A program made the position numbers and the translations under genes. Below the pieces are notes generated by a model. That model searched no databases. It had not been told where the DNA came from and saw only the letters and a program-made list of their open reading frames with translations. From Halorussus ruber (GTDB lineage: Archaea > Halobacteriota > Halobacteria > Halobacteriales > Haladaptataceae), in assembly GCF_004765785.1 (NCBI RefSeq), contig NZ_SBIT01000007.1, positions 62,001 to 126,000 on the forward strand: DNA of 64,000 bases, read 5' to 3'. Below, piece by piece: positions 1 through 64,000 of this stretch; the first letter of the stretch is position 1; every line of letters starts with the position of its first letter.

Positions 1-2
1 GC

Positions 3-194
3 GGGATGCACACGGTCGTCCCGATAGCGCTCTTCCTGTCGGTTCCCGACGCGCTCCCGTACCACGACAAACTCGGCGCGATGGTGTTCGGGGTGGCCGT
101 CCTGAGCATCGTCGTTCAGGGAATCCTGATGCCGTACGTCCTCCAGACCACCGAGACGATGGACTCGATGGAGGGGGCCATCGACTCGGACTGA
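3..194 (+). CDS. Cation:proton antiporter (NhaP/CPA1-like), C-terminal end only
   Basis: The gene enters from outside the window and only its last 63 codons are visible. The peptide begins GMHTVVPIALFLSVP and continues with a hydrophobic stretch near AVLSIVVQGILMPYVL. This resembles the last membrane helices of CPA1/NhaP sodium:proton antiporters, in which a glycine-rich loop is followed by a helix and then a short acidic tail. It would act in the cytoplasmic membrane in ion and pH homeostasis. The family call rests on a short fragment, so another multi-pass transporter is possible. Confidence 0.55.
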   Translation, partial: GMHTVVPIALFLSVPDALPYHDKLGAMVFGVAVLSIVVQGILMPYVLQTTETMDSMEGAIDSD

Positions 195-261
195 GTCATC
201 CACTTAGACTGAGTCATCCACTTGGACTGAGTCATCCACTTGGACTGAGTCATCCACCCGG
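190..261. repeat. Four tandem copies of an 18-bp repeat
   Basis: Four consecutive 18-bp units follow the pattern ACTGAGTCATCCACTTGG, at 190-207, 208-225, 226-243 and 244-261, with a few mismatches in the first and last. The first unit overlaps the stop codon of the antiporter gene, and because 18 is a multiple of three every unit repeats an in-frame TGA. It probably arose by slippage after the stop codon. No function is evident. Confidence 0.9.
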
Positions 262-291
262 ACCGAGCGGTCCGCCGAGGGCTTCGCGGCG

Positions 292-1293
292 CTACTCGGC
301 CCGGACCAGCGAAATCTTCCCGACGTGATTGCCCTCCTCGGCGTAGCGGTGGGCGTCGGCGACGCCCTCGGCGGTCAGCTCGAACTGCTCGTCATCCAGC
401 ACGGGTTCGAGGCCGCCTTCCGAAACTACGTCGTTGATTTTCCGGAATCGCTCGCCGACGCGCTCGCGGCCCTGCTGTCGGAGGACCGGCAGGATGGAGA
501 GGACGACGCCGAGCGAGAGGGCCTTCTGGTGCATCTGGCCGAGGTTCTGGGTCGAACTCGACTCGGTGGTGACGACTCGCTGGAAGGGCGCGACGGCCTC
601 GAACGCGGTCTGGAGGTGGTCGTCGCCCACGGGGTCGAACACCACGTCGAAGCCCGCGCCGTCGGTGTACTCGGCGACGTACTCCTCGGGGTCGCTCGCG
701 GTGTAGTCGATGGTCGCGGACGCGCCCAACGCCTCGGCGAGGTCGCGCTTGCGCTCGGTCGAGCCGGTGGCGTACACGTCCGCGCCGAGCCAGTCGGCGA
801 GTTGGACGCCGACGTGGCCCACGCCGCCAGCGCCGCCGTAGACCAGCGTCGAGTCCTCCTCGCCCGCGTCTGCCTTGTCCACGAGCATCTCCCACGCGGT
901 GAGCGCGACGACGGGGAGCGCGGCGGCCTCGGCGAACGACAGCGAGTCCGGCACGGGCGCGAGGAGTTTCTCGTGAGCGGGGACGTACTCGGCGTAGGCT
1001 CCCTGTGCGCCGGTGACGCCGCCGACCATGCCGTAGACCGCCTCGCCCTCCTCGAAGGCCGTCACGTCGTCGCCGACCGCCTCGACTACGCCCGCGGCGT
1101 CACAGCCCAGAATCGCGGGGAAGTCGGGCGCGAACGGCGGCAGGTCGCCCGAGCGAATCTTGTACTCGACGGGGTTGACGCTGGAGGCCTCGACTCGGAG
1201 CAGGACCTCCTCCGGGTCGGGTTCGGGTCGGTCGAACTCCCTGTCCTCGAAGACGTCCGGGTCACCGTACTCCTCGATAGCGACGGCGTGCAT
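292..1293 (-). CDS. Zinc-independent MDR-family quinone oxidoreductase
   Basis: About 333 residues of the medium-chain dehydrogenase/reductase family, quinone-oxidoreductase branch. It probably transfers hydride from NADPH to a quinone or enone. The N-terminal GroES-like half has SVNPVEYKIRSG and GCDAAGVVEAVG, and the Rossmann half has the nucleotide-binding motif GGAGGVGHVGVQLA. The cysteines and histidines that hold zinc in alcohol dehydrogenases are not present. I chose ATG at 1293, giving MHAVAIEEYG as in relatives; a GTG four codons upstream (1305) is the alternative. It is a single gene, with the stop facing the antiporter. Confidence 0.85.
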   Translation of the reverse strand: MHAVAIEEYGDPDVFEDREFDRPEPDPEEVLLRVEASSVNPVEYKIRSGDLPPFAPDFPAILGCDAAGVVEAVGDDVTAFEEGEAVYGMVGGVTGAQGAYAEYVPAHEKLLAPVPDSLSFAEAAALPVVALTAWEMLVDKADAGEEDSTLVYGGAGGVGHVGVQLADWLGADVYATGSTERKRDLAEALGASATIDYTASDPEEYVAEYTDGAGFDVVFDPVGDDHLQTAFEAVAPFQRVVTTESSSTQNLGQMHQKALSLGVVLSILPVLRQQGRERVGERFRKINDVVSEGGLEPVLDDEQFELTAEGVADAHRYAEEGNHVGKISLVRAE

Positions 1294-1305
1294 CGTGTCG
1301 GTCAC

Positions 1306-1480
1306 GCCGGAGGGTATCGGCTTCAGCAGGGAAAGCGCGGTGGCCGCGGGGCGACGAGAGAAGTATCGATCTACGCAGACGACAGTATATTTATTTATAA
1401 AATATTATAATAGGGATATTCCGCTACCGAACGACGACTCGTCGGGGGATTTGGTCGGCGAGAAACTCGGCGTCTTCCGC
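1306..1480. other. AT-rich intergenic segment upstream of the MDR gene
   Basis: About 175 bp with a strongly AT-rich core at roughly 1384-1412 (TATATTTATTTATAAAAT-type sequence) that could supply TATA boxes in either direction. Its distance from the MDR start is too large for a single obvious core promoter, so I mark it only as a candidate regulatory stretch. A second AT-rich tract lies at 1650-1680. Confidence 0.35.
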
Positions 1481-1614
1481 ATGGGCATCGGTCTAGGCTA
1501 CCTCGTCGCTATCGGGGCCGCGGTCAGCACCACCGGCGAGTGAGTTACGTCGGTCTCGTCACGATTACGCTCGGCATTCTCGTCTCGTCGTACTTCCGTC
1601 GGCAGAGCGAGTGA
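1481..1614 (+). pseudogene. Frameshifted remnant of a small two-helix membrane protein
   Basis: Reading from ATG 1481 gives MGIGLGYLVAIGAAVSTTGE and then a stop at 1541. Shifting to the frame that starts at 1543 gives SYVGLVTITLGILVSSYF and then RRQSE and a stop at 1614. Two hydrophobic helices joined by a short loop, but in different frames, suggest a roughly 45-residue membrane protein broken by a small indel. A sequencing error or an unrelated coincidence is possible. No family is recognised. Confidence 0.4.
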
Positions 1615-1781
1615 CGGTCCTCTCTCACTCGGAGAACCAAAATTCAGCCTTTATAAATTGTATTTATTTTTTTTAACATAGGTTTTATTGTCTCTACTGT
1701 GGACGCAGTGACGAACGATTCCGGCGATTCCCGCCGACTGCCTCCCGAGGGTTCAAAAGGGATTCCGACCAATCACCGACT

Positions 1782-2627
1782 GTGAGAGCCTTCGCCCCCG
1801 GAAGCGTCACCGCCGTCTTCGCGCCGGGCGAGACGGCCGACCAGTCGAAGGGCGCGAGCGTCGCCATCGCCGACGGCGTCGTCGCGGACGTGACTCTCGC
1901 CGAGGGACCAGACGCCGGTAGCTCGACCACTGACGAACCGGACGCCGAGCGCCCGACCGCCGACGACCACGTCGTCACGGTCGGCGGTGAACCCACCGAC
2001 TTCGAACCGGTCGAATTGGCCCTCCGGAAACTCGACCTGCCGAACGCGGCCCGCGTGGACGTCACCGCCGAGGTCCCCATCGGCCGCGGGTTCGGCGCGA
2101 GCGGCGCGGCCACCCTCGCCACCGTCATCGCCGCGAACGCCGAGTTCGACCTCGCTATGTCCCGCGAGGACCTCCTCGAAATCGCCCACCGCGCCGAAGT
2201 CGAGGCCGGGACGGGCCTCGGCGACGTGTTCGTCCAGCACCGCGGCGGTCTCGTGGTCGGCGACGGCGGCGACCCTCGGAAGTTCGCGCGCGAGACGACT
2301 ATCGAGTACTCCTCGTTCGGCCCCATCGCCACCGAGGAGGCGCTGGCCGACGAGGACCTGATGGCTCGCGTCCAGCGCGAGGGGACCGCCCTCCTCGACG
2401 CGCTCCCCGACGACCCGACGCTCGCGGACCTGACCCGCGAATCGTGGGAGTTCGCACAGGCCATCGACCTGCCGACTGCGGCGGTGCGCGAGGCCGTCGA
2501 AGCGGTCGAATCGGCGGGCGGGACCGCCAGCATGGCGATGGTCGGCGAGACGGTGTTCGCTGTGGGCGTCGAGGGCGTGCTGGAGAATCAGACCGAGGTG
2601 TGTCCCGAGGGTGCGGAATTACAGTAG
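1782..2627 (+). CDS. Pantoate kinase (archaeal, GHMP superfamily)
   Basis: Phosphorylates pantoate to 4-phosphopantoate in the archaeal route to coenzyme A, where pantoate kinase and phosphopantothenate synthetase replace the bacterial PanC/PanK steps. The 281-residue protein starts MRAFAPGSVTAVFAPG, typical of the archaeal family. The GHMP glycine-rich ATP loop GRGFGASGAATLA lies near residues 102-114, followed by GTGLGDVFVQHRGG. The start is GTG at 1782. It is in the cytoplasm and appears monocistronic; the partner phosphopantothenate synthetase is not visible in this window. Confidence 0.88.
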   Translation: MRAFAPGSVTAVFAPGETADQSKGASVAIADGVVADVTLAEGPDAGSSTTDEPDAERPTADDHVVTVGGEPTDFEPVELALRKLDLPNAARVDVTAEVPIGRGFGASGAATLATVIAANAEFDLAMSREDLLEIAHRAEVEAGTGLGDVFVQHRGGLVVGDGGDPRKFARETTIEYSSFGPIATEEALADEDLMARVQREGTALLDALPDDPTLADLTRESWEFAQAIDLPTAAVREAVEAVESAGGTASMAMVGETVFAVGVEGVLENQTEVCPEGAELQ

Positions 2628-2722
2628 CTCTCGACGGAGCAAAATTGGAAGGACTACAAATGAAGCCCTCCCGCATCTAGACCATTACCTACTACGACGG
2701 AATAGGTGGTAAATGTATTGTC

Positions 2723-4315
2723 TTATTCCGCCGCAATCACGTCGTCGATGCGCGCGATCATCGTCGCGGCCTCGGTCGCCGACTCGAAGGCCTCGCGCTT
2801 GACCGCGGCGGGGTCGAGGACGCCCGCCTCGACCGGATTCCCGACCTCGCCGTGTTCGCCCTCGGCGATGATTCCGGCCCGGCCCTCGTTGCCCTCGTTC
2901 TCGGCGCGGAGGTCCACCAGTCCGTCGATGGGGTCCATGCCGGTGTTCTCGGCGAGGGTGCGCGGAAGCACGTCCACGGCGTCGGCGAAGGCCTCGACCG
3001 CGAGTTGCTTGCGGCCCTCGACGCTGGCGGCCTCCTCGCGCACTCGGTCGGCGGCGACGATTTCGGTCGCGCCAGCGCCGGGGACGACCCCGCCGGTGTC
3101 GAGCGCGGCCGTCACCACGTCGATGGCGTCGGAGAGGGCGCGTTCGAGCTCGTCAACGACGTGTTCGGTGCCGCCCCGAATCAGCATCGTGACCGCCTCG
3201 GCGGCCGCGCCGCCCTCCACGAAGGCGAGGTCGTCGTCGGCGAAGGTCCGGACGCGGACCGTCTCGGCGCGCCCGAGGTCGGCGTCCTCGATGTCCGCGA
3301 CCTTGCTGGTCCGACTCGCGCCGGTCGCGGAGGCGATGGCGCGGGCCTCGTCGTTGCCGACGCTCTCGAACGCGAGGAGACCCGCGTCGGCGAGGAAGGC
3401 TCCGGCGCGGTCGTCGATGGAGTCGGTCGAGAAGACGACATCGACGCCAGCCTCGGCGAGCGCGTCGGCGTACTCGCGGAGTTCGCGCTCCTCGGCGTCC
3501 ATCGCGGCGGTGAGTTGGTCCACGTCCTCGACCGTGTACTCGGCGTCGATTTCGGTCTCGCGGACGCCGAACTGCTCGTCCACGACCGCGATGGTGGCGT
3601 CCTCGACCTCGGTGGGCATGTTGGCGTGGACCGCCTCGGCGTCGGAGATGACGCCCTCCACGAGTTCGGTGGCGGACGACGAGCCGCCGGTCTGGGTGTG
3701 GACCCGGATGTTGTCGCGGACGACGCCCTCGTCGCCTTCGACGTGGCGGACCGCCCGGACCACCGCGTCGGCGAGCTTTTCGGTCGTGATGTCGCCGGTC
3801 CCCTTGCCGGTCATGCTGGACTCGGCGACGTGTTCGAGGAGTTGGTCGTCTAGCTCCTCGTCCAGAACGAGGTCGTCGATGGCCTCCATTGCGATTTCGC
3901 GGGCCTCGGCGTAGCCCTCGACGATGGTCGTCGGGTGGACGTCGTCGTCGAGCAGTTGCTCGGCCTTCGAGAGCAGTTCGCCCGAAAGCACCGCCGCGGT
4001 CGTGGTCCCGTCGCCCACTTCGTCCTCTTGGGCCTCGGCGACCTCGACTATCATCTGGGCGGCGGGATGCTCGATGTCCATCGTGTTCAGGATGGTCGCG
4101 CCGTCGTTGGTGATGGTCACGTCGCCGGTGTCCGTGACCAGCATCTTGTCCATCCCGCGCGGTCCGAGCGTGGTGCGTACCGCCTCGCTGACCGCCTTTC
4201 CGGCCGAGATGTTCGACTTCTGTGCGTCTCGGCCCTGCGTTCGTTCGGTCCCCTCCGCGAGGACGAACATCGGTTGGCCTCCCATGCGTGGCTGTCCGGA
4301 TTGTGAATCTGCCAT
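2723..4315 (-). CDS. Thermosome subunit (group II chaperonin)
   Basis: A 530-residue subunit of the double-ring archaeal chaperonin, which folds proteins in the cytoplasm by an ATP cycle with a built-in lid. The ATP-site motifs [10 protein letters not shown] and [10 protein letters not shown] lie in the N-terminal equatorial domain, and [11 protein letters not shown] lies in the C-terminal one. The protein ends [11 protein letters not shown] without the Gly-Gly-Met tail common in main thermosome subunits, so it may be an accessory subunit. A strong TATA box lies just upstream, fitting heat-responsive high expression. Confidence 0.95.
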
Positions 4316-4347
4316 GGTTACTCCCCGTCTAAAAGATGTTTGAACTT

Positions 4348-4357
4348 CTATATAAAC
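4348..4357 (-). promoter_or_regulatory. TATA box of the thermosome gene
   Basis: On the minus strand the sequence reads GTTTATATAG, centred about 37 nt upstream of the thermosome ATG at 4315. A GGGGAG purine run (about 4321-4327 region) sits between it and the start and could act as the ribosome binding site. Confidence 0.7.
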
Positions 4358-4545
4358 TTTGGCCCGATTGCCCCAGATTGTGATACGTCGGCAATACTTT
4401 GGTCCGCCGCCGCGATTGTCGAACCGACGAGTAACGACGCTATTCTAGCTTCCACAAAAAATATTGCTCTTTTAGAAAACTAAGGCCGCCGAATACCACC
4501 TACTTTTTTGTAATAGCGGTTCCCCTCTCCGAATGAGTGAGTTAG

Positions 4546-6756
<2,211 letters not shown>

Positions 6757-6930
6757 GAAATCTCTGAATTTCTTTTAGCAATATTTTGTTGTCTTTAACA
6801 TTACTGTATATTTCTTTTGAGTGGGTCGAAGGAATCGTGAGTGTGAACTCTTCTTGAAGCCCCCGCCCGGTCGCTTCGTTTTGACGGGCCAGCAACCTCA
6901 AACCGCAGAATCGGAGTGATGAACGTTTTT
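6757..6930. other. AT-rich tail after katG with a partial family-1 repeat end
   Basis: A T-rich stretch at 6770-6815 just after the katG stop may serve as an archaeal oligo-T terminator. At 6853-6874 there is an isolated copy of the left end of family-1 elements (TTGAAGCCCCCGCCCGGTCG), without the rest of the element. No ORF is supported. Confidence 0.5.
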
Positions 6931-7160
6931 TGAAGCCCCCGCCCGCTCGCGGTCGCTGTGCAGGATATTCGCGGCTCTCCGCACCGGAAGACAAACCGCG
7001 TCTTCCGAGCCATCGCCTCGCTTCGCTCGGCGAGACACCGCCCGCCGCGAATAGAGCCTGCACAGCGACTAAACTGGACGCGACCGGGCGGCCCCTTCAT
7101 CCCACCCGAGGGGAGTTTGACCCGAGCGTTCGCTGGCGGTTGGTCAGCCGAGCGCGTCCG
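6931..7160 (+). repeat. Family-1 structured palindromic element (full copy, plus orientation)
   Basis: The left arm GAAGCCCCCGCCC..CGCGGTCGC pairs with the right arm GCGACCGGGCGGCCCCTTC near 7078-7098. Inside, GTCGCTGTGCAGG pairs with CCTGCACAGCGAC and ATTCGCGG pairs with CCGCGAAT. The two stems are separated by AT on one side and AGAG on the other. The apex carries the hairpin GGAAGAC-7 nt-GTCTTCC (6986-7006) and a CCTCGCTTCGCTCGGCGAG hairpin. A conserved tail, GGCGGTTGGTCAG, follows about 40 nt after the right arm. The whole lies between katG and an amidohydrolase gene. Confidence 0.85.
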
Positions 7161-7206
7161 GCGTGGCGCATCAACCGACCGGTTTCGACCGGTGGAACAA
7201 CCGACT

Positions 7207-7345
7207 CCTGGTGGACTGAAAGGGCGAGCGGGGTTCGCGTTTACTGTGGTCGTCTCAGCGACCCCTATCGCGGACCGGGCTGTGCGGAGAGGTCCGCGAT
7301 ATGTCGCTGAGCGACCGCGAACCGCGCGAGGGCTTTCGAGGACGT
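7207..7345 (-). repeat. Family-1 structured element (minus orientation)
   Basis: Read on the minus strand: CTCGAAAGCCC..CGCGGTTCGCGGTCGCT, then stem CAGCGAC, AT, stem ATCGCGGACC, apex loop, GGTCCGCGAT, AGGG, GTCGCTG, and CCCTTTCAGTCCACC at the end. The layout matches the copies at 6931 and 28388, but with different stem sequences that still pair. It sits tail to tail with the 6931 copy. Confidence 0.8.
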
Positions 7346-7460
7346 TACCATCCCGTCAATCCCTGCGGTTCTCGTCTACTCCTGCGGTTCTGAGCGCGAG
7401 GGCTTTCGAGGACATTACTATCCCGTCTGCTTCTACTCAAGCGCGAGGGCTTTCCAGAAC
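7322..7460. repeat. Three spaced copies of a family-1 end sequence
   Basis: GCGCGAGGGCTTTCGAGGAC occurs at about 7324-7343 and 7395-7414, each followed by RTTACYATCCCGTC, and a third, shorter copy (GCGCGAGGGCTTTCCAGAAC) lies at 7441-7460. Only the first belongs to a complete element; the other two are solo ends with short spacers between them. This may be the trace of repeated partial insertion or of recombination between elements. Confidence 0.7.
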
Positions 7461-7498
7461 CGATACTAAAAAATAGGGTAGTTCCGAACCCATCCACG

Positions 7499-8323
7499 AT
7501 GCTGGAGTTGGAGCATCGCTTCCGGGTGGTGGACGTACACGCGCGGCTCAACGCCGACGCCGGGGGCGTCCAGACCCGAGGGCGGGCCATCAGTCCTGAC
7601 AGATTGGAGCGAGAGATGCATCAGGCGGGGGTCGTGCGGTCGGTCGTCTTCCCCGGCCCGAGAGACGGCGGGAGTTACCTGAGCGCGAACAACGCCGTCG
7701 CGCGCCGGAGCGTCGATAGACCCTTCCTCGCGTTCGCTCGCATCAACGGGCCGCGAGACCCGGGCGAAAAGGCCTCCTCGCGGCTTCGGAACCTGACCGC
7801 GCGCCGGAAGGACCACCACACCTCGCCCGCGGACGTCGAGCAGTACGCCTACGACGACCGGTTCCACGGCTTCAAACTCGACCCCGTGACCGACGGCCTG
7901 CCCGACGAGGAGACCTTAGACCAGTTGGAGGACGTCGGTCTCCCGGTGCTGGTCCACGGCGGCGAGGGGTTCTCGCCCGCGGCGGCCGAGGAGGACCTCC
8001 TCTCGCGGTCGTTCCCCGTCGTCTTGGCCCACTTCGGCGGCCACCCGCTGGACCGGGAGCTGATGACCGACGCCATCGACCTGCTGGAGCGCAACGACGA
8101 GTGTTACCTCGACACGAGTTACGTCCGGTATCGGGACCTGCTCGAGCGGGCGGTCATGGAACACCCCGACCGGGTGCTGTTCGGAAGCGGTTCGCCCAGT
8201 TCCCACCCCAACGTCGCGGTCATGGAGATTCTGACCCTCGACGTGCCCGAGGACGCGATGCGAAAGGTCTTCGACAAGAACGCCCGCCGGGTGCTGGCCG
8301 ACTCGCTCCCCGGCGACTTCTGA
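7499..8323 (+). CDS. Amidohydrolase-like TIM-barrel protein (COG2159 type) with altered metal site
   Basis: A 274-residue protein resembling metal-dependent amidohydrolases/decarboxylases. The barrel landmarks are DVHARL near residue 12 (normally DxHxH), GFKLDP near 124, LVHGG near 150, LAHFGG near 177 and LFGSGSP near 230. The usual aspartate of FGSD is replaced by Gly/Ser, and the first histidine pair is incomplete, so the classical metal site is partly lost. It could bind a metal in another way or be non-catalytic. The start ATG follows about 40 nt after the last solo repeat end. Confidence 0.6.
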   Translation: MLELEHRFRVVDVHARLNADAGGVQTRGRAISPDRLEREMHQAGVVRSVVFPGPRDGGSYLSANNAVARRSVDRPFLAFARINGPRDPGEKASSRLRNLTARRKDHHTSPADVEQYAYDDRFHGFKLDPVTDGLPDEETLDQLEDVGLPVLVHGGEGFSPAAAEEDLLSRSFPVVLAHFGGHPLDRELMTDAIDLLERNDECYLDTSYVRYRDLLERAVMEHPDRVLFGSGSPSSHPNVAVMEILTLDVPEDAMRKVFDKNARRVLADSLPGDF

Positions 8324-8445
8324 GACGCTTGCGGGACTTCTGGCGCTCCTCGCCGTCTTCGATTTCCCCGCCTCGACGGCGAGATGTAGAATCGGGCACA
8401 ATCCTTAGGTAGTAGCCTGCGCTTTATGCGTCGGGGCGGAAGCGG

Positions 8446-8850
8446 ATGTCCGACAACGGAGGAGACGACGTACATTCGGACGACAGCGACGACCACTCCG
8501 GCGGCGCGCGCGACCAGCGACCGGTCGCCGAGGTTTCACTTTCCTTAGATTCCACGCTCGAAATTCTGGCCGACCACGACCGGCGAGTGATTATCGACTA
8601 CCTGCGGGCCGAGGCCGACCAGACCGCGACGGTCGGGGAACTCGCCGACTATCTCGTCTCCCAGAAAGTCGAGAAGGCCGACGAGCGCCCCAGTTCGGAC
8701 CGCGTGCAGACGATGCTCCACCACATCCACGTCCCGAAACTCGTGGACGTGGGACTCGTCGATTACGACGCGCGAAACGAAGAGATCCGGTACTGGGGGA
8801 GCGAGCGACTCGAACGGTGGCACGAGCGCATCCAGAATCGAGACGATTAG
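8446..8850 (+). CDS. Haloarchaeal winged-helix regulator (DUF7344-like)
   Basis: 134 residues. After a disordered acidic N-terminus, the segment LEILADHDRRVIIDYLRAE, then TVGELADYLV and a helix around SDRVQTMLHHIHVPKLVDVGLVDYD, is the winged-helix pattern of small haloarchaeal DNA-binding proteins of the ArsR-like/DUF7344 type. A TATA-like GCTTTATG lies 18-24 nt upstream of the ATG. The gene converges on and overlaps by 4 bp a second member of the same family on the other strand. The regulated genes are unknown. Confidence 0.7.
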   Translation: MSDNGGDDVHSDDSDDHSGGARDQRPVAEVSLSLDSTLEILADHDRRVIIDYLRAEADQTATVGELADYLVSQKVEKADERPSSDRVQTMLHHIHVPKLVDVGLVDYDARNEEIRYWGSERLERWHERIQNRDD

Positions 8851-9233
8851 TCGGGGGCGTTCCGAGTGAGTCGGTCCGGCGCGGCGACGTCCGAGAACGC
8901 CGGTTGTTCGCGTTGGGTCTCCTCTCGCGCCGCGGCCGTGAGGAGGGGTTCGAGGCGCGTAATTCCGTCGTCGAGCGACACGTCGTCGTTCGGGCCGTCG
9001 TACTCGACCACGCCGAACTCGTCGAGTTTCGGAAGATAGGTGTGGACCAGCGACGCCATCGCTCGCTTGCGGTCGTCTGCAATCCCGGTCGAGACGACTG
9101 CCTCCGCGAGTTCGCCGACGCTCGCCGGACCGTCTCGCTGGAGAGTGTAGATGACGCGCCGACGATAAGAGCTACTGAGGAGGTCACACGAGCGGTCGAT
9201 TCGCTCGCGGATAGCGTCGTGTTCGTCTACCAT
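8847..9233 (-). CDS. Haloarchaeal winged-helix regulator (DUF7344-like), second copy
   Basis: About 128 residues from ATG 9233 (MVDEHDAIRERID). Helices around LSSSYRRRVIYTLQRDG and SVGELAEAVV, then LVHTYLPKLDEFGVVEYD, match the winged-helix fold of its convergent neighbour. The two stop codons overlap (8847-8850). An upstream start at 9293 is open but adds a basic, serine-rich stretch with no family support. It is probably a DNA-binding regulator; the target is unknown. Confidence 0.68.
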   Translation of the reverse strand: MVDEHDAIRERIDRSCDLLSSSYRRRVIYTLQRDGPASVGELAEAVVSTGIADDRKRAMASLVHTYLPKLDEFGVVEYDGPNDDVSLDDGITRLEPLLTAAAREETQREQPAFSDVAAPDRLTRNAPD

Positions 9234-9363
9234 CGCTTCCCGATACCGCCACGCGCCACTTGAGGGATCGATTCTTTCCCGCCCGTTCCGCACGGAAGTC
9301 AGCCACCGTTCCGAGAGAGGAACTGACCCTAGATGTTAAATTTTCGGCAGTAGTATGCGGCCT

Positions 9364-10044
9364 ATGACCCTCATCGCGGACTTCTATCTGGAGACGCCGG
9401 TCGTGCGGACCACGCTTCGGGCGGCCCCGGAGATGTGCGTCACTATCGAGCAACAGACCTCGCGGGATTCGAAACCTTTCGCAATCACCTTCTGGGCCTC
9501 CGACGGAGATTTCGAGGAGTTCGAGGTCGGGTTGGCCGACGACCCGACCGTGGACACCGCCGTCGTGCTGGCGGAGGTGGACGGCCAGCGACTCTATCAG
9601 GTCGAGCTGACGCCGGAGGGAAACAACCAGATGACGTATCACGCGTGGGCCGACCTCGGGGGCGTCTTCGTCTCTTCCCACCGGGTCGGCGACGGGTGGC
9701 GGGTCAGGATTCGGTTTCCGGACCGCGATTCGCTTCGAGAGTACGTCAACTACTGCGAGCGCCGCGACCTCACCTTCGACCTCCGGCAACTCTACGACGC
9801 CGGGCGCGAGACCGGCGACGAACTCGGCCTGACCGACCGCCAGCACGAGACGCTGGAGACCGCGACCGAGATGGGTTACTTCGAGGTGCCTCGACAGGCC
9901 GAACTCGAAGACCTCGCAGACGTCCTCGGCGTCTCCAGACAGGCGGTCTCCGAGCGACTCCGGCGCGCGACCGAGACGCTCGTCCGGGCGACGATTCACG
10001 GGGACGACCCCGACCAGAAAACGGACACAGACCGCGAGGAGTAG
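9364..10044 (+). CDS. Bat-like HTH-10 transcriptional regulator
   Basis: About 226 residues. The N-terminal half is the beta-rich sensor-like region found in bacterioopsin-activator-like proteins. The C-terminus carries the HTH-10 domain: LTDRQHETLETATEMGYFEVPR, then LEDLADVLGVSRQAVSERLRRA. These proteins bind DNA in haloarchaea, often as one-component regulators. ATG 9364 is preferred because an AT-rich GTTAAATTTT (9335-9344) lies about 25 nt upstream; ATG 9355 is the alternative. Convergent with the glycosyltransferase gene. Confidence 0.85.
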   Translation: MTLIADFYLETPVVRTTLRAAPEMCVTIEQQTSRDSKPFAITFWASDGDFEEFEVGLADDPTVDTAVVLAEVDGQRLYQVELTPEGNNQMTYHAWADLGGVFVSSHRVGDGWRVRIRFPDRDSLREYVNYCERRDLTFDLRQLYDAGRETGDELGLTDRQHETLETATEMGYFEVPRQAELEDLADVLGVSRQAVSERLRRATETLVRATIHGDDPDQKTDTDREE

Positions 10045-11022
10045 CTACTGTTCGGGTTCTTCGGTGCGCTCCGGGTCGTCGGCCTGCTCGGTGGTTTCTG
10101 GCTCCTCGGCGTCGGTGCGCCAGTCGTAGCGTTCGACCGCGCGGTCGGCCCGCGCCGAGATGCCCCACGGGTTGCGTGTCTCGCTCCGGTCTTTGACGCG
10201 CGCCCAGAGGCCGTCCTTGACGCCGAGAATCGCGCTCGTCGCCATGCACCGCCCGTTGTACATCCACTCCGAGGGCGTCTCGTCGCCCCGAAGCACGTCG
10301 GTCGCGCTCTCGACAGCGTCGGAGATGGCGTCTCTGGCGGTCCGCCGGAAGACGCCGGGCCGCGGCCCGTAGCTCTTCACGAGTCGATAGGCGAGCGCGC
10401 GGTATTTCCATCCCCAGTCGCGGTCCGCGTCGTCCTCGCCGTCCTCGTCGGCGTGGGTCACGCAGACGTCCGGCGACCACTCGACTTCGTAGCCGTTCGC
10501 GGCGAGTCGGTGCGCGCAGTCTCTCGCGCCGCCGGTCACCAGATACTCGTCGAAGCCGTCCATCGCCTCGATGGTCTCGCGGGTGAACGCGACGTTGCCG
10601 CCGTCGAAGTAGGTCACTTCCCGACCGTCGATGGTCCGGCACTCCTCGTCTTCGGTGGTCACGCCCGCGCGGACCGACCGGTGGACCGGTCCGGTGACAG
10701 CGTCGGTGTCACGCTCGGCGAGCGCCGACCGGACGCCCTCGGTCCACGACGCCTCGATTTCCTTGTCCTGTCCGACGAGCGCGACGGCGTCGCCGCTGGC
10801 GGCCGAGAGACCGGCGTTGCGCGCGACGTTGAGCTTTCTGTCCGAGACCTCGATCAGCACGTCCACGTCGTCGCGCTCGCGGACCATCCCGGTGGTCCCG
10901 TCGGCCGAGGGGCCGTTGACGACGACCACCTCCGCCTCGGGGGCGTGAGCGGCGAGCGCGTCGAGACACCCTTCGAGGCGCTCGCGCCCGTTGAGCGTCG
11001 GGACCACCACGGATACTTCCAT
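10045..11022 (-). CDS. Family 2 glycosyltransferase
   Basis: 325 residues. The N-terminal GT-A fold starts VSVVVPTLNGRERLEGCLDAL, continues with VVVNGPSADGT and LNVARNAGLSAASGD, and has a glycine-rich FDGGNVAFTRETIEAMDGFDE segment. It probably transfers a nucleotide-activated sugar to a lipid or protein acceptor on the cytoplasmic face of the membrane. The last 40 residues are an acidic, disordered tail (TDAEEPETTEQADDPERTEEPEQ-like). No other glycosylation gene is adjacent, so the acceptor is unknown. Confidence 0.85.
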   Translation of the reverse strand: MEVSVVVPTLNGRERLEGCLDALAAHAPEAEVVVVNGPSADGTTGMVRERDDVDVLIEVSDRKLNVARNAGLSAASGDAVALVGQDKEIEASWTEGVRSALAERDTDAVTGPVHRSVRAGVTTEDEECRTIDGREVTYFDGGNVAFTRETIEAMDGFDEYLVTGGARDCAHRLAANGYEVEWSPDVCVTHADEDGEDDADRDWGWKYRALAYRLVKSYGPRPGVFRRTARDAISDAVESATDVLRGDETPSEWMYNGRCMATSAILGVKDGLWARVKDRSETRNPWGISARADRAVERYDWRTDAEEPETTEQADDPERTEEPEQ

Positions 11023-11084
11023 ACCCCCGAATCTCCCGCCGGAGGCTTAAAAACGGTTCGGCCTCTGGTCGATTTTGGTTCGAT

Positions 11085-11792
11085 TTATTCGACGCGCGTG
11101 TTCCAGTAGGAGACCGACGCGAAGTAGTCACCTACCGGCGAGTCACCAATCGTGGTATCTACCTCCCGAATCGGCCCCGCGATTGCGCCCGGAATCTTCC
11201 GGTAGAAGCCGTAGGGCAGAATCCAGTCGTGTTCGGCCTCCACGAGTCGCAGGTCGGCCTCGTCCAGCAGTTTGTCCACGTCGGACCGCGAGTAGAGGTG
11301 CGACCCCATCGGAAGCAGCCAGTTGTAGACGCTCCGGGTGCTTCGGGCGTTGAACGTGTCGAAGACGACCTGCTCTTTGGCGACCCGGCGCATCTCCGAG
11401 AGGAAGGTCGCGGGGGTGTCCGCGAGGTGGAAAAACCGCATGGCGAACACCACGTCGAAATGGTCGTCGGGGAATGGGAGTCGCCCCGCGTCCCCACGCA
11501 TGAACTCCAGATGGTCGGAGACGCCCGCACTCCGGGCCTTCTGGCGACCCTGCTGGAGCATCGCGGCCGAGATGTCGAGGCCCACGATGTCGGCCCCGCG
11601 CTCGGCCAGCATGACCGTGAATCGCCCGGTACCGCAGGCTATTTCGAGGACGTTCTTGTCCTGCAACGGGGCGATAGCGTCGAGGACGGCCTCTTTCTCC
11701 CGGCGGTCGATGAGGCGTCCGCCGCGCGAAAATCGCTTCTCCTCGTACTCCTCGGCGACCTCGTCAGTCTGGTACCACTCCGCTCCTTTCAC
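11085..11792 (-). CDS. Class I SAM-dependent methyltransferase
   Basis: About 235 residues from GTG 11792 (VKGAEWYQTDEVAEEYEEKR). Motif I is VLEIACGTGRFTVML, followed by VGLDISAAML and RGDAGRLPFPDDHFDVVFA, all typical of UbiE/COQ5-like methyltransferases. A GGAG ribosome site lies about 10 nt before the GTG. The frame stays open far upstream, but that part is antisense to a small zinc-finger gene and lacks family similarity, so the long form is rejected. The substrate is unknown. Confidence 0.82.
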   Translation of the reverse strand: MKGAEWYQTDEVAEEYEEKRFSRGGRLIDRREKEAVLDAIAPLQDKNVLEIACGTGRFTVMLAERGADIVGLDISAAMLQQGRQKARSAGVSDHLEFMRGDAGRLPFPDDHFDVVFAMRFFHLADTPATFLSEMRRVAKEQVVFDTFNARSTRSVYNWLLPMGSHLYSRSDVDKLLDEADLRLVEAEHDWILPYGFYRKIPGAIAGPIREVDTTIGDSPVGDYFASVSYWNTRVE

Positions 11793-11954
11793 GCTTCTCG
11801 TCTCCTTATAGTCCGCGGGGGGACTAAAACGGTATTGGAACAGTTTCGGGGCTAACCTCTTTCCCGGGGCCACTTCGAGACCGACCCCCGCCTCGGGACC
11901 GACTCGGGGACTAACCTCTTTGGGCGTCGGGTCGTACCCCTTCCGGGGGAGCGT

Positions 11955-12113
11955 ATGACGACGTGCAAGCAATGTAAACGAGAACTCGACGCCGAGGACC
12001 TCGTCCGTCACGAACTCGAACGATCCGTGGTCGTGCATTGTCCGGACTGCGGCTGTCTCGTCGGTCGGTACAACCGACACGGCGACAACCCGAAGACCGA
12101 CCTGCGCAGGTAG
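11955..12113 (+). CDS. Small zinc-ribbon protein (52 residues)
   Basis: A 52-codon gene whose product begins MTTCKQCKRELDAEDLV and has a second pair in HCPDCGC, giving a CxxC...CxxC zinc-binding pattern, then a basic end. Such mini zinc-ribbon proteins are frequent in haloarchaea and are often missed. It lies divergently from the methyltransferase and opposite its open upstream frame. Function unknown; nucleic-acid or protein binding is plausible. Confidence 0.7.
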   Translation: MTTCKQCKRELDAEDLVRHELERSVVVHCPDCGCLVGRYNRHGDNPKTDLRR

Positions 12114-12128
12114 TGAACGGCAGGTTCG

Positions 12129-12533
12129 CTACTTGCCGCTCGTGACGACGCGGTCGGGTCGAATCCGGACGATGACTCGCGGCCCCGACTCCTCGCCGTG
12201 GTTGGGGTACTCCTCGACGCCCATGTAGCGTCGCGCCAACTCGTCGATGTGTTCGACCGCGCCCTCCTCGGTGACTTCCACGACCTCGCCGCGGACCGAG
12301 ACGTACCGGTAGGGGTCGTCGGGGTCCATCACGCAGACGCCGACCTTGGGGTCGCGCTCGACGTTTTTCTCCTTCTGCCGACCGCGAGCGGTGTTGACCA
12401 GCAGGTGGCCCTCCTCGTCGCGGTCTATCCAGACCGGCGTGACCTGCGGGGTGCCCTCCGGCATCAGGGTGGCGAAGTTGGCGAACGTCTCGCGCTCGAA
12501 GAGGTCGTTGAACTCGTCGGGAATCGACTCCAT
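12129..12533 (-). CDS. Pyridoxamine 5'-phosphate oxidase-fold protein (PPOX class)
   Basis: 134 residues from ATG 12533 (MESIPDEFNDLFERETFAN). The split-barrel fold is recognised from FATLMPEGTPQVTPVWIDRD, HLLVNTARGRQKEKNVERDP and YVSVRGEVVEV. Members use FMN or the deazaflavin F420, and the haloarchaeal ones are usually annotated as F420-dependent PPOX-class enzymes. The substrate cannot be told. Upstream codons to 12602 are open but unlike the family. Confidence 0.82.
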   Translation of the reverse strand: MESIPDEFNDLFERETFANFATLMPEGTPQVTPVWIDRDEEGHLLVNTARGRQKEKNVERDPKVGVCVMDPDDPYRYVSVRGEVVEVTEEGAVEHIDELARRYMGVEEYPNHGEESGPRVIVRIRPDRVVTSGK

Positions 12534-12683
12534 GCCGGACCCGACGTTCCCGACTGACGTAATTTTGCCGCCACATTTGCCGAGAAAACAATTTAAGGAC
12601 ACTTAATATCTCCTTAAGGAGTTTAGAGTGTACAGACCTCCATATAGCCAACATTTACCTATGGCTTCCGGAGTGAGGTAAAC

Positions 12684-12953
12684 ATGAGCACGACCACGGA
12701 CGAGTCACCCGTCGCCGAACAGTTATCAGACGACTTCCGCAACCGCCTGCGCGAACTCCCCCCGAGCGCCAAACTCGTGGCGAAGGTGCTGGAGACCGAC
12801 GCTCCGCTCTCGCAAGGCCAGCTCGCCGAGGAGTCGCTGCTGCCCGACCGCACGGTCCGGTACGCCCTCAACCGCCTCGAAGACGAGGACCTCGTGGACT
12901 CTCGCTACAGCTTCCAGGACGCGCGCAAGCAGGTCTACTTCCTCGACCGCTGA
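12684..12953 (+). CDS. MarR/TrmB-like winged-helix regulator
   Basis: 89 residues. The helix-turn-helix lies in APLSQGQLAEESLLPDRTVRYALNRLEDEDLV, then a wing with SRYSFQDARKQVYFL. This compact haloarchaeal MarR-like protein is a one-domain DNA binder. It starts about 20 nt after a purine-rich GGAGTGAGGTAA stretch that may be the ribosome binding site. It is followed after 58 bp by an MBL hydrolase on the same strand. Confidence 0.78.
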   Translation: MSTTTDESPVAEQLSDDFRNRLRELPPSAKLVAKVLETDAPLSQGQLAEESLLPDRTVRYALNRLEDEDLVDSRYSFQDARKQVYFLDR

Positions 12954-13011
12954 ACTTCGATTCCTGAGTCGCTTCGTCTGTCTTTTCCCGTCGGCGCGCA
13001 ACGTCTCTGAC

Positions 13012-13791
13012 ATGCATGTCCAGCAAGTCTCGGTCCCCACCGAGACGCTCGCGCCAACTGGTTCGACCAACGCCTACGTTCTGGGCGACGAGGAGGCCCT
13101 CCTCGTGGACCCGGCGAGTCGGACCGACGAACTCGACGCCGCGGTCGAGTCGGCCTCGGTCGAACACGTGCTGGTCACTCACGCCCACTCCGACCACGTC
13201 GGCGCGGTCGCCCACTACGCCGACGCCTGCGAGGCGACGGTCTGGGCGCGAGCAGGCCGCGAGGAGCGATTCGAGCGTGCGACCGGCGTCGCACCCGACC
13301 GGACTTTCCACGAGGGAACTAGCATCGGCAAAGGCACCACCGCTGGTGCGACAGTCGTGGAGACGCCGGGTCACGCCCCGGACCACGTCGCGCTCGAAGT
13401 CGGCGACGAGTTGCTGACCGGCGACCTCGTGGTCTCGTCGGGGAGCGTCGTGGTCGGCGCGGACGAGGGCGACGTTCGGGCCTACCTCACGTCGCTCCGG
13501 CGACTCTACGTCCGCAATCCCGACAGACTCTGGCCGGGCCACGGCCCCGCGATAGACGACCCCCGGGACCAAATCGAGCGCCTGCTTCGCCACCGCCTCG
13601 ACCGCGAGGCGAAGATTCTGGCGGCGGTCCACGACGGCGCGACCGAACTGGACGCGATTCTGGACGCCGCCTACGACAAGGACCTCTCGGGCGTTCGAGA
13701 ACTGGCGCGAAGCACGACCGCGGCGCATCTGGGGAAACTCGCCGTCGAGAAGAAGATCAGTTGGGACGGCGACCGAGCGTATCCGGCCTGA
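13012..13791 (+). CDS. Metallo-beta-lactamase-fold hydrolase (LACTB2-like)
   Basis: 259 residues. The metal-binding motif THAHSDHVGA is near residues 59-66, with further ligands in ETPGHAPDHV, TGDLV and PGHGPAI. After the MBL core, the C-terminal 80 residues form an alpha-helical winged-helix-like domain, as in LACTB2/glyoxalase-II-like hydrolases. It probably hydrolyses a thioester or phosphodiester using two metal ions; the substrate is not identifiable. Confidence 0.85.
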   Translation: MHVQQVSVPTETLAPTGSTNAYVLGDEEALLVDPASRTDELDAAVESASVEHVLVTHAHSDHVGAVAHYADACEATVWARAGREERFERATGVAPDRTFHEGTSIGKGTTAGATVVETPGHAPDHVALEVGDELLTGDLVVSSGSVVVGADEGDVRAYLTSLRRLYVRNPDRLWPGHGPAIDDPRDQIERLLRHRLDREAKILAAVHDGATELDAILDAAYDKDLSGVRELARSTTAAHLGKLAVEKKISWDGDRAYPA

Positions 13792-13818
13792 CGGGCGCGC
13801 TCGGTGCGCTTCACTCAC

Positions 13819-13850
13819 GTGACCGCGACCGGGCGGGGGCTTCAAGAAAA
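13819..13850 (-). repeat. Partial family-1 element end
   Basis: The sequence reads GTGACCGCGACCGGGCGG and then GGGCTTCAAG, a 32-bp match to the conserved outer stem of family-1 elements joined directly to the complement of the left end. No inner stem is present. It sits in the 161-bp gap between the MBL hydrolase and the cysteine-cluster gene. Confidence 0.6.
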
Positions 13851-13952
13851 CATCACCACGACGGTGCTGCTGTTCGCGCTTCGCTGTTCGTATTCGACGC
13901 CTCGCCGAATCCCGATAAACACCCTTTTGCCCGTTAGAACCAACCCTCGAAC

Positions 13953-14633
13953 GTGCAGAGCCTCGAAGCGGAACTCGAAAACGCCCGGGAACTCGACACC
14001 GCCGACCTCGCAGACGCCATCGAGGAGATCGGCTTCGAGTGTACGCGGTGCGGCGCGTGCTGTAAAGCCGAGGCTGACGACCCTCACACGGCGACCGTCT
14101 TCCCCGACGAGGTGCGGGACCTCCAAGATGCCACAGAGTACGACTGGAGAGACGTGGCTCGGCCGATGCCCTACGGCCTCGAGGGCGGCGAAGCCGACGC
14201 CGAGGACGAAGGCAACACCGAACCCACCGGAGAGACCTTCGAGTGGGCGCTCCAGACCGACGCCTGCGGCGATTGCGCATTCTACGAGGAGGCCGAGGAC
14301 GGCACCGGTGCCTGCTCGGTCCACGAGAGTCGGCCGCTCATCTGCGAGACCTACCCCTTCAGCGTCGCGCTCGGGGGAACGAGTCAACCGATGGGCGAAG
14401 CGGTAGACGAGGAGGGGATGGTCCGCGCTCACGAGTGCGAGGGGCTGGGTAGAGATATCTCTCGTGACCGCGCAGAGGACCTCGCGGCGGCGCTCAAGGA
14501 GCGCGCGGTGCGGGAACTACGGGAGGCCATCGCGGTCCGCGACGAGTACGAACCCGCCGACCCGGACGACGGCGTGGTGGTCCACGACTCCGAGGGCGCG
14601 AAGCGCCCGGACGGCACGGAGTACGACGACTGA
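13953..14633 (+). CDS. YkgJ-family cysteine-cluster protein
   Basis: 226 residues from GTG 13953. The cysteines lie in CTRCGACCK near residue 31 and in CGDCAFYE...ACSVHESRPLICETYPF near residues 106-135, the arrangement of YkgJ/UPF0153 proteins thought to bind zinc or an iron-sulfur cluster. The C-terminal third is a helical acidic extension. No partner gene is adjacent and the role is unknown. Confidence 0.82.
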   Translation: MQSLEAELENARELDTADLADAIEEIGFECTRCGACCKAEADDPHTATVFPDEVRDLQDATEYDWRDVARPMPYGLEGGEADAEDEGNTEPTGETFEWALQTDACGDCAFYEEAEDGTGACSVHESRPLICETYPFSVALGGTSQPMGEAVDEEGMVRAHECEGLGRDISRDRAEDLAAALKERAVRELREAIAVRDEYEPADPDDGVVVHDSEGAKRPDGTEYDD

Positions 14634-15004
14634 GGACGCCGCCGACGCGGAGCGCCGCGAGCAGTACCACCGCTAACTCGACCGCCGCGAGCGGGCCGGA
14701 TTTCGGTTCCAGAGGCGACACGCGAAGGGTTGGTCTCGTGCTGGTATTTAAACCTCAGGCGTGGTCGAGAAATCGAGCCGGAGAGGGCGAGATTTGCTCG
14801 AACGACGGTATTTAGTTTGTTTAAGTAGATTTTTGTTTCCTAAACAATTGAGAGTGTTTCTTTCCTGGGGAAGTCGGGTGATTCGAACCCTCCGTATCGA
14901 CCAGCGATTCCACCGCGAGCGAACGAGTGAAGCGAGTGAGCGAGCGGTCCAAGCGACGACCGGAACGAGCGAAGCGAGTGGCGGGAGGAGCGCAGGATTT
15001 TGAT
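14634..15004. other. Gene-free stretch with a tRNA T-arm-like fragment
   Basis: No ORF is supported. On the minus strand, 14865-14890 reads GGGTTCGAATCACCCGACTT, like the T loop and 3' acceptor strand of a tRNA, but the matching 5' half is absent and the T stem has a mismatch. A short GAGCGAACGAGTGAAGCGAG run follows at about 14919-14940. A possible decayed attachment site, with low certainty. Confidence 0.4.
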
Positions 15005-15054
15005 CGAGCTTTTGCAAGGCCGCGCCTCTCGTGGCGCGGCCTTGCAAAAGCTCG
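15005..15054. repeat. Perfect 22-bp inverted repeat (hairpin)
   Basis: The left arm at 15005-15026 begins CGAGCTTTTGCAAGG and the right arm at 15033-15054 is its exact complement, with a 6-nt loop TCTCGT. It lies 56 bp before the TRAM gene. No oligo-T follows on the plus strand, so it is not a classical archaeal terminator; it may be a MITE-like scar, a regulatory hairpin or a terminator for minus-strand reading. Confidence 0.9.
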
Positions 15055-15109
15055 TTGAGTAAAATTCTTTACGGACTGACCACTTGGATGCTAATGGAGG
15101 CATATAGCC

Positions 15110-15523
15110 TTGGAGATCTCTGACAAACTCCTGTGTCTGTTCAGTGCTGATGTGACTATCGAAGACGACAAGTACGTCGTCGAGGTACCGCGCCGAGAAA
15201 TCGAGACCGGGTCGGTCGAACCCGGCGAAACCTACCGCGTCGCGCTCATCTCCGACGACTCCGAGTCCTCGACTCAATCCTCGGAGTCCGAGCAGAACAA
15301 GAGCAGCGGCGCACCGTCCGAACCGCAGCCCCCCGTCGAGGAGGGCGAAATCCGCTACGTCGAGGTCGAGGACATCGGCAAGCAGGGCGACGGCATCGCT
15401 CGCGTCGAGCGAGGCTACGTCATCATCGTGCCCGACGCCGAAATCGGCGAGCGCGTGAAGGTCGAAATCACGGAAGTCAAGTCCAACTTCGCGGTCGGCG
15501 AAATCATCGACGAGGACTTCTAA
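15110..15523 (+). CDS. TRAM-domain RNA-binding protein
   Basis: 137 residues. The C-terminal TRAM domain spans about residues 78-137: VEDIGKQGDGIARVERGYV, then VIIVPDAEIGERVKVEITEV. TRAM is a small beta-barrel that binds RNA. The N-terminal part begins EISDKLLCLFSADV and is joined to TRAM by a serine-rich linker. The start is TTG at 15110, supported by GGAGG at 15096-15100 nine nt upstream and by the conserved N-terminus. Archaeal stand-alone TRAM proteins have been proposed to act as RNA chaperones. Confidence 0.88.
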   Translation: MEISDKLLCLFSADVTIEDDKYVVEVPRREIETGSVEPGETYRVALISDDSESSTQSSESEQNKSSGAPSEPQPPVEEGEIRYVEVEDIGKQGDGIARVERGYVIIVPDAEIGERVKVEITEVKSNFAVGEIIDEDF

Positions 15524-15565
15524 ACCGACTTCCCTTTTTGTTGCGAGCGCGACCCCCGAGAGCCG

Positions 15566-17293
15566 TCAGTCCGCGCCCTCCGGCGTCTCTGCGGTCGTGA
15601 ACGCGGTGAGGTCCACGCCCACGTCGGCCGAGAGGTCGGTCGGCGAGTCGTAGGGTCGGTTGACGATGACGTTGCCCGCGCGCTGTTTGCCCAGACCCGG
15701 AATCGCGGTGAGTTCGTCCATCGTCGCGCTGTTCAAATCCAGCGGGTAGGGCACGCCCGTCACCGAGCGATAGCCGTGGTCCACGACCGCCACGTCCACG
15801 GTCCGGCCGAGTTCGCGCTCGCCCGGAATCCCGACAAGCAGGGGGTAGGTCCCGAGTTGGCGACCGAAGGTCTTGCCGTCCTGATGGTATTCCAGATGCA
15901 CGTCGGGCAGGACCGTCCCCGCCGGGGCGAGGCGCTGGAGCATCGGGTTGTCGATGGTCTCGCGGACTTCAGTTTTGTACTGCTTGAACAGTTTCTTGTG
16001 GTCGTTGGCGATGTCCGCGCCCACGTCGCTCATCTCGGTGCCGTCGAAGGCCATGACCTGCCGGATGTTGACCCGCCGGAGCATCAGGCCCTCGTCGTAG
16101 ACCCGGTTCAGGAACTCCTTGTTGTGGTCGAAGGTCTCGCGGCGCTCGCCCTTCAGGCCGTGGAGTAGGTTGATGCCGGGCAGGAGCTTCGGCAGGCGAT
16201 TGGCGGCGGATTTTCCGTGCGTCGGAGCGTCCGCGGGGTCCTCGCCCGGTCGCCAGCCAGCCTCCTCGTTGACGATTTTGACCGCCTCGAAGCACTCCTC
16301 GGCGGTCACGTTGAGGTTGTTCTCGTCCTGCACGAGGGGGTCGGCCGATTCGAGGCCGAACGCGGCGGTGTCGCCCGGCGTGTTGTGTTCGGCGATGACG
16401 CGGATGCCCTCGCGGGCCAGTTCGGGCCACTCGACCACCGTGATGGGGTTCATGTTGTCGAGGTGGAGCGTGCCGAGGTCGGGAGCCACGTCGCGGATTC
16501 CACCGTACAACTCGCGCAGGGCGTCGGGGTTGGGCTTCTCGCCGTCGCCGCCGTAGGCGAGGATGTCGGCCTGTCGGCCGAGTCGGAAGTGGCGCGCGCC
16601 CCGGTTGTAGAGGTATTCGACCTCGCTGACGACCGAGTCCGGCTGGCGGAAGGAGGGGTTGCCGTACAGCGGTTCCGTGCAGAACGAGCATCGGTAGGGG
16701 CATCCCCTGCTGGTCTCCATCTCGCAGATGAGGTAGTCGGGGTGGTTGGGGTGCTGTTCGATGACGAACGCGCCGTCCGCGGCCCACCGGTCGATTTCTT
16801 CGTTGTCCCGCATCCGGTTGTTGAACCCCTCCAGTCCGCTTTCGAGCAGGTCGTAGGCCGCGGCTTCCACGTCGCCCTTCGCCACGAAGTCGAAGTCTAA
16901 ATCGTCGCGCTCGGTCTCGGTCGCGCCGGCGTTCTCGTCGCCGACGCCGAACTTGACGGGGCCGCCCATCAGACTCGTTCCCTGTGCTGTCCACGCCATC
17001 TTGCGCACTTCGTCGGGTTCGGCCGGGGTGCCGCCGACGTACTTGCCGGGGACGGTCATCCCACCGATGTAGACGAACAGGTCGGCGTCCTCCACGTCGC
17101 GCCACTTCCGGGAGTCGTCGCGGAGTTCGTCGATGGTGTGATAGGTTACGTTCTCCTTGGGGACCCCCGCGTCCACGATGGCTCCGGCGGTGTACCGGGG
17201 ATACGTCGAGATGTACGGTGGCACGCCGAAGTGTGCCGGTTCGTCGACGTACCCGTCCACGAGGGTCACGTCGAGGTCCGCGAGGTCGGTCAT
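15566..17293 (-). CDS. Radical SAM protein with C-terminal helix-hairpin-helix (COG1031-like)
   Basis: 575 residues from ATG 17293 (MTDLADLDVTLVDGY). The N-terminal 180 residues resemble the cobalamin-binding-like region of some radical SAM proteins. The iron-sulfur motif CPYRCSFC lies near residue 200. The C-terminus carries a helix-hairpin-helix DNA-binding motif, DLNSATMDELTAIPGLGKQR, near residue 535. The combination matches the archaeal COG1031 family, whose reaction is not known. It is convergent with the TRAM gene, so no operon context helps. Confidence 0.85.
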   Translation of the reverse strand: MTDLADLDVTLVDGYVDEPAHFGVPPYISTYPRYTAGAIVDAGVPKENVTYHTIDELRDDSRKWRDVEDADLFVYIGGMTVPGKYVGGTPAEPDEVRKMAWTAQGTSLMGGPVKFGVGDENAGATETERDDLDFDFVAKGDVEAAAYDLLESGLEGFNNRMRDNEEIDRWAADGAFVIEQHPNHPDYLICEMETSRGCPYRCSFCTEPLYGNPSFRQPDSVVSEVEYLYNRGARHFRLGRQADILAYGGDGEKPNPDALRELYGGIRDVAPDLGTLHLDNMNPITVVEWPELAREGIRVIAEHNTPGDTAAFGLESADPLVQDENNLNVTAEECFEAVKIVNEEAGWRPGEDPADAPTHGKSAANRLPKLLPGINLLHGLKGERRETFDHNKEFLNRVYDEGLMLRRVNIRQVMAFDGTEMSDVGADIANDHKKLFKQYKTEVRETIDNPMLQRLAPAGTVLPDVHLEYHQDGKTFGRQLGTYPLLVGIPGERELGRTVDVAVVDHGYRSVTGVPYPLDLNSATMDELTAIPGLGKQRAGNVIVNRPYDSPTDLSADVGVDLTAFTTAETPEGAD

Positions 17294-17443
17294 GTGACCT
17301 CCTACCCGTTCCACGGATAAAACCGTGCGGATGTCTGAAGCCGAGGAGACGTATCTCTGATTCGACGTTTCAGAATAGGAATCACCTGAGCGGGAGTAGT
17401 CGGCAGGTAACAAAGCCCGACGAGGTACTTCTCGGAGACAACC

Positions 17444-18994
17444 ATGTTCCCCCTTAGCCGACGCGGCCTTCTGGCCACCATCGCGGCCGGTGTCGCCGGA
17501 AGCGCCGCCGCACGCAGTTCAGACGCGACCGAGTACGTCCTCCAGCAGGGCGACCGATGCGTCCCGATTACGCCGCTCTCGGGCGGCGAGAGCGCAGAAT
17601 CCTTCTACGACTACCGGACGCCCAACACTTCGCCGTCCGGAGCGACATACAGCTCCTACGGCACGACAGACCTCCAGCGCCCCGAAACCAGCATCTGTTT
17701 CCTCTACGAGGGGCCGGACGGACTGAGTCTGGTCGTCGTTCACGACAAACTCCGCGACGGGACTCCCGGTGGTGCGGTCACGTTCGACGTGGACTTGCAG
17801 AACCCCGACCGCGGGTCGTGGGTCGTCGGCGACGACGACTACGACGCGCCGACCAACTACGACACCTTCGAGCGCACGGACACCGGTTGGCACGTGAACT
17901 GGACGTGGGCCGAGGGCCGGTCGGACGGCGGCGTCTACGGCCGCCTCGGCGACGACTTCGCGGTCACGATAGACCCGGCGTTCAACCAGCGGGCCGCGCT
18001 CTACGGCGACCACTACGAGGGCGAGGTCACCGACTGGGAGTTCCTCACGGGCGACCGGGCAAGTCCCGAGCGCATCTCGCTGGCGATGGACCAGCCGCTC
18101 ACGATTCGACCCGGCAGTTGCGGCGACCGGACGACGCCGACCACGACACCGCGCGAGACGACCGAGGAGAACGAGCAGGACGAGGAGACCGACGAGTCGT
18201 CCGAACTCCTCGACGCGGACGTGGAGATTCTCCCCGGCAAGGTCAACCCGCGGAGCCGCGGTAGACTCCCCGTCGTCGTCCGCTCGACCGAGGAGTTCGA
18301 CGCGACGAGTCTCGCGCCCGGCACGGTCGAGTTCGGGCCGGGCGAGGCGAAGCCGGGCAAGCGCATCCGAACCGACGCGGACGACGACGGTCGCGCGGAC
18401 CTCAAACTCCTCTTCTGGATGGACGACGTGGCCATCGACTGGGAGACCGAGGAGCTTCTCCTGACCGGCGAGACCGAGCGCGGACGCGGAGTCGAGGGGA
18501 CGGCCGAGGTCCGACTCGTGCCGAACGGCGAGGACGACGAGGCCGAGGAGAGCGAAGCCGAGCGGGAGGACGACGCCGAGGATGAGGACGACGAGCGCGC
18601 AATCGAGGACGACGAGGCCGAAGACGACGAAGCGGGGGATGAAAAGTGCGACGAGGACGAGCGCGACGAGTCAGAGGAGGAGAAAGCCAAGCGCGAGGAC
18701 GACGACGAGAGCGACGAGGAGGAGGCCGAAGACGACAACTATCCCGGCCGCGGCAAGGGTCACGAGAAGGGCAAGGGACGCGGAAAGGGCAAGGGTCACG
18801 GGAAAGGCAAGGGACGCGGAAAGGGCAAGGGTCACGGGAAAGGCAAGGGACGCGGAAAGGGCAAGGGTCACGGGAAAGGCAAAGGACGCGGAAAGGGCAA
18901 GGGTCACGGGAAAGGCAAAGGACACGGAAACGGTCGAGGGAAAGGACGCGGAAAGGGTCACGGCCGCGGCAACGGTCACGGCGAAGACCACTAG
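17444..18994 (+). CDS. Tat-exported protein with acidic block and Gly-Lys-His-Arg repeat tail
   Basis: 516 residues. The N-terminus LSRRGLLATIAAGVAGSAAA is a twin-arginine signal peptide. Residues about 28-220 form an unrecognised domain rich in Asp and Tyr. A second globular part (about 265-360) contains PGKVNPRSRGRLPVVVRSTEEFDA. Then come about 70 residues that are nearly all Glu/Asp, and finally about 80 residues of GKGKGHGKGKGR-type repeats, strongly basic. One cysteine lies in the acidic block. It is probably a secreted or surface protein; the middle region (EFDATSLAPGTVEFGP) resembles calcium-related repeats only loosely. No function is assigned. Confidence 0.75.
   Translation: MFPLSRRGLLATIAAGVAGSAAARSSDATEYVLQQGDRCVPITPLSGGESAESFYDYRTPNTSPSGATYSSYGTTDLQRPETSICFLYEGPDGLSLVVVHDKLRDGTPGGAVTFDVDLQNPDRGSWVVGDDDYDAPTNYDTFERTDTGWHVNWTWAEGRSDGGVYGRLGDDFAVTIDPAFNQRAALYGDHYEGEVTDWEFLTGDRASPERISLAMDQPLTIRPGSCGDRTTPTTTPRETTEENEQDEETDESSELLDADVEILPGKVNPRSRGRLPVVVRSTEEFDATSLAPGTVEFGPGEAKPGKRIRTDADDDGRADLKLLFWMDDVAIDWETEELLLTGETERGRGVEGTAEVRLVPNGEDDEAEESEAEREDDAEDEDDERAIEDDEAEDDEAGDEKCDEDERDESEEEKAKREDDDESDEEEAEDDNYPGRGKGHEKGKGRGKGKGHGKGKGRGKGKGHGKGKGRGKGKGHGKGKGRGKGKGHGKGKGHGNGRGKGRGKGHGRGNGHGEDH
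18776..18919 (+). repeat. Four tandem 36-bp in-frame repeats
   Basis: Units at 18776-18811, 18812-18847, 18848-18883 and 18884-18919 each encode GRGKGKGHGKGK with almost no base differences (AAG to AAA in the last codon of units 3 and 4). The near identity indicates recent tandem duplication. Degenerate half units follow to the stop codon. Confidence 0.93.
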
Positions 18995-19104
18995 CTGAAA
19001 CTCGGCGTCCGCGCTTCGGAAACTTTTGCATATGTTAAAGCATTGTAATAGTTTCTTTAGAAAAGGTATCTCGCTGTTAGCGCCGACTTGGCCGTCTCCT
19101 CGTG

Positions 19105-19270
19105 GATTGGCCCACCGAGCGTTTCTCGGTGGGAAGTCGCACCGAGCGCAAGCCTCACGCCTCCCGAGCCTCCTCGTTCATTCCCTTCGGTCATTCAGTC
19201 GTCCACCGGAGGACAAACCGCGTCCGTCGAGCAGTCACTCGCGTCGCTCGTGACGACCGCGCCAGCGCGC
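19105..19270 (-). repeat. Family-2 structured element (minus orientation)
   Basis: Read on the minus strand, the core at 19144-19175 is GAGGCTCGGGAGGCGTGAGG, close to the cores of the copies at 24031 and 31806. Next to it is the hairpin CCACCGAG-CGTTT-CTCGGTGG (plus 19110-19131), and further on the shared module GGAGGAC...GTCC at 19208-19228. It occupies most of the gap between the polyampholyte gene and the small zinc gene. Confidence 0.65.
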
Positions 19271-19376
19271 GCCGAAGTAGAAGAACAGTCTGACACGTGA
19301 GCAAACCGAAATTCGACCGGCGAGTCTCGCCGAATCGACCCGCGGCGACGCCCCGGAGAATCGCCGAAGCCCTCCC

Positions 19377-19384
19377 GTTTATGG
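19377..19384 (+). promoter_or_regulatory. TATA box of the zinc-protein/Hsp20 operon
   Basis: GTTTATGG is centred 28 nt upstream of ATG 19408, the spacing expected for a leaderless haloarchaeal transcript, and supports that ATG over the upstream open frame. Confidence 0.65.
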
Positions 19385-19407
19385 TCGCTCGGGCGTTAGA
19401 TTCGAGT

Positions 19408-19566
19408 ATGCCCGCGACGCTCGAAGTGAAGTGTACGAACGACGAGTGCGAACTGGACATGTTCGAGTTGCACTACACCTACGACATGCCCGACGACGTG
19501 GGAGTCTCGGACTTCCAGTGCGCGTACTGCGGTGGGACCGACTGCCTGCGGGAAATCGAACTATGA
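19408..19566 (+). CDS. Small zinc-binding protein (52 residues)
   Basis: The product begins MPATLEVKCTNDECELDMFEL and ends with FQCAYCGGTDCL. Cysteine pairs CxxxxC near residue 9 and CxxCGGxxC near residue 40 suggest a zinc ribbon. Its TGA overlaps the ATG of the Hsp20 gene (ATGA at 19563-19566), so the two are co-translated. The longer open frame from 19297 is rejected because the TATA box lies inside it. Confidence 0.75.
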   Translation: MPATLEVKCTNDECELDMFELHYTYDMPDDVGVSDFQCAYCGGTDCLREIEL

Positions 19567-19976
19567 CGCTGGGTGACATCGGACGGTCGGTCGGGAGCGC
19601 CATCCTCCAGCGCGTCGGCCGCGCCGCCAGCAAGGTCCAAGAGTCCAAGCCCCTCCCGGTGGACTTGCTGGAGAGCGACGACGCCTATCTGGTCGTGTTC
19701 GACGCGCCGGGCGCGACCGGAAGCGACGTGCAGGTCCGGTACGCCGACGGCGCGGTCCACGTCCGCATCGACCGCTTCCGGGACTTCTACGAGGACTTCG
19801 AGATGCTGTTCCCCGGTCGCGGCCTCTCGCTCGACGGACAGGCCGACCTCCCGGCGGACGCGATGGTGGACGCCGAGTCCGCGACTGCGACCCTGACCGA
19901 ACACGGCACGCTCCGCGTTCGAGTGCCCAAGAAAGGTGAACAGACCGACGAGGCCCGCGAGTCGGCCGAGGCTTAG
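19563..19976 (+). CDS. Hsp20/alpha-crystallin-family small heat-shock protein
   Basis: 137 residues. The alpha-crystallin beta-sandwich is seen as DAYLVVFDAPGATGSDVQVRY, then GAVHVRIDRFRD, then LPADAMVDAESATATLTEHGTLRVRVPK, with the LRVRVPK ending in place of the usual I-x-I/V tail. It would hold unfolding proteins in solution without ATP. It is translationally coupled to the zinc protein upstream, and the last 4 bp overlap the stop of the convergent small gene. Confidence 0.85.
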   Translation: MTLGDIGRSVGSAILQRVGRAASKVQESKPLPVDLLESDDAYLVVFDAPGATGSDVQVRYADGAVHVRIDRFRDFYEDFEMLFPGRGLSLDGQADLPADAMVDAESATATLTEHGTLRVRVPKKGEQTDEARESAEA

Positions 19977-20164
19977 GGCGACTCGCCGACCGGACTCGCG
20001 CTCGTCGCGCTCTTCTCGTCGCGTCGCTCGATGGTGACCTCCCAGTCGGGTAACTGGTCGGGAACCGTCGTCACGGCGTGCTCCCCGGTAACCTCCGCCC
20101 CCTCGGCGAACGCGGTCAGAACGAGGTCGCGCAGTTCGCTGTCGAATGTACTATCTTCATCCAT
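19973..20164 (-). CDS. Small acidic haloarchaeal protein (63 residues)
   Basis: The product begins MDEDSTFDSELRDLVLTAF and continues with GAEVTGEHAVTTVPDQLPDWEVTIE. It looks like one compact alpha/beta domain with a disordered tail. I do not recognise a family. An AT-rich TATTTTAACC stretch (about 20189-20200) about 30 nt upstream of the ATG is a fair TATA region, supporting expression. It overlaps the Hsp20 stop codon by 4 bp. Confidence 0.6.
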   Translation of the reverse strand: MDEDSTFDSELRDLVLTAFAEGAEVTGEHAVTTVPDQLPDWEVTIERRDEKSATSASPVGESP

Positions 20165-20227
20165 ACACGATATTCAATGTAGTCATGCTATTTTAACCTC
20201 TCCTGCGTGGCGAGTCGAAAATAGGGG

Positions 20228-21349
20228 CTACTCGACTGCCATCCCCTCAACGATGGGGAACTCCTCGTCGCCGTCGAACCGCGTCGGGTCGAACTCCGGC
20301 AGGGGATTCTCGCCGAGAATCGCCTCGGCGGCCGCCTCGCCGAGCGCCGGGGTGCGCATGAACCCGTGGCCCTGCCACCCGGCCGCGACGAACAGGCCGT
20401 CGCGCAACTCGCCCAGCAGGGGGTCGCGGTCGGGCGTCGCCACGCAGAGACCGGCCCACGCCTCCCGGGTCGCGCCGAACTCGCCGAGGCGGTGGCCGAG
20501 TCGCTCGCGGGTAATCTCGCGGAACTCACGGTCGGCCTCGCGGGTCCAGTCGTCCGGGTCGCTCTCGACCTCCTCGGTGCCGTCGCCCGCCAGCAGGCCC
20601 TCGGGGTGGGGCCGGAAGTAGTAGCCCCCGGTCGCGTCGTAGCCCATCGGGAGGTCGGCCCGGCGCTCGTCGGCGAAGCCCGCGGTCAGCGCCTGCACCC
20701 GGTAGGGCTTGAGCGAGACGGGGATTCCGGCGACGGCCAGCAATCGCTTGGTGTGTGCCCCCGCGGCGACCAGAATCGCGTCGAAAGATTCCGAAGACGC
20801 GCCACCGACGCCTTCGACTGCGAGTGCTTCGGCGTCGAGTCGGGCCTCGACTCCGGTCCGAATCTCCGCGCCCTCCTCGCGGGCCTTCTCCGCCAGCAGG
20901 TCGGCGTAGCTCGCGGGATTCGTGTGCCCGGCGTTCTCCGCGACCGCGGCGACCCCCACGTCGCGCCAGTTCACCGCGGGGAATCGCTCTTCGAGTTCGT
21001 CCGAATCGGCGAGCGACACGTCCCGGCCCGCGTCGGCCATTCGGGGCACCTGCTCGCGGATGGCGGCCGCACGCTTCTCGTCGCCCTCCCGAGCGAACCA
21101 GACGTAGGGCGTCTCGTGAAACTCGAAGTCTCCCTCGCCGGAGAACTCGCGGAAGCGCGCCATCGCTCGGTCGCCGACGCGGGCGTCCTCCGGCGCGGCG
21201 AAGGCGTCGTAGAGGACGCCTGCGGCCCGGCCTGTGCTTCCACCGGCAATCTCGTCTCTCTCGTAGAGGACCACCTCAGCGCCCTGCCGGGCGAGGTCGT
21301 AGGCCGCGGTGACGCCGACCGCGCCGCCGCCGATGATTGCGGTCTTCAT
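20228..21349 (-). CDS. FAD-dependent amine/amino-acid oxidoreductase (DAO family)
   Basis: 373 residues. The N-terminal FAD site IIGGGAVGVTAAYDLARQG is followed at the end of the second strand by the acidic VVLYERDE. A further DAO-family marker is the C-terminal GLFVAAGWQGHGFMRTPALGE. Such enzymes oxidise secondary amines or amino acids such as glycine, sarcosine or proline derivatives. The gene starts directly where the creatininase-family gene stops (no spacer), so both are in one transcript and may act on the same nitrogen compound. Confidence 0.85.
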   Translation of the reverse strand: MKTAIIGGGAVGVTAAYDLARQGAEVVLYERDEIAGGSTGRAAGVLYDAFAAPEDARVGDRAMARFREFSGEGDFEFHETPYVWFAREGDEKRAAAIREQVPRMADAGRDVSLADSDELEERFPAVNWRDVGVAAVAENAGHTNPASYADLLAEKAREEGAEIRTGVEARLDAEALAVEGVGGASSESFDAILVAAGAHTKRLLAVAGIPVSLKPYRVQALTAGFADERRADLPMGYDATGGYYFRPHPEGLLAGDGTEEVESDPDDWTREADREFREITRERLGHRLGEFGATREAWAGLCVATPDRDPLLGELRDGLFVAAGWQGHGFMRTPALGEAAAEAILGENPLPEFDPTRFDGDEEFPIVEGMAVE

Positions 21350-22120
21350 CTATCGATGCTCCCGCGGCCAGAGGTCGTCCATCTCCTGCTCGGCCAACCA
21401 ATCCACGAGGGCTTGGAGGTCCTCGCTCGCGTAGTCCAGCAGTTTCTCGCCGACTTCGCGGGACCCCGCGGTGGGTTCGCCGACCGCGCCGCTCTCGGTG
21501 AAGTCGATGGTGTCGAAGCCGACCGACGCGCCGTAGACCGACTTGCCCCACGAGTCCGCGCCGCCCTCCTCGGCGGCTTCGAGCGCGGCCTCTCGGACCC
21601 ACCGCTCGGCGACCGCCAGCATCATGCTGGTCTCGACCTCGTCGGCGTGACCCAGCGAGGTGTCGAATTCCTCCTCGATGAGCGCGTCCAAGTTCGACCA
21701 CCAGTTCCACGGCGCGGCGAAGGCGATTTCGTCGTCGCGCAAGTTCCGGGCCGCGCGCTGGAGGGCGTCGGAGTTGCCGCCGTGACCGTTGACGACGACG
21801 GCCTTCCGGACGCCGTGTTCGGTCACGCTGGCCAAAATGTCGGCGACGTAGCTCTCGAAGGTCTCGGGGTCTGTCCAGAGCGTCCCGTCGAACTGGCGAT
21901 GGTGGACGCTCACGCCGACCGGAACCGGCGGGAGGACCAGCGCGTCGGGGTGGTCGGCGACGGTTTCGGCGACTGCCCGCGCGGCGAAGAAGTCGGTGCC
22001 CAACGGGAGCGCCGGGCCGTGCTGTTCGACGCTTCCGGTCGGGAGGACGGCGACTTCCGCCTCCTCGAAGGCGTCGGCCGCGGTCGTCGTGGTGTGTTCG
22101 TGGAGGTAGGTACGACTCAT
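21350..22120 (-). CDS. Creatininase-family amidohydrolase
   Basis: 256 residues. Metal-site motifs are GSVEQHGPALPLGTD near residues 29-43, VVNGHGGNSDAL near 108-119 and HADEVETSMM near 158-167. The family contains creatininase, the FAPy amidohydrolase ArfB and mycofactocin MftE. No radical SAM maturase is adjacent, so mycofactocin is unlikely. It is co-transcribed with the FAD oxidase downstream, which suggests opening of a cyclic amide followed by oxidation, but the substrate is not known. Confidence 0.87.
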   Translation of the reverse strand: MSRTYLHEHTTTTAADAFEEAEVAVLPTGSVEQHGPALPLGTDFFAARAVAETVADHPDALVLPPVPVGVSVHHRQFDGTLWTDPETFESYVADILASVTEHGVRKAVVVNGHGGNSDALQRAARNLRDDEIAFAAPWNWWSNLDALIEEEFDTSLGHADEVETSMMLAVAERWVREAALEAAEEGGADSWGKSVYGASVGFDTIDFTESGAVGEPTAGSREVGEKLLDYASEDLQALVDWLAEQEMDDLWPREHR

Positions 22121-22194
22121 GGCCGGGAGAAAGGCCAGCGGGCACTTAGAGGTGTGCCCCGCGGAAAAGGAGGCGGAAATGGCGACCGGACTCT

Positions 22195-22914
22195 CTACTC
22201 CGACTCGACGACCTGATTCCGGAGCGTGCCGACGCCCTCGTAGGTAATCTCGATTTCGTCGCCGGGTTCGACCAGCCCCGGATTGGCGGGACTACCGAAG
22301 GCAATCACGTCGCCCGGCCGGAGGGTGAACCGCTCGGAGACGAACGAGACGACCTCGTAGGGGTCGAACAGCATCAGTTCCGTGTTGGCCTCTTGGCGGC
22401 GCTCGCCCGCCACGTCGGTCCACATGTCGATGTCGGTGGGGTCCACGTCGGTCTCGACCCACGGGCCGAGGGGTCCCGAGGCGTCGAACGCCTTCCGGGC
22501 GGTCCGGCCCTGCTGGTCGAGGGCGTCCACGTCGTTCATCACGGTGTAGCCCCGAATCGCGTCGGAGACCGCTTCGGGGTCGAGATTCCGGCACCGCCGG
22601 TCCACGACGGCGGCGAGTTCCCCCGCGTAGGTGAGTTCGTCGGTGAACTCGGGGTACGGAATCGGTTGCTCGTGGGCCAGCAGCGATGCGGGGGATTTGA
22701 TGAAGAAATCCGGCTCCTCGGGGCGCTCGTACTCCATCTGTTCGAGCGTCTCGGCGTAGTTCCGACCGACGCAGTACAGCGCCGAGGGGTCGGCGGGCGG
22801 CAGGAGCCTGCCGTCGCGGCCGACCTCGTAGGTGCCGTCGTCGGCGTAGAGTTTGCCGTCGTCGTACTCGCCGCGGACGGGACCCTCCGGCGTCAGCAAG
22901 CGTGCGAGTTTCAT
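22195..22914 (-). CDS. Fumarylacetoacetate hydrolase-family protein
   Basis: 239 residues of the FAH catalytic fold. Recognisable pieces are YCVGRNYAETLEQM near residues 47-61, DFFIKSPASL, a LTYAGELAAVVDRR segment with the metal-binding glutamate near residue 97, and RPGDVIAFGSPANPG near residues 207-221. Members hydrolyse or decarboxylate 2-keto-enol acids using Mg or Mn. It lies 74 bp upstream of the creatininase-family gene on the same strand and probably belongs to the same cluster. Confidence 0.87.
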   Translation of the reverse strand: MKLARLLTPEGPVRGEYDDGKLYADDGTYEVGRDGRLLPPADPSALYCVGRNYAETLEQMEYERPEEPDFFIKSPASLLAHEQPIPYPEFTDELTYAGELAAVVDRRCRNLDPEAVSDAIRGYTVMNDVDALDQQGRTARKAFDASGPLGPWVETDVDPTDIDMWTDVAGERRQEANTELMLFDPYEVVSFVSERFTLRPGDVIAFGSPANPGLVEPGDEIEITYEGVGTLRNQVVESE

Positions 22915-22985
22915 GGCTCGGGATTCGGAACTCGGCGGGAAAGGGGTACCGACTCGGCGCGAAACGGGTTCGATTCGGGTCGCTC

Positions 22986-23768
22986 CTACTCCACGAACTC
23001 CTCGATGCCGCGGGCGGGGTAACCCACCACGAGGTCCGCCCCGGCGTCCTTGAGTCGGGCCACGCGCTCGCCGACCTCGTCGGGTCGTCCGACCAGCGCG
23101 TAGTCACGGCTCGCGGCCGAGAGGACCTCTCGCGCTCGTCCCGATGCGGCTCGGTCGGTCTCCGCGTCGTCGGGGAGCGCGCTGGCGACGGGGCCTCGGC
23201 GGGCGGCGTAGGCTCCCACGGCGTCGAGGATTTCGTCCTCGTCGTCGGTCAGGACCGTGGGCGCGTAGACTGCGAGTTCGCCGTCGAACCCGGCGGCCCG
23301 GAGCGCGTCGAGGTCGCGCTCGGTGGACCGAGAGAGGAGTTCGAACTGGGTCGCGCCGGTCGCCAGCGCGAGGCGCTCGACGCCCTCGGTGCCGACCCAC
23401 GCGCCGGGGTCGCGCTCGATTGCCTCGCGGAGTCGGGGCGCGACCGCCTTCCGGCGCTCGTCCTCTGAGAGGTAGGCGGCGTGGCCCGCGACCGCGACCC
23501 GGCCGACCTCCTCGGGAATCTGGTCGTAGCGCGCGTCGTCGCCGAGGGGGTCGAACCCCTCGGCCCTGACGGGCGTGGTCAGCCGAACGTTCTTCCGGCG
23601 CGAGAGGTCGGCCAGCGTCTCGGCGTCGGGGAGGTGTTCGGGGCCTTCGTAGTCGATAGCGACTCTGTCGAAGGGCAACTCGACCGCTCGCGCTACGTCG
23701 CACTCAGCGGGCTTCAGCGCGGCGGCGTCCAATCCAGTCTCGGCGATGGTCTCGCCAGTGGTCAACAT
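22986..23768 (-). CDS. Luciferase-like (LLM-type) haloarchaeal protein
   Basis: 260 residues. The C-terminal DYALVGRPDEVGERVARLKD followed by GADLVVGYPARGIEEF is the ending typical of F420-dependent luciferase-like monooxygenases, where a flavin or F420 binds in a TIM barrel. The N-terminal half is divergent and shorter than classical members, matching the haloarchaea-only group listed as DUF7388. It is first in the minus-strand cluster with FAH, creatininase and FAD oxidase. Catalysis is not proven. Confidence 0.65.
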   Translation of the reverse strand: MLTTGETIAETGLDAAALKPAECDVARAVELPFDRVAIDYEGPEHLPDAETLADLSRRKNVRLTTPVRAEGFDPLGDDARYDQIPEEVGRVAVAGHAAYLSEDERRKAVAPRLREAIERDPGAWVGTEGVERLALATGATQFELLSRSTERDLDALRAAGFDGELAVYAPTVLTDDEDEILDAVGAYAARRGPVASALPDDAETDRAASGRAREVLSAASRDYALVGRPDEVGERVARLKDAGADLVVGYPARGIEEFVE

Positions 23769-23954
23769 GTGCGAACACCTCCAGTAATAGCGTCTCTTCG
23801 TGCGGTTCTACTGCTCGTGCGGAACGCGATCCATCGTCTCTGCGACCATGTAGCCACCTGTTCCCTCGGCAAGTTGAAAAGGGTATCGACGCGGACGATT
23901 CTTACCGACTCGACCGACTGACCCGACTCTCGGGTCGCGCTCGGTGGAATCGTC

Positions 23955-23990
23955 GCGCTCAAGCGCCCAGTTGCGCTCAAGCGCCCGGTT
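23955..23990. repeat. Two tandem copies of an 18-bp unit
   Basis: GCGCTCAAGCGCCCAGTT at 23955-23972 and GCGCTCAAGCGCCCGGTT at 23973-23990, differing at one base. Each contains the small palindrome GCGCTCAAGCGC. They lie just before a family-2 element. Confidence 0.85.
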
Positions 23991-24030
23991 GATTTGATTC
24001 CCCGGCGCGTGCTGGCGCGCTCTCTCGTGA

Positions 24031-24162
24031 GCGCGCCGAACCGCGCGAGGGACGCGGCCGCCTTGCGCGGCCGCGAGGTTGGGGAGGTGTGAGGCTATCG
24101 CGGTGTGGAGCAGTTGCGTGGCGGTCGCGGTAGACTCCTGTATTCAACCCTGAAGCTAGCTC
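24031..24162 (+). repeat. Family-2 structured element
   Basis: It contains a CGCGGCCGC..GCGGCCGCG hairpin (24055-24075), the core GAGGTTGGGGAGGTGTGAGG at 24075-24094, a GGTCGCGGTAGACTCCT segment, and the end CCTGAAGCTAGCT. The same order occurs at 31806-32027. It fills the gap between the LLM-like gene and the NUDIX gene together with an AT-rich terminator-like run at 24196-24260. Confidence 0.72.
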
Positions 24163-24264
24163 TGACTCATTACTGGACCTCAGCAACTCCGCGGGAGAAA
24201 TAAATAATCCCTATCTTTAGAATACAATCCCACCTCAAAACAATTAAATACGTGTCTCTAAAAC

Positions 24265-24870
24265 TCAATTCCCTTGCCGAATGTCCGCGTCGGGGTCCAC
24301 CACTCTATCTATCTTCTCGGGCGCGCGCCAGTCCGTCGTCAGTTCCAGCAACTGCACCAGAATCCGAGCCGTCGCGCCCCAGACCGTGTAGCCGCCGACG
24401 CGGAAGAAGTGGACGACCGCCTCGCCGTACTGGGGATGCTCGCGGCGCTCGTTCTCGTAGTTGGCCGAGTCCAGAAACTCCGCGACCGGCAGGACCGCGA
24501 TTTCGGCGACCTCGCGCTCGTCGGGAACGTACTCCCGGTCGGGGACTCGCGCGACGTAGGGCGTGACGGAGTACCGACTCGTCGTCCGGATGTCGTCGAG
24601 GCGACCCACCACGTCGGCCTCGTCGGCCCGGAGGCCGATTTCCTCCTCGGCCTCGCGGAGCGCGGTCGCCCGGAGGTCGTCGTCGCTCGGTTCACGGCTG
24701 CCACCCGGAAAGCTCATCTGCCCGGCGTGTTCGCCGAGGTGGTCCGCGCGCTTGGTGAACAGGAGGTAGCGGTCGCCCTCGCGCTCCACCACGGCGGCCA
24801 GCACCGCCGCGTCGTACTCCTCGTCTCCGATTTCCCGCGGGACGTGTTCGGCCACGCGACCCAACTCCAT
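24265..24870 (-). CDS. NUDIX hydrolase, coenzyme A pyrophosphatase type
   Basis: 201 residues. The segment LLFTKRADHLGEHAGQMSFPGG (residues about 36-57) is the signature that precedes the Nudix box in CoA pyrophosphatases, and the box continues REPSDDDLRATALREAEEEIGL. Such enzymes cut CoA or its oxidised forms into phosphopantetheine and 3',5'-ADP. No neighbour shares the pathway. Confidence 0.85.
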   Translation of the reverse strand: MELGRVAEHVPREIGDEEYDAAVLAAVVEREGDRYLLFTKRADHLGEHAGQMSFPGGSREPSDDDLRATALREAEEEIGLRADEADVVGRLDDIRTTSRYSVTPYVARVPDREYVPDEREVAEIAVLPVAEFLDSANYENERREHPQYGEAVVHFFRVGGYTVWGATARILVQLLELTTDWRAPEKIDRVVDPDADIRQGN

Positions 24871-25010
24871 ACCTCATCCTCGTACCCCGGCGTCTTAATT
24901 CGTCGGTCCTCGGGTTGCGGTACTACGCAGATACACCGCCAGAGTAGCGACCGCAACGTCCTCGAACGCCATCACACGCGGAATCGCAGAAGTAGATGGA
25001 ACAGTACTGT

Positions 25011-25057
25011 TCTCGAAAGCCCTCGCGGACCTCGCGGTCGCCCTTTCAGTCCGCCAG
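25011..25057 (+). repeat. Short family-1 element lacking the inner stems
   Basis: Left end CTCGAAAGCCCTCGCGG, then a short spacer, then GCGGTCGCCCTTTCAGTCCGCC. Only the outer borders of family-1 elements are present, as if the inner hairpins had been deleted. It lies between the NUDIX gene and the 159-residue conserved gene. Confidence 0.6.
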
Positions 25058-25163
25058 GTCCGCGGAAGGTCTACTGGGCGAAACTTGTCAGTTGGACCAC
25101 CCGGCGGAACTAGCAGTCGGTCCAGCGTCTCGCGCACCCAGTCGGAAGCCGCGCTGTCTCGTC

Positions 25164-25643
25164 CTACTCGAAGGCCCGGTCCAGCGTCTCGCGCACCCGG
25201 TCCGCCTCGACCGGTGCCCATGCTTCGAGGTCGTAGCTCACGTCGAGGAGTTCCTGAGCGCGCTCGACGTCCCCCGCGGCGGCGATGGTGCGGGCCTCCT
25301 CGTGCAGGCGCTCGGCGACCGACTCGCCCAGTCCCTCGCGGTCCAGTTCGCGGTCGGGCACGTCGAGGATGTGGGGCAGGTCCTCGCCGTTCTCCGGCAC
25401 CGTTGGGAAGGCCGCCGGACCGGAGACGAGGAGCGCCTCGGCGTCGTGGTCCTCGCCATCCCCGTCGGCTTCCACGAGGTGATAGTCCTCGACCGCGGCC
25501 TCGATTTCGGCCGCGAAGGCCTCGCGCTCGACTTCCGTGCCCTGCTTGAACGCGAGTTCGACCAGCGCCTGCTCTAACTCCTCGCGGGTGAGGCCGCCGA
25601 ACAGGTCCACCACCCCGGCGAGTTCGTCCTTGGTGTCGCTCAT
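25164..25643 (-). CDS. Conserved haloarchaeal protein (DUF7109-like)
   Basis: 159 residues, acidic and mostly helical. It begins MSDTKDELAGVVDLFGGLTR with a helix-rich EELEQALVELAFKQG, has a central HDAEALLVSGPAAFPTVPE, and ends with ERAQELLDVSYDLEAWAPVE. This matches my memory of a haloarchaea-wide family without known function (DUF7109). It has no catalytic motif that I can see. Confidence 0.62.
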   Translation of the reverse strand: MSDTKDELAGVVDLFGGLTREELEQALVELAFKQGTEVEREAFAAEIEAAVEDYHLVEADGDGEDHDAEALLVSGPAAFPTVPENGEDLPHILDVPDRELDREGLGESVAERLHEEARTIAAAGDVERAQELLDVSYDLEAWAPVEADRVRETLDRAFE

Positions 25644-25951
25644 TGGTTGTCGAAGGGTCCTCGCGGGGGCTTAGTTGTTCGGGAACCGTCGCGTTGGCTC
25701 TCTTCTCGCTCCGCCGCGCTCGCACAGAACTGCGTGAGTGCGGCAGGGTCGCTCACGCCAAGGTTGAAATACGAGGGCGTGACGAACCCCCACCGGACGT
25801 TTCGCGCAGTTGCAGGCAGATAGCTGGCGAGTCAGTCAGCAGTGTCGTCTCGCGGTGTCGCCGCCCACAGACGGCGTCACCGCCTTACCCTGTAACTGCC
25901 AGTCCGACTAATCCGAAAGGACGGAGCCAATCCGACAGCGGAGAGCGACAG
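25644..25951. other. Gene-free stretch
   Basis: About 308 bp with no supported ORF. It contains two short imperfect palindromes (CTGCGTGAGTGCGGCAG near 25731 and GCAGGCAGATAGCTGGC near 25814) but no complete copy of either repeat family. The segment CACAGAACTGCGTGAGTG resembles CGCAGAACTGCGTGCATC in the family-2 element at 31806, so it may be an eroded piece. Confidence 0.4.
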
Positions 25952-27052
25952 CTACGCGAAGTAGTCGGCCAGTCGCTCGGCGGCCTCCTCGACGCGGGGC
26001 GAGACGAGCGCGAAGCGAAGCCAGTCGTCGTGGGACTCGCCGAACGCCTCGCCGGGCATCCCCGCGACGCCAGCCTCGTCGATGAGTTTCTCGACGTTCG
26101 CCAGCGTGCCGGGGAAGTCGGGGAACCGCGCCAGCACGTAGAACGCGCCGTCTGGCGAGGAGTAGTCAGCACCCGCCGCGTCGAGCGCATCGGTGAACGT
26201 CTCGACGCGCTCTCGCAGGAGTTCGCGGTTGGCCTCGTAGTAGGCCGGGTCGGTGTTCCGGAGCGCGTGGAGGACCGCGTACTGGCCGGGCCGCGTAGTG
26301 GCGACGTTGGTGAGCATGTGGCGGGTCTTGGCCACGTCCACCAGCGACTCGGGGAAGACGGCGTAGCCGACCCGGAATCCGGTGATTGCGAACGTCTTCG
26401 AGTAGGAGTTGGTGACGACCCGGTGGTCCGAATCGAAGGATAGCGCCGAGGTGAACTCCCCGGAGAAGTCGAAGTGGTCGTACACCTCGTCGCTCACGAG
26501 GAGCGCGTCGTACTCCTCGGCGATAGCCACGAGTTCGCGCATGGTCTCCTCGTCGTAGACCGCGCCCGTGGGGTTGTTCGGCGTGTTGACCACGATTCCG
26601 GCCGTCTCGTCGCTGGCGGCCGCTCGGACTTTTTCCGGGTCGAGCGAGCCGTCCTCCTCGGTATCGACGTACGTCGCGGTTGCGCCGAGCATCGTCGTCT
26701 TGCCGGGGTAGTAGGGATAGACGGGGTCGGTGAGGACGAACTCCGAGCCGCGTTCGCGCTCCAGCGCCCGAGCCATGGCGAGGTAGTTAGCCTCGCCACC
26801 GCCGTTGGTCACGATGACCTGCGACTGGTCGACGTTCCGGCGCTCGGCTATCTCCTCGCGGAGCGCCCGAAGGCCCTCGCTCGGCGGGTACTGGAAGTCG
26901 GCCCCGCCGAGGTCGGCGTACTCGTGAAGCCCCTCGCTGATAGCGTCGGGCGACCCCCAATCGGGGTTCCCGCTCACCATATCCACGACGTCTCGGTCGG
27001 CGTCGGCCGCGTACTGCATCACGTGGAAGAACAGCGGTGTGTCGTAGTCCAT
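25952..27052 (-). CDS. PLP-dependent aminotransferase, class I/II
   Basis: 366 residues from ATG 27052 (MDYDTPLFFHVMQYA). The PLP fold is seen in MVSGNPDWGSPD, then VIVTNGGGEANYLAMARAL, VNTPNNPTGAVYDEETM, VSDEVYDHF, and the cofactor-binding lysine in SYSKTFAITGFRVGY. The C-terminus has FYVLARFP. It transfers an amino group between an amino acid and a 2-oxoacid; aspartate or aromatic specificity cannot be decided. Divergent from the SnoaL gene with a 94-bp gap. Confidence 0.88.
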   Translation of the reverse strand: MDYDTPLFFHVMQYAADADRDVVDMVSGNPDWGSPDAISEGLHEYADLGGADFQYPPSEGLRALREEIAERRNVDQSQVIVTNGGGEANYLAMARALERERGSEFVLTDPVYPYYPGKTTMLGATATYVDTEEDGSLDPEKVRAAASDETAGIVVNTPNNPTGAVYDEETMRELVAIAEEYDALLVSDEVYDHFDFSGEFTSALSFDSDHRVVTNSYSKTFAITGFRVGYAVFPESLVDVAKTRHMLTNVATTRPGQYAVLHALRNTDPAYYEANRELLRERVETFTDALDAAGADYSSPDGAFYVLARFPDFPGTLANVEKLIDEAGVAGMPGEAFGESHDDWLRFALVSPRVEEAAERLADYFA

Positions 27053-27146
27053 GAACGGAGGGTCGGACCCCGAGAAGGTCTTTCTTTCGTTCACTCGGAC
27101 TTGCCACCCCCGAAAAGAACTACCGGGAGGCCGACGAGTTCCGACT

Positions 27147-27503
27147 ATGACCAATGCAAATTCGGACGCGGTCAGAGACTACTACGACTCCATCGACGCC
27201 GAGGAGTACGAGTCGATCTTCGCGCTGTTCGCCGACGACGTGACCTACGAGCGTCCCGGCCAGTCGAACCTCTCGGGGATGGACGAGTTCCGCGAGTTCT
27301 ACCTCGAAGACCGACCGCTGGAGGACGGGAGCCACGAGGTTCACGACCTCGTCGCCGACGGCGACACCGTGGCGGTCCGCGGGGAGTTCTCCGGCGTACA
27401 GGGCGGCGAGGAGGTCTCGTTCGGATTCGCCGACTTCCATCGGTTCGACGACGATGGCAACATCACCGAGCGGTGGACCTACACCGACCGCGACGAGGTA
27501 TAG
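27147..27503 (+). CDS. SnoaL-like NTF2-fold protein
   Basis: 118 residues: a cone-shaped NTF2 fold with VRDYYDSIDAEEYESIFALF at the start, ADDVTYERPGQSNLSGMDEFREFY, and a strand-rich end HRFDDDGNITERWTYTD. Such small proteins act as isomerases, hydratases or binding proteins. The start ATG 27147 is preferred over an upstream open frame that overlaps the aminotransferase promoter. Confidence 0.83.
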   Translation: MTNANSDAVRDYYDSIDAEEYESIFALFADDVTYERPGQSNLSGMDEFREFYLEDRPLEDGSHEVHDLVADGDTVAVRGEFSGVQGGEEVSFGFADFHRFDDDGNITERWTYTDRDEV

Positions 27504-27537
27504 GCAACTGGTTTCGCTCGGTGGACCGACCGCCATT

Positions 27538-27645
27538 CCTGGTGGACTGAAAGGGCGACCGCCGGAAGACAACCCGCGTCTTCCGAGATCACGTTCGCTC
27601 CACTCACGTGACTGCGAACCGCGCGAGGGCGTTCGAGGACGTTGC
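27538..27645 (-). repeat. Family-1 element with a hairpin module but no internal-loop stem
   Basis: In minus orientation. The right border at 27538-27558 reads CCTGGTGGACTGAAAGGGCG, the module GGAAGAC..GTCTTCC is at 27564-27584, and the left border GCGCGAGGGCGTTCGAGGAC ends the element. The central ATATC/GATAG double stem found in other copies is missing. Confidence 0.7.
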
Positions 27646-27759
27646 GGTCCATCTGCTTCTGCGGTTTCGAGACTCCCATCGCTGTTCACGTGACGAACCA
27701 CAACACACCGACACCCAGAACCCCGCACCTTCATTCGCCTTCGCCTCGTCTCCTCGACC

Positions 27760-28275
27760 ATGCGAGAGTACGCCGAGGAGCCACCTGTCGAGGAGCGCAT
27801 CGGAGGCCCACTCCGCGAGGCCGACCAGACAGTCGCCGTCGCTGAGTCCTGTACGGGCGGTCTCATCGGGTCGCTGTTGACCGACGTGTCGGGGTCGAGT
27901 GACTACTTCGACCGGAGTCTCGTCACCTACTCCTACGACGCCAAGTTGCAGGAACTCGGCGTCCCCCGCGAGGTCTTGGACGAACACGGTGCGGTGAGCG
28001 AACCCGTCGCTCGCCAGATGGCCCGCGGCGTCAGAGACGGGGCCGGAACCGACTGGGGCGTGGCGACGACCGGCATCGCGGGACCGACCGGCGGGACCGA
28101 GGAGAAACCGGTCGGGACGGTCTTCATCGGCGTGGCGTATGCGTGCGACTGGGGCACGCAGGAGTCGTATTCGCTCGTCTCGCGCTACGAGTTCGACGGC
28201 GACCGGCGCGAGATAAAAGAGCAAATCGCCCGGCAGGCGCTTCGGGACGTGCTAGACGAGGTGAAATCGAACTGA
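27760..28275 (+). CDS. CinA-family nicotinamide-nucleotide amidohydrolase
   Basis: 171 residues, equal to the C-terminal CinA (PncC) domain alone. Signature stretches are [23 protein letters not shown] near residues 22-45, [30 protein letters not shown] and [19 protein letters not shown]. PncC deamidates nicotinamide mononucleotide to nicotinic acid mononucleotide, recycling pyridine nucleotides. The N-terminal COG1058 domain of bacterial CinA is absent, as is usual for PncC. Confidence 0.9.
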
Positions 28276-28387
28276 CGACGAAATTGGGTTATCAGAGCTA
28301 AAGATGCCCACACAATTGTTTTAACATCCTATATATTGCTTAGGGGGTTTCTAGTTGTCTGGTTGCCGCGAGAGATGTGGTGGTTTA
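28276..28387. other. AT-rich terminator-like stretch after the CinA gene
   Basis: Contains ACAATTGTTTTAAC and CCTATATATTGC at about 28312-28339. No ORF. The oligo-T is compatible with transcription termination of the upstream gene; the family-1 element begins at its right end. Confidence 0.4.
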
Positions 28388-28595
28388 GAAAGCCCCCGAC
28401 CGGTCGCGGTCGCTGAACGACATATCCGACGGACGTAGTTGCGTCGGATAGCGGTCGTTCAGACGACCGGGCGTTGCGCGACCGGTCGGCCCCTTTCAGT
28501 CCACCCAAACCGGTGGTTGACGACACCGATCGCATCCCGGTGGAAAGTCCCATAGGCGCATCCTGGCGGTTGGTCGGTCGAGCGCGTCCTCGTGG
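28388..28595 (+). repeat. Family-1 structured element, compact copy
   Basis: Outer stem GCCCCCGACCGGTCGC pairs with GCGACCGGTCGGCCCC. Inner stem CTGAACGAC pairs with GTCGTTCAG, then AT opposite AGCG, then ATCCGACG pairs with CGTCGGAT around a short loop. This is the same architecture as the 6931 and 60669 copies but nearly every stem base pair differs while pairing is kept. The right border CCCTTTCAGTCCACC and the tail GGCGGTTGGTCGG (about 28564-28576) follow. Confidence 0.85.
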
Positions 28596-28728
28596 TTTGA
28601 CCTGCCGAGCGCGCTCGGTTCGTCCCCACGCCAAGAAAATCACGGAAGCGCAAGACGCGCGTCAGACACCGGAGGGAAAACCTTGAGTCGCCACCGGATA
28701 AGGAATCCGATATGACCGAGGCCAAGCC

Positions 28729-29211
28729 ATGAACAAGGAGGGCCACGTTCTCAACGCGGTCTTGCTGAGTATCGGACTGGGGTACGTCTTCCACCCCTCA
28801 GGCGACGTGCCCACCTTCCGAGCCATCGCCGAGATTTCGGTGCCGGTCGTCCTCGGCGCGCTGTTTCCCGACGTGGACACCGCCTTCGGCAAGCACCGAA
28901 AGACGCTCCACAACCTGCCCGTGCTGGCGGTCATCTACGCCTACCCCGTCTTCTTCGACAACCTCCACTTCGTCTGGATCGGCGTGGCGACTCACTACGT
29001 CCTCGACGTGCTGGGGAGCAAGCGCGGCATCGCGCTGTTCTACCCCTACGAGAAGGAGTACAACCTCCCGTTCGGCGTCCCGGTCTCCAGCAAGTGGGCG
29101 ACCGGCGTCACAGTCGCGGTCACCGCAGTAGAAATCGCGCTCGTCGCCGTCGTCGTCCACTTCGACCTGCCGATTCAGGACCTCTCGGCGTCGGTCGCGG
29201 GGCTGATTTAG
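28729..29211 (+). CDS. Membrane-bound metal-dependent hydrolase (YdjM/DUF457 type)
   Basis: 160 residues with about four hydrophobic helices. Conserved polar motifs are GALFPDVDTAFG near residues 43-54, HRKTLHN near 56-62, and HYVLDVLGSKRGIALFYP near 88-105, the histidine/aspartate set of the YdjM-like family. Usually located in the cytoplasmic membrane; function is not well established. A six-codon ORF (ATG 28712, MTEAKP) ends in an ATGA overlap with this start. Confidence 0.83.
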   Translation: MNKEGHVLNAVLLSIGLGYVFHPSGDVPTFRAIAEISVPVVLGALFPDVDTAFGKHRKTLHNLPVLAVIYAYPVFFDNLHFVWIGVATHYVLDVLGSKRGIALFYPYEKEYNLPFGVPVSSKWATGVTVAVTAVEIALVAVVVHFDLPIQDLSASVAGLI

Positions 29212-29231
29212 GAGACGTCCTCGGACCAGTT

Positions 29232-29990
29232 TCAGTACACGCCCTCGAATCGGTCGTCGTAGGCGATGTGGTCGGGGTGAGTCGGTTCGGTCCCCGAGAG
29301 GAGCAGGCGGTCGATTTTCTCGTAGGAGTTCTCCCATCCGAGGTGCGCGAACTCGGCGGCGCACCGCAGTTTGTGACGCCACCCCGAGCGGTGGACGATT
29401 CTGCGCGAGACGCCCTCTCTCAGTCCCGCGACCAGTTCGTCCACGCTGTCGAACGACTGCTGGAACTCGGTCCACGCCTCGCCGACCGACCCCCGGAGGT
29501 GGGCGTACGAGGAGGTGAACGTCGGCAGGTCGAACTCGGCGGCCAGTTCGCGGGCCCGCCGGTTGTGATGCGGCCAGTGTTTGGGATTGTAGCCCTCGAC
29601 GGCGTCGATTCGGTCGCGGTAGGCCGCCAAATCATCGGCGTTCAGGCTGACGTTGAGAAACTCCGGGTGGGGCGCGAGGACCGCGGCGTCCTGTCGGTCG
29701 AACTCGGCCAGCGCGTCTTCGAGCGTGATGAAGTCCGGAACCGGGTCGTCGAGGCCGACCGCGAGGACGTGCTTGCGGTTCGACCAGTCGCCCGTGAACA
29801 CCTCGCGGGCGGGCACCACCAGCAAGTCGTCGTCGGAGAAGCGCGCGGCCGTCTCGCGGGCGTCCGAGAGTCGAGTGAAATGGGGCGCGTAGACGATAGC
29901 GTCCAGTCCGCGGGCCTTCGCTCGCTGTACTACTCGCTCGTCCAGCACCTTCACGTGGAAATCGACGCGGAACGACTCGCCCCCTGTCAC
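29232..29990 (-). CDS. PHP-domain metal-dependent phosphoesterase-like protein
   Basis: About 252 residues from GTG 29990 (VTGGESFRVDFHVKVLDERVV). It has the PHP barrel pattern: DFHVKV at the start in place of DxHxH, then LDAIVYAPHFTRLSDA, VVPAREVFTGDWSNRKHVLAVG and AVLAPHPEF. It is similar to PHP proteins that hydrolyse phosphate esters with three metals, although the first motif is altered. The open frame to 30086 is not part of the family. Divergent from the acyl-CoA ligase. Confidence 0.72.
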   Translation of the reverse strand: MTGGESFRVDFHVKVLDERVVQRAKARGLDAIVYAPHFTRLSDARETAARFSDDDLLVVPAREVFTGDWSNRKHVLAVGLDDPVPDFITLEDALAEFDRQDAAVLAPHPEFLNVSLNADDLAAYRDRIDAVEGYNPKHWPHHNRRARELAAEFDLPTFTSSYAHLRGSVGEAWTEFQQSFDSVDELVAGLREGVSRRIVHRSGWRHKLRCAAEFAHLGWENSYEKIDRLLLSGTEPTHPDHIAYDDRFEGVY

Positions 29991-30091
29991 GTTCGGATGT
30001 TGCCACACCCACCGGTTAACGATTCTGATTCGCGGAGTTTTGGTTGCGTGACTGTAACAAACAATAAGGTGTCGAAGCGCGGACAAGGCGT

Positions 30092-31753
30092 ATGGGTGGA
30101 ACTGACCCCACGCTTCGACCGTTCCTCTGGCGCGCCGAGAAACTGTACCCGGACACCGAAATCGTCTCGCGGACCGGGCGAGGCATCGAGCGATACGACT
30201 ACGCCGAGTTCGGCGACCGGACGGCCCAGTTGGCCAACGCCCTCGACGCGGCGGGCGTCAAATCGGGCGACAGGGTGGCGACGTTCTGCTGGAACCACCA
30301 CCGCCACTTCGAGACCTACTTCGGCGTGCCCAACTCGGGCGCGCAGTTGCACACCATCAATCCCCTGCTCCCGGACCACCACATCGAGTACATCGTGGAG
30401 AACGCGGCCGACCGCCTCATCTTCGTGGACCCCTCCTTAGTCGAGAAACTCGAGGGACCGGCCGACTCGGAGGCCTTCGACGGCGTCGAGCAGTTCGTCG
30501 TGATGGGCGAGGAGGTCCCCGAAACCTCCCTCTCCCCAGTAACTGACTACGAGTCGTTCGTCGCCGACGAGTCCGCCGAGTACGACTGGCCGGACCTCTC
30601 GGGCGACAGTAAGGCCGGGATGTGCTACACCTCCGGCACCACGGGCAAGCCCAAGGGCGTCGAGTACACTCAGCAGATGCTCTGGTCGCACACGATGGCG
30701 ACCCTGACCCCGCAAGGTCTGGAATTTGACGAATCGGACGTCATCATGCCCGTGGTGCCGATGTTCCACGTCAACGCGTGGGGGATGCCCTACTCCGCGA
30801 CCGCGGCGGGAGCCAAGCACGTCTACCCCGGTCCCGCGCCGGAGCCTGCGGATTTGGCCAAGCTCATCGAGGAGGAAGGCGTCACCTTCACGGCCGGGGT
30901 TCCGACGGTCTGGCTCGGCCTGCTGGAATACCTCGAGGAGAACGACGCGGACCTCTCGTCGCTCGAAACCATCGTCATCGGCGGGAGCGCCGCGCCCGAG
31001 GCGGTCATCCGGCGCTTCGACCAAGAGTACGACGTAGACGTCCTCCACGCGTGGGGCATGACCGAGACCGCGCCCATCGGGACTGTCTCGCACCTCAAAC
31101 ACGAGATGGAGGACTGGGACGACGACGCGCGCTACGAGAAGCGCGGCAAGCAGGGCCTCATCGTGCCCGGACTGGAGTTCAAGGTCGTAGACGACGACGG
31201 CGAGGAGGTCCCGTGGAACGGCGAGGATTTCGGCGAACTCTACATCCGCGGCCCGTGGGTCACACAGTCGTACTTCGAGCGCCCGGACGCCAACGAATCG
31301 GACTTCGACGGCAACTGGCTCAAGACCGGCGACGTGGTGACGGTGGACACCGAGGGCTACGTCAAAATCGTGGACCGCGCCAAGGACGTCATCAAGAGCG
31401 GCGGGGAGTGGATCTCCTCGCTCGAACTCGAAAACGCGCTGATGGCCAACGACCACGTCGCGGAGGCCACGGTCATCGGCGTGCCCCACGAGCGCTGGCA
31501 GGAGCGCCCGGTCGCCTTCGTGGTCCCGGTCGAAGGTGCCGACGAGGAGGACCTGCGCGAGTCCCTCATGGCCTCGATTCAGGAGGAGTACCCGCGCTGG
31601 TGGGCACCCGACGAACTGGTGTTCATCGACGAGGTCCCCAAGACCGCGACCGGGAAGTTCGACAAGAAGGTCCTCCGCGAGGAGTATAGCGACGAGTCGC
31701 TGGTCGAAGGCCGGGTGCCCGAAGAGGCCGCGCCGGACGAGGAAGGGGAGTAA
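30092..31753 (+). CDS. Long- or medium-chain acyl-CoA ligase (AMP-forming)
   Basis: 553 residues of the acyl-adenylate-forming family. The phosphate-binding loop is YTSGTTGKPKGVEY near residues 183-195; further core motifs are HAWGMTETAPIG near 325 and GYVKIVDRAKDVIKSGGEW near 417-435; the catalytic lysine lies in TATGKFDKKVLREE near 522. It activates a fatty acid with ATP and CoA in the cytoplasm. The acyl-CoA dehydrogenase at 32143 follows on the same strand after a repeat, consistent with beta-oxidation. Confidence 0.92.
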   Translation: MGGTDPTLRPFLWRAEKLYPDTEIVSRTGRGIERYDYAEFGDRTAQLANALDAAGVKSGDRVATFCWNHHRHFETYFGVPNSGAQLHTINPLLPDHHIEYIVENAADRLIFVDPSLVEKLEGPADSEAFDGVEQFVVMGEEVPETSLSPVTDYESFVADESAEYDWPDLSGDSKAGMCYTSGTTGKPKGVEYTQQMLWSHTMATLTPQGLEFDESDVIMPVVPMFHVNAWGMPYSATAAGAKHVYPGPAPEPADLAKLIEEEGVTFTAGVPTVWLGLLEYLEENDADLSSLETIVIGGSAAPEAVIRRFDQEYDVDVLHAWGMTETAPIGTVSHLKHEMEDWDDDARYEKRGKQGLIVPGLEFKVVDDDGEEVPWNGEDFGELYIRGPWVTQSYFERPDANESDFDGNWLKTGDVVTVDTEGYVKIVDRAKDVIKSGGEWISSLELENALMANDHVAEATVIGVPHERWQERPVAFVVPVEGADEEDLRESLMASIQEEYPRWWAPDELVFIDEVPKTATGKFDKKVLREEYSDESLVEGRVPEEAAPDEEGE

Positions 31754-31805
31754 GTCGAGAACTCGCTCTGGCCGACTTCGACTGAGAACTCCCTCTAACA
31801 AACCT

Positions 31806-32027
31806 CCGGCGTCCGGCGCGCGGAGATGCGCGCAGAACTGCGTGCATCCCTCGCGCGAGGGACGAGCATCGCAGGGAGCGAAGTCCTGCTGAGCGTAGCG
31901 AAGCAGGGCTCGGAAGACGCGGTTTGTCTTCCGGTGCGACCGAGAAGCGCAGGAGGTTGGGGAGGTGTGAGGTTCGCGGTCGCGGTGCGGTGCGGGGACT
32001 CCTCGGCTCAAGCCTGAAGCTAGCTTC
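31806..32027 (+). repeat. Family-2 structured element carrying a shared hairpin module
   Basis: Order of parts: a CCTCGCGCGAGG palindrome near 31849-31860, a CCTGCTGAGCGTAGCGAAGCAGG hairpin (31885-31907), the module GGAAGAC...GTCTTCC at 31912-31932 in inverse orientation, the core GAGGTTGGGGAGGTGTGAGG at 31953-31972, then CGCGGTCGCGG, GACTCCT, and the end CCTGAAGCTAGCTT. The same core and end occur at 24031-24162. Confidence 0.75.
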
Positions 32028-32142
32028 TTCCTGACTTTCGGGTTCGCTTCTTTCGACTCGTCCCAATTCACACGTCCACTCAAAACTCCGACTTTCTCAA
32101 ACCAGCCCCGAAGTATATCCTCGCGCGGCCCTTGCATACCCC

Positions 32143-33297
32143 ATGGAACTTCTTGCAGACGACATCGTGCCAGAGTACGCCCGAGAAGTCAAACACGAGG
32201 CCCGCGAGTTCGCCGACGAGTACATCGCGCCAAACGCCGAGGAGCGATTCCGGAAAGCCGAGTACCCCCACGACATCCTCGAAGCAGGCCAAGACGCCGG
32301 ACTCGTCGCCCAAGACATCGGCGAGGAGTGGGGCGGTCGGGGCCTCGACGTGGTCGAGATGCTCGCCGTCGCCGAGGAGTGGTTCCGCGCCGACGCGGGC
32401 ATCGCACTCTCGCTCCAGTTGGCCAGTTTCGGCGCGGAAATCGTGGAAGCCCACGGAACCGAGGAACAGAAAGAGGAGTACCTCCGACCGGTCGCGGAGG
32501 GCGACCAGATAACGGGCCTCGCGGTCTCTGAACCCGACACCGGGAGCGACCTCTCGGGGATGCAGACCACCGCCGAAAAGGACGAAGATTCGGGGGAATG
32601 GGTCCTGAACGGCGAGAAGTACTGGATAGGCAACGGGGTCGAGGGCGACTGGCTGACGGTCTACGCCCGGACCGGCGACGACGAGGACAACCGCTACGGC
32701 AACCACTCGCTGTTCATCGTCCCGACCGACGCCGAGGGGTACGAGGCCGAACACATCCCCGAGAAGATGGGGATGCGCGCCAGCAAGCAGGCCCACATCG
32801 TCTTCGACGACTGCCGGGTCCCCGACGAGAATCTGGTGGGCTACGAGGGCGCTGGCTTCATGCTACTGGCGGAGTTCTTCAACAACGGCCGGACCGTCGT
32901 CGCGGGCCACGGCCTCGGCCTCGCCGCCGCGGCAATCGAGGAGGCGTGGGAGTTCGTCCACGACCGCGAGGAGTTCGGGCGGACCATCGCGGACTTTCAG
33001 GCGGTCCAGCACGGGCTGGCCGACATGCGCATGGAGTTCGAGGCCGCCCGGGCGCTGACCTACCGCGCCGCCGAGAAGGTCCGCGACGGCGACAACGCGG
33101 GCCTCTGGGCCGCGATGGCGAAGACGAAGGCGACCGAGGTCGCCACCGACTGCGCCGAGCAGGGGATGCAGTTCCACGGCGGGCGCTCGATTCTGACCGA
33201 CCGCCGAATCGCTCGGGTGTATCGGGACGTGCGGATTCCGGTGGTCTACGAGGGCGCGAACGAGATTCAACGGAACCTCATCTATAGACAATCGTAG
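32143..33297 (+). CDS. Acyl-CoA dehydrogenase
   Basis: 384 residues. The three-domain FAD fold is clear: helical N-terminus, middle beta domain with GLAVSEPDTGSDLSGMQTTA near 126-144, and C-terminal helical domain with GMQFHGGRSI and the YEGANEIQRNLIYRQ ending. It oxidises an acyl-CoA to the trans-2-enoyl-CoA. The usual catalytic glutamate of YEGTxEIQ is present as Glu in YEGA. The electron-transfer flavoprotein is not in this window. Confidence 0.93.
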   Translation: MELLADDIVPEYAREVKHEAREFADEYIAPNAEERFRKAEYPHDILEAGQDAGLVAQDIGEEWGGRGLDVVEMLAVAEEWFRADAGIALSLQLASFGAEIVEAHGTEEQKEEYLRPVAEGDQITGLAVSEPDTGSDLSGMQTTAEKDEDSGEWVLNGEKYWIGNGVEGDWLTVYARTGDDEDNRYGNHSLFIVPTDAEGYEAEHIPEKMGMRASKQAHIVFDDCRVPDENLVGYEGAGFMLLAEFFNNGRTVVAGHGLGLAAAAIEEAWEFVHDREEFGRTIADFQAVQHGLADMRMEFEAARALTYRAAEKVRDGDNAGLWAAMAKTKATEVATDCAEQGMQFHGGRSILTDRRIARVYRDVRIPVVYEGANEIQRNLIYRQS

Positions 33298-33451
33298 AGA
33301 AGTATTTTAGACTCCTATCCCTACGTTTAGGAATTGTATTTGTTTCTCCTCCTGCGGGAGCTTCCCTGTCGGCTGTTTCACCGAGCGACTGCCACAAATT
33401 ACCACACCAACCGGACCTTTTTCCCGAACGCCCGAGAACCCCTCCCAAACC

Positions 33452-34114
33452 ATGCAAGCGGTCTTCTTCGACCTCGATGGAACGCTGGTGGACCTCCCCG
33501 AGGACTTCGCCGCGGTCTTCGAGCAAGCCCTGCGCGACCACGACCTGCGCGCCGACGCCGAGCGCCACGAGTGGTTCACCGAGGCCCTGCTCGACCACCT
33601 CGGCGAGTGCCGGGGCGACCCCTACCGGGCCGCGATGGCTGATTTCTGCGCCGAGTTCGGCCTCGACGCGCCGCCCGAGGAGTTGGCCGAGAGCTACGTC
33701 GAGCGCGAGGTCGCGGCGACCGCGCTCCGGCCCGGCGTCCGCGAGGCCCTCGACGCGCTCAGAAGTTCGTCAGTCGCGCTCGGCGTGCTGACCAACGGCG
33801 GGTCGCGCGCCCAGCGCCGGAAACTCGCCCGCCACGACATCGCCGACGAGTTCGAGGCGGTCGTCGTCTCCGGCGACGTGGGCGCTGGCAAGCCCGACGC
33901 CGAAATCTTCGGGGCCGCGAGGGAGGCGATTCCGGCCGACGAGCACGTCTTCGTCGCCGACGACCTCGAACGCGACGTGCTTCCCTCCCGAGAAGCCGGG
34001 TTTACCGGGGTCTACCTGTCGGAAGCGGAAGAATCAGAAGAACTAGGAGACGCGACCGGCCGCGCCGACGGAGTCGCCTCCTCGCTCCGCGAACTGCCCG
34101 CGCTGCTCGGGTAG
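33452..34114 (+). CDS. HAD-superfamily hydrolase
   Basis: 220 residues. Motif I is FFDLDGTLVD at residues 5-14 with nucleophile Asp7, motif II is LGVLTNGGSRAQ, motif III is the lysine in GAGKPDAEIFG, and motif IV is VFVADDLERDV. It is a phosphatase of the phosphoglycolate/beta-phosphoglucomutase branch. The linker GDVGAGKPDAEIF is conventional. Substrate not identifiable. Confidence 0.88.
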   Translation: MQAVFFDLDGTLVDLPEDFAAVFEQALRDHDLRADAERHEWFTEALLDHLGECRGDPYRAAMADFCAEFGLDAPPEELAESYVEREVAATALRPGVREALDALRSSSVALGVLTNGGSRAQRRKLARHDIADEFEAVVVSGDVGAGKPDAEIFGAAREAIPADEHVFVADDLERDVLPSREAGFTGVYLSEAEESEELGDATGRADGVASSLRELPALLG

Positions 34115-34156
34115 CGTCCGTGCTTTTCGATGGCTACCGCACCTGCTGTCGTTGGA

Positions 34157-36223
34157 TCAGTTGTTGCCACCTCCGCCACCGCCGCCTCCGCCGCCGGTCT
34201 GGTGGACCTGCATCATCTGGACCGAGAGGTTCGCGGCACCCGGACCCGGAATCTCCGGGACGAATCCGGCGAAGTCCGAGGAGTTGACCGGCCACATCAG
34301 TTGGTCGTAGCCCATCACCATGTACGGGTAGTCCAGATAGATGCGCTCGACGGCCTTCCGAGCGATTTCGTTGCGCTCGTCGGCCTGCATCGTGGTTCTG
34401 GCCCGCGAGATGAGGTCGTCGGCTCCCGCGTCGCCGAGTCCGTACCCCATCGCGTTGTTGAGTTGGGTCGTGGTGTTCTTCTGGTCGTACCCGCCCTTCT
34501 CCGAGTGGTCGTCGGCGTTGTCCGAGTGGAAGATGTTGTACAGCGTCCCGGTAGCGAACGGCGAGAGGTCGCTCCACCCCATCGGGTAGACGTCGAAGTC
34601 CTCCTGTGAGTAGACCCGACCGAGCATCGTGTTGAACGTCATGACCTTCGTGACGGCCGGAATGCCGAGTTGCTGGAGCATGTCCACCCAGCGCGTCGTC
34701 ATCTTGGCGAGTTTCGGCGTGTCCTTGGCCGGGTAGACGAACACCTCCATCGGCCCGCCCATGATTTCGGTCATGGTCTTGCCGTTGACCCGAATCTCCT
34801 GTTCGACGCCGTCCGTCTGGCGCAGGACCTTCGACTGGACCGGCCCGAAGCTGTAGTCGTGCTTGCCCTTCGACTGGCCGCCCGTGACGCCGGTTATCGT
34901 GCCGGGGTACTCCTTGCCGACGTAGGTGCCCGAGTTGCCGTCGATGACCTTTCCTTCCGTGAGGAACTGTCGAATCCCCTCGTAGTCGGGAATCCCCGGT
35001 TCCTTCTGGCGGAACTCGAAGGCGTTGGTCGCGGGGTCCTCCAGCAGTTTCACGTTGTCGCCCGCCGTCTCGGGCCGGACCGCCGAGTAGCCCGGCGGCA
35101 TCACGAAGTCGCCCATGTACTCGTAGCCCTGCTGGAGTCGCTGGGTCCAGAAGTAGTCGTCGAACGCCATCGAGGTCGCCTGCCGGAAGGTGGCGTCGTC
35201 CAAGGGCACCCGGCGCATGTTGTAGGCGAAGTAGCCGAAGCCGGTGTCGTACCCCTGCACGAACGACTGGCCCTCGTTCTTCTTGACCTTCGGGATGTTG
35301 GCGACGTTGATGGAACTGTAGAGGCTGTCGATGCTCCCGCGCAGGAAGGCCTGCTGGAGCGCCGAGTCGCTCCCGAATATCTTGAACCGCACCGCGTCGA
35401 GGAAGGGTCCGCCCGCCGTGAGTTTGTCGACCTGCTCGCGCCAGTCGAGCGTCCCCAGCGGGTAGTCGTCGCGGAACTCGACTTCGATTGCGGTCGATTG
35501 CTCGTACCGCGTGACCGTCCCCGGCCCGATTCCGACGGGACCGTCGTTCTGGGCTGGCGAGTACTGGCGGTAGTCGCCGACCTCCGACCAGATGTGCTGG
35601 GGCAGAATCGGAATCGCAAGCTGGTTGCTCGCGTAGGTTCCGATGGGCTTGCTGAGCTTCATGTGAACGTCCCAGTCGCCCTGCGAGGCCTTCTCGACCG
35701 ACTTGATTGGCTTGATGGTCGAGGCGTAGCGCCCCGGCTCCTGCTCTTTCATGTAGTTGTACGTGAAAACCACGTCCTCGACGGTGAGCTCCTCCCCGTC
35801 GGTCCACGTCAGCCCCTCTCTGACGTTGAAGTACACGTCGGGTTGCGGATTCGCCTGCCCCTCGGGCACCTCCACGGTCCAGTCCGTGTAGACGTTCGGC
35901 CGGACCTCGAACTCCACCGGGTCCACCGCGGTCCCGCCCTGATAGACGAGGTCCAGAATCGCCCACGAGTACGCCGAGGAGGTCGAGAGCGGGTTCAGTC
36001 CCTTCGGCTGTTGGCCCATCCCCATGACGAAGATGCCGCCCTCTTGGACGTTCTGGGCGTCCACGTCCGCTGGCTCCGTTATCATCGAGTCCGCCGTGTC
36101 TCGGTCTGCGTCGGGCTCCTCGGCGTCCGCCGCGCCGGGAAGCGACACCGCGACCGCCCCCGCTCCGCTTGCTTGTAGGAATCTACGCCGACCGGTTTTG
36201 AACTCTGGGTTGTCCTCACCCAT
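34157..36223 (-). CDS. Tat-exported ABC transporter substrate-binding protein, peptide/nickel type
   Basis: 688 residues of the family-5 solute-binding proteins (peptide, nickel or oligosaccharide uptake). ATG 36223 gives MGEDNPEFKTGRRRFLQASG, a twin-arginine signal. There is no cysteine lipobox after it. Domain landmarks are FNVREGLTWTDGEELTVEDVVFTYN and QQAFLRGSIDSL. The last residues are QVHQTGGGGGGGGGGNN, an unusual run of ten glycines. No permease or ATPase gene is adjacent on either side, so the partner system is elsewhere. Confidence 0.87.
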   Translation of the reverse strand: MGEDNPEFKTGRRRFLQASGAGAVAVSLPGAADAEEPDADRDTADSMITEPADVDAQNVQEGGIFVMGMGQQPKGLNPLSTSSAYSWAILDLVYQGGTAVDPVEFEVRPNVYTDWTVEVPEGQANPQPDVYFNVREGLTWTDGEELTVEDVVFTYNYMKEQEPGRYASTIKPIKSVEKASQGDWDVHMKLSKPIGTYASNQLAIPILPQHIWSEVGDYRQYSPAQNDGPVGIGPGTVTRYEQSTAIEVEFRDDYPLGTLDWREQVDKLTAGGPFLDAVRFKIFGSDSALQQAFLRGSIDSLYSSINVANIPKVKKNEGQSFVQGYDTGFGYFAYNMRRVPLDDATFRQATSMAFDDYFWTQRLQQGYEYMGDFVMPPGYSAVRPETAGDNVKLLEDPATNAFEFRQKEPGIPDYEGIRQFLTEGKVIDGNSGTYVGKEYPGTITGVTGGQSKGKHDYSFGPVQSKVLRQTDGVEQEIRVNGKTMTEIMGGPMEVFVYPAKDTPKLAKMTTRWVDMLQQLGIPAVTKVMTFNTMLGRVYSQEDFDVYPMGWSDLSPFATGTLYNIFHSDNADDHSEKGGYDQKNTTTQLNNAMGYGLGDAGADDLISRARTTMQADERNEIARKAVERIYLDYPYMVMGYDQLMWPVNSSDFAGFVPEIPGPGAANLSVQMMQVHQTGGGGGGGGGGNN

Positions 36224-36421
36224 GGAGGGAGCTAGCCAGTCACACGGAAGAAACCAACGGATATTAATAAATAGGCTTGCATTGATTCGGCCGTCCGGTG
36301 GTCGGGAACGACGATTCGGCGTGGTTGGGGTGCTGGTGGTCGGAGTGGTCCACCCCGTATTCGACGCGCGCCCGACGCCGAGGCGAAAGGTTTTATCAGG
36401 ACCCTCCGACCATCCGCGTAC

Positions 36422-36727
36422 ATGACCGATTGGGAGTGCGGCATCGACAGTTGCGGCGAGGCGTTCGAGAACGTCGAGGAGGCCATCGTTCACCAGACGA
36501 CAGACCACAAGCGCCGGGAGTGCAAGGTCTGCGGCTCGGTGGTCCCCGACGGCTACTTCGCCATCCGGCACGCCTTCAACGAACACTCGCGGGCCGAGTA
36601 CGTCCGGGCCTACGGCGCGAGCGCCGCCGAGGTCCGCCAGCGAGAGCGCGTCCGCGACGCCATCGAGGACGAGGCCGACCTCCAGCAGGTCGTGAACCGA
36701 CTGGACGAGGTCACGGGCGGCCTCTGA
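36422..36727 (+). CDS. Haloarchaeal zinc-finger protein (DUF7565-like)
   Basis: 101 residues. The N-terminal half has WECGIDSCGEAF followed by HQTTDHKRRECKVCGSVV and RHAFNEH, giving two closely placed C2H2-like zinc sites. The rest is a helical region with AASEVRQRERVRDAIEDEA-like charged sequence. It is likely a small nucleic-acid or protein-binding factor. Family name from memory only. Confidence 0.7.
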   Translation: MTDWECGIDSCGEAFENVEEAIVHQTTDHKRRECKVCGSVVPDGYFAIRHAFNEHSRAEYVRAYGASAAEVRQRERVRDAIEDEADLQQVVNRLDEVTGGL

Positions 36728-36851
36728 GGACGACGGAAGAGTTTCAGACACCGGGAGCGACCGAGTTTCTGACCTCGGATTTTCACCGCTTTCGCGGCGA
36801 CTCGACTGCGTTCGCGCTGACTCGACGGAGCGTGTCCGCGTCGGCGCGCGC

Positions 36852-37085
36852 AGAAAAGCCATCTACGACGCCGAACAGCACATCGACGAGGCCCTCGGCG
36901 AGATGGCCGAGGAGGTCGAACACGACGAAATCGCAACCTACGGGAGCCTCGCCAAACTCGCCGACAAACTCGGCTACCACGACGCGGGCGACCCGCTCCA
37001 CGAGAACCTCGAAGAGGAAGCGGAGTTCCTCGACCGACTGGTCGAACTCGCCGAGGACTACGATTACGACCAGTTGACGTGGACG
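36852..37085 (+). pseudogene. C-terminal fragment of a ferritin-like DUF892 (YciF/YciE) protein
   Basis: In one frame, RRKAIYDAEQHIDEALGEM, then HDEIATYGSLAKLADKLGYHDA, then HENLEEEAEFLDRLVELAED, which matches the second half of the four-helix DUF892 domain. A full protein has about 160 residues; only about 75 remain and no start codon or N-terminal half is visible upstream. The frame runs on into the lipoprotein gene, so automated callers may fuse the two. Confidence 0.65.
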
Positions 37086-37175
37086 ACGTTCGGTTGTCGG
37101 AGGAATTTGCGATTTTTGGTTTTGTTCGTCGGTCAAATCGATACCATTTTTTCGGCTGGTTGTAACGTAGCGGAC

Positions 37176-37862
37176 ATGAAGCGCCGAGATGTACTGGCTA
37201 GCGTCGGTTTGGCGATGTCCACGAGCGGTTGTATGGGGCTTCTCGCTACGAAATGCGAACCGGGCGAGGACGAATTTGCGACGCTACAGGACGAGATAGA
37301 CCCTGACCGGAACATCGATGTCTCTGTCAGAGGCGTCGTCGTCAAGTTCATTGACGGTAACATGGTGCTCCACGACGGAACGGGATTGGCTGAAACAACA
37401 GCGCCGGGATGGAAGGAATTCAACGAAGACTGGTTCCAGCGCGGGGACTGCGTGAAAATATCCGGACTCCTCGATGGAAGCTACAGTTTCTCGACCGGGC
37501 GACTCCGCATCTCGACTTCGTCGGAGGAAGAAATCGAGACAGTCGGCGATGCCAAACGCGAACCGCCGACTATTCCTGACAAGCCCAACGCCACGTTCGA
37601 CCTCGATTACCGGCCAGCCGAGAAGGTCGCAGTTGTCAGCCACACGGAGGGTGAGTCGATACCGGCCCGTCAACTCGAAGTGCGCCGACTCCACAACGAG
37701 GAGATTTCGACCTACCCGTGGTACGAACTGACCGAGAAAGCACCCGACGACGAGGTGTCAGTCGGCGACTCTCTCGAGTTCGAGAAGACTGGAGACTTGA
37801 GTCTCATGTGGCGTTACAACGAGTACTGGACCAAGGATATGGATGTCCGTTGGTCGTTCTGA
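37176..37862 (+). CDS. Lipoprotein of unknown function
   Basis: 228 residues from ATG 37176. The start MKRRDVLASVGLAMSTSGC carries a twin-arginine pair and a lipobox ending in Cys19, so the protein is likely exported by Tat and lipid-anchored on the outside of the membrane. The mature part is rich in strands, with VRGVVVKFIDGNMVLHDGTG and a SGLLDGSYSFSTGRLRIS segment that looks like an OB-type fold. No catalytic motif. The GC content is lower than that of its neighbours. Confidence 0.72.
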   Translation: MKRRDVLASVGLAMSTSGCMGLLATKCEPGEDEFATLQDEIDPDRNIDVSVRGVVVKFIDGNMVLHDGTGLAETTAPGWKEFNEDWFQRGDCVKISGLLDGSYSFSTGRLRISTSSEEEIETVGDAKREPPTIPDKPNATFDLDYRPAEKVAVVSHTEGESIPARQLEVRRLHNEEISTYPWYELTEKAPDDEVSVGDSLEFEKTGDLSLMWRYNEYWTKDMDVRWSF

Positions 37863-37879
37863 CCGAGACGTGGGCTAAA

Positions 37880-38458
37880 CTACCCGGTATCGTACTTGTA
37901 GGTCGCGCTGTTCGGGTCGATGCCGAAGTCCTCGGCCGACTCCTCGGGTTCGGGTTCCTCCTCGTGGGGCTGGGCGCTCTTGAACCGCTCGCGGAGGCGG
38001 TCGGGCATCACGAACCGCTCTACGCTCAGCGCCATGCCGACCGCGTCGGGGTCTAACTCCTCGCGCTTGGTTTCGAGGCGTTCGCGGAGTCGCTCGGGCA
38101 GGTCGCTGCTCTCGACCCCGCGGAAGCCGAACTGCGCGAGGTAGTCGGTCGCGCTCGTCAGCGCGTACACCACCTCGAACCCCTGGTCGCGGGCCTGCTC
38201 GACCAGTCGCTCCACGACGTGCGCGCCGACCCCCTGTCCGCGCCACGACTCCAGCACCCCGATGCTGGTGAGTTCGCACAGTTCCTCCTCGTCGGTCTTG
38301 TGGATGCGGATGCGGCCGAACCCCGCCTTCTGGCCCGAGGTCTCGTCGATGGCGACCACGTAGTCGCGGGAGCGGAACGCGGTTTCGTCGAGACCCATCG
38401 CCTCGATGTGGTCCAGCAGCCAGACCTCTTCCCTGTTTTTCGCGTCCCGGACGTACAT
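37880..38458 (-). CDS. GNAT-family N-acetyltransferase
   Basis: 192 residues. The acetyl-CoA loop is [19 protein letters not shown] near residues 71-89, preceded by ELTSIGVLE and followed by [19 protein letters not shown]. The C-terminal 40 residues are an acidic tail. The protein acetylates an amine or a protein N-terminus; the acceptor is unknown. Divergent from the mutase gene with about 100 bp between. Confidence 0.85.
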
Positions 38459-38564
38459 GGGAGAGAGTTGGCCGTCTGAAGATAAAAAGGTGTGGCGCGA
38501 GGGGTCCCCGGCGTCAGAAGCAATCCGCCAATTGTTAAGACAAACCCGCCCGTCCGCCTACGTA

Positions 38565-40247
38565 ATGTTTGACTCGGACGACCTCGAGGAGATACGCGAG
38601 GCCCGCGAGGAGTGGGACGAGGAGACCGTCGGCCCCACCGTCGAGCGCTTCGGCGAGCGCAAAGAGGAGTTCACGACCGACACGGGCGGCCAAGAGGTAG
38701 ACCGCATCTACACGCCCAACGACGTGGCGGACTTGGACTACGACGAGGACCTCGGCTTCCCCGGCGAGGAACCCTACACGCGCGGGGTGTACTCCACGAT
38801 GCACCGCGGGCGGCTCTGGACCATGCGCCAGTACGCCGGGTTCGGCACGCCCGAGGAGACCAACGAGCGATTCGAGTACCTCATCGAGAACGGGTCGTCG
38901 GGCCTCTCGATGGCGTTCGACCTGCCGACCCAGATGGGCTACGACTCCGACGCCGACATGGCGGCGGGCGAGGTCGGCAAGTCCGGCGTCGCCATCGACT
39001 CGCTCCACGACATGGAGACGGTCTTCGACGGGATTCCGCTGGACGAGGTCAGCACGTCGATGACAATCAACGCGCCAGCCTCGGTCCTGCTGGCGATGTA
39101 CATCGCGGTCGGCGACAAGCAGGGCGTCGACAGGGAGGAGCTTCGGGGCACCATCCAGAACGACCTCCTGAAGGAGTACGTCGCGCGAAACACCTACATC
39201 TACCCGCCGGAACCCTCGATGCGCATCATCACCGACATCTTCGAGTTCTGCGCCGACGAGACCCCGAAGTTCAACACCATCTCCATCTCGGGGTACCACA
39301 TCCGCGAGGCCGGAGCGACCGCGGCACAGGAACTCGCGTTCACGCTCGGGAACGGCATCGAGTACGTCGAGGCCGCGATGGACGCCGGACTCGACGTGGA
39401 CGACTTCGCGCCCCAACTCTCGTTCTTCTTCAACGCGCACAACAACATCCTCGAAGAGGTCGCCAAATTCCGCGCGGCCCGCCGGATGTGGGCCAAAATC
39501 ATGGAGGAGCGATTCGACGCCCAGAACCCCAAGTCCAAGCAACTCAAGTTCCACACCCAGACCGCGGGGTCGACCCTGACCGCCCAGCAAGTGGACAACA
39601 ACATCGTCCGAGTCGCGTATCAGGCCCTCGCCGCGGTGCTGGGCGGCACCCAGAGCCTCCACACCAACGGGAAGGACGAAGCCCTCGCGCTCCCGACCGA
39701 GGAGAGCGTCCGGACCGCCCTCCGGACCCAGCAGATTCTGGCCCACGAGTCGGGCGCGGCCGACACCATCGACCCCCTCGCCGGGAGCTACTACATCGAG
39801 AGCCTGACCGACGACGTCGAGGACGAGGCCTTCGACATCCTCGACACGGTCGACGAGAAGGGCGGCATGTTGCAGGCCATCGAGGACCAGTGGGTCCAGC
39901 GACAGATTCAGGACGTGGCCTACGAGCGCCAGCGCGAAATCGAGGAGAAAGAGCGCATCATCGTCGGCGTCAACGAGTTCGAGGTCGACGAGGAGCCCGA
40001 GGTGGACATTCAGGAGGTCACCGAGGAGGAAGAACAGAAGCAGATAGACCGCCTGAACGCGGTCAAGGACGACCGCGACGACGAGGAGGTCGAGGCCAAA
40101 CTCGACGCGCTCCGCGAGGCCGCCGAGGGCGACGAGAACCTGCTGCCCTACATCATCGACGCGGTGAAGGCCTACGCGACGGTCGGCGAAATCTGCGGCG
40201 TCTTCCGCGACACCTTCGGCGAGTACCGGCCCGGCGCGGCGGTGTAG
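38565..40247 (+). CDS. mcmA1: Methylmalonyl-CoA mutase, large (catalytic) subunit
   Basis: 560 residues. It carries the mutase TIM-barrel: [20 protein letters not shown] and [18 protein letters not shown] near residues 86-128, [19 protein letters not shown] near 242-260, and [18 protein letters not shown] near 368-385. As in other archaea the cobalamin-binding domain is on a separate subunit, not in this window. It rearranges methylmalonyl-CoA to succinyl-CoA with adenosylcobalamin. Its last 96 bp are repeated exactly 2,431 bp downstream, and the epimerase partner lies at 45272. Confidence 0.95.
40151..40246 (+). repeat. First copy of a 96-bp exact direct repeat (mcmA 3' end)
   Basis: Bases 40151-40246 are identical to 42582-42677. 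The block encodes the end of the mutase ([18 protein letters not shown]...) up to the first two bases of the stop codon. Together the copies bracket the AT-richer islet. Confidence 0.95.
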
Positions 40248-40389
40248 TGACTTAGTTCCCCGGTCTGGCTATCACCTTCTCGGACAAACTCCGACCTACT
40301 TGGAGTTCGTCTTTGTTATCCCTACTATGGGAAAATAAACATATTATATTTCACAGCAGTATTTTAATTGTAAGCTTTTCGTAGAGGAA

Positions 40390-40398
40390 GATTTATTC
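40390..40398 (+). promoter_or_regulatory. TATA box of the islet membrane-protein gene
   Basis: GATTTATTC is centred about 31 nt upstream of ATG 40425, consistent with a leaderless or near-leaderless transcript. Confidence 0.55.
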
Positions 40399-40424
40399 AC
40401 AGGGAAAATCTAATCACTTATTGT

Positions 40425-40841
40425 ATGTGGATAAACGAACGATTAGCACATCGAAGTACGGAATCTTTGATTTTCTTGTGTCTCTGTGTGAGCGTTGCAC
40501 TCACGGTCATGTATATCGGCACGTGGAGTTTTGTCGGCCAAGGCAACTATCTGTTCCTGATACTTGGAACCTATGCAATTCTTGCCGTTTTCCTAGTATT
40601 ACAGCTATTCCGAGCCACACGTATGGATGAGTGGTCAGCCAGACTCGGTTCAGTCGGAGTCGTTATCGGATTCGCCACGACTATTTTTCTCGGTCTTCGT
40701 CCAAGACCAGCGTGCTTGGATGTAAGTCCGTGTTTAAGTGGTCTTAGTCCGCATCTCTTCCAGTTGGCGTTCGGAATCGGTGTTGTGACGATTTCGCTGT
40801 TCTTGGACCTTCGGGACAGTATGACCGGGGGTAAATTGTAA
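40425..40841 (+). CDS. Small multi-pass membrane protein of the islet
   Basis: 138 residues with three or four hydrophobic segments: LIFLCLCVSVALTVMYIGTW, YLFLILGTYAILAVFLVLQL, LGSVGVVIGFATTIFLGL and LFQLAFGIGVVTISLFLDL. Two cysteines (ACLDVSPCLSG) lie in the loop before the last helix. GC content is visibly lower than in the flanking genes. No family is recognised. It is the only plus-strand gene of the islet between the two mcmA 3' ends. Confidence 0.6.
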   Translation: MWINERLAHRSTESLIFLCLCVSVALTVMYIGTWSFVGQGNYLFLILGTYAILAVFLVLQLFRATRMDEWSARLGSVGVVIGFATTIFLGLRPRPACLDVSPCLSGLSPHLFQLAFGIGVVTISLFLDLRDSMTGGKL

Positions 40842-40931
40842 GTTGCTCTGCCTTCTAAACTGTGTAGTAAAGGCTAGTTTCGGAAGAAAAAGCCGACTTG
40901 AACGAAAGGAGTTCTGTGCGAAATCTCGTTG

Positions 40932-41678
40932 CTATTCCTGTGCTACGTCCCCTATCAATAGCTTCTCGATCTCAAGTCTTCCATGATTTCGCACATGAAC
41001 CTCCGGAACTGCATCAACCTCGAAATGCACCGGTTCTGTTGGCGGGGATTCACCGGAAGACGGCACGCCGCTATGTTGTCTAGTTGAGTCTGCATCCATT
41101 AATCGTTGCGCGGTTAATTTCGCCGCCTTACTGCGGAAGCGATGACTGTTCGCCTGTTGCGTTCCGATATTGGCCGACTCGTTCAATACGATGCCATCCC
41201 CGCTTTTTCTGAGTTGAACCGCTGGGCTCCGTATTTCTCTATCCAAGGTGAGAGAATCCACCTGTCGCGCTCCAAGTTCTGGATTCAGACGAAGGTATTT
41301 CTCCGTTTCTCCCCACATTTTTCGAGAGAAAGGCTTAATACCATCAGATATCACGACTACATTCCTATCTTCGACTATTTTTACTTCTTGTTTGGAAGCA
41401 GTGGGAGTCAGTTGGAGACGGTTGCCCCCGACGTGATAGGAAGGAGGTGAACACGTCGCACTGAGCGGCGGGATGAGATCGTCACCGTTTGGTATTCCGT
41501 CTGGAAGTCTATACCCCGTCTTTACTTCTAAGACAAGCGGCTTACCACCGTTAGATTCGGAGCGAACAGTTTCACTGAAGACGACTGGACCGGCTGCTGC
41601 TCCGGCCGTCTTAAGGAAGCTTCGCCGACTTGTCAAACTATCCGTCTCTGCTTCATCTTTGCGATTGTTGTTGTCCAT
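40932..41678 (-). CDS. Tat-exported protein of unknown function (islet)
   Basis: 248 residues from ATG 41678. The leader DSLTSRRSFLKTAGAAAGPV is a twin-arginine signal. The mature part has no motif I know; it contains scattered hydrophobic strands and two close Gly/Pro-rich stretches (TGYRLPDGIPNGDDLIPPLS). It begins 4 bp after the stop of the upstream protease-like gene, so the two form an operon. An alternative ATG at 41714 would overlap that gene by 32 bp. Confidence 0.62.
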   Translation of the reverse strand: MDNNNRKDEAETDSLTSRRSFLKTAGAAAGPVVFSETVRSESNGGKPLVLEVKTGYRLPDGIPNGDDLIPPLSATCSPPSYHVGGNRLQLTPTASKQEVKIVEDRNVVVISDGIKPFSRKMWGETEKYLRLNPELGARQVDSLTLDREIRSPAVQLRKSGDGIVLNESANIGTQQANSHRFRSKAAKLTAQRLMDADSTRQHSGVPSSGESPPTEPVHFEVDAVPEVHVRNHGRLEIEKLLIGDVAQE

Positions 41679-41682
41679 TTTA

Positions 41683-42411
41683 TTACTTAAGAGTGTTAAT
41701 AGTTTCTTTGACACCCGTTTTCGTACAAGAAGTCAGCGTTTCGTTGTAGACACCAGAAACATTAGGGTAGTCTGTTGCACAGCCGTCATTTAACTCACCG
41801 TCGTGACGTCCGTGAGTGTCTTCATAGCTCGTACAGAGAGGACTTGAGTCACCGGCTCCACTCAGAATAGTACCGAGGTCGTGCTGTCTGTGGCCTCCAT
41901 TATTATAGTGCTCAGACATCTTTCTGACCGCAGTGTTATCGGAGTCGATAATGGTGTGTAATGCCTCGTGCGACGAAGCATTTCGAATCCACGGTCGAAT
42001 GGAGCCGCAACCCAGAATTGTACACCGGTCGTTCACGAGTGCGCTTCCACTTTCTGACGTTGGTACTTCCGCATTCCCCGAGGCAAACCCTGCGGCTGCG
42101 AGGAAATGGACGCCGTTCCATGAAATGCCCTGATTATCAAGCCAACTTCGGAAATTGGTTCTGTAGTCCTTTGCACCATTACCGTCAATGTGCGGGTGAC
42201 TGTAATCGATGAGTATTTCCGCGTAGTCAATTATCCCATTATTCACTAGTTGGTCGGCCATCCCCTTCAAACCTAGGTACACGTCGTTTTTCTTAGCGCT
42301 TTTTTCGCACAGCGAATCCTGTACACTAGTATTGGGGTATTCATAAATACTCAAATTGCGATACTCATTCGATGAAAGACTTCCAGTACTGTATTCTTCT
42401 ACGTATCCCAT
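41683..42411 (-). CDS. Putative zinc metalloprotease (HExxH, islet)
   Basis: 242 residues. SSHEALHTIIDSDN (near residues 147-160) carries the HExxH zinc motif of zincins, and SEHYNNGGHRQHDLG about 25 residues later offers further histidines as a third ligand. No signal peptide is seen. A TATA box lies about 32 nt before the ATG, so the gene is complete and not a 5' truncation. The gene is AT-rich. It is co-transcribed with the Tat-exported protein, which may be its substrate, inhibitor or partner; this is inference. Confidence 0.6.
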   Translation of the reverse strand: MGYVEEYSTGSLSSNEYRNLSIYEYPNTSVQDSLCEKSAKKNDVYLGLKGMADQLVNNGIIDYAEILIDYSHPHIDGNGAKDYRTNFRSWLDNQGISWNGVHFLAAAGFASGNAEVPTSESGSALVNDRCTILGCGSIRPWIRNASSHEALHTIIDSDNTAVRKMSEHYNNGGHRQHDLGTILSGAGDSSPLCTSYEDTHGRHDGELNDGCATDYPNVSGVYNETLTSCTKTGVKETINTLK

Positions 42412-42437
42412 CGCAATTTACACCTTGCCACCCCCAT

Positions 42438-42447
42438 ACTATAAACT
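42438..42447 (-). promoter_or_regulatory. TATA box of the islet protease operon
   Basis: On the minus strand AGTTTATAGT lies about 32 nt upstream of the ATG at 42411, followed by a GGGGGTGG run that may aid ribosome binding. Confidence 0.6.
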
Positions 42448-42532
42448 TTCTGCCTAGCTTATACTAATCATATCAAAGGCGAGAATAATCTGCCCGGTTG
42501 AACGACTGAAGTGAGCGAACAAGAAAGTTGGG

Positions 42533-42678
42533 GAGGATGAGGCGCTGGTGCCCTCCACCGAAGAGAGCGGGAACAAGAGCGCATCATCGACGCGGTGAAG
42601 GCCTACGCGACGGTCGGCGAAATCTGCGGCGTCTTCCGCGACACCTTCGGCGAGTACCGGCCCGGCGCGGCGGTGTAA
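42533..42678 (+). pseudogene. Decayed partial copy of mcmA (second 3' end)
   Basis: Three mcmA pieces are joined. First comes GEDEAL..STEES (42533-42570), compare [13 protein letters not shown] in the intact gene. Then AAGAGCGCATCATCG (42575-42589) matches 39949-39963. Then come the 96 bp identical to 40151-40246 with stop TAA at 42676-42678. The join between the second and third pieces falls on CATCATCG, present at both places in mcmA, which suggests a deletion by short direct repeats. Confidence 0.8.
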
Positions 42679-42699
42679 ACTCGAACTCTTTCCAGTCTT

Positions 42700-43290
42700 T
42701 CAGGCCGCCTCTTTCAGTTCCTCGTATCGCTCCCGAAACAGCGACTCGCAGGACGTGCAACACATGTGGTAGCGCCGGTCGTCCATCTCGACGGTGACGC
42801 CGCCCTCGTGAACCGGCTTGCCGCACTCGGCGCATTCGAGCGCGAGGTCCGCGCCGTCCACGTTCGGTTGCCACGACGACTCGGCCACCTTCCGAATCGC
42901 GTAGTCTTCGAGGGAGTCAGGGTCGAGGGCCTCCTCGAAGAGGTGGCGGAGTTCCCGGTCGTCCATGTGGCCGTAGGCGACGATTCGCGGGTCGATGGCC
43001 CGGACGACGTGTTCCACGAAGTCGAACTCCCGGAGCGTCTCGGCCACCTCGTCGCCGCTCCCCGGCCGGGCGTCGATTTCGAGGACTACTTCGTCGCCGG
43101 TCGCCAGCACCGAGCGGTCCAAGTCCAGCGTGAACCCCCGAATCACGCCGAGTTCTTCGAGTCGCTCGACGCGGTTCGAGACGCTCGGGGCCGACAGGCC
43201 CACCTCCTCGCCGATTTCCTTGTAGGAGCGCCGGGCGTCCTCCATCAGCAGTTGGAGGATTTCGGTGTCCGTGTCGTCGAGTTCGGTCAT
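42700..43290 (-). CDS. Lrp/AsnC-type regulator with TRASH metal-binding domain
   Basis: 196 residues from ATG 43290 (MTELDDTDTEILQLLMED). The N-terminal AsnC helix-turn-helix is DARRSYKEIGEEVGLSAPSV and SNRVERLEELGVIRGF, then a ligand-binding-like region. The C-terminus has CAECGKPVH...YHMCCTSCESLF, a TRASH domain expected to bind a metal. A haloarchaeal protein of this layout (VNG1179C) is linked to copper efflux. No copper ATPase or chaperone is adjacent here. It lies between the second and third mcmA 3' ends. Confidence 0.87.
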   Translation of the reverse strand: MTELDDTDTEILQLLMEDARRSYKEIGEEVGLSAPSVSNRVERLEELGVIRGFTLDLDRSVLATGDEVVLEIDARPGSGDEVAETLREFDFVEHVVRAIDPRIVAYGHMDDRELRHLFEEALDPDSLEDYAIRKVAESSWQPNVDGADLALECAECGKPVHEGGVTVEMDDRRYHMCCTSCESLFRERYEELKEAA

Positions 43291-43544
43291 TAGAGCGTGT
43301 ACACCCTCCAGCTGTAACAGTCTTTTCGGGGTTTCGAGAACCTCGCGCGAGGGTTCCCGACGAGTGCGAACAGCACGACCCGACAACTGTCAGGTCTGCG
43401 CCGAGGTGCTTCGGGAGTGCGCCGAGAGTTGCCGGACGATGGCGAGCGCCTAAGCGGTCCCCGAATCAGCGTTCCGTTCTTGCTTCTTCTCAGAGCCGAC
43501 TGACCAGTTCGCCCACTTCGCCTCGAGTGTTAGTGAGTCAAACG
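43291..43544. other. Gene-free stretch upstream of the Lrp-TRASH gene
   Basis: About 250 bp of normal GC with no supported ORF. It must hold the promoter of the Lrp-TRASH gene; I see only a weak candidate (CTGTTACAGCTGGAG on the minus strand near 43305-43320, including a CAGCTG palindrome). Confidence 0.35.
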
Positions 43545-43613
43545 ACGGTCGGCAAAATCTGCGACGTCTTCCGCGACGTGTCCGAGGAGTACAAGTCCGG
43601 CGCGGCGGTCTGA
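43545..43613 (+). pseudogene. Third, diverged copy of the mcmA 3' end
   Basis: The 22 codons read TVGKICDVFRDVSEEYKSGA then AV and a TGA stop, against [20 protein letters not shown] then AV in the intact mutase. DNA identity is high at the start and falls to the end. No mcmA sequence is recognisable upstream. It is older than the second copy, or derives from another mutase paralogue. Confidence 0.75.
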
Positions 43614-43752
43614 CCGTGGTTCGCTGTTTTCCGGCACGACTGTTCGATAACTGGACTCCGCATAACAGCCCCCACTTAATTATATCATAAATAATAGTTA
43701 GTAAAATATTTATGCGCACTTTGTTTAGATTATTTTGGAGGTGAATCAGAGT

Positions 43753-43812
43753 ATGTTCTTTGTGGTTCCGTTCGACAATACGACGTGCGCTCCGTATCGT
43801 GCCGGATGCTGA
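43753..43812 (+). CDS. Possible 19-codon ORF with strong ribosome site
   Basis: ATG 43753 is preceded by GGAGGTG at 43737-43743 with 9-nt spacing and encodes MFFVVPFDNTTCAPYRAGC. An AT-rich region lies upstream. It is short enough to be chance; no relative is known to me. Confidence 0.2.
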   Translation: MFFVVPFDNTTCAPYRAGC

Positions 43813-43897
43813 ATAGGTCCGAACGAGTATCGTCCCGACGAATGTTCCCGGTTGCCCGGAATCGGCCGGGTAACACAGTATTTCAGTAGTCGAGCTT

Positions 43898-45019
43898 TCA
43901 CAGATACCCGGCTAGTTCGTCCACGTCGTCCTCGGTATTGAAGACGTGAATCGACGCCCGGACCGCGTTCTCGGGGTAGGGAAGCGCCCGAATCTGAATC
44001 CCGTCGTCGGCCAACTCCTCCACGAACGCCTCGGGATTAGGGTCGTCCACGGCGAACGTGACGAGGCCCGACTCGTACTCGCGGGGACTCAGCAGCCGAG
44101 CAGACTCGGCGTCCGCGATGCCCACCTTGAGTCGGTCGGTCAGGTTCTCGATTCGGCGCTGAATCGCGTCGTAGCCCACGTCCTCGATGGTTCGGATGGC
44201 CTCGGCGAGTCCAGCGTAGGGCGCGGGCGAGACGGTGCCGACCTCCAGTCGGTGCGCGCCGGGTTCGTAGGCGTACTCCTCGGCGTTGGGGTCCTCGACG
44301 CTCCGGTAGCCGATGTGGGCCGGTTCGAGGAGGTCCTCCGCGCCGGGGCTGACGTGGACGAACCCCGCGCCGAAGGGGCCGAGGAGCCACTTGTGGCCCG
44401 CGCCCGCCGCGAAGTCCGCGCCCCACTCCGAGAGGTCGAGGGGCATCTGGCCGGGCGACTGCACGGCGTCGGCGAGGACGAGCGCGCCAGCGTCGTGGGC
44501 GATTTCCGAGACCTCCTCGACCGGGAGGCGCGTGCCGTGAGTCCACGTCAGCGAACTCATGCAGACGAGTTTGGCGTCCTGTACCGCGTCGGCCATCGCG
44601 TCCATGTCGAGGCGGCCCTCCTCGGTCTCGACCACCTCGACCTCGACGCCGTGGCGCTTCAGGCGCTTCCACGGCAGGATGCCCGAGGAGTGTTCGAGGT
44701 CGGTCCGGACCACGGTGTCGCCGGGTTCCCAGTCGAGCGCGGCCGCGACGCGATTGATGCCGTCGGTGGTACTCTGGGTCAGCGCGATTTCGCTCGCGTC
44801 CACGCCGAAGTGGCCCGCGAGCGTCTCGCGCGTCTCGTCGAAGACGCCGAACGCGCAGGAGTACATCCCCTCCTCGGCGGGCGCGTCGTACTCGTGGCGC
44901 TCGACGCACTCCTCGACGGCCTCGACGACGCGAGTCGGACTCGGTCCCGAGGCTCCGGTGTTCATGTAGGTCGTGCCGTCGAGCGCGGGAATCGCGTCCC
45001 TGAGGTCGGTCGGGTTCAT
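43898..45019 (-). CDS. PLP-dependent aminotransferase, class V (cysteine desulfurase-like fold)
   Basis: 373 residues from ATG 45019 (MNPTDLRDAIPALDGTTYMN). Class V landmarks are YMNTGASGPSPTRVVEA, ALTQSTTDGINRVAAAL, RTDLEHSSGILPW, ADAVQSPGQMPLDL and the PLP-binding lysine in AAGAGHKWLLGPFGAGF near residue 213. No conserved catalytic cysteine loop of NifS/SufS is seen, so a desulfurase role is doubtful; isopenicillin-epimerase-like or kynureninase-like proteins are similar. Confidence 0.83.
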   Translation of the reverse strand: MNPTDLRDAIPALDGTTYMNTGASGPSPTRVVEAVEECVERHEYDAPAEEGMYSCAFGVFDETRETLAGHFGVDASEIALTQSTTDGINRVAAALDWEPGDTVVRTDLEHSSGILPWKRLKRHGVEVEVVETEEGRLDMDAMADAVQDAKLVCMSSLTWTHGTRLPVEEVSEIAHDAGALVLADAVQSPGQMPLDLSEWGADFAAGAGHKWLLGPFGAGFVHVSPGAEDLLEPAHIGYRSVEDPNAEEYAYEPGAHRLEVGTVSPAPYAGLAEAIRTIEDVGYDAIQRRIENLTDRLKVGIADAESARLLSPREYESGLVTFAVDDPNPEAFVEELADDGIQIRALPYPENAVRASIHVFNTEDDVDELAGYL

Positions 45020-45239
45020 GGCTTCGAGGTTGGACCGGTTCCGTGAAAAGTGCTGTCTGCGCGGCAAGTAGCGAGGCGACTCGGCGTCGGCGGTCGGAGT
45101 TCCGGCAGGCGTGTCGCGTTCTACAATTGTTCTAAATTATTAAAGAAACCAAAATATTTGCTATGAAATTGTATCTCGTTCTTTAGCGGGTCGCTCGACG
45201 GCCGGACGCACCAGAAATACCGAGACGGCGGGACCGCCG

Positions 45240-45248
45240 AAATTATAC
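45240..45248 (+). promoter_or_regulatory. TATA box of the methylmalonyl-CoA epimerase gene
   Basis: AAATTATAC is centred 28 nt upstream of ATG 45272, indicating a leaderless transcript and confirming the start. Confidence 0.65.
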
Positions 45249-45271
45249 TCCACACGACCGAACCCCCGCGC

Positions 45272-45655
45272 ATGCACATCGACCACGTCGGAATCGCAAC
45301 CGACGACGCCGCGGACCTCGCCGAGTTGTACGCTGACCTCTTCGACGCACCTATCGCCCACGAAGAGGAGTTCGACGGCCTGCGAGTCCTCTTCCTCGAA
45401 TTCGGCGACAGTTACTTCGAACTGCTCGAACCGCTCGAAGGCGGGACCGTCCAGCGGTACCTCGACAGCAACGGGCCGGGAATCCACCACGTCGCCCTCG
45501 AAACCGACGACATCGAGACCGCTCTCGACACCGCCCGAAGTCACGGCGTCGAACTCATCGACGACGAACCCCGGCCCGGCGCGTGGGGCCACGACGTCGC
45601 CTTCCTTCACCCCAAATCGACCGGCGGCGTGCTAATCGAGTTCGTCGAACACTGA
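45272..45655 (+). CDS. mce: Methylmalonyl-CoA epimerase
   Basis: 127 residues of the vicinal-oxygen-chelate fold. The two halves start HIDHVGIATDDAADLAELY and GIHHVALETDDIETAL; metal ligands are the histidines at each start and the glutamates in FLEFGDSYFELLEPL and VLIEFVEH. It interconverts (R)- and (S)-methylmalonyl-CoA so the mutase can use it. The mutase large subunit is 5 kb upstream on the same strand, separated by the islet and aminotransferase. Confidence 0.92.
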   Translation: MHIDHVGIATDDAADLAELYADLFDAPIAHEEEFDGLRVLFLEFGDSYFELLEPLEGGTVQRYLDSNGPGIHHVALETDDIETALDTARSHGVELIDDEPRPGAWGHDVAFLHPKSTGGVLIEFVEH

Positions 45656-45673
45656 GCGACCGGCGGTTTTTGG

Positions 45674-46372
45674 CTACTCCGAGTCCGGCGCGGGACCGAA
45701 GTTCTCGGTCTTGGCCTCGTCGGCGTCCACGCTGACCGCGTCGAGCGCGGCGGTCGCCCGGTCGAGGAAGTCAGCGAAGCCGTAGACGAACGTCTGGCCC
45801 TGCGCGTCGGCGAGGACTTCGAGTACCTCCTCGTTGCTCACGTCGTCGGTAATCACGACCGTCGCGCCCGCTGCGGCGAGGGCAGTCAGGCGCTGCTCGT
45901 GGGCGGGGTCGGCGTCCTCGTAGACCACGGTGACGGTCGCGCCCTCGTCGCTGGCGCGCTCGCCGATGCCGACCGCGGGGCCGACGCCCGGCCCGCCAGC
46001 GAGGACGACGACGCTCTCCTCGCCCTCGTAGAAGGAATCGCCGTAGGGTCCGGCGACTTCGACTGTCTCGCCGGGTTCGAGGTCCGCGAGGTAGGGGCTG
46101 AGCGACCCCTCGGGGTCGATTTCGACCGTCACCTCGAATGTCTCCTCGGCACCGTCGGACTCGTCCGACGAGCCTCCGCTTGCTTCGCTCGCGGAGACAC
46201 CGGGCGACGAGAGGGTGTAGTGGCGCGTGACCTCCTCGCCGTCCACCGTCGCGGCGAGTTGCACGAACTGGCCCGGCTCGGCGTCGAAGCCCGGCGGCGT
46301 CTCCAGGGTCAGCGCAATCGTGTCCGTTCCGACCGACTCGACCGCTCGAACCGCGACCTCGGTTCCGTCCAT
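45674..46372 (-). CDS. Ferredoxin-NADP reductase-like FAD oxidoreductase
   Basis: 232 residues. The FAD-binding domain has RHYTLSSPGVS (the RxYS-type motif) and SLSPYLADLEPGETVEVAGPYG, and the NAD-binding half begins VVVLAGGPGVGPAVGIGE. The usual last aromatic residue near the flavin is absent; the protein ends with an acidic tail. An electron-transfer reductase is likely, with partner unknown. The insert SEASGGSSDESDGAEE is a haloarchaeal acidic loop. Confidence 0.75.
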   Translation of the reverse strand: MDGTEVAVRAVESVGTDTIALTLETPPGFDAEPGQFVQLAATVDGEEVTRHYTLSSPGVSASEASGGSSDESDGAEETFEVTVEIDPEGSLSPYLADLEPGETVEVAGPYGDSFYEGEESVVVLAGGPGVGPAVGIGERASDEGATVTVVYEDADPAHEQRLTALAAAGATVVITDDVSNEEVLEVLADAQGQTFVYGFADFLDRATAALDAVSVDADEAKTENFGPAPDSE

Positions 46373-46501
46373 ACTCCTCGGTTGTCGGGGCGCGAGTAAA
46401 GACGCTACGACTAGTCGCTCGGATTGGGCGAAAATAACACGATTTTAAACGGCCGAGACGGCGTGTAATCCGGCAAAAAACGCGGGACAATTTTTACAGG
46501 G

Positions 46502-46509
46502 TTTATAAC
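46502..46509 (+). promoter_or_regulatory. TATA box of the korAB operon
   Basis: TTTATAAC lies about 58-65 nt upstream of the korA ATG at 46567, implying a short 5' leader of about 35 nt. Confidence 0.55.
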
Positions 46510-46566
46510 CCCCCGCGGTCGCTTCAGAAGGCTTTTGATTTGGGACGGGCTATCTCACGCCTAGGA

Positions 46567-48327
46567 ATGCCAGACGACCTGAACTGGGCCATCGGCGGCG
46601 AGGCCGGCGATGGGATTGACTCTACCGGGAAAATTTTCGCACAGGCGCTTTCCCGCGCAGGACGACACGTATTCACGTCGAAAGATTTCGCGTCCCGAAT
46701 CCGAGGCGGTTACACCGCCTACAAGATTCGGAGCGCGACCGACCGCGTCGAGAGCGTCGTCGACCGCCTCGACATCCTCGTCGCGCTGACCGAGCGCACC
46801 ATCGAGGAGAACCTCGACGAACTCCACGACGACTCCGTCATCATCTACGACGGTGAGCGCACGGAGATGCAGGACGTCGATATTCCGGGCGAGATGACCG
46901 GGCTGTCGGTCCCCCTCCAGCGGCTCGCCGAGGAGGCGGGTGGGGCCATCATGCAGAACATCGTCGCGCTCGGCGCGGCCTGCGAGGTCACGAACTTCCC
47001 CATCGAGAATCTCGACTCTGCTCTCGAGAAGAAGTTCGGCGCGAAGGGCGAGTCCATCGTGGAGAACAACAAGGAGGCCGCCCGCAAGGGCCAGGAGTTC
47101 GTCGCCGAGGAGTTCGACCACGAGTTCGACTACGACCTCGACACGACGGACAACGACTACGTCCTCCTGAACGGTGACGAGGCCATCGGGATGGGCGCAA
47201 TCGCGGCCGGATGCCGCTTCTACGCTGGCTATCCCATCACCCCCGCGACCGACGTGATGGAGTACCTGACGGGCCGCATCGAGCAGTTCGGCGGCGAAGT
47301 CGTCCAGGCCGAGGACGAACTCTCGGCCATCAACATGGCGCTCGGTGCCGCGCGGGCCGGAGCGCGTTCGATGACAGCCACCTCCGGGCCGGGCATCGAC
47401 CTGATGACCGAGACGTTCGGTCTCGTGGCGACCAGCGAGACCCCGCTGGTCATCGCCGACGTGATGCGCTCGGGTCCCTCGACCGGGATGCCGACTAAGC
47501 AGGAGCAGGGCGACCTCAACATGACCCTCTACGGCGGCCACGGCGAGATTCCGCGGTTCGTCGTCGCGCCGACCAACGTCGGCGAGTGTTTCCAGAAGAC
47601 CGTCGAGGCGTTCAACCTCGCCGAGAAGTACCAGACGCCGGTCTTCCTGCTGGCGGACCTCTCGATGGCCGTCACCGAGCAGACCTTCGAGCCTGAGGTC
47701 TTCGACATGGACGCGGTCGAAATCGACCGCGGGAAAATCGTGGACGACGACGAGGTCGAGGCGTGGACCGACGAGCGTGACCGCTTCCAGCCCCACTTCC
47801 CGACCGCCGACGGCATCAGTCCGCGCGCGCTCCCCGGCACCGAGAACGCCGCCCACATGTCCACTGGTCTCGAACACAACTCGCTTGGCCGACGGACTGA
47901 GGACACCGACGTCCGTATCGAGCAGGTGGACAAGCGCAACCGGAAGGTCGAGACCGCACAGGAAGAGGAAGACTGGAGTCCCCGCGAGTTCGGCAACCCC
48001 GACTCGGACAACCTCGTCATCTCGTGGGGGTCGAACGAGGGTGCGATGCGCGAGGCGCTGGACTTCCTCGAAGAGGACGACATCGACGTGCGGTTCCTCT
48101 CGGTGCCCTACATCTTCCCGCGCCCCGACCTCAGCGACGACATTGAGGCGGCCGACGAGGTCATCGTCGTGGAATGTAACGAGACGGGGCAGTTCGCCGA
48201 CGTCCTCGAACACGACGCCCTGACCCGCGTCAAGCGCGTCAACAAGTACAACGGCGTCAGGTTCAAGGCCGACGAACTGGCAGACGAAATCAAGCAGAAG
48301 CTCCAGAGCGAGGAGGTCAAAGCATGA
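46567..48327 (+). CDS. korA: 2-oxoglutarate:ferredoxin oxidoreductase, fused gamma-alpha subunit
   Basis: 586 residues from ATG 46567 (MPDDLNWAIGGEAGDGIDS). The N-terminal gamma domain has GGEAGDGIDSTGKIFAQAL and DFASRIRGGYTAYKIR; the alpha domain starts near residue 200 with GAIAAGCRFYAGYPITPATDV and has ATSGPGIDLMTETFG. The fused layout and the length close to the Halobacterium KorA (about 587) favour 2-oxoglutarate over pyruvate. It decarboxylates 2-oxoglutarate to succinyl-CoA and reduces ferredoxin. It overlaps korB by ATGA. Confidence 0.87.
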   Translation: MPDDLNWAIGGEAGDGIDSTGKIFAQALSRAGRHVFTSKDFASRIRGGYTAYKIRSATDRVESVVDRLDILVALTERTIEENLDELHDDSVIIYDGERTEMQDVDIPGEMTGLSVPLQRLAEEAGGAIMQNIVALGAACEVTNFPIENLDSALEKKFGAKGESIVENNKEAARKGQEFVAEEFDHEFDYDLDTTDNDYVLLNGDEAIGMGAIAAGCRFYAGYPITPATDVMEYLTGRIEQFGGEVVQAEDELSAINMALGAARAGARSMTATSGPGIDLMTETFGLVATSETPLVIADVMRSGPSTGMPTKQEQGDLNMTLYGGHGEIPRFVVAPTNVGECFQKTVEAFNLAEKYQTPVFLLADLSMAVTEQTFEPEVFDMDAVEIDRGKIVDDDEVEAWTDERDRFQPHFPTADGISPRALPGTENAAHMSTGLEHNSLGRRTEDTDVRIEQVDKRNRKVETAQEEEDWSPREFGNPDSDNLVISWGSNEGAMREALDFLEEDDIDVRFLSVPYIFPRPDLSDDIEAADEVIVVECNETGQFADVLEHDALTRVKRVNKYNGVRFKADELADEIKQKLQSEEVKA

Positions 48328-49187
48328 GTTCGGACGTACGATTCACAGACTTCAAATCAGACAAACAGCCGACGTGGTGCCCCGGATGCGGGGACTTCGG
48401 CACGATGAACGGCATGATGAAGGCGCTGGCCAACACGGGCAACGACCCGGACAACACCTTCGTCGTGGCGGGCATCGGCTGTTCCGGCAAAATCGGCACC
48501 TACATGCACAGCTACGCGCTTCACGGCGTCCACGGTCGCGCCCTCCCCGTCGGGACGGGCGTCAAACTCGCCAACCCCGACCTCGAAGTGATGGTCGCGG
48601 GCGGCGACGGCGACGGCTACTCCATCGGCGCGGGTCACTTCATCCACGCGGTCCGCCGGAACGTGGACATGACCTACGTCGTCATGGACAACCGCATCTA
48701 CGGGCTGACCAAGGGGCAGGCCTCGCCGACCTCGCGCGAGGACTTCGAGACCTCCACGACCCCCGAGGGTCCCAAACAGCCGCCGGTCAACCCCCTCGCG
48801 CTCGCCCTCTCGGCGGGCGGGAGCTTCATCGCCCAGTCGTTCTCCACGGACGCCCAGCGCCACACCGAAATCGTCCAGAAGGCCATCGAACACGACGGCT
48901 TCGGCTTCGTGAACGTCTTCAGCCCGTGCGTGACGTTCAACGACGTGGACACCTACGACTACTTCCGCGACTCCATCGTGGACTTGGACGAGACCGACCA
49001 CGACCCGACCGACCGCGAGGCGGCCAAGACGAAGATTCTCGACGCCGACAAGGAGTATCAGGGCGTCCTCTACCAGAACGAGGAGAGCGTGCCCTACTCG
49101 GACCTCCACGGTCTGGACTCGAACATGGCCGAGATTCCGGACGGTGCCCCCGAGGGCGCGATGGACCTCGTCCGCGAGTTCTACTGA
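48324..49187 (+). CDS. korB: 2-oxoglutarate:ferredoxin oxidoreductase, beta (TPP-binding) subunit
   Basis: 287 residues. It has the iron-sulfur cysteine pair WCPGCGDFGTMNGM near residues 17-30, GIGCSGKIGTYMH near 49-62, and the thiamine-diphosphate/Mg motif VMVAGGDGDGYSIGAGHF near 90-107 followed by MDNRIYGLTKGQ. It pairs with the fused alpha-gamma subunit, whose stop it overlaps by 4 bp (48324-48327). The length fits KorB rather than the longer PorB. Confidence 0.9.
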   Translation: MSSDVRFTDFKSDKQPTWCPGCGDFGTMNGMMKALANTGNDPDNTFVVAGIGCSGKIGTYMHSYALHGVHGRALPVGTGVKLANPDLEVMVAGGDGDGYSIGAGHFIHAVRRNVDMTYVVMDNRIYGLTKGQASPTSREDFETSTTPEGPKQPPVNPLALALSAGGSFIAQSFSTDAQRHTEIVQKAIEHDGFGFVNVFSPCVTFNDVDTYDYFRDSIVDLDETDHDPTDREAAKTKILDADKEYQGVLYQNEESVPYSDLHGLDSNMAEIPDGAPEGAMDLVREFY

Positions 49188-49256
49188 CAACCTGATTTCG
49201 GTTCGGCCGTTTTTCGCTCTCGTCTCACCTCGGTTTCGCTTCTCCTGTTATCTCGT

Positions 49257-49406
49257 CTACGCCCACTGAATCCACCACACGATACCGAGTAACATCAGGC
49301 CGATGCCGAGCGTGGAAGTCGCTGGCTCGGGAAAGACGAACAGGAGAAATCCGACTCCGATGAGTATCGTCGGTTCCACTTCCTCCGCGTGGTCTGAGAG
49401 AGCCAT
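49257..49406 (-). CDS. Small membrane protein with two hydrophobic helices (49 residues)
   Basis: ATG 49406 gives MALSDHAEEVEPTILIGVGF, and the two helices are LIGVGFLLFVFPEPATST and LGIGLMLLGIVWWIQW. Typical haloarchaeal mini membrane protein; no function is assigned. Convergent with korB. Confidence 0.6.
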   Translation of the reverse strand: MALSDHAEEVEPTILIGVGFLLFVFPEPATSTLGIGLMLLGIVWWIQWA

Positions 49407-49500
49407 AGCCTCGTTACTCGGCCTATCGCCACGGAGCTGTTGACCGCTCGTACCCGTCCCGGCCCCCAAAATTATCCGCGGAAACGTCGTGGCTCACTCC

Positions 49501-50451
49501 ATGAATCGACGGGAACTGCTGGCCGCCGTCGGCGTGGGGGCGACCGGGATAGCTGGCTTCGTCGGGGGCCGAGGAGCGAGCGCGAGACAGGGCACCCGGA
49601 CCACTACCCCATCGACCACGACCGAGAGCGACGGGTTCACCGGCATCGACTCGTCGGCCGAGCGGCCCTTCGCCGCGATTTCGGTCGGGTCCCGCGAGGG
49701 CGTCCGGAATCCGGAGAACAACAAGGCTCACGCCGTCCGGGTGTGGAACGACAGCAACTCGGCGCGGACCATCGGCCTTCTCCTCTCGCGGGGCGATTGG
49801 GGCGACGCCGAATCCCCGCTGATAGACCGACAAATCGAGTTCCCCGCGGACGGCTATCTGACACTCCGACTGCTCGAACCCGCGAGCTACGCGCTGGCGG
49901 TCAGTTCCGGCGGAGGCACAAGCGAACCCGTCCAGATTCCGCGGGCGCAGTTCGACTGCAACGACTCGCAGACCGACGTGGCGGTCACAGAAGACGGGCA
50001 GGTCGAGTCCGTGACGACCACGACCGAAATCGGCTGTCCGCCGGAGGTGACCGACCGGACGTTCACCGCGCTCGCCGGGTCCTGCGGGTCGGAAAGCGAG
50101 GCCAGCGTCTCGTTCGCCGAGGAGTCGGTCGGCGTGTCGGGAGCCATCCGCGCGCCGAACCCCTGCTACGGCGCTGAGTTGGCCGAGGTGGCGGTCTCCT
50201 CGGCGGACACCCTCCGGGTGGTCGTCGGGACCACGGAGCCGACTGCGTCGGTGTGCGCCCAGTGTATTGCGAACGTCAGGTACGAGGCGGACCTCCAGTT
50301 CCGCGACCGCGTGCCGGGGACCGTCGAGGTGGTCCACGCGCGGGGCGACCAGACCGAGACGGTTGCGACCGTGACGCGCGACGGGGCGACGACCGGTCGA
50401 GGGACGACGGAATCGGGGACGACGGGCCAGCGGGATACGACGACCGAGTAG
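49501..50451 (+). CDS. Tat-exported protein, unknown function
   Basis: 316 residues from ATG 49501. MNRRELLAAVGVGATGIAGF is a twin-arginine signal. The mature protein has a threonine-rich linker, then strand-rich segments such as VRVWNDSNSARTIGLLLSRG and YLTLRLLEPASYALAVSSGG, and a second half with paired cysteines in FDCNDSQ, GCPPEVTD, AGSCGSESE and NPCYGAE. It ends in a Thr-rich tail. It looks like tandem beta-sandwich domains stabilised by cysteines, on the cell surface. Confidence 0.7.
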   Translation: MNRRELLAAVGVGATGIAGFVGGRGASARQGTRTTTPSTTTESDGFTGIDSSAERPFAAISVGSREGVRNPENNKAHAVRVWNDSNSARTIGLLLSRGDWGDAESPLIDRQIEFPADGYLTLRLLEPASYALAVSSGGGTSEPVQIPRAQFDCNDSQTDVAVTEDGQVESVTTTTEIGCPPEVTDRTFTALAGSCGSESEASVSFAEESVGVSGAIRAPNPCYGAELAEVAVSSADTLRVVVGTTEPTASVCAQCIANVRYEADLQFRDRVPGTVEVVHARGDQTETVATVTRDGATTGRGTTESGTTGQRDTTTE

Positions 50452-50804
50452 ACGCGAGGCCCGACCACCGTCGTAAAAGAAATACTACTATTGATCTAGT
50501 ATTCATAAAGAATGCTCGAGAACAGATTTTAATTTCTTTATTGCCGCGGCGGCGTCTCCGCTGAAGTTCTCCGAACCGAGGACGGTCGAATCCGAAACCG
50601 AGGACGCCCGGGCCAGTCCGAGACGGCCGACTGCACCCCGGTCGAATCCCGAATGGTCGTCCGCGACTCCGAGAAGGCAAGAGCCGTCCCAAAAATACGC
50701 TCGGTTGACACGTCTCGCCTTTTGCCCGCGTCGCGCCAACAGAATTCCCGTGCGAGAGCGTTTGCGTCCGTTTTTTATGGGAGAGGTGAATACACGCAGT
50801 AGAG
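50452..50804. other. Gene-free stretch upstream of the reductase operon
   Basis: About 353 bp. It starts with an AT-rich part (ACTACTATTGATCTAGTATT near 50485-50505) and ends with a TATA box at 50773-50779. A 78-codon minus-strand frame (50503-50739) is open but has no promoter-like or family support. Confidence 0.4.
50773..50779 (+). promoter_or_regulatory. TATA box of the small gene and reductase
   Basis: TTTTATG-type sequence inside TTTTTTATGG is centred 28 nt upstream of ATG 50805. Confidence 0.55.
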
Positions 50805-51029
50805 ATGACTGCGGACGAATACGACATCGGCGGGATTACTTCGCCGACTGACCGGACCCGCTCCGGTGACAGTCCCGTCGTCGGGGGCGAGGCGGGAAAC
50901 GGGGCCGCCTCGACGCCGAGCGAACGGTTCGACGCCGACCGCGGGGGCGACGACCGACAGATTCGAGGCTTCGGGACAGTAGCCGAGACGCCGTCTTCTA
51001 CCGACACCGAGGAACCACTCTATGTCTGA
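50805..51029 (+). CDS. Small disordered acidic protein (74 residues)
   Basis: Begins MTADEYDIGGITSPTDRTRS and stays low in hydrophobic residues, rich in Asp, Gly, Ser and Thr. No domain seen. It overlaps the next gene by 8 bp (51022-51029) and has the promoter expected for the pair, so it is probably translated and may affect or regulate the reductase. No family is recognised. Confidence 0.5.
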   Translation: MTADEYDIGGITSPTDRTRSGDSPVVGGEAGNGAASTPSERFDADRGGDDRQIRGFGTVAETPSSTDTEEPLYV

Positions 51030-52254
51030 ACACTTCGACGTAATCGTTGCCGGTGCCGGACCGGCCGGGGCGCAGTGCGCACGGGACTTGGCTCAGCGAG
51101 ACCACGACGTGCTGGTGTTAGAGGCCGAGTCCGAAGACGAGTTCCCGCGCCAGTCGAACAAATCGACGGCGGGGACCTTCCCGTCGATGATGGGGTCGTT
51201 CGGGATTCCCGACGATGTGGTGATGAACTACACCGACGACGTGGTGCTGGAATCGCCGAACCGACACTTCGTCCGGCGACAGCCCGGTGCCGTGCTGGAG
51301 TTCGCCGACTTCAAGAACTTCCTCGTGGAGGACGCCCGCGAGGACGGGGCCGAGTACTGGTTCGACGCTCGCGTCTCGAAGCCCGTCACGGACGACGGCG
51401 AAATCGTCGGCGTCAAGTACGGCGGCAATCAGGAGGTCTACGCCGACGTCGTCGTGGACGCGACCGGCCCGGCCGCGCCGCTGGCGAAGAAACTCGGCGT
51501 GACAGACCTCGAGCGCGAGAATCAGGCCATCGGCGTCGAGTACGAGTTAGAGGGCATCGACATCGACGCGGACGGCTACGCCGACCTCACCGACTCGATG
51601 ATGCTCCGACTCGACCACGAACTCGCGCCGGGCGGCTACTCGTGGATTTTCCACACCGGCGAGGACACCGCGAAGGTCGGCCTCTGCTACATCCAGAACG
51701 AGGCTCACCGCGACTACGCCAAGGACGGGATGGGCATCGACGACTACCTCCAGTACTGGCTGGACAACGACCCGCGATTCGAGTCCGCCGAGCGCATCGA
51801 GGGCAAACAGCACCGCGGGTCGGCCCACATCCAGATGCCCAGCGGCTTCAGCACCGACAACTTCATGGCAATCGGTGACACGGTCCCGACAATCGACCCG
51901 CTCTGGGGCGAGGGCATCCACACCTGCATGAAGTCGGGCCGCGCGGCCGCCATCACCGCCGACCGGTGTTTCATGGCAAACGACCGCGACACCTCCGCCG
52001 AGAAGATGGCAATCTATGACGACCTCTGGCACGACCAAGTCGCGCCGAACATGCGAGTCCGGCTACTGATGACCCAACTGCTCTATCTCGCACCCAACGA
52101 GCGCTACGACACCCTCATGGAGGACCTCAACCGCCTCAACCCCGAGACCCTGAGCGACGCGAACGCCGGAAGTACGCGGGAGATTCTGAAGCTAATGCAC
52201 ACCGACGACATTCCCCTCCTCGTCCAGTTCGCCAAGGAGCGACTCCTCGGCTGA
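51022..52254 (+). CDS. Geranylgeranyl reductase-family FAD oxidoreductase
   Basis: 410 residues. The FAD-binding start VIVAGAGPAGAQCARDLAQR and LVLEAESE are followed by the family-typical VVVDATGPAAPLAK and FMAIGDTVPTIDPLWGEGIH. The family reduces the double bonds of the geranylgeranyl chains of archaeal ether lipids, but haloarchaea have several paralogues whose roles differ, so the true substrate is not certain. It is second in the transcript after the small disordered gene. Confidence 0.85.
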   Translation: MSEHFDVIVAGAGPAGAQCARDLAQRDHDVLVLEAESEDEFPRQSNKSTAGTFPSMMGSFGIPDDVVMNYTDDVVLESPNRHFVRRQPGAVLEFADFKNFLVEDAREDGAEYWFDARVSKPVTDDGEIVGVKYGGNQEVYADVVVDATGPAAPLAKKLGVTDLERENQAIGVEYELEGIDIDADGYADLTDSMMLRLDHELAPGGYSWIFHTGEDTAKVGLCYIQNEAHRDYAKDGMGIDDYLQYWLDNDPRFESAERIEGKQHRGSAHIQMPSGFSTDNFMAIGDTVPTIDPLWGEGIHTCMKSGRAAAITADRCFMANDRDTSAEKMAIYDDLWHDQVAPNMRVRLLMTQLLYLAPNERYDTLMEDLNRLNPETLSDANAGSTREILKLMHTDDIPLLVQFAKERLLG

Positions 52255-52263
52255 AGCTCCCGG

Positions 52264-52395
52264 TTACGCCAGCGAACCCGGCCGACCGCGAAGCCCCCGA
52301 ACCAGTTTTCGCAGGAGTTTGAGCGACCGAACGACGCTCCGCACGTCGTCTACGATTCTGACGAGTCGCACCAGTCGTGTGAGTATCGAAGCCAT
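52264..52395 (-). CDS. Small basic amphipathic protein (43 residues)
   Basis: ATG 52395 to TAA 52264-52266 encodes MASILTRLVRLVRIVDDVRS, then VVRSLKLLRKLVRGLRGRPG and SLA. Leucine, isoleucine and valine alternate with arginine and lysine along one helix face, giving a net positive charge that is rare in haloarchaea. It could bind membrane or nucleic acid. Convergent with the reductase gene by 10 bp. A chance ORF is possible. Confidence 0.4.
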   Translation of the reverse strand: MASILTRLVRLVRIVDDVRSVVRSLKLLRKLVRGLRGRPGSLA

Positions 52396-52518
52396 GTTGG
52401 GTGTTACCACTCCTTTCCGTATAAGCGTCGGGCCGCCCTCCTCGACTTTTTACCGGAAGACGAGACAAAGCCAGCCCATGTCGAGAGCGTGTTGGACAGT
52501 TTCGACCGGAGGAAGGCG

Positions 52519-53157
52519 ATGAAGGAAGACGACGAGCAGGACGACCTCGACGTTCGCGCGTCGGTCGATTCCTTCCGAAGGGCGGGAGTGGCGGCGAGTG
52601 ACGGCCTCGGGAGACTCTACGAGGCGGGTAGAATGTGGCTCGGTAGACGCCACTCGCTCGTCCGATTCGTTGCTGCGACAGCAATCTGGTTCGTCGGAAA
52701 CTGGACGTACAACCGTATCGCTTCGCCGATTATCGGTACGGCAACGAAGATACTCGGTCAAATTTCCTCGGAACTCGCAGTCACACCCGCTGTCGCATTC
52801 CTCGAAGGAAACCCGATTTTCGCGTCGTTACAACTTCTAGTGATTCTCATCGCGGTCGTCGTGGCACAGAATAGAAGACATACCCAGAAACTTAAGGACT
52901 CCGAGGATAAATTGACTAATATGACTAACGGGTCGGAGGAGATTACGGACGGCGGGAGCCGAAAACTACCGCCGACAGGCCCGCGGGCAATCGGTGGGCT
53001 GATAGCCGGTGGTGCCATCGGCCTCAGCTTCGGGCCGGGTGGTGTTCTCGCAGGGATGTTTCTCGGCTTCGCGTGGGGCGACAAACTCGACATCCGAGCC
53101 TACGAACGCAACCCGAACACCCCCGAACTGAACCGCGAATCCAATACTGAGCAATAA
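52519..53157 (+). CDS. Membrane protein with two helices and a glycine-zipper region
   Basis: About 212 residues from ATG 52519; a GTG at 52489 is the other candidate start. Hydrophobic stretches are SLVRFVAATAIWFVGNWTY near residue 47 and FASLQLLVILIAVVVAQ near 93, then a glycine-zipper helix pair IGGLIAGGAIGLSFGPGGVL followed by AGMFLGFAWG near 155-185. The N-terminus is acidic. Unknown family. It lies 77 bp upstream of the AT-rich nuclease-like gene on the same strand. Confidence 0.6.
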   Translation: MKEDDEQDDLDVRASVDSFRRAGVAASDGLGRLYEAGRMWLGRRHSLVRFVAATAIWFVGNWTYNRIASPIIGTATKILGQISSELAVTPAVAFLEGNPIFASLQLLVILIAVVVAQNRRHTQKLKDSEDKLTNMTNGSEEITDGGSRKLPPTGPRAIGGLIAGGAIGLSFGPGGVLAGMFLGFAWGDKLDIRAYERNPNTPELNRESNTEQ

Positions 53158-53233
53158 AGAATCGGATCGAAATCATCTAATTCGCAATCAAAGTTTATTT
53201 TGTGAGCGTTGGTTTTTACTTCTCATAATCTCC

Positions 53234-53776
53234 ATGTTGAATATGGACGATCTACAGGAGCTTTCGATTATAGAGTACGATTTCTCGACTGGAGAGGTCT
53301 GTGAGGTTTCCTCACCTAAAGATATAGAAAACATCGGAGGTCTAGAAAATATGACACCGACCACAACAGAAAGCATCGCCGCAAACATCTACAAGGAAAA
53401 TGGATTTAAAGTAAAAAGACTCCATAATACCTCTAGCACTTTTACAGAGATGCACGAAAGAGGTGAAGAACTGAACGGGTTAATTCAGTTATTAGATGAA
53501 GAAGTTTCGAAAATTGCTACTGAGTTCGGTAACACACATCTTTGGGCCTTGGATAGATCCGGTTGCCCTGATTTACTAGTATATGAAATTAACGAGGACG
53601 GCATAGATTATAAATTTGTAGAAGTAAAATCGACGCCAGCTATACCTGGAGTTAGATCTAGAGATCGTCTTAAACACTCGCAAATCGACTGGATAACGCG
53701 TTTTAACTTTCTCTCAGTTAAAATCGCGTTTGTAGTCAACCCAGCAAATTGGGATGGTTTCCATGAGTTTTCGTAA
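53234..53776 (+). CDS. VRR-NUC-like nuclease (PD-(D/E)xK fold), AT-rich
   Basis: 180 residues. The segment GCPDLLVYEINEDG, then DYKFVEVKSTPA, then LKHSQIDWITRFNF follows the D...ExK...Q pattern of restriction-like VRR-NUC domains, which cut DNA, often at branched structures. The first 70 residues are not recognised. Codon use (AAT, AAA, ATA, TTA) and GC content differ sharply from the flanks, indicating recent transfer. A TTTATT TATA-like site is near 53192-53200. Confidence 0.72.
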   Translation: MLNMDDLQELSIIEYDFSTGEVCEVSSPKDIENIGGLENMTPTTTESIAANIYKENGFKVKRLHNTSSTFTEMHERGEELNGLIQLLDEEVSKIATEFGNTHLWALDRSGCPDLLVYEINEDGIDYKFVEVKSTPAIPGVRSRDRLKHSQIDWITRFNFLSVKIAFVVNPANWDGFHEFS

Positions 53777-53802
53777 GACGTTTGGGTAATTAAATTTGAT
53801 TC

Positions 53803-55380
53803 CTACTTCTCACCGAACTCCGATTTCACGGCCTGCCGGTCGATTTTCGAGGGGCCGGACATCGGCATCTCCGCGACGAAGTCGAGGTGGCGCGGTCGCT
53901 TGAACCGCGCGAGTTTCCCGTCCAAAAACTCGGTCAGTTCCTCCAAGGTCAGCGACTCGTCGCCCTGCACGACCGCCTTGCCGACCTGCCCCCACTGGTC
54001 GTCGGGGACCGGCACGACGACGACCTCCTCGACCTTGGGGTGGTCGGCGATTCGGTCCTCGACCGCGGCGGGATAGACGTTCTCGCCGCCCGAGACGTAC
54101 ATGTTCTTCTTCCGGCCCTCGATGTAGACGTAGCCCTCCTCGTCCTTGCGAGCCAGATCGCCGGTCGAGACCCATCCCCCTCCGAACGTCTCCTCGGTCT
54201 CCTCGTCGTTGCGCCAGTAGCGATCCGCGGCGTGAGGACTCGCCAGTTCGAGTTCGCCGATTTCGTCGGGCGGGAGTTCAGTCCCGTCGTCGTCCACGAC
54301 TCTGGCGTCGGCGTGCATCACCGGGACGCCGACGCTGTCGGCCTTCTCGCGGGGCCAGCCCTCGGGCATGGTGAAGTTGTTCGGGCCGCACTCGGTCAGG
54401 CCGTAGCCCTGCGAGAGGTCCACGCCCCTATCCCACCACGCCTCCATGACGGACTCGCGGCAGGGGCCGCCGCCGGACTTGGCGAATCGGAGCGTCGAGA
54501 GGTCGGTGTCCGCCCAGTCGTCGTGGTTCGCCATCATCCGGAGGACCGCCGGGACGGCCACGAGGACGGTCGCGCCCTCCGACTCCACGAGGCGGAGGAC
54601 CTCGCTCGGGTCGAACTCGCGGGCGATGACGACCGTCGCGCCGAGGTGGAAGAGGGGAACCGAGAGGACGTTCCACCCGCCGGTGTGGAACATCGGGAAC
54701 ACCATCGGGGTCACGTCCTCCGGTCGGAGGCCCCACGCCGTGATGGTGTTGAACGAGTTCCAGAGGAGCGAGCCGTGAGTCAGGACCGTCTCCTTGGGAA
54801 TCCCGGTCGAGCCGCCGGTGTGGAGGAACACGTGGGGGTCGTCCATCGAAATCTCGGCGGTCTCGACCGGCGAGTCGTCGTCGGGGAGCGCGCTGGCCCA
54901 CGTTTCCCAGTCGGAACTGTCTGCACCGTCTTGAGTCGAGAGCGACAGGACCGAGCAGTCGAAGTTCCGGCGCTCGTGGTTCAGCACGTCTTCCGCGAGG
55001 TCCGCGAACGGCTCCTCGACCACGAGGAGTGCCGGGTCCACGTCGTCGAGCATCTCGACCAGTTCGCCCGCCGCGAGGCGGTGGGAGAGGGGCGCGAGGA
55101 TGCCGCCGGTCTTGGCGGTGGCGAAAAAGAGGTCCACGAGTTCCGGCCGGTTGCGCGAGAGGACCGCGACGCGCTCGCCGTCCTCGCCCTGCGCTCGCTG
55201 CTCGACGCCGAACTCCCGCAGGAGTCGGGCGGTCCGATTCGCTCGCCGGTCTAACTCGGCGTAGGTGAATCGCTCGCCGGTCGTGGCGTCCACGAGGCCG
55301 ACCGAGTCGGGCGAGAGGCGGGCGCGCTTCTGGCTCCACGCGCCGACCCAGTCGTAGGGTCGTTCGTCGTGGCTAAACAT
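53803..55380 (-). CDS. Acyl-CoA synthetase (AMP-forming)
   Basis: 525 residues. The P-loop-like motif is HTGGSTGIPKETVLTHGSLL near residues 190-209, then QGYGLTECGPNNF near 317, WVSTGDLARKDEEGYVYIEG near 404-423 and a C-terminal GPSKIDRQAVK with the catalytic lysine. It resembles the FadD13/long-chain branch. It shares 8 bp with the 3' end of the alpha/beta hydrolase gene upstream on the same strand, so the two are co-transcribed. Confidence 0.9.
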   Translation of the reverse strand: MFSHDERPYDWVGAWSQKRARLSPDSVGLVDATTGERFTYAELDRRANRTARLLREFGVEQRAQGEDGERVAVLSRNRPELVDLFFATAKTGGILAPLSHRLAAGELVEMLDDVDPALLVVEEPFADLAEDVLNHERRNFDCSVLSLSTQDGADSSDWETWASALPDDDSPVETAEISMDDPHVFLHTGGSTGIPKETVLTHGSLLWNSFNTITAWGLRPEDVTPMVFPMFHTGGWNVLSVPLFHLGATVVIAREFDPSEVLRLVESEGATVLVAVPAVLRMMANHDDWADTDLSTLRFAKSGGGPCRESVMEAWWDRGVDLSQGYGLTECGPNNFTMPEGWPREKADSVGVPVMHADARVVDDDGTELPPDEIGELELASPHAADRYWRNDEETEETFGGGWVSTGDLARKDEEGYVYIEGRKKNMYVSGGENVYPAAVEDRIADHPKVEEVVVVPVPDDQWGQVGKAVVQGDESLTLEELTEFLDGKLARFKRPRHLDFVAEMPMSGPSKIDRQAVKSEFGEK

Positions 55381-56200
55381 GGCTCAGGAACTCCGCGAGG
55401 CGGTCGTTGACCGTCTCGGCCTGCTCGACGAAAAAGAGGTGCGGGCCGCCCTCGAAGACGGCGAGTTGGGCGTTCGGAAGCTTCTGGTAGAGGAGGTCGG
55501 CGTTCCCGACCGGCAGGACCGTGTCGTCGGTGCCGTGGGCGACGAGGACCGGAATCTCGATGTCGCCGAGGCGGTCGCTCGAATCGAACTGCATCACTCC
55601 GGCGGCCTGCGCCTCGCGGGCCGAATCGCTGGCGTCGCCGTCGAGTCGCCAGTCCACGATGTCCGAAATCAGGTCGTCGTTCTCGGCCCAGAACTCGTCG
55701 GTCATCGCTGGCTTCATCTTGTACCGGATGGCCTCGCGCTCGTCGGCGTCGTCCGGCGCGCCGAACATCCGGGCTCGGGTCTCCTCGGGGGTGTCGATGG
55801 CCTCCTCGCCGCCGTGGCTGGTGCAGAGGAGTTCGAGGCTCTCGGCGCGGTCGTAGTCCAGCGCGTACTGCTGGGCAATCATTCCGCCCATGCTCGCCCC
55901 GACGACGTGGGCGCTTTCTGCGCCGACCGCGTCGAGGACCGCTTCGAGGTCGCTCGCCATCTCCTCGACGGTGTACGGGCCGTCTGGTTCGTCCGAGTCG
56001 CCGGTGCCGCGGTTGTCCCAGACGACGACGCGGTAGCCCTCGTCGGCGAGTCGGTCTTTCTGCCAGCGCCACATCCACCGGCCGTAGCCCAGTCCCTCCA
56101 CGAGCGCGACGGTTTCGGCGTCGCCCTCGTCGGTGGTCGCTTCCGCTGGGTCGGTAATCTCGTAGTAGAGAGAAACCCCGTCGTTGTCCGCGTAAGGCAT
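55373..56200 (-). CDS. Alpha/beta-fold hydrolase
   Basis: 275 residues from ATG 56200 (MPYADNDGVSLYYEI). The nucleophile elbow GASMGGMIAQQYAL has Ser near residue 98, the acid is in VLVAHGTDDTVLPVGNADL, and the histidine in GGPHLFFVEQAETV near 258. The oxyanion pocket motif EGLGYGRWMWRWQ sits near 35. Likely esterase or thioesterase. Because it is translated just before the acyl-CoA synthetase, both may act on the same acyl compound. Confidence 0.87.
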   Translation of the reverse strand: MPYADNDGVSLYYEITDPAEATTDEGDAETVALVEGLGYGRWMWRWQKDRLADEGYRVVVWDNRGTGDSDEPDGPYTVEEMASDLEAVLDAVGAESAHVVGASMGGMIAQQYALDYDRAESLELLCTSHGGEEAIDTPEETRARMFGAPDDADEREAIRYKMKPAMTDEFWAENDDLISDIVDWRLDGDASDSAREAQAAGVMQFDSSDRLGDIEIPVLVAHGTDDTVLPVGNADLLYQKLPNAQLAVFEGGPHLFFVEQAETVNDRLAEFLSHV

Positions 56201-56288
56201 GGCTGAACCCACGGACGACCCCGCCTTGAAATCCCCGTTTCACATGTTAACCCGCGGATTGATTCGCCGGGCGCGGCCTCGTTCAGGT

Positions 56289-56711
56289 ATGCCAGTCGCA
56301 ACTGTGGACGACACCGCCGAAGCCACCCTGACAGTCACCGAGGAGACCATCGACGCCTACGCCGACCTCACGGGCGACGACAACCCCATCCACCGCGACG
56401 AGGAGTACGCCGCCGAGACGTTCTTCGGCGGCCGAGTCGCCCACGGGATGCTCTCGGCGGGCGTCGTCAGCGCCGCCTTGGCGGACCTGCCGGGCGACAT
56501 CGTCTACCTCGCCCAAGACCTCGACTTCGAGAACCCGGTCCGACCGGGCCAGACCGTGACCGCGACGGTGACCGTCGAGGAGGACCTCGGCGACGACCGC
56601 CTGCGCGTCGAGACGATTGCGGAGGCCGAGGGCGAGGCATCCGACGGCGACGCCGAGCAGATTCTCTCCGGCGAAGCGGTCGTGATGTCTGTTCCGCACG
56701 AGGGCGAATAG
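56289..56711 (+). CDS. MaoC-like dehydratase (hotdog fold)
   Basis: 140 residues from ATG 56289 (MPVATVDDTAEATLTV). The hydratase-2 motif YADLTGDDNPIHRDEEYAAE near residues 24-43 includes the catalytic Asp and His. The next conserved part is FGGRVAHGMLSAGVVSA. It hydrates enoyl-CoA or acts as an (R)-specific hydratase, complementing the acyl-CoA dehydrogenase elsewhere in the window. The gene is divergent from the alpha/beta hydrolase. Confidence 0.88.
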   Translation: MPVATVDDTAEATLTVTEETIDAYADLTGDDNPIHRDEEYAAETFFGGRVAHGMLSAGVVSAALADLPGDIVYLAQDLDFENPVRPGQTVTATVTVEEDLGDDRLRVETIAEAEGEASDGDAEQILSGEAVVMSVPHEGE

Positions 56712-56777
56712 ATAACTAACCGTTTCCTTAAGATAGTTAATTATACTTTAAAGAACGAATTTCAATTCTCTAAAACC

Positions 56778-56993
56778 GGCGCGCGCTGGCGTCTTGCTGA
56801 GCGTAGTCGTTCGAAAATCGGAGATTTTCGTGATCACGAGAGCGTTGCTCTCGGACGACGAAGCAAGGTTCGTGGGAGGTTGCCTCCCACGGCGCGACCC
56901 TGTGTCGCGCCATCGGCGTGCGAGGTCTGCGGTCGCGGCGCGGTTGCGAGAGACGGCTTGGCTCACGCCTGAAGCTAGCTTCCTCTACTGTTC
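56778..56993 (+). repeat. Family-2 structured element with inserted hairpins
   Basis: Contains the module CGAAAATCGGAGATTTTCG then TGATCACGA at 56812-56839 (28 bp identical to 60763-60790), a GTGGGAGGTTGCCTCCCAC hairpin, a GGCGCGACC..GTCGCGCC hairpin, and the family-2 end with GTCGCGG and CCTGAAGCTAGCTT. The GAGG core is altered here. It fills the gap between the MaoC and ProRS genes. Confidence 0.68.
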
Positions 56994-57094
56994 TCGGTTC
57001 ACGGTCCGGTTCGGAAATCGAGAACAGACACGACACCAGGAACGAAAAGCCGACGCCGAAACCGCCGACAGAGAACTCCCGAAACGACGGATTC

Positions 57095-58552
57095 TCAGTA
57101 CGACTTCGCGTAGTACGCGGTCTCGCAGGCCTTGTCACCGCAGACCGCGCACTCGTCGCCGATGGGTTCCTCGTCGCGGTCCATCGGGACCATCACGATT
57201 TCGGCCGCGATCTCCTCCTTGACGACCGTCTCGCAGGCCTCGTCGCCGCACCACGGGGCCTGCACGTAGCCGCCGTGCTGGCCGATGGTGCCCAGAATCT
57301 GAGAGGTCTCGTAGGCCTCGCGGACGTTCTCCTCGAGGTTCTCCTTGGCGGCGTCGTAGAGCTTGGCGTAGACTTGGTCGAAGTGGCTCTGGATGGTGTC
57401 GCCGATGCCCTCGCGGTCGACCACGGTGTCCTCGCCGTCGGGGCGGTGGACCACGGTGACCTCGTCGTCTTCGACCTCGTTGGGGCCGATTTCGATGCGA
57501 ACGGGGACGCCCTTCAGCTCCCACTCGTTGAACTTGAAGCCGGGGTTGCGCTCGTCGCGGTCGTCCAGTTCGACGCGGACGCCGGCGTCGTCTAAGTCCT
57601 CGGTCACGTCCTCGGCGTAGTCCAGCACCTCCTCGCGGTTGTCCTCGTTCCAGATGGGGACGATGACGACCTGCTCGGGCGCGAGTTTGGGCGGACAGAC
57701 GAACCCTTGGTCGTCGGAGTGGGTCATGATGAGCGCGCCGATAGCGCGCCACGAGAGGCCCCACGAGGTCGTGTGGGCGACCGATTCCTCCTCGTCCTCG
57801 TCGGTGTAGGTCAGGTCGTAGGCCTCGGCGAAGCCCTGCCCGAGGTAGTGGGAGGTCCCGCCCTGCACGGACTTGCCGTCGGGCATCAGCGCCTCGACGG
57901 TCGTGGTAGTGTGCGCGCCGGGGAACTTGTCGTGTTCGGGCTTGCGACCCCGGAGGACGGGGATGGCCAGCACGTCCTCGTAGAGGCTCTCGTACTGGTC
58001 GAGGCGAGTCATCGTCTCGTCCCACGCCTCGTCCTCGCTCGTGTGGGCGGTGTGGCCCTCCTGCCAGAGGAACTCCTTGGTCCGGAAGAACGGCTTGGTC
58101 TCGGTGGCCTCCCACCGGATGACGCTACACCACTGGTTGAGGCGCATGGGCAGGTCGCGGTGGCTCCGGACCCACTCGCTCATGAACGGCGTGATGATGG
58201 ACTCGCTGGTGGGTCGGAAGGCCAGCCGTTCCTCTAGCTCCTCGTGGCCGCCGTGGGTGACCCACGCGACCTCGGGGTCGAAGCCCTCCACGATGTCGCT
58301 CTCGCGTTCGAGGTAGCTCTCGGGGATGAGCGCGGGGAAGTAGGCGTTCTGCGCGCCGGTATCCTTGAATCGCTCGTCGAGATAGTCCTGAATCCCTTCC
58401 CAGAGAGCGTACCCTCGGGGCCGGGTGACGATGAACCCGCCCATAGGGGCGTAGTCGGCGAGTTCGGCCTTCTTGACGACCTCTGCGTACCACTCCCCGG
58501 GGCTGTACTCCTTGCGCTCGGTGATGCCGAGTTCCTGCTCGTCGTCGGTCAT
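57095..58552 (-). CDS. proS: Prolyl-tRNA synthetase (archaeal/eukaryal type)
   Basis: 485 residues. Class II motifs: GFIVTRPRGYALWEGIQDYL in the N-terminal part (motif 1 area), WCSVIRWEATETKPFFRTKEFLWQEGHTAH near 141-170 (motif 2), and LSWRAIGALIMTHSDDQGFV near 269-288 (motif 3). The C-terminus has zinc-site cysteines WCGDEACE and CAVCGDKACETAYYAKSY, ending with the tyrosine typical of archaeal ProRS. It joins proline to tRNA-Pro in the cytoplasm. Confidence 0.97.
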   Translation of the reverse strand: MTDDEQELGITERKEYSPGEWYAEVVKKAELADYAPMGGFIVTRPRGYALWEGIQDYLDERFKDTGAQNAYFPALIPESYLERESDIVEGFDPEVAWVTHGGHEELEERLAFRPTSESIITPFMSEWVRSHRDLPMRLNQWCSVIRWEATETKPFFRTKEFLWQEGHTAHTSEDEAWDETMTRLDQYESLYEDVLAIPVLRGRKPEHDKFPGAHTTTTVEALMPDGKSVQGGTSHYLGQGFAEAYDLTYTDEDEEESVAHTTSWGLSWRAIGALIMTHSDDQGFVCPPKLAPEQVVIVPIWNEDNREEVLDYAEDVTEDLDDAGVRVELDDRDERNPGFKFNEWELKGVPVRIEIGPNEVEDDEVTVVHRPDGEDTVVDREGIGDTIQSHFDQVYAKLYDAAKENLEENVREAYETSQILGTIGQHGGYVQAPWCGDEACETVVKEEIAAEIVMVPMDRDEEPIGDECAVCGDKACETAYYAKSY

Positions 58553-58924
58553 TGGGTAGGAGTTTCTTCGATGTGGTCTTAAATGCGATGAAGCTATGGC
58601 AAGGATTCAGACGAATCCTCGCCGTGGGTTGTACTGACGACTCAAAACCAGACAATCTTGGATAAATATAACAATACTGTCGGGTGGTTCGGTGGACGAA
58701 TCCCCGATTCGAGAGCGACCCCAGACTCGGGCGTAACGAGCGGACTACCCTCTCGAAGCGAATAGAACTGGATAAATGTAGTGAAAGCGGCGAAAACTCG
58801 TTCTCCGAAGACGAACCCAGTTGCTCGCTGACTCGTCACGGGGTCTTCGCTGGTCGCACTTGACGGAATGCGAGCGTTTTTAAATTGTCCACAGTATACA
58901 ATACTATATGGTGTCCCCCAGCGA
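58553..58924. other. Gene-free region between proS and a small membrane gene
   Basis: About 372 bp holding the proS promoter and an AT-rich core promoter for the next gene (GTTTTTAAATTG near 58873-58884, about 46 nt before ATG 58925). No ORF is supported. Confidence 0.5.
58577..58585 (-). promoter_or_regulatory. TATA box of proS
   Basis: On the minus strand CATTTAAGA is centred about 29 nt upstream of the proS ATG at 58552. Confidence 0.65.
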
Positions 58925-59185
58925 ATGAGTGTACAGCGAGAAACGGAAAGCGACAACAAGTCTGCTCGCCGCGTCGCAGGAACCGCGGTCGGCACGTTCA
59001 GCATCATCGTATTGCTCGCGGCGGTCTCGTATTCGGTCATGGTGAACGTCGTCGATTGGGTCACGGTCGACGTTCTGACCTATCCCGTCAACGGAGTCGC
59101 GCCCTTCGTGGTCATTAGTGGGGCGATACTGACGATTCCCGTTCTCATCCCGACTGTCCTACTTACCGCGAAGCTTATCGAGTAG
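58925..59185 (+). CDS. Small membrane protein, two helices (86 residues)
   Basis: ATG 58925 gives MSVQRETESDNKSARRVAGT, then helix GTFSIIVLLAAVSYSVMVNVV and, after a short loop, GVAPFVVISGAILTIPVLIPTVLLTAKL. A TATA-like stretch lies about 46 nt upstream. No family is recognised. The N-terminus is basic and probably cytoplasmic. Confidence 0.62.
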   Translation: MSVQRETESDNKSARRVAGTAVGTFSIIVLLAAVSYSVMVNVVDWVTVDVLTYPVNGVAPFVVISGAILTIPVLIPTVLLTAKLIE

Positions 59186-59254
59186 TCGGCTCATCGTTCC
59201 TTGTAGATTCGAACCACTTCTCCGTCTTTGAGACTCTGCGAGATAGCCACGAAT

Positions 59255-59743
59255 TCAGAACTCCGTAGCTGCGTCCACCTCTCGCACGCCGGTCTCGACC
59301 TCCCACTCCAGCAACTCGTCGCCATCCTCGCCGAAGACGAACTCGCCCGCGAAGGTCTCGCCGTCGAGGAGATGCGGCATCCAATACCGGTCGTCCTCCC
59401 ACATCTGGTCGTAGGGGAGCGCGCCGTAGTCGAACCACTCGGGGTCGGCCTCCGGGGACTCCTCGGGAGTTCCATCGAACTCCTCGGCCCGGAAGACGTG
59501 GACGAACATCTCCGACGACTCGCCGAAGACGAACTCGAACTCGCCGACTTTCTCGGGGGCGCGAGGAGTCACGCCGATTTCCTCCTCGACTTCGCGGACG
59601 ACGCACTCTCGGGGCGTCTCGTCCTCCTCGACTTTGCCGCCGGGGCCGAGGTAGTTGCCCTCGCCGAGGCCGCGCTTCTTCCGGATGAGGAGGACCTCCT
59701 CGTCGTCGGGTCGCAGGAGGTAGCAGAGCGTGGCGGGTTGCAT
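59255..59743 (-). CDS. NUDIX hydrolase (MutT-like)
   Basis: 162 residues from ATG 59743 (MQPATLCYLLRPDDEEVLLI). The full Nudix box GKVEEDETPRECVVREVEEEIG lies near residues 36-57, preceded by NYLGPGG. It is similar to 8-oxo-dGTP diphosphatases/MTH1-like enzymes that clean oxidised nucleotides. The start is close to the divergent FAD oxidoreductase (91 bp). Confidence 0.9.
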   Translation of the reverse strand: MQPATLCYLLRPDDEEVLLIRKKRGLGEGNYLGPGGKVEEDETPRECVVREVEEEIGVTPRAPEKVGEFEFVFGESSEMFVHVFRAEEFDGTPEESPEADPEWFDYGALPYDQMWEDDRYWMPHLLDGETFAGEFVFGEDGDELLEWEVETGVREVDAATEF

Positions 59744-59833
59744 GGGTGGACGGTCAGGGCCGCGACAGATAAATCGGAACGGTTCGGCGGCCACCCGAGT
59801 TATCCGGCTTCCCGGCGTACTCCCTTCGATTCC

Positions 59834-60586
59834 ATGAGCGACATCCACGAGGTCACGGTCACGTCGGTCCACCAGATGACGCCGAACGTCAAGCAGTTCG
59901 TCCTCGAATCCGACGACTACACTTTCGAGTTCGACCCCGGCCAGCACACCCACGTCCACTTCCCGCGGGAGGAGAGTCCGGCCGTTGATGATGAGGAGTC
60001 CAGCGACGAGGTCGTCCGGCCCTACACTTCGACCGCCCTGCCCGGCACCCGGAAAATCACGCTCGCAATCAAGCGCTACCCCGACGGCACCGCCTCGACG
60101 TGGATGCACGAGCGAACGCCGGGCGACACTATCGAAATCGACGAGTTGGGCGGAAATCTCTACCTGCGAGACCTCGACTCAGACGCGGCGTTCGTCTCGA
60201 CCGGGACCGGCATCACGCCGATGATTGCGATGGTCAAGCAGTACGTCGAGGAGGGGTCCGGACAGGCCACCTTCTTCTTCGGCGAGAAGGACGAGGAACA
60301 CATCTTCTACCGCGAGACGCTCGACCAGCTCGAAGCCCAGAACGACAATTTGGAAGTCGTCTACGTCCTCTCGGAGGCCGACGACGAGTGGTCCGGGCCG
60401 GAGGGCCACGTGCAGGACCACCTCGAAGAGCATCTGGACGACTTCGGCGACCGAGATTTCTACATCTGCGGCGTGCCGGAGATGGTGGTCGAGACGCAGG
60501 ACTATCTGGACGAACAGGGTGCGGACGAGGAGCGTGTTTACGTGGAAGGATGGGAGGGCGACGAGGTGTCCGACGAGAGCGCGTGA
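59834..60586 (+). CDS. Ferredoxin--NADP reductase-like FAD oxidoreductase
   Basis: 250 residues from ATG 59834 (MSDIHEVTVTSVHQMTPNVK). The FAD domain has RPYTSTALPGTRKITLAIKR and an RxYxT pattern. The NAD domain has FVSTGTGITPMIAMVKQYVEEG near residues 120-140 and FYICGVPEMVVETQDYLDEQG near 211-231. It fits reductases in electron transport with ferredoxin or an unknown partner. The upstream open frame is antisense to the NUDIX gene and is rejected. Confidence 0.87.
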   Translation: MSDIHEVTVTSVHQMTPNVKQFVLESDDYTFEFDPGQHTHVHFPREESPAVDDEESSDEVVRPYTSTALPGTRKITLAIKRYPDGTASTWMHERTPGDTIEIDELGGNLYLRDLDSDAAFVSTGTGITPMIAMVKQYVEEGSGQATFFFGEKDEEHIFYRETLDQLEAQNDNLEVVYVLSEADDEWSGPEGHVQDHLEEHLDDFGDRDFYICGVPEMVVETQDYLDEQGADEERVYVEGWEGDEVSDESA

Positions 60587-60668
60587 GTTGACTTGGAAGG
60601 TGATGAGATGAAGTGCCGGGAGAAGACAGCGACAAAGACGAACACCGGAGATGCGGAGAAGAACGCTT

Positions 60669-61010
60669 AGAAAGCCCCCGCCCGGTCGCGGTCGCCTCTG
60701 CGGGATATTCGCGGTCCTCTCCGCACCGGAAGACAAACCGCGTCTTCCGAGCCATCATCGTCCGAAAATCGGAGATTTTCGTGATCACGAAAGGCTTCGC
60801 CTTTCGAACGACCTCACTTCGTTCGGTGAGACACCGCCCGACCCGCGAATAGTGGCCCGCAGAGGCGACCACAGGTCTTCGACCCGCCGGGAGACAATCC
60901 GCGTCTCCCGAGGTCACGCTCGGTTCCCTCGCGTGACCGCGACCGGGCGGCCCCTTCATCCCACCCGGCAGTTGATTCGCCGAGCGTTCGCTGGCGGTTG
61001 GTCAGCAGAC
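60669..61010 (+). repeat. Family-1 structured element, largest copy with extra modules
   Basis: Outer stem GCCCCCGCCCGGTCGCGG pairs with CGCGACCGGGCGG near 60936-60950. Inner stem GCCTCTGCGGG pairs with CCCGCAGAGGC, then AT opposite AGTG, then ATTCGCGG with CCGCGAAT. Inserted in the apex are the GGAAGAC module (60728-60748), the CGAAAATCGG module (60763-60790) and AAAGGCTTCGCCTTT; on the right side, GGGAGAC..GTCTCCC (60889-60909). The tail GGCGGTTGGTCAG is at 60993-61005. Confidence 0.87.
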
Positions 61011-61098
61011 CGTAACCCGTGGTCTGTTCGGCCCGCGCTCGACTCACTTCGCTCCGGCGATTTCGGCGGAATCGCCGGAGCTCCTCCCTGTCGCCACC

Positions 61099-61629
61099 CT
61101 ACGCCCGGTCGATGGCGAAGGGACTCTCGGTCTCCTGCCAGTCCCATCCGGGCAGTCGGGTCTGGAACCCGGCGGCGAGCGCGGCGTCGAGGTCGTCGGC
61201 CCCCGCGGTTTCGCGGCCCTCCTCGGCGTGAACGCTCACGTCGGCGTAGTGGAACGTGGCCTCGCCGAGGAGGCGCAGGGGTTGAGTTCCGGCGATGGTG
61301 CCCGCGAGTTCGCGGCCCAGCATCTCGTCCACCACGAATCCCGGATAGTCGCCCTTCACGTCGAGTTCTCGGAGGAGGGCAATCATCGTGGCGAGGTTGA
61401 CCGCCCGGTCGCCGTCCGCGAAGAGTCGGTCTACCTCCTCGCGGTAGGCCTCCTCGGAGACGGGGGCGACCTCGGTGTCGAACAGGTCACCGAGGTCGGC
61501 GCGCACGTCGTTGATTAGGGGCACTACCACGTCGGTCCGGTCGCGGACCCACTCGTACTCGTCGGCGACGCGCTCGGGAGTCAGTCGCATGTCGGGGCGA
61601 ACGACCGCCACGGGCTTGGGTGTGCTCAT
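61099..61629 (-). CDS. Conserved haloarchaeal protein of unknown function
   Basis: 176 residues, acidic. It begins MSTPKPVAVVRPDMRLTPER and continues with VADEYEWVRDRTDVVVPLIN and GDLFDTEVAPVSEEAYREEV; the second half has LRLLGEATFHYADVSVH. It looks like one alpha/beta fold. No motif tells a function. A TATA-like TTATAAAA lies only 13-20 nt upstream of the ATG; with that promoter the second methionine (about 61590) could be the true start. Confidence 0.6.
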   Translation of the reverse strand: MSTPKPVAVVRPDMRLTPERVADEYEWVRDRTDVVVPLINDVRADLGDLFDTEVAPVSEEAYREEVDRLFADGDRAVNLATMIALLRELDVKGDYPGFVVDEMLGRELAGTIAGTQPLRLLGEATFHYADVSVHAEEGRETAGADDLDAALAAGFQTRLPGWDWQETESPFAIDRA

Positions 61630-61937
61630 TTTGAGAAGGCTTTTATAACATCGGCGACTAAAGACGCATAAGCGGGTTTTCCTGCGTCCCCGAGTGAGCG
61701 TCCGGTCCGCCCCGGTGATTCGGGGGCGTGGACGACTCGCCGACGCGCGAGTTATCGTATCCCGCGGAGAAGCGAAACCTATGCTGTGCTGTACTCTGCG
61801 TCATAGTCCTGACGGCATCCCGACCGGTCCGACACGCGTCCGTGAGCCAGTAGCTCGGGGTCGCTCAAGACCGGTGGGACGCCCACTCGGGACGACCCGG
61901 AGGACAGCGCGGTCACAGACGCAACCACTTTTTCACT
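61630..61937. other. Gene-free region upstream of the aCPSF1 gene
   Basis: About 308 bp with no supported ORF. It may provide a long 5' leader or regulatory region for the ribonuclease gene. I see no member of either repeat family. Confidence 0.4.
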
Positions 61938-63857
61938 ATGAGTAAAGTAGACCAGCAATTAGAGGACCTGCGAGCAGAGATTACGAGCGAGTTACCGAGC
62001 GACATCTCGGTGTCGGACGTGAAGTACGAAGGCCCGGAACTGGTCGTGTACACCCGCGACCCCAAGAAGTTCGCCCGGAACGGCGACCTGATTCGCCAGT
62101 TGGCGAGCCAACTTCGCAAGCGCATCACGGTCCGGCCCGACCCCGACGTGCTGTCGCGCCCCGCCGACGCCCGCGAAGACATCATGGAGGTCATCCCGGA
62201 AGAGGCGGGCGTGACCGACCTCGACTTCCACGCCGACACGGGCGAGGTCGTCATCGAGGCCGAGAAGCCGGGGATGGTCATCGGCAAGCACGGCTCGACC
62301 CTGCGCGAGATTACCCAAGAGGTCGGCTGGACGCCCGAAGTCGTCCGGACGCCGCCCATCGAGTCCTCGACGGTCTCGAACGTCCGGAACTTCCTGAAAC
62401 AGGAGCGCGACGAGCGCCGCGACATCTTAGAGAAGGTGGGTCGCCAGATTCACCGCGAGGAGATGTCCGACGACGAGTACGTCCGCGTCACGACCCTCGG
62501 ATGCTGTCGTGAGGTCGGCCGCGCGAGCTTTATCCTCTCGACGCCCGAGACGCGCATCCTCATCGACTGCGGCGACAAGCCCGGTGCCGAGGACGAAGTG
62601 CCCTACCTCCAAGTCGAGGAGGCCCTCGGCGCGGGAGCCAACACCATCGACGCGGTGGTGCTGACCCACGCTCACCTCGACCACTCGGCGCTCATCCCGC
62701 TGCTGTTCAAGTACGGCTACGACGGCCCGATTTACACGACCGAGCCGACCCGCGACCTGATGGGTCTGCTCCAACTCGACTACCTCGACGTGGCCGCCAA
62801 GGAGGGCCGCGCGCCGCCCTACGAGTCCGAGATGGTCCGCGAGGCCATCAAGCACACCATCCCGCTGGAGTACGGCGACGTGACCGACATCGCGCCCGAC
62901 GTGAAACTCACCCTCCACAACGCGGGTCACATCCTCGGGAGCGCGGTCTGTCACTTCCACATCGGCGACGGTCTCTACAACGTCGCGTTCTCCGGCGACA
63001 TCCACTACGACGACACCCGCCTGTTCAACGGCGCGGTCAACGACTTCCCGCGGGTCGAGACCCTCATCCTCGAATCGACCTACGGCGGTCGCAACGACTA
63101 CCAGACCGACCAAGAGGACTCCGAGCGCCGACTCAAGGAGGTCATCAACGAGGCCTACGACCGCGGCGGGAAGGTCGTCATCCCCGCCTTCGCGGTGGGC
63201 CGGTCCCAAGAGATGATGCTCGTCCTTGAGGAGGCGATGCGCAACGGCGATATCCCCGAGATGCCGGTCCACCTCGACGGCATGATTTGGGAGGCGACCG
63301 CCATCCACACGACGTATCCCGAGTACCTGCGCGACGACCTCCGGGACCGCATCTTCCACGAGGACGAGAACCCCTTCCTCGCCGACCAGTTCAACCACAT
63401 CGACGGCGGCGAGGAGGAACGCCAAGACGTCGCCGACGGCGACCAGTGCATCGTCCTCTCGACGTCCGGTATGGTCACGGGCGGCCCCATCATGTCGTGG
63501 CTCGAACACCTCGGCGGCGACCCCGACAACCGGATGGTCTTCGTCGGCTATCAGGCGCAGGGGACGCTCGGCCGACGCATCCAGAACGGCTGGGACGAGA
63601 TTCCGATGAACCGCGGCGGCGGCCGCAACGGCACGCTCAAACTCGAACTCGACGTCGAGACCGTGGACGGCTTCTCCGGCCACGCCGACCGGCAGGGCCT
63701 GATGAACTTCGTGAAGACGATGAACCCCCGGCCCGAGAAGATTCTCTGCGTCCACGGCGACGAGTCCTCGACGCAGGACCTCTCGTCGTCGCTCTACCAC
63801 GAGTTCAACATGCGAACGTTCGCGCCCAAGAATCTGGAGACCTTCAGGTTCAAATAG
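61938..63857 (+). CDS. Archaeal cleavage and polyadenylation factor ribonuclease aCPSF1
   Basis: 639 residues. Two N-terminal KH-type RNA-binding domains (residues about 1-150; one contains EKPGMVIGKHGSTLREI near 112-128) are followed by a metallo-beta-lactamase domain with THAHLDHSALIPLL near 242-255, and a beta-CASP domain with the active-site histidines in GHILGSAVCHFHIG and GFSGHADRQGL near 570. aCPSF1 cuts RNA at U-rich sites after transcription stops and is the general transcription termination factor of archaea, working as a dimer. Confidence 0.95.
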   Translation: MSKVDQQLEDLRAEITSELPSDISVSDVKYEGPELVVYTRDPKKFARNGDLIRQLASQLRKRITVRPDPDVLSRPADAREDIMEVIPEEAGVTDLDFHADTGEVVIEAEKPGMVIGKHGSTLREITQEVGWTPEVVRTPPIESSTVSNVRNFLKQERDERRDILEKVGRQIHREEMSDDEYVRVTTLGCCREVGRASFILSTPETRILIDCGDKPGAEDEVPYLQVEEALGAGANTIDAVVLTHAHLDHSALIPLLFKYGYDGPIYTTEPTRDLMGLLQLDYLDVAAKEGRAPPYESEMVREAIKHTIPLEYGDVTDIAPDVKLTLHNAGHILGSAVCHFHIGDGLYNVAFSGDIHYDDTRLFNGAVNDFPRVETLILESTYGGRNDYQTDQEDSERRLKEVINEAYDRGGKVVIPAFAVGRSQEMMLVLEEAMRNGDIPEMPVHLDGMIWEATAIHTTYPEYLRDDLRDRIFHEDENPFLADQFNHIDGGEEERQDVADGDQCIVLSTSGMVTGGPIMSWLEHLGGDPDNRMVFVGYQAQGTLGRRIQNGWDEIPMNRGGGRNGTLKLELDVETVDGFSGHADRQGLMNFVKTMNPRPEKILCVHGDESSTQDLSSSLYHEFNMRTFAPKNLETFRFK

Positions 63858-63870
63858 GCAACACTCGCGC

Positions 63871-63970
63871 TCGTAGGCCCCTCGAAGGCCTTCGCAGGCC
63901 TTTCGTAGGCACCTTCGCAGACTCAGCCCGTCGAAGGCCTCTCGCAGGCCCCTCGTAAGCCTCTCGTTCT
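63871..63970 (+). repeat. Degenerate short tandem repeats after the aCPSF1 gene
   Basis: About ten imperfect copies of a 9-10 bp unit of type CTCGNAGGCC follow the stop codon (for example CTCGTAGGCC, CTCGAAGGCC, TTCGCAGGCC, CTCGCAGGCC, CTCGTAAGCC). Spacing is near 10 bp, one helical turn. They may come from slippage or may form a hairpin array. They run to near the window end. Confidence 0.7.
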
Positions 63971-64000
63971 CCGCGTTTCGGCACGGGTAGCCGTGGGTGG

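What the first reader, a model, noticed from the sequence alone, without database searches (positions are those of the whole stretch)
40425..42411. Islet cassette: HExxH protein, Tat-exported partner and small membrane protein
The minus-strand pair is spaced by 4 bp under one TATA box: a leaderless putative zincin (HEALH with later histidines) and a Tat-exported protein with no known domain. A multi-pass membrane protein is encoded divergently. Protease + exported protein + membrane protein on an AT-rich islet is the composition expected of a processed exported peptide, toxin/immunity or surface-modification system. The function is not known and none of the three is recognised.
Basis: inference. 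Interest (0 to 1): 0.6.

Follow-up and report, generated by a model that had tools for sequence, protein, structure and literature searches.

The report
Signal-less zincin with Tat export partner
Two side-by-side genes in a salt-loving archaeon appear to make a zinc-protease-like protein that has no export signal of its own and a partner protein that carries the export tag for it; the pairing recurs across many haloarchaea and looks like an unnoticed 'hitchhiker' secretion module.

Summary
The two minus-strand genes are a real, widespread haloarchaeal module; the third gene is not part of it. The HEALH protein (41683-42411) belongs to a haloarchaeal family with no match in Pfam, NCBIfam or the PDB by sequence. 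Its signature is (H/Q)ExxH ... (E/D)HxLG ... (S/T)PM plus two near-invariant cysteines. Profiles link it to metzincins.

Intact leaderless members sit directly beside a Tat-signal gene in 34 of 35 loci: a member of the window partner's family in 28, another Tat protein in 6. Twenty-nine relatives that carry their own Tat signal have no such partner gene (0/29; Fisher p = 8e-12). Fused and split forms interleave on the tree.

Best explanation: the zincin folds in the cytoplasm, binds the partner, and is co-exported through Tat as a hitchhiker, as Streptomyces MelC2 tyrosinase is on MelC1. Metal loading or inhibition by the partner is unshown. Many members have Q or M instead of the first zinc His, so catalysis is not universal.

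The membrane gene is convergent, not divergent, and its relatives lie elsewhere without the pair. The islet sits at the mcmA 3' end, flanked by a perfect 96-bp copy of the mcmA tail. Both structure predictions failed; fold and interaction are untested.

The parts
41683..42411 (-). Zincin-like protein, 242 aa, no signal peptide; HEALH 148-152, H177, S-P-L 190-192 (Met-turn position), C211 and C229 near-invariant in the family
   Evidence: homologues in 86 of 394 order genomes; no Pfam, NCBIfam or PDB sequence match
40932..41678 (-). Tat-exported partner, 248 aa: SRRSFLK signal, then an unknown, probably beta-rich mature part ending in ...AVPEVHVRNHGRLEI
   Evidence: partner-family profile A9
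41679..41682 (-). 4-bp spacer between the zincin stop and the partner ATG; -5 to +16 bp in 25 of 26 pairs compared
42436..42446 (-). TATA-like element (TTTATA) about 30 nt upstream of the zincin ATG, likely promoter of the pair
   Evidence: sequence; inference, not tested statistically
40425..40841 (+). Small membrane protein (138 aa, about four hydrophobic segments by eye) in the same islet but not part of the module
42582..42677 (+). Perfect 96-bp copy of the mcmA 3' tail (original 40151-40246) closing the islet
43543..43609 (+). Second, degraded copy (84%) of the mcmA 3' tail beyond an Lrp/AsnC-type gene; consistent with an older insertion at the same place

Best explanation
The pair is a two-part Tat export module. 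The HEALH protein is a metzincin-like, extracytoplasmic, probably disulfide-bonded protein that is made without a signal peptide. It folds in the cytoplasm and binds the co-translated partner, whose twin-arginine signal takes the complex through the Tat translocase as a hitchhiker. Outside, the zincin acts on proteins of the cell surface or of neighbouring cells. Shown by sequence here: family, motif, adjacency, and the interchange of own signal with partner. Inferred: binding, co-export, zinc, proteolysis, target. A possible further role of the partner is to load metal or to keep the enzyme inactive until export, as MelC1 does for tyrosinase.
For: (1) Intact leaderless members have an immediately adjacent same-strand Tat-signal gene in 34 of 35 loci. 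It belongs to the window partner's family in 28, and is another Tat protein in 6: short Tat proteins (L013, L016, L076), Tat beta-propellers (L107, L108) and a further one (L118). The base rate of an adjacent Tat gene in these genomes is at most 33/293. (2) Relatives with their own Tat signal (L014, L017, L040, L111, L112 and 24 chromosomal members) have no gene of the partner family beside them: 0/29 against 28/35, Fisher p = 8e-12. (3) Fused and paired forms interleave on the tree (5 changes; L004 paired is sister to L017 fused, SH-aLRT 92). (4) L013 and L016 are leaderless yet belong to a protein with PKD and PPC-like domains typical of secreted proteins (L013 tested). (5) Zincins are Cys-rich (mean 2.8% against 0.85% for other genes) with C211/C229 kept. 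(6) Gene order flips while adjacency stays (L043, L106, L110, L120, L135). (7) Divergence of the two proteins is correlated (26 pairs, Mantel r 0.46, 0/2000 permutations; shared descent is not excluded). (8) The partner profile, searched alone, leads to further leaderless zincins, some with canonical metzincin signatures (HELVHLYGAQH; HELLHIYDATH ... SIMY; one passes Pfam Reprolysin_5, 27.4 against 27.0 bits). (9) The precedent is proven: MelC2 lacks a signal and hitchhikes on the Tat protein MelC1 (PMC2758597).
Against: L119 is leaderless without a same-strand Tat neighbour of a known partner type. Two members of the chromosomal group (L049, L168) show neither a signal nor a partner, perhaps because of wrong starts. 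Adjacency would also fit an enzyme-inhibitor or enzyme-substrate pair. The first zinc His is Q or M in about 40% of the aligned members, so 'protease' is doubtful for those (not for the window).
Confidence: 0.66

Rival explanations
1. Secreted toxin and immunity or inhibitor pair: the zincin is an antagonistic protease, and the partner (and/or the neighbouring Tat lipoprotein) protects the producer.
For: Small exported pair on AT-rich islets and plasmids, fast divergence, patchy distribution (86/394). In L113, L114 and L116 the zincin frame is broken while the partner frame is open. H. salinarum NRC-1 and R1 have lost the zincin and the partner's N terminus but keep the lipoprotein.
Against: The partner family is absent from the 29 own-signal members checked, which would also need immunity. 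The partner itself is lost or truncated in NRC-1, L117 and L075. No toxin or immunity family match.
Confidence: 0.15
2. Protease and substrate: the zincin processes the exported partner into an active peptide.
For: Adjacent co-directional genes and a conserved C-terminal NHG motif in the partner. A serine-protease/precursor antagonism is known in haloarchaea (PMC12893001).
Against: Partners of unrelated kinds (beta-propeller, short Tat proteins) sit in the same place. Own-signal zincins have no such 'substrate'. The zincin would be left in the cytoplasm. QExxH members keep the partner.
Confidence: 0.08
3. Export pair without catalysis: the zincin fold serves as a binding or surface-structural protein, as a pseudoenzyme.
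For: Position 148 varies H/Q/M, with about 7 H/Q changes on the tree.
Against: E149, H152 and H177 are near-invariant across the family, which is hard to explain without a metal site. The window protein has the full motif. In Volvox VMP3 a QExxH site is active with copper (cited in PMC7717551).
Confidence: 0.2
4. A three-gene cassette that includes the membrane protein 40425-40841.
For: Same AT-rich islet.
Against: Convergent orientation; homologues at unrelated loci in 7 genomes; not found beside other pairs.
Confidence: 0.03

Closest known systems
MelC1/MelC2 (Streptomyces tyrosinase and its Tat 'caddie')
   Same: Bicistronic pair, metalloprotein without a signal, small partner with the Tat signal, translationally close genes
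   Different: Unrelated proteins; the cargo here is zincin-like, not a copper oxidase; gene order is usually cargo first; archaeal; metal loading not shown
Tat hitchhiker complexes (Ni-Fe hydrogenases, formate dehydrogenases)
   Same: One subunit carries the twin-arginine signal for the other
   Different: No redox cofactors; the cargo resembles a peptidase
Metzincins (Pfam Reprolysin_2/3/5, M12-like)
   Same: HExxH, a later His and a Met-turn-like (S/T)PM; similarity to partner-linked HExxHxxGxxH proteins by profile (prob. 67%, E 5e-5)
   Different: Third His about 25 residues downstream instead of 6; no Pfam hit for the window protein; first His replaceable by Gln
Volvox VMP3 (QExxH metalloproteinase)
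   Same: Natural His-to-Gln change at the first metal ligand
   Different: No evidence of homology or of copper here
Chromosomal Tat zincins found here (L044-L048, L161-L180; mostly one other family of the order)
   Same: Same family by profile (98.9%, E 4e-17)
   Different: Own Tat signal, no partner, HExxH intact in those read

Membership tests
Haloarchaeal (H/Q)ExxH zincin-like family defined here | Invariant E149, H152, H177, G180 and near-invariant G100, H102, C211 in a ~230-aa domain | tested here: met
Metzincin clan | HExxHxxGxxH/D motif | tested here: not met
   window has HEALHTIIDSD..., next conserved His 25 residues later
Metzincin clan | Met-turn after the active-site helix | tested here: inconclusive
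   (S/T)PM in most members, SPL in the window
Metzincin clan | Sequence or profile similarity to metzincins | tested here: inconclusive
   no Pfam hit for the window protein; hhalign 67%, E 5e-5 to partner-linked metzincins
Metzincin clan | Zincin fold with a metal site | tested here: inconclusive
   AlphaFold2 pLDDT 38.7 and Foldseek E > 0.3, uninformative
Tat hitchhiker pair | Cargo lacks a signal, partner has a twin-arginine signal | tested here: met
Tat hitchhiker pair | Genes linked across genomes, own signal and partner interchangeable | tested here: met
Tat hitchhiker pair | Export of the cargo depends on binding the partner | not testable with these tools
   needs fractionation in a haloarchaeon
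MelC1 family | Sequence membership in the tyrosinase-cofactor family | tested here: not met
   Pfam and NCBIfam find only the Tat signal and a weak, irrelevant match in the partner
Toxin/immunity pair | Toxicity of one gene relieved by the other | not testable with these tools
   needs expression tests

The most novel reading that the evidence does not exclude
A family of archaeal Tat 'caddie' proteins that both export and metallate (or hold inactive) zincin-type proteases, whose metal site has switched repeatedly between HExxH (zinc) and QExxH (perhaps copper).
Probability: 0.15. Interest if true: 0.8.

Novelty: new variant of a known kind. Interest (0 to 1): 0.56.

Why it matters
Signal-peptide predictors would call the zincin cytoplasmic. 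If it is co-exported, haloarchaeal secretomes miss a whole class of extracellular protease-like proteins, and the partner gives a simple handle to find them. The natural fused and split versions make Tat hitchhiking directly testable in Haloferax, and the H/Q switch offers a natural series for metal selectivity in zincins.

Tried and rejected
PDB and Pfam/NCBIfam searches of the window proteins: no family. Phage and viral collections: no relatives. Pattern scans of genome contigs: two relatives only. Membrane protein as a module member: rejected. Halocin C8-like immunity was considered, but no family hit supports it; halocin H4 was not tested. tRNA, Rfam and sigma-70-type or terminator-like signals at the site: none, or no more than chance.

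Full report
What is there. The zincin-like gene and the partner gene are co-directional with 4 bp between them. The membrane gene is on the + strand and convergent with the partner, not divergent. The islet (about 40.25-42.58 kb) is about 50% G+C in a 65% G+C window.

Where it sits. It lies directly after the mcmA 3' end (methylmalonyl-CoA mutase). In 14 of the 16 same-genus genomes compared, mcmA is followed closely by the class V aminotransferase gene whose 3' end lies at 43898 in the window; the short flanks of the other two did not show it. The islet ends with a perfect 96-bp copy of the mcmA tail (42582-42677). A second, 84% copy lies at 43543-43609 beyond an Lrp-type gene. Extra tail copies were not detected in the 1.5 kb downstream of mcmA in the relatives, although one search gave a 40-bp partial match in G020. 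This fits two insertions at one site, with the younger next to the gene; the enzyme is unknown and no integrase gene was seen in the islet. A region at 42526-42569 reads [11 protein letters not shown], resembling an internal mcmA segment, so recombination with a divergent mcmA is also possible.

The zincin family. The window protein has no Pfam, NCBIfam or PDB sequence match. BLAST-type and profile searches found relatives in 16 and then 86 of 394 genomes of the order. In a further draw of 295 genomes from the phylum, all 10 genomes with a match belonged to the same order. In 41 aligned members E149 is kept in 40, H152 and H177 in 41, G180 in 40, C211 in 40 of 40; position 148 is H, Q or M. 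On a tree of 51 members (quick method, many weak forks) H/Q needs about seven changes and own-signal/paired five. The closest relative found (44.5% identity) is on a 355-kb plasmid of Halobacterium salinarum KBTZ03, again followed by a partner.

The partner. The partner family has a Tat signal, a poorly conserved, Cys-poor mature part and a C-terminal tPxvxvRNHGxLxV stretch. Searching with the mature part alone recovered the known pairs and new ones. In these new pairs the neighbour is again a leaderless zincin, including distant members with canonical metzincin signatures (L141, L144, L146, L149). Profile comparison links these to the window family (67%, E 5e-5). Partners without a visible zincin are few and are fragments, at contig ends or unclear (L152-L155, L158).

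The test that matters. Loci were classed by script, with the cases that the script's motif filter missed settled by reading the sequence; the counts are therefore partly curated. Intact leaderless zincins: 35 loci, 28 beside the partner family, 6 beside another Tat-signal protein, 1 without (L119). Zincins with their own Tat signal: 29, none beside the partner family. Two further members of the chromosomal group (L049, L168) lack both and were left out. Fisher p = 8e-12. The loci are not fully independent (L011/L012 and L013/L016 are close pairs), which weakens the p-value but not the pattern. L013, a leaderless member, carries PKD and PPC-like domains, which belong outside the cell; L016 is nearly identical.

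How it most likely works. The simplest reading is hitchhiker export: the partner brings the Tat signal, the zincin the activity. MelC2 tyrosinase, which lacks a signal and is secreted in complex with the Tat protein MelC1, is the proven model (PMC2758597); hydrogenases and formate dehydrogenases do the same (PMC10924467). Whether the partner also loads metal or blocks the site is open. Proteolysis is plausible for the window protein because its motif is complete. It is uncertain for Q members, although a QExxH enzyme from Volvox is reported to work with copper (PMC7717551).

What is not in the module. The membrane protein's homologues lie at other loci, for example near a ferredoxin-like and a rhodanese-like gene (names from reading the sequence), without the zincin. 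Elsewhere a small Tat lipoprotein recurs within 1.3 kb of the pair. The automatic count is 25 of 46 loci against 17 of 84 control genes, and includes some spurious ORFs. More telling, the lipoproteins fall into a few homologous families across distant loci. In H. salinarum NRC-1 and R1 the zincin and the partner's N terminus are gone while that lipoprotein stays.

Limits. No structure, no binding and no activity was shown. The two structure jobs were limited to few homologues and failed. 'Not found in the literature' rests on eight searches of open-access papers only.

Noticed in passing
window 40151-40247, 42582-42677, 43543-43609: Three copies of the mcmA 3' tail (100% and 84%), suggesting that the mcmA end was used twice as an insertion site in this genome; in genome G035 (L112) another zincin-family gene also lies directly downstream of an mcmA gene.
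   Followed up: partly
L184 3389-4501 (H. salinarum NRC-1 pNRC200), L185: Model strains NRC-1 and R1 carry a remnant: intact Tat lipoprotein (VNG_RS13495), zincin deleted, partner without its signal (VNG_RS13490); strain KBTZ03 has the full set (L060 7526-9421).
   Followed up: partly
L060, L068, L069, L035, L106, L146; also L070, L037, L080, L113: Small Tat lipoproteins of a few homologous families recur beside the pair and may be its third component.
   Followed up: partly
L113, L114, L116, L075/L051: Zincin frame broken while the partner frame is open in three loci; both damaged in one.
   Followed up: no
L107 1457-2788, L108 1418-2668: Tat-exported proteins that read like PQQ-type beta-propellers replace the usual partner upstream of leaderless zincins.
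   Followed up: no
window 52489-53776: Second AT-rich patch (47% G+C at 53-54 kb) with a membrane-protein ORF and a 180-aa ORF that resembles a nuclease-type (VRR-NUC-like) domain by eye only.
   Followed up: no
window 42700-43293: Lrp/AsnC-type gene lies between two mcmA-tail copies; in same-genus genomes its homologue lies away from mcmA, and this genome has another copy (C4).
   Followed up: partly
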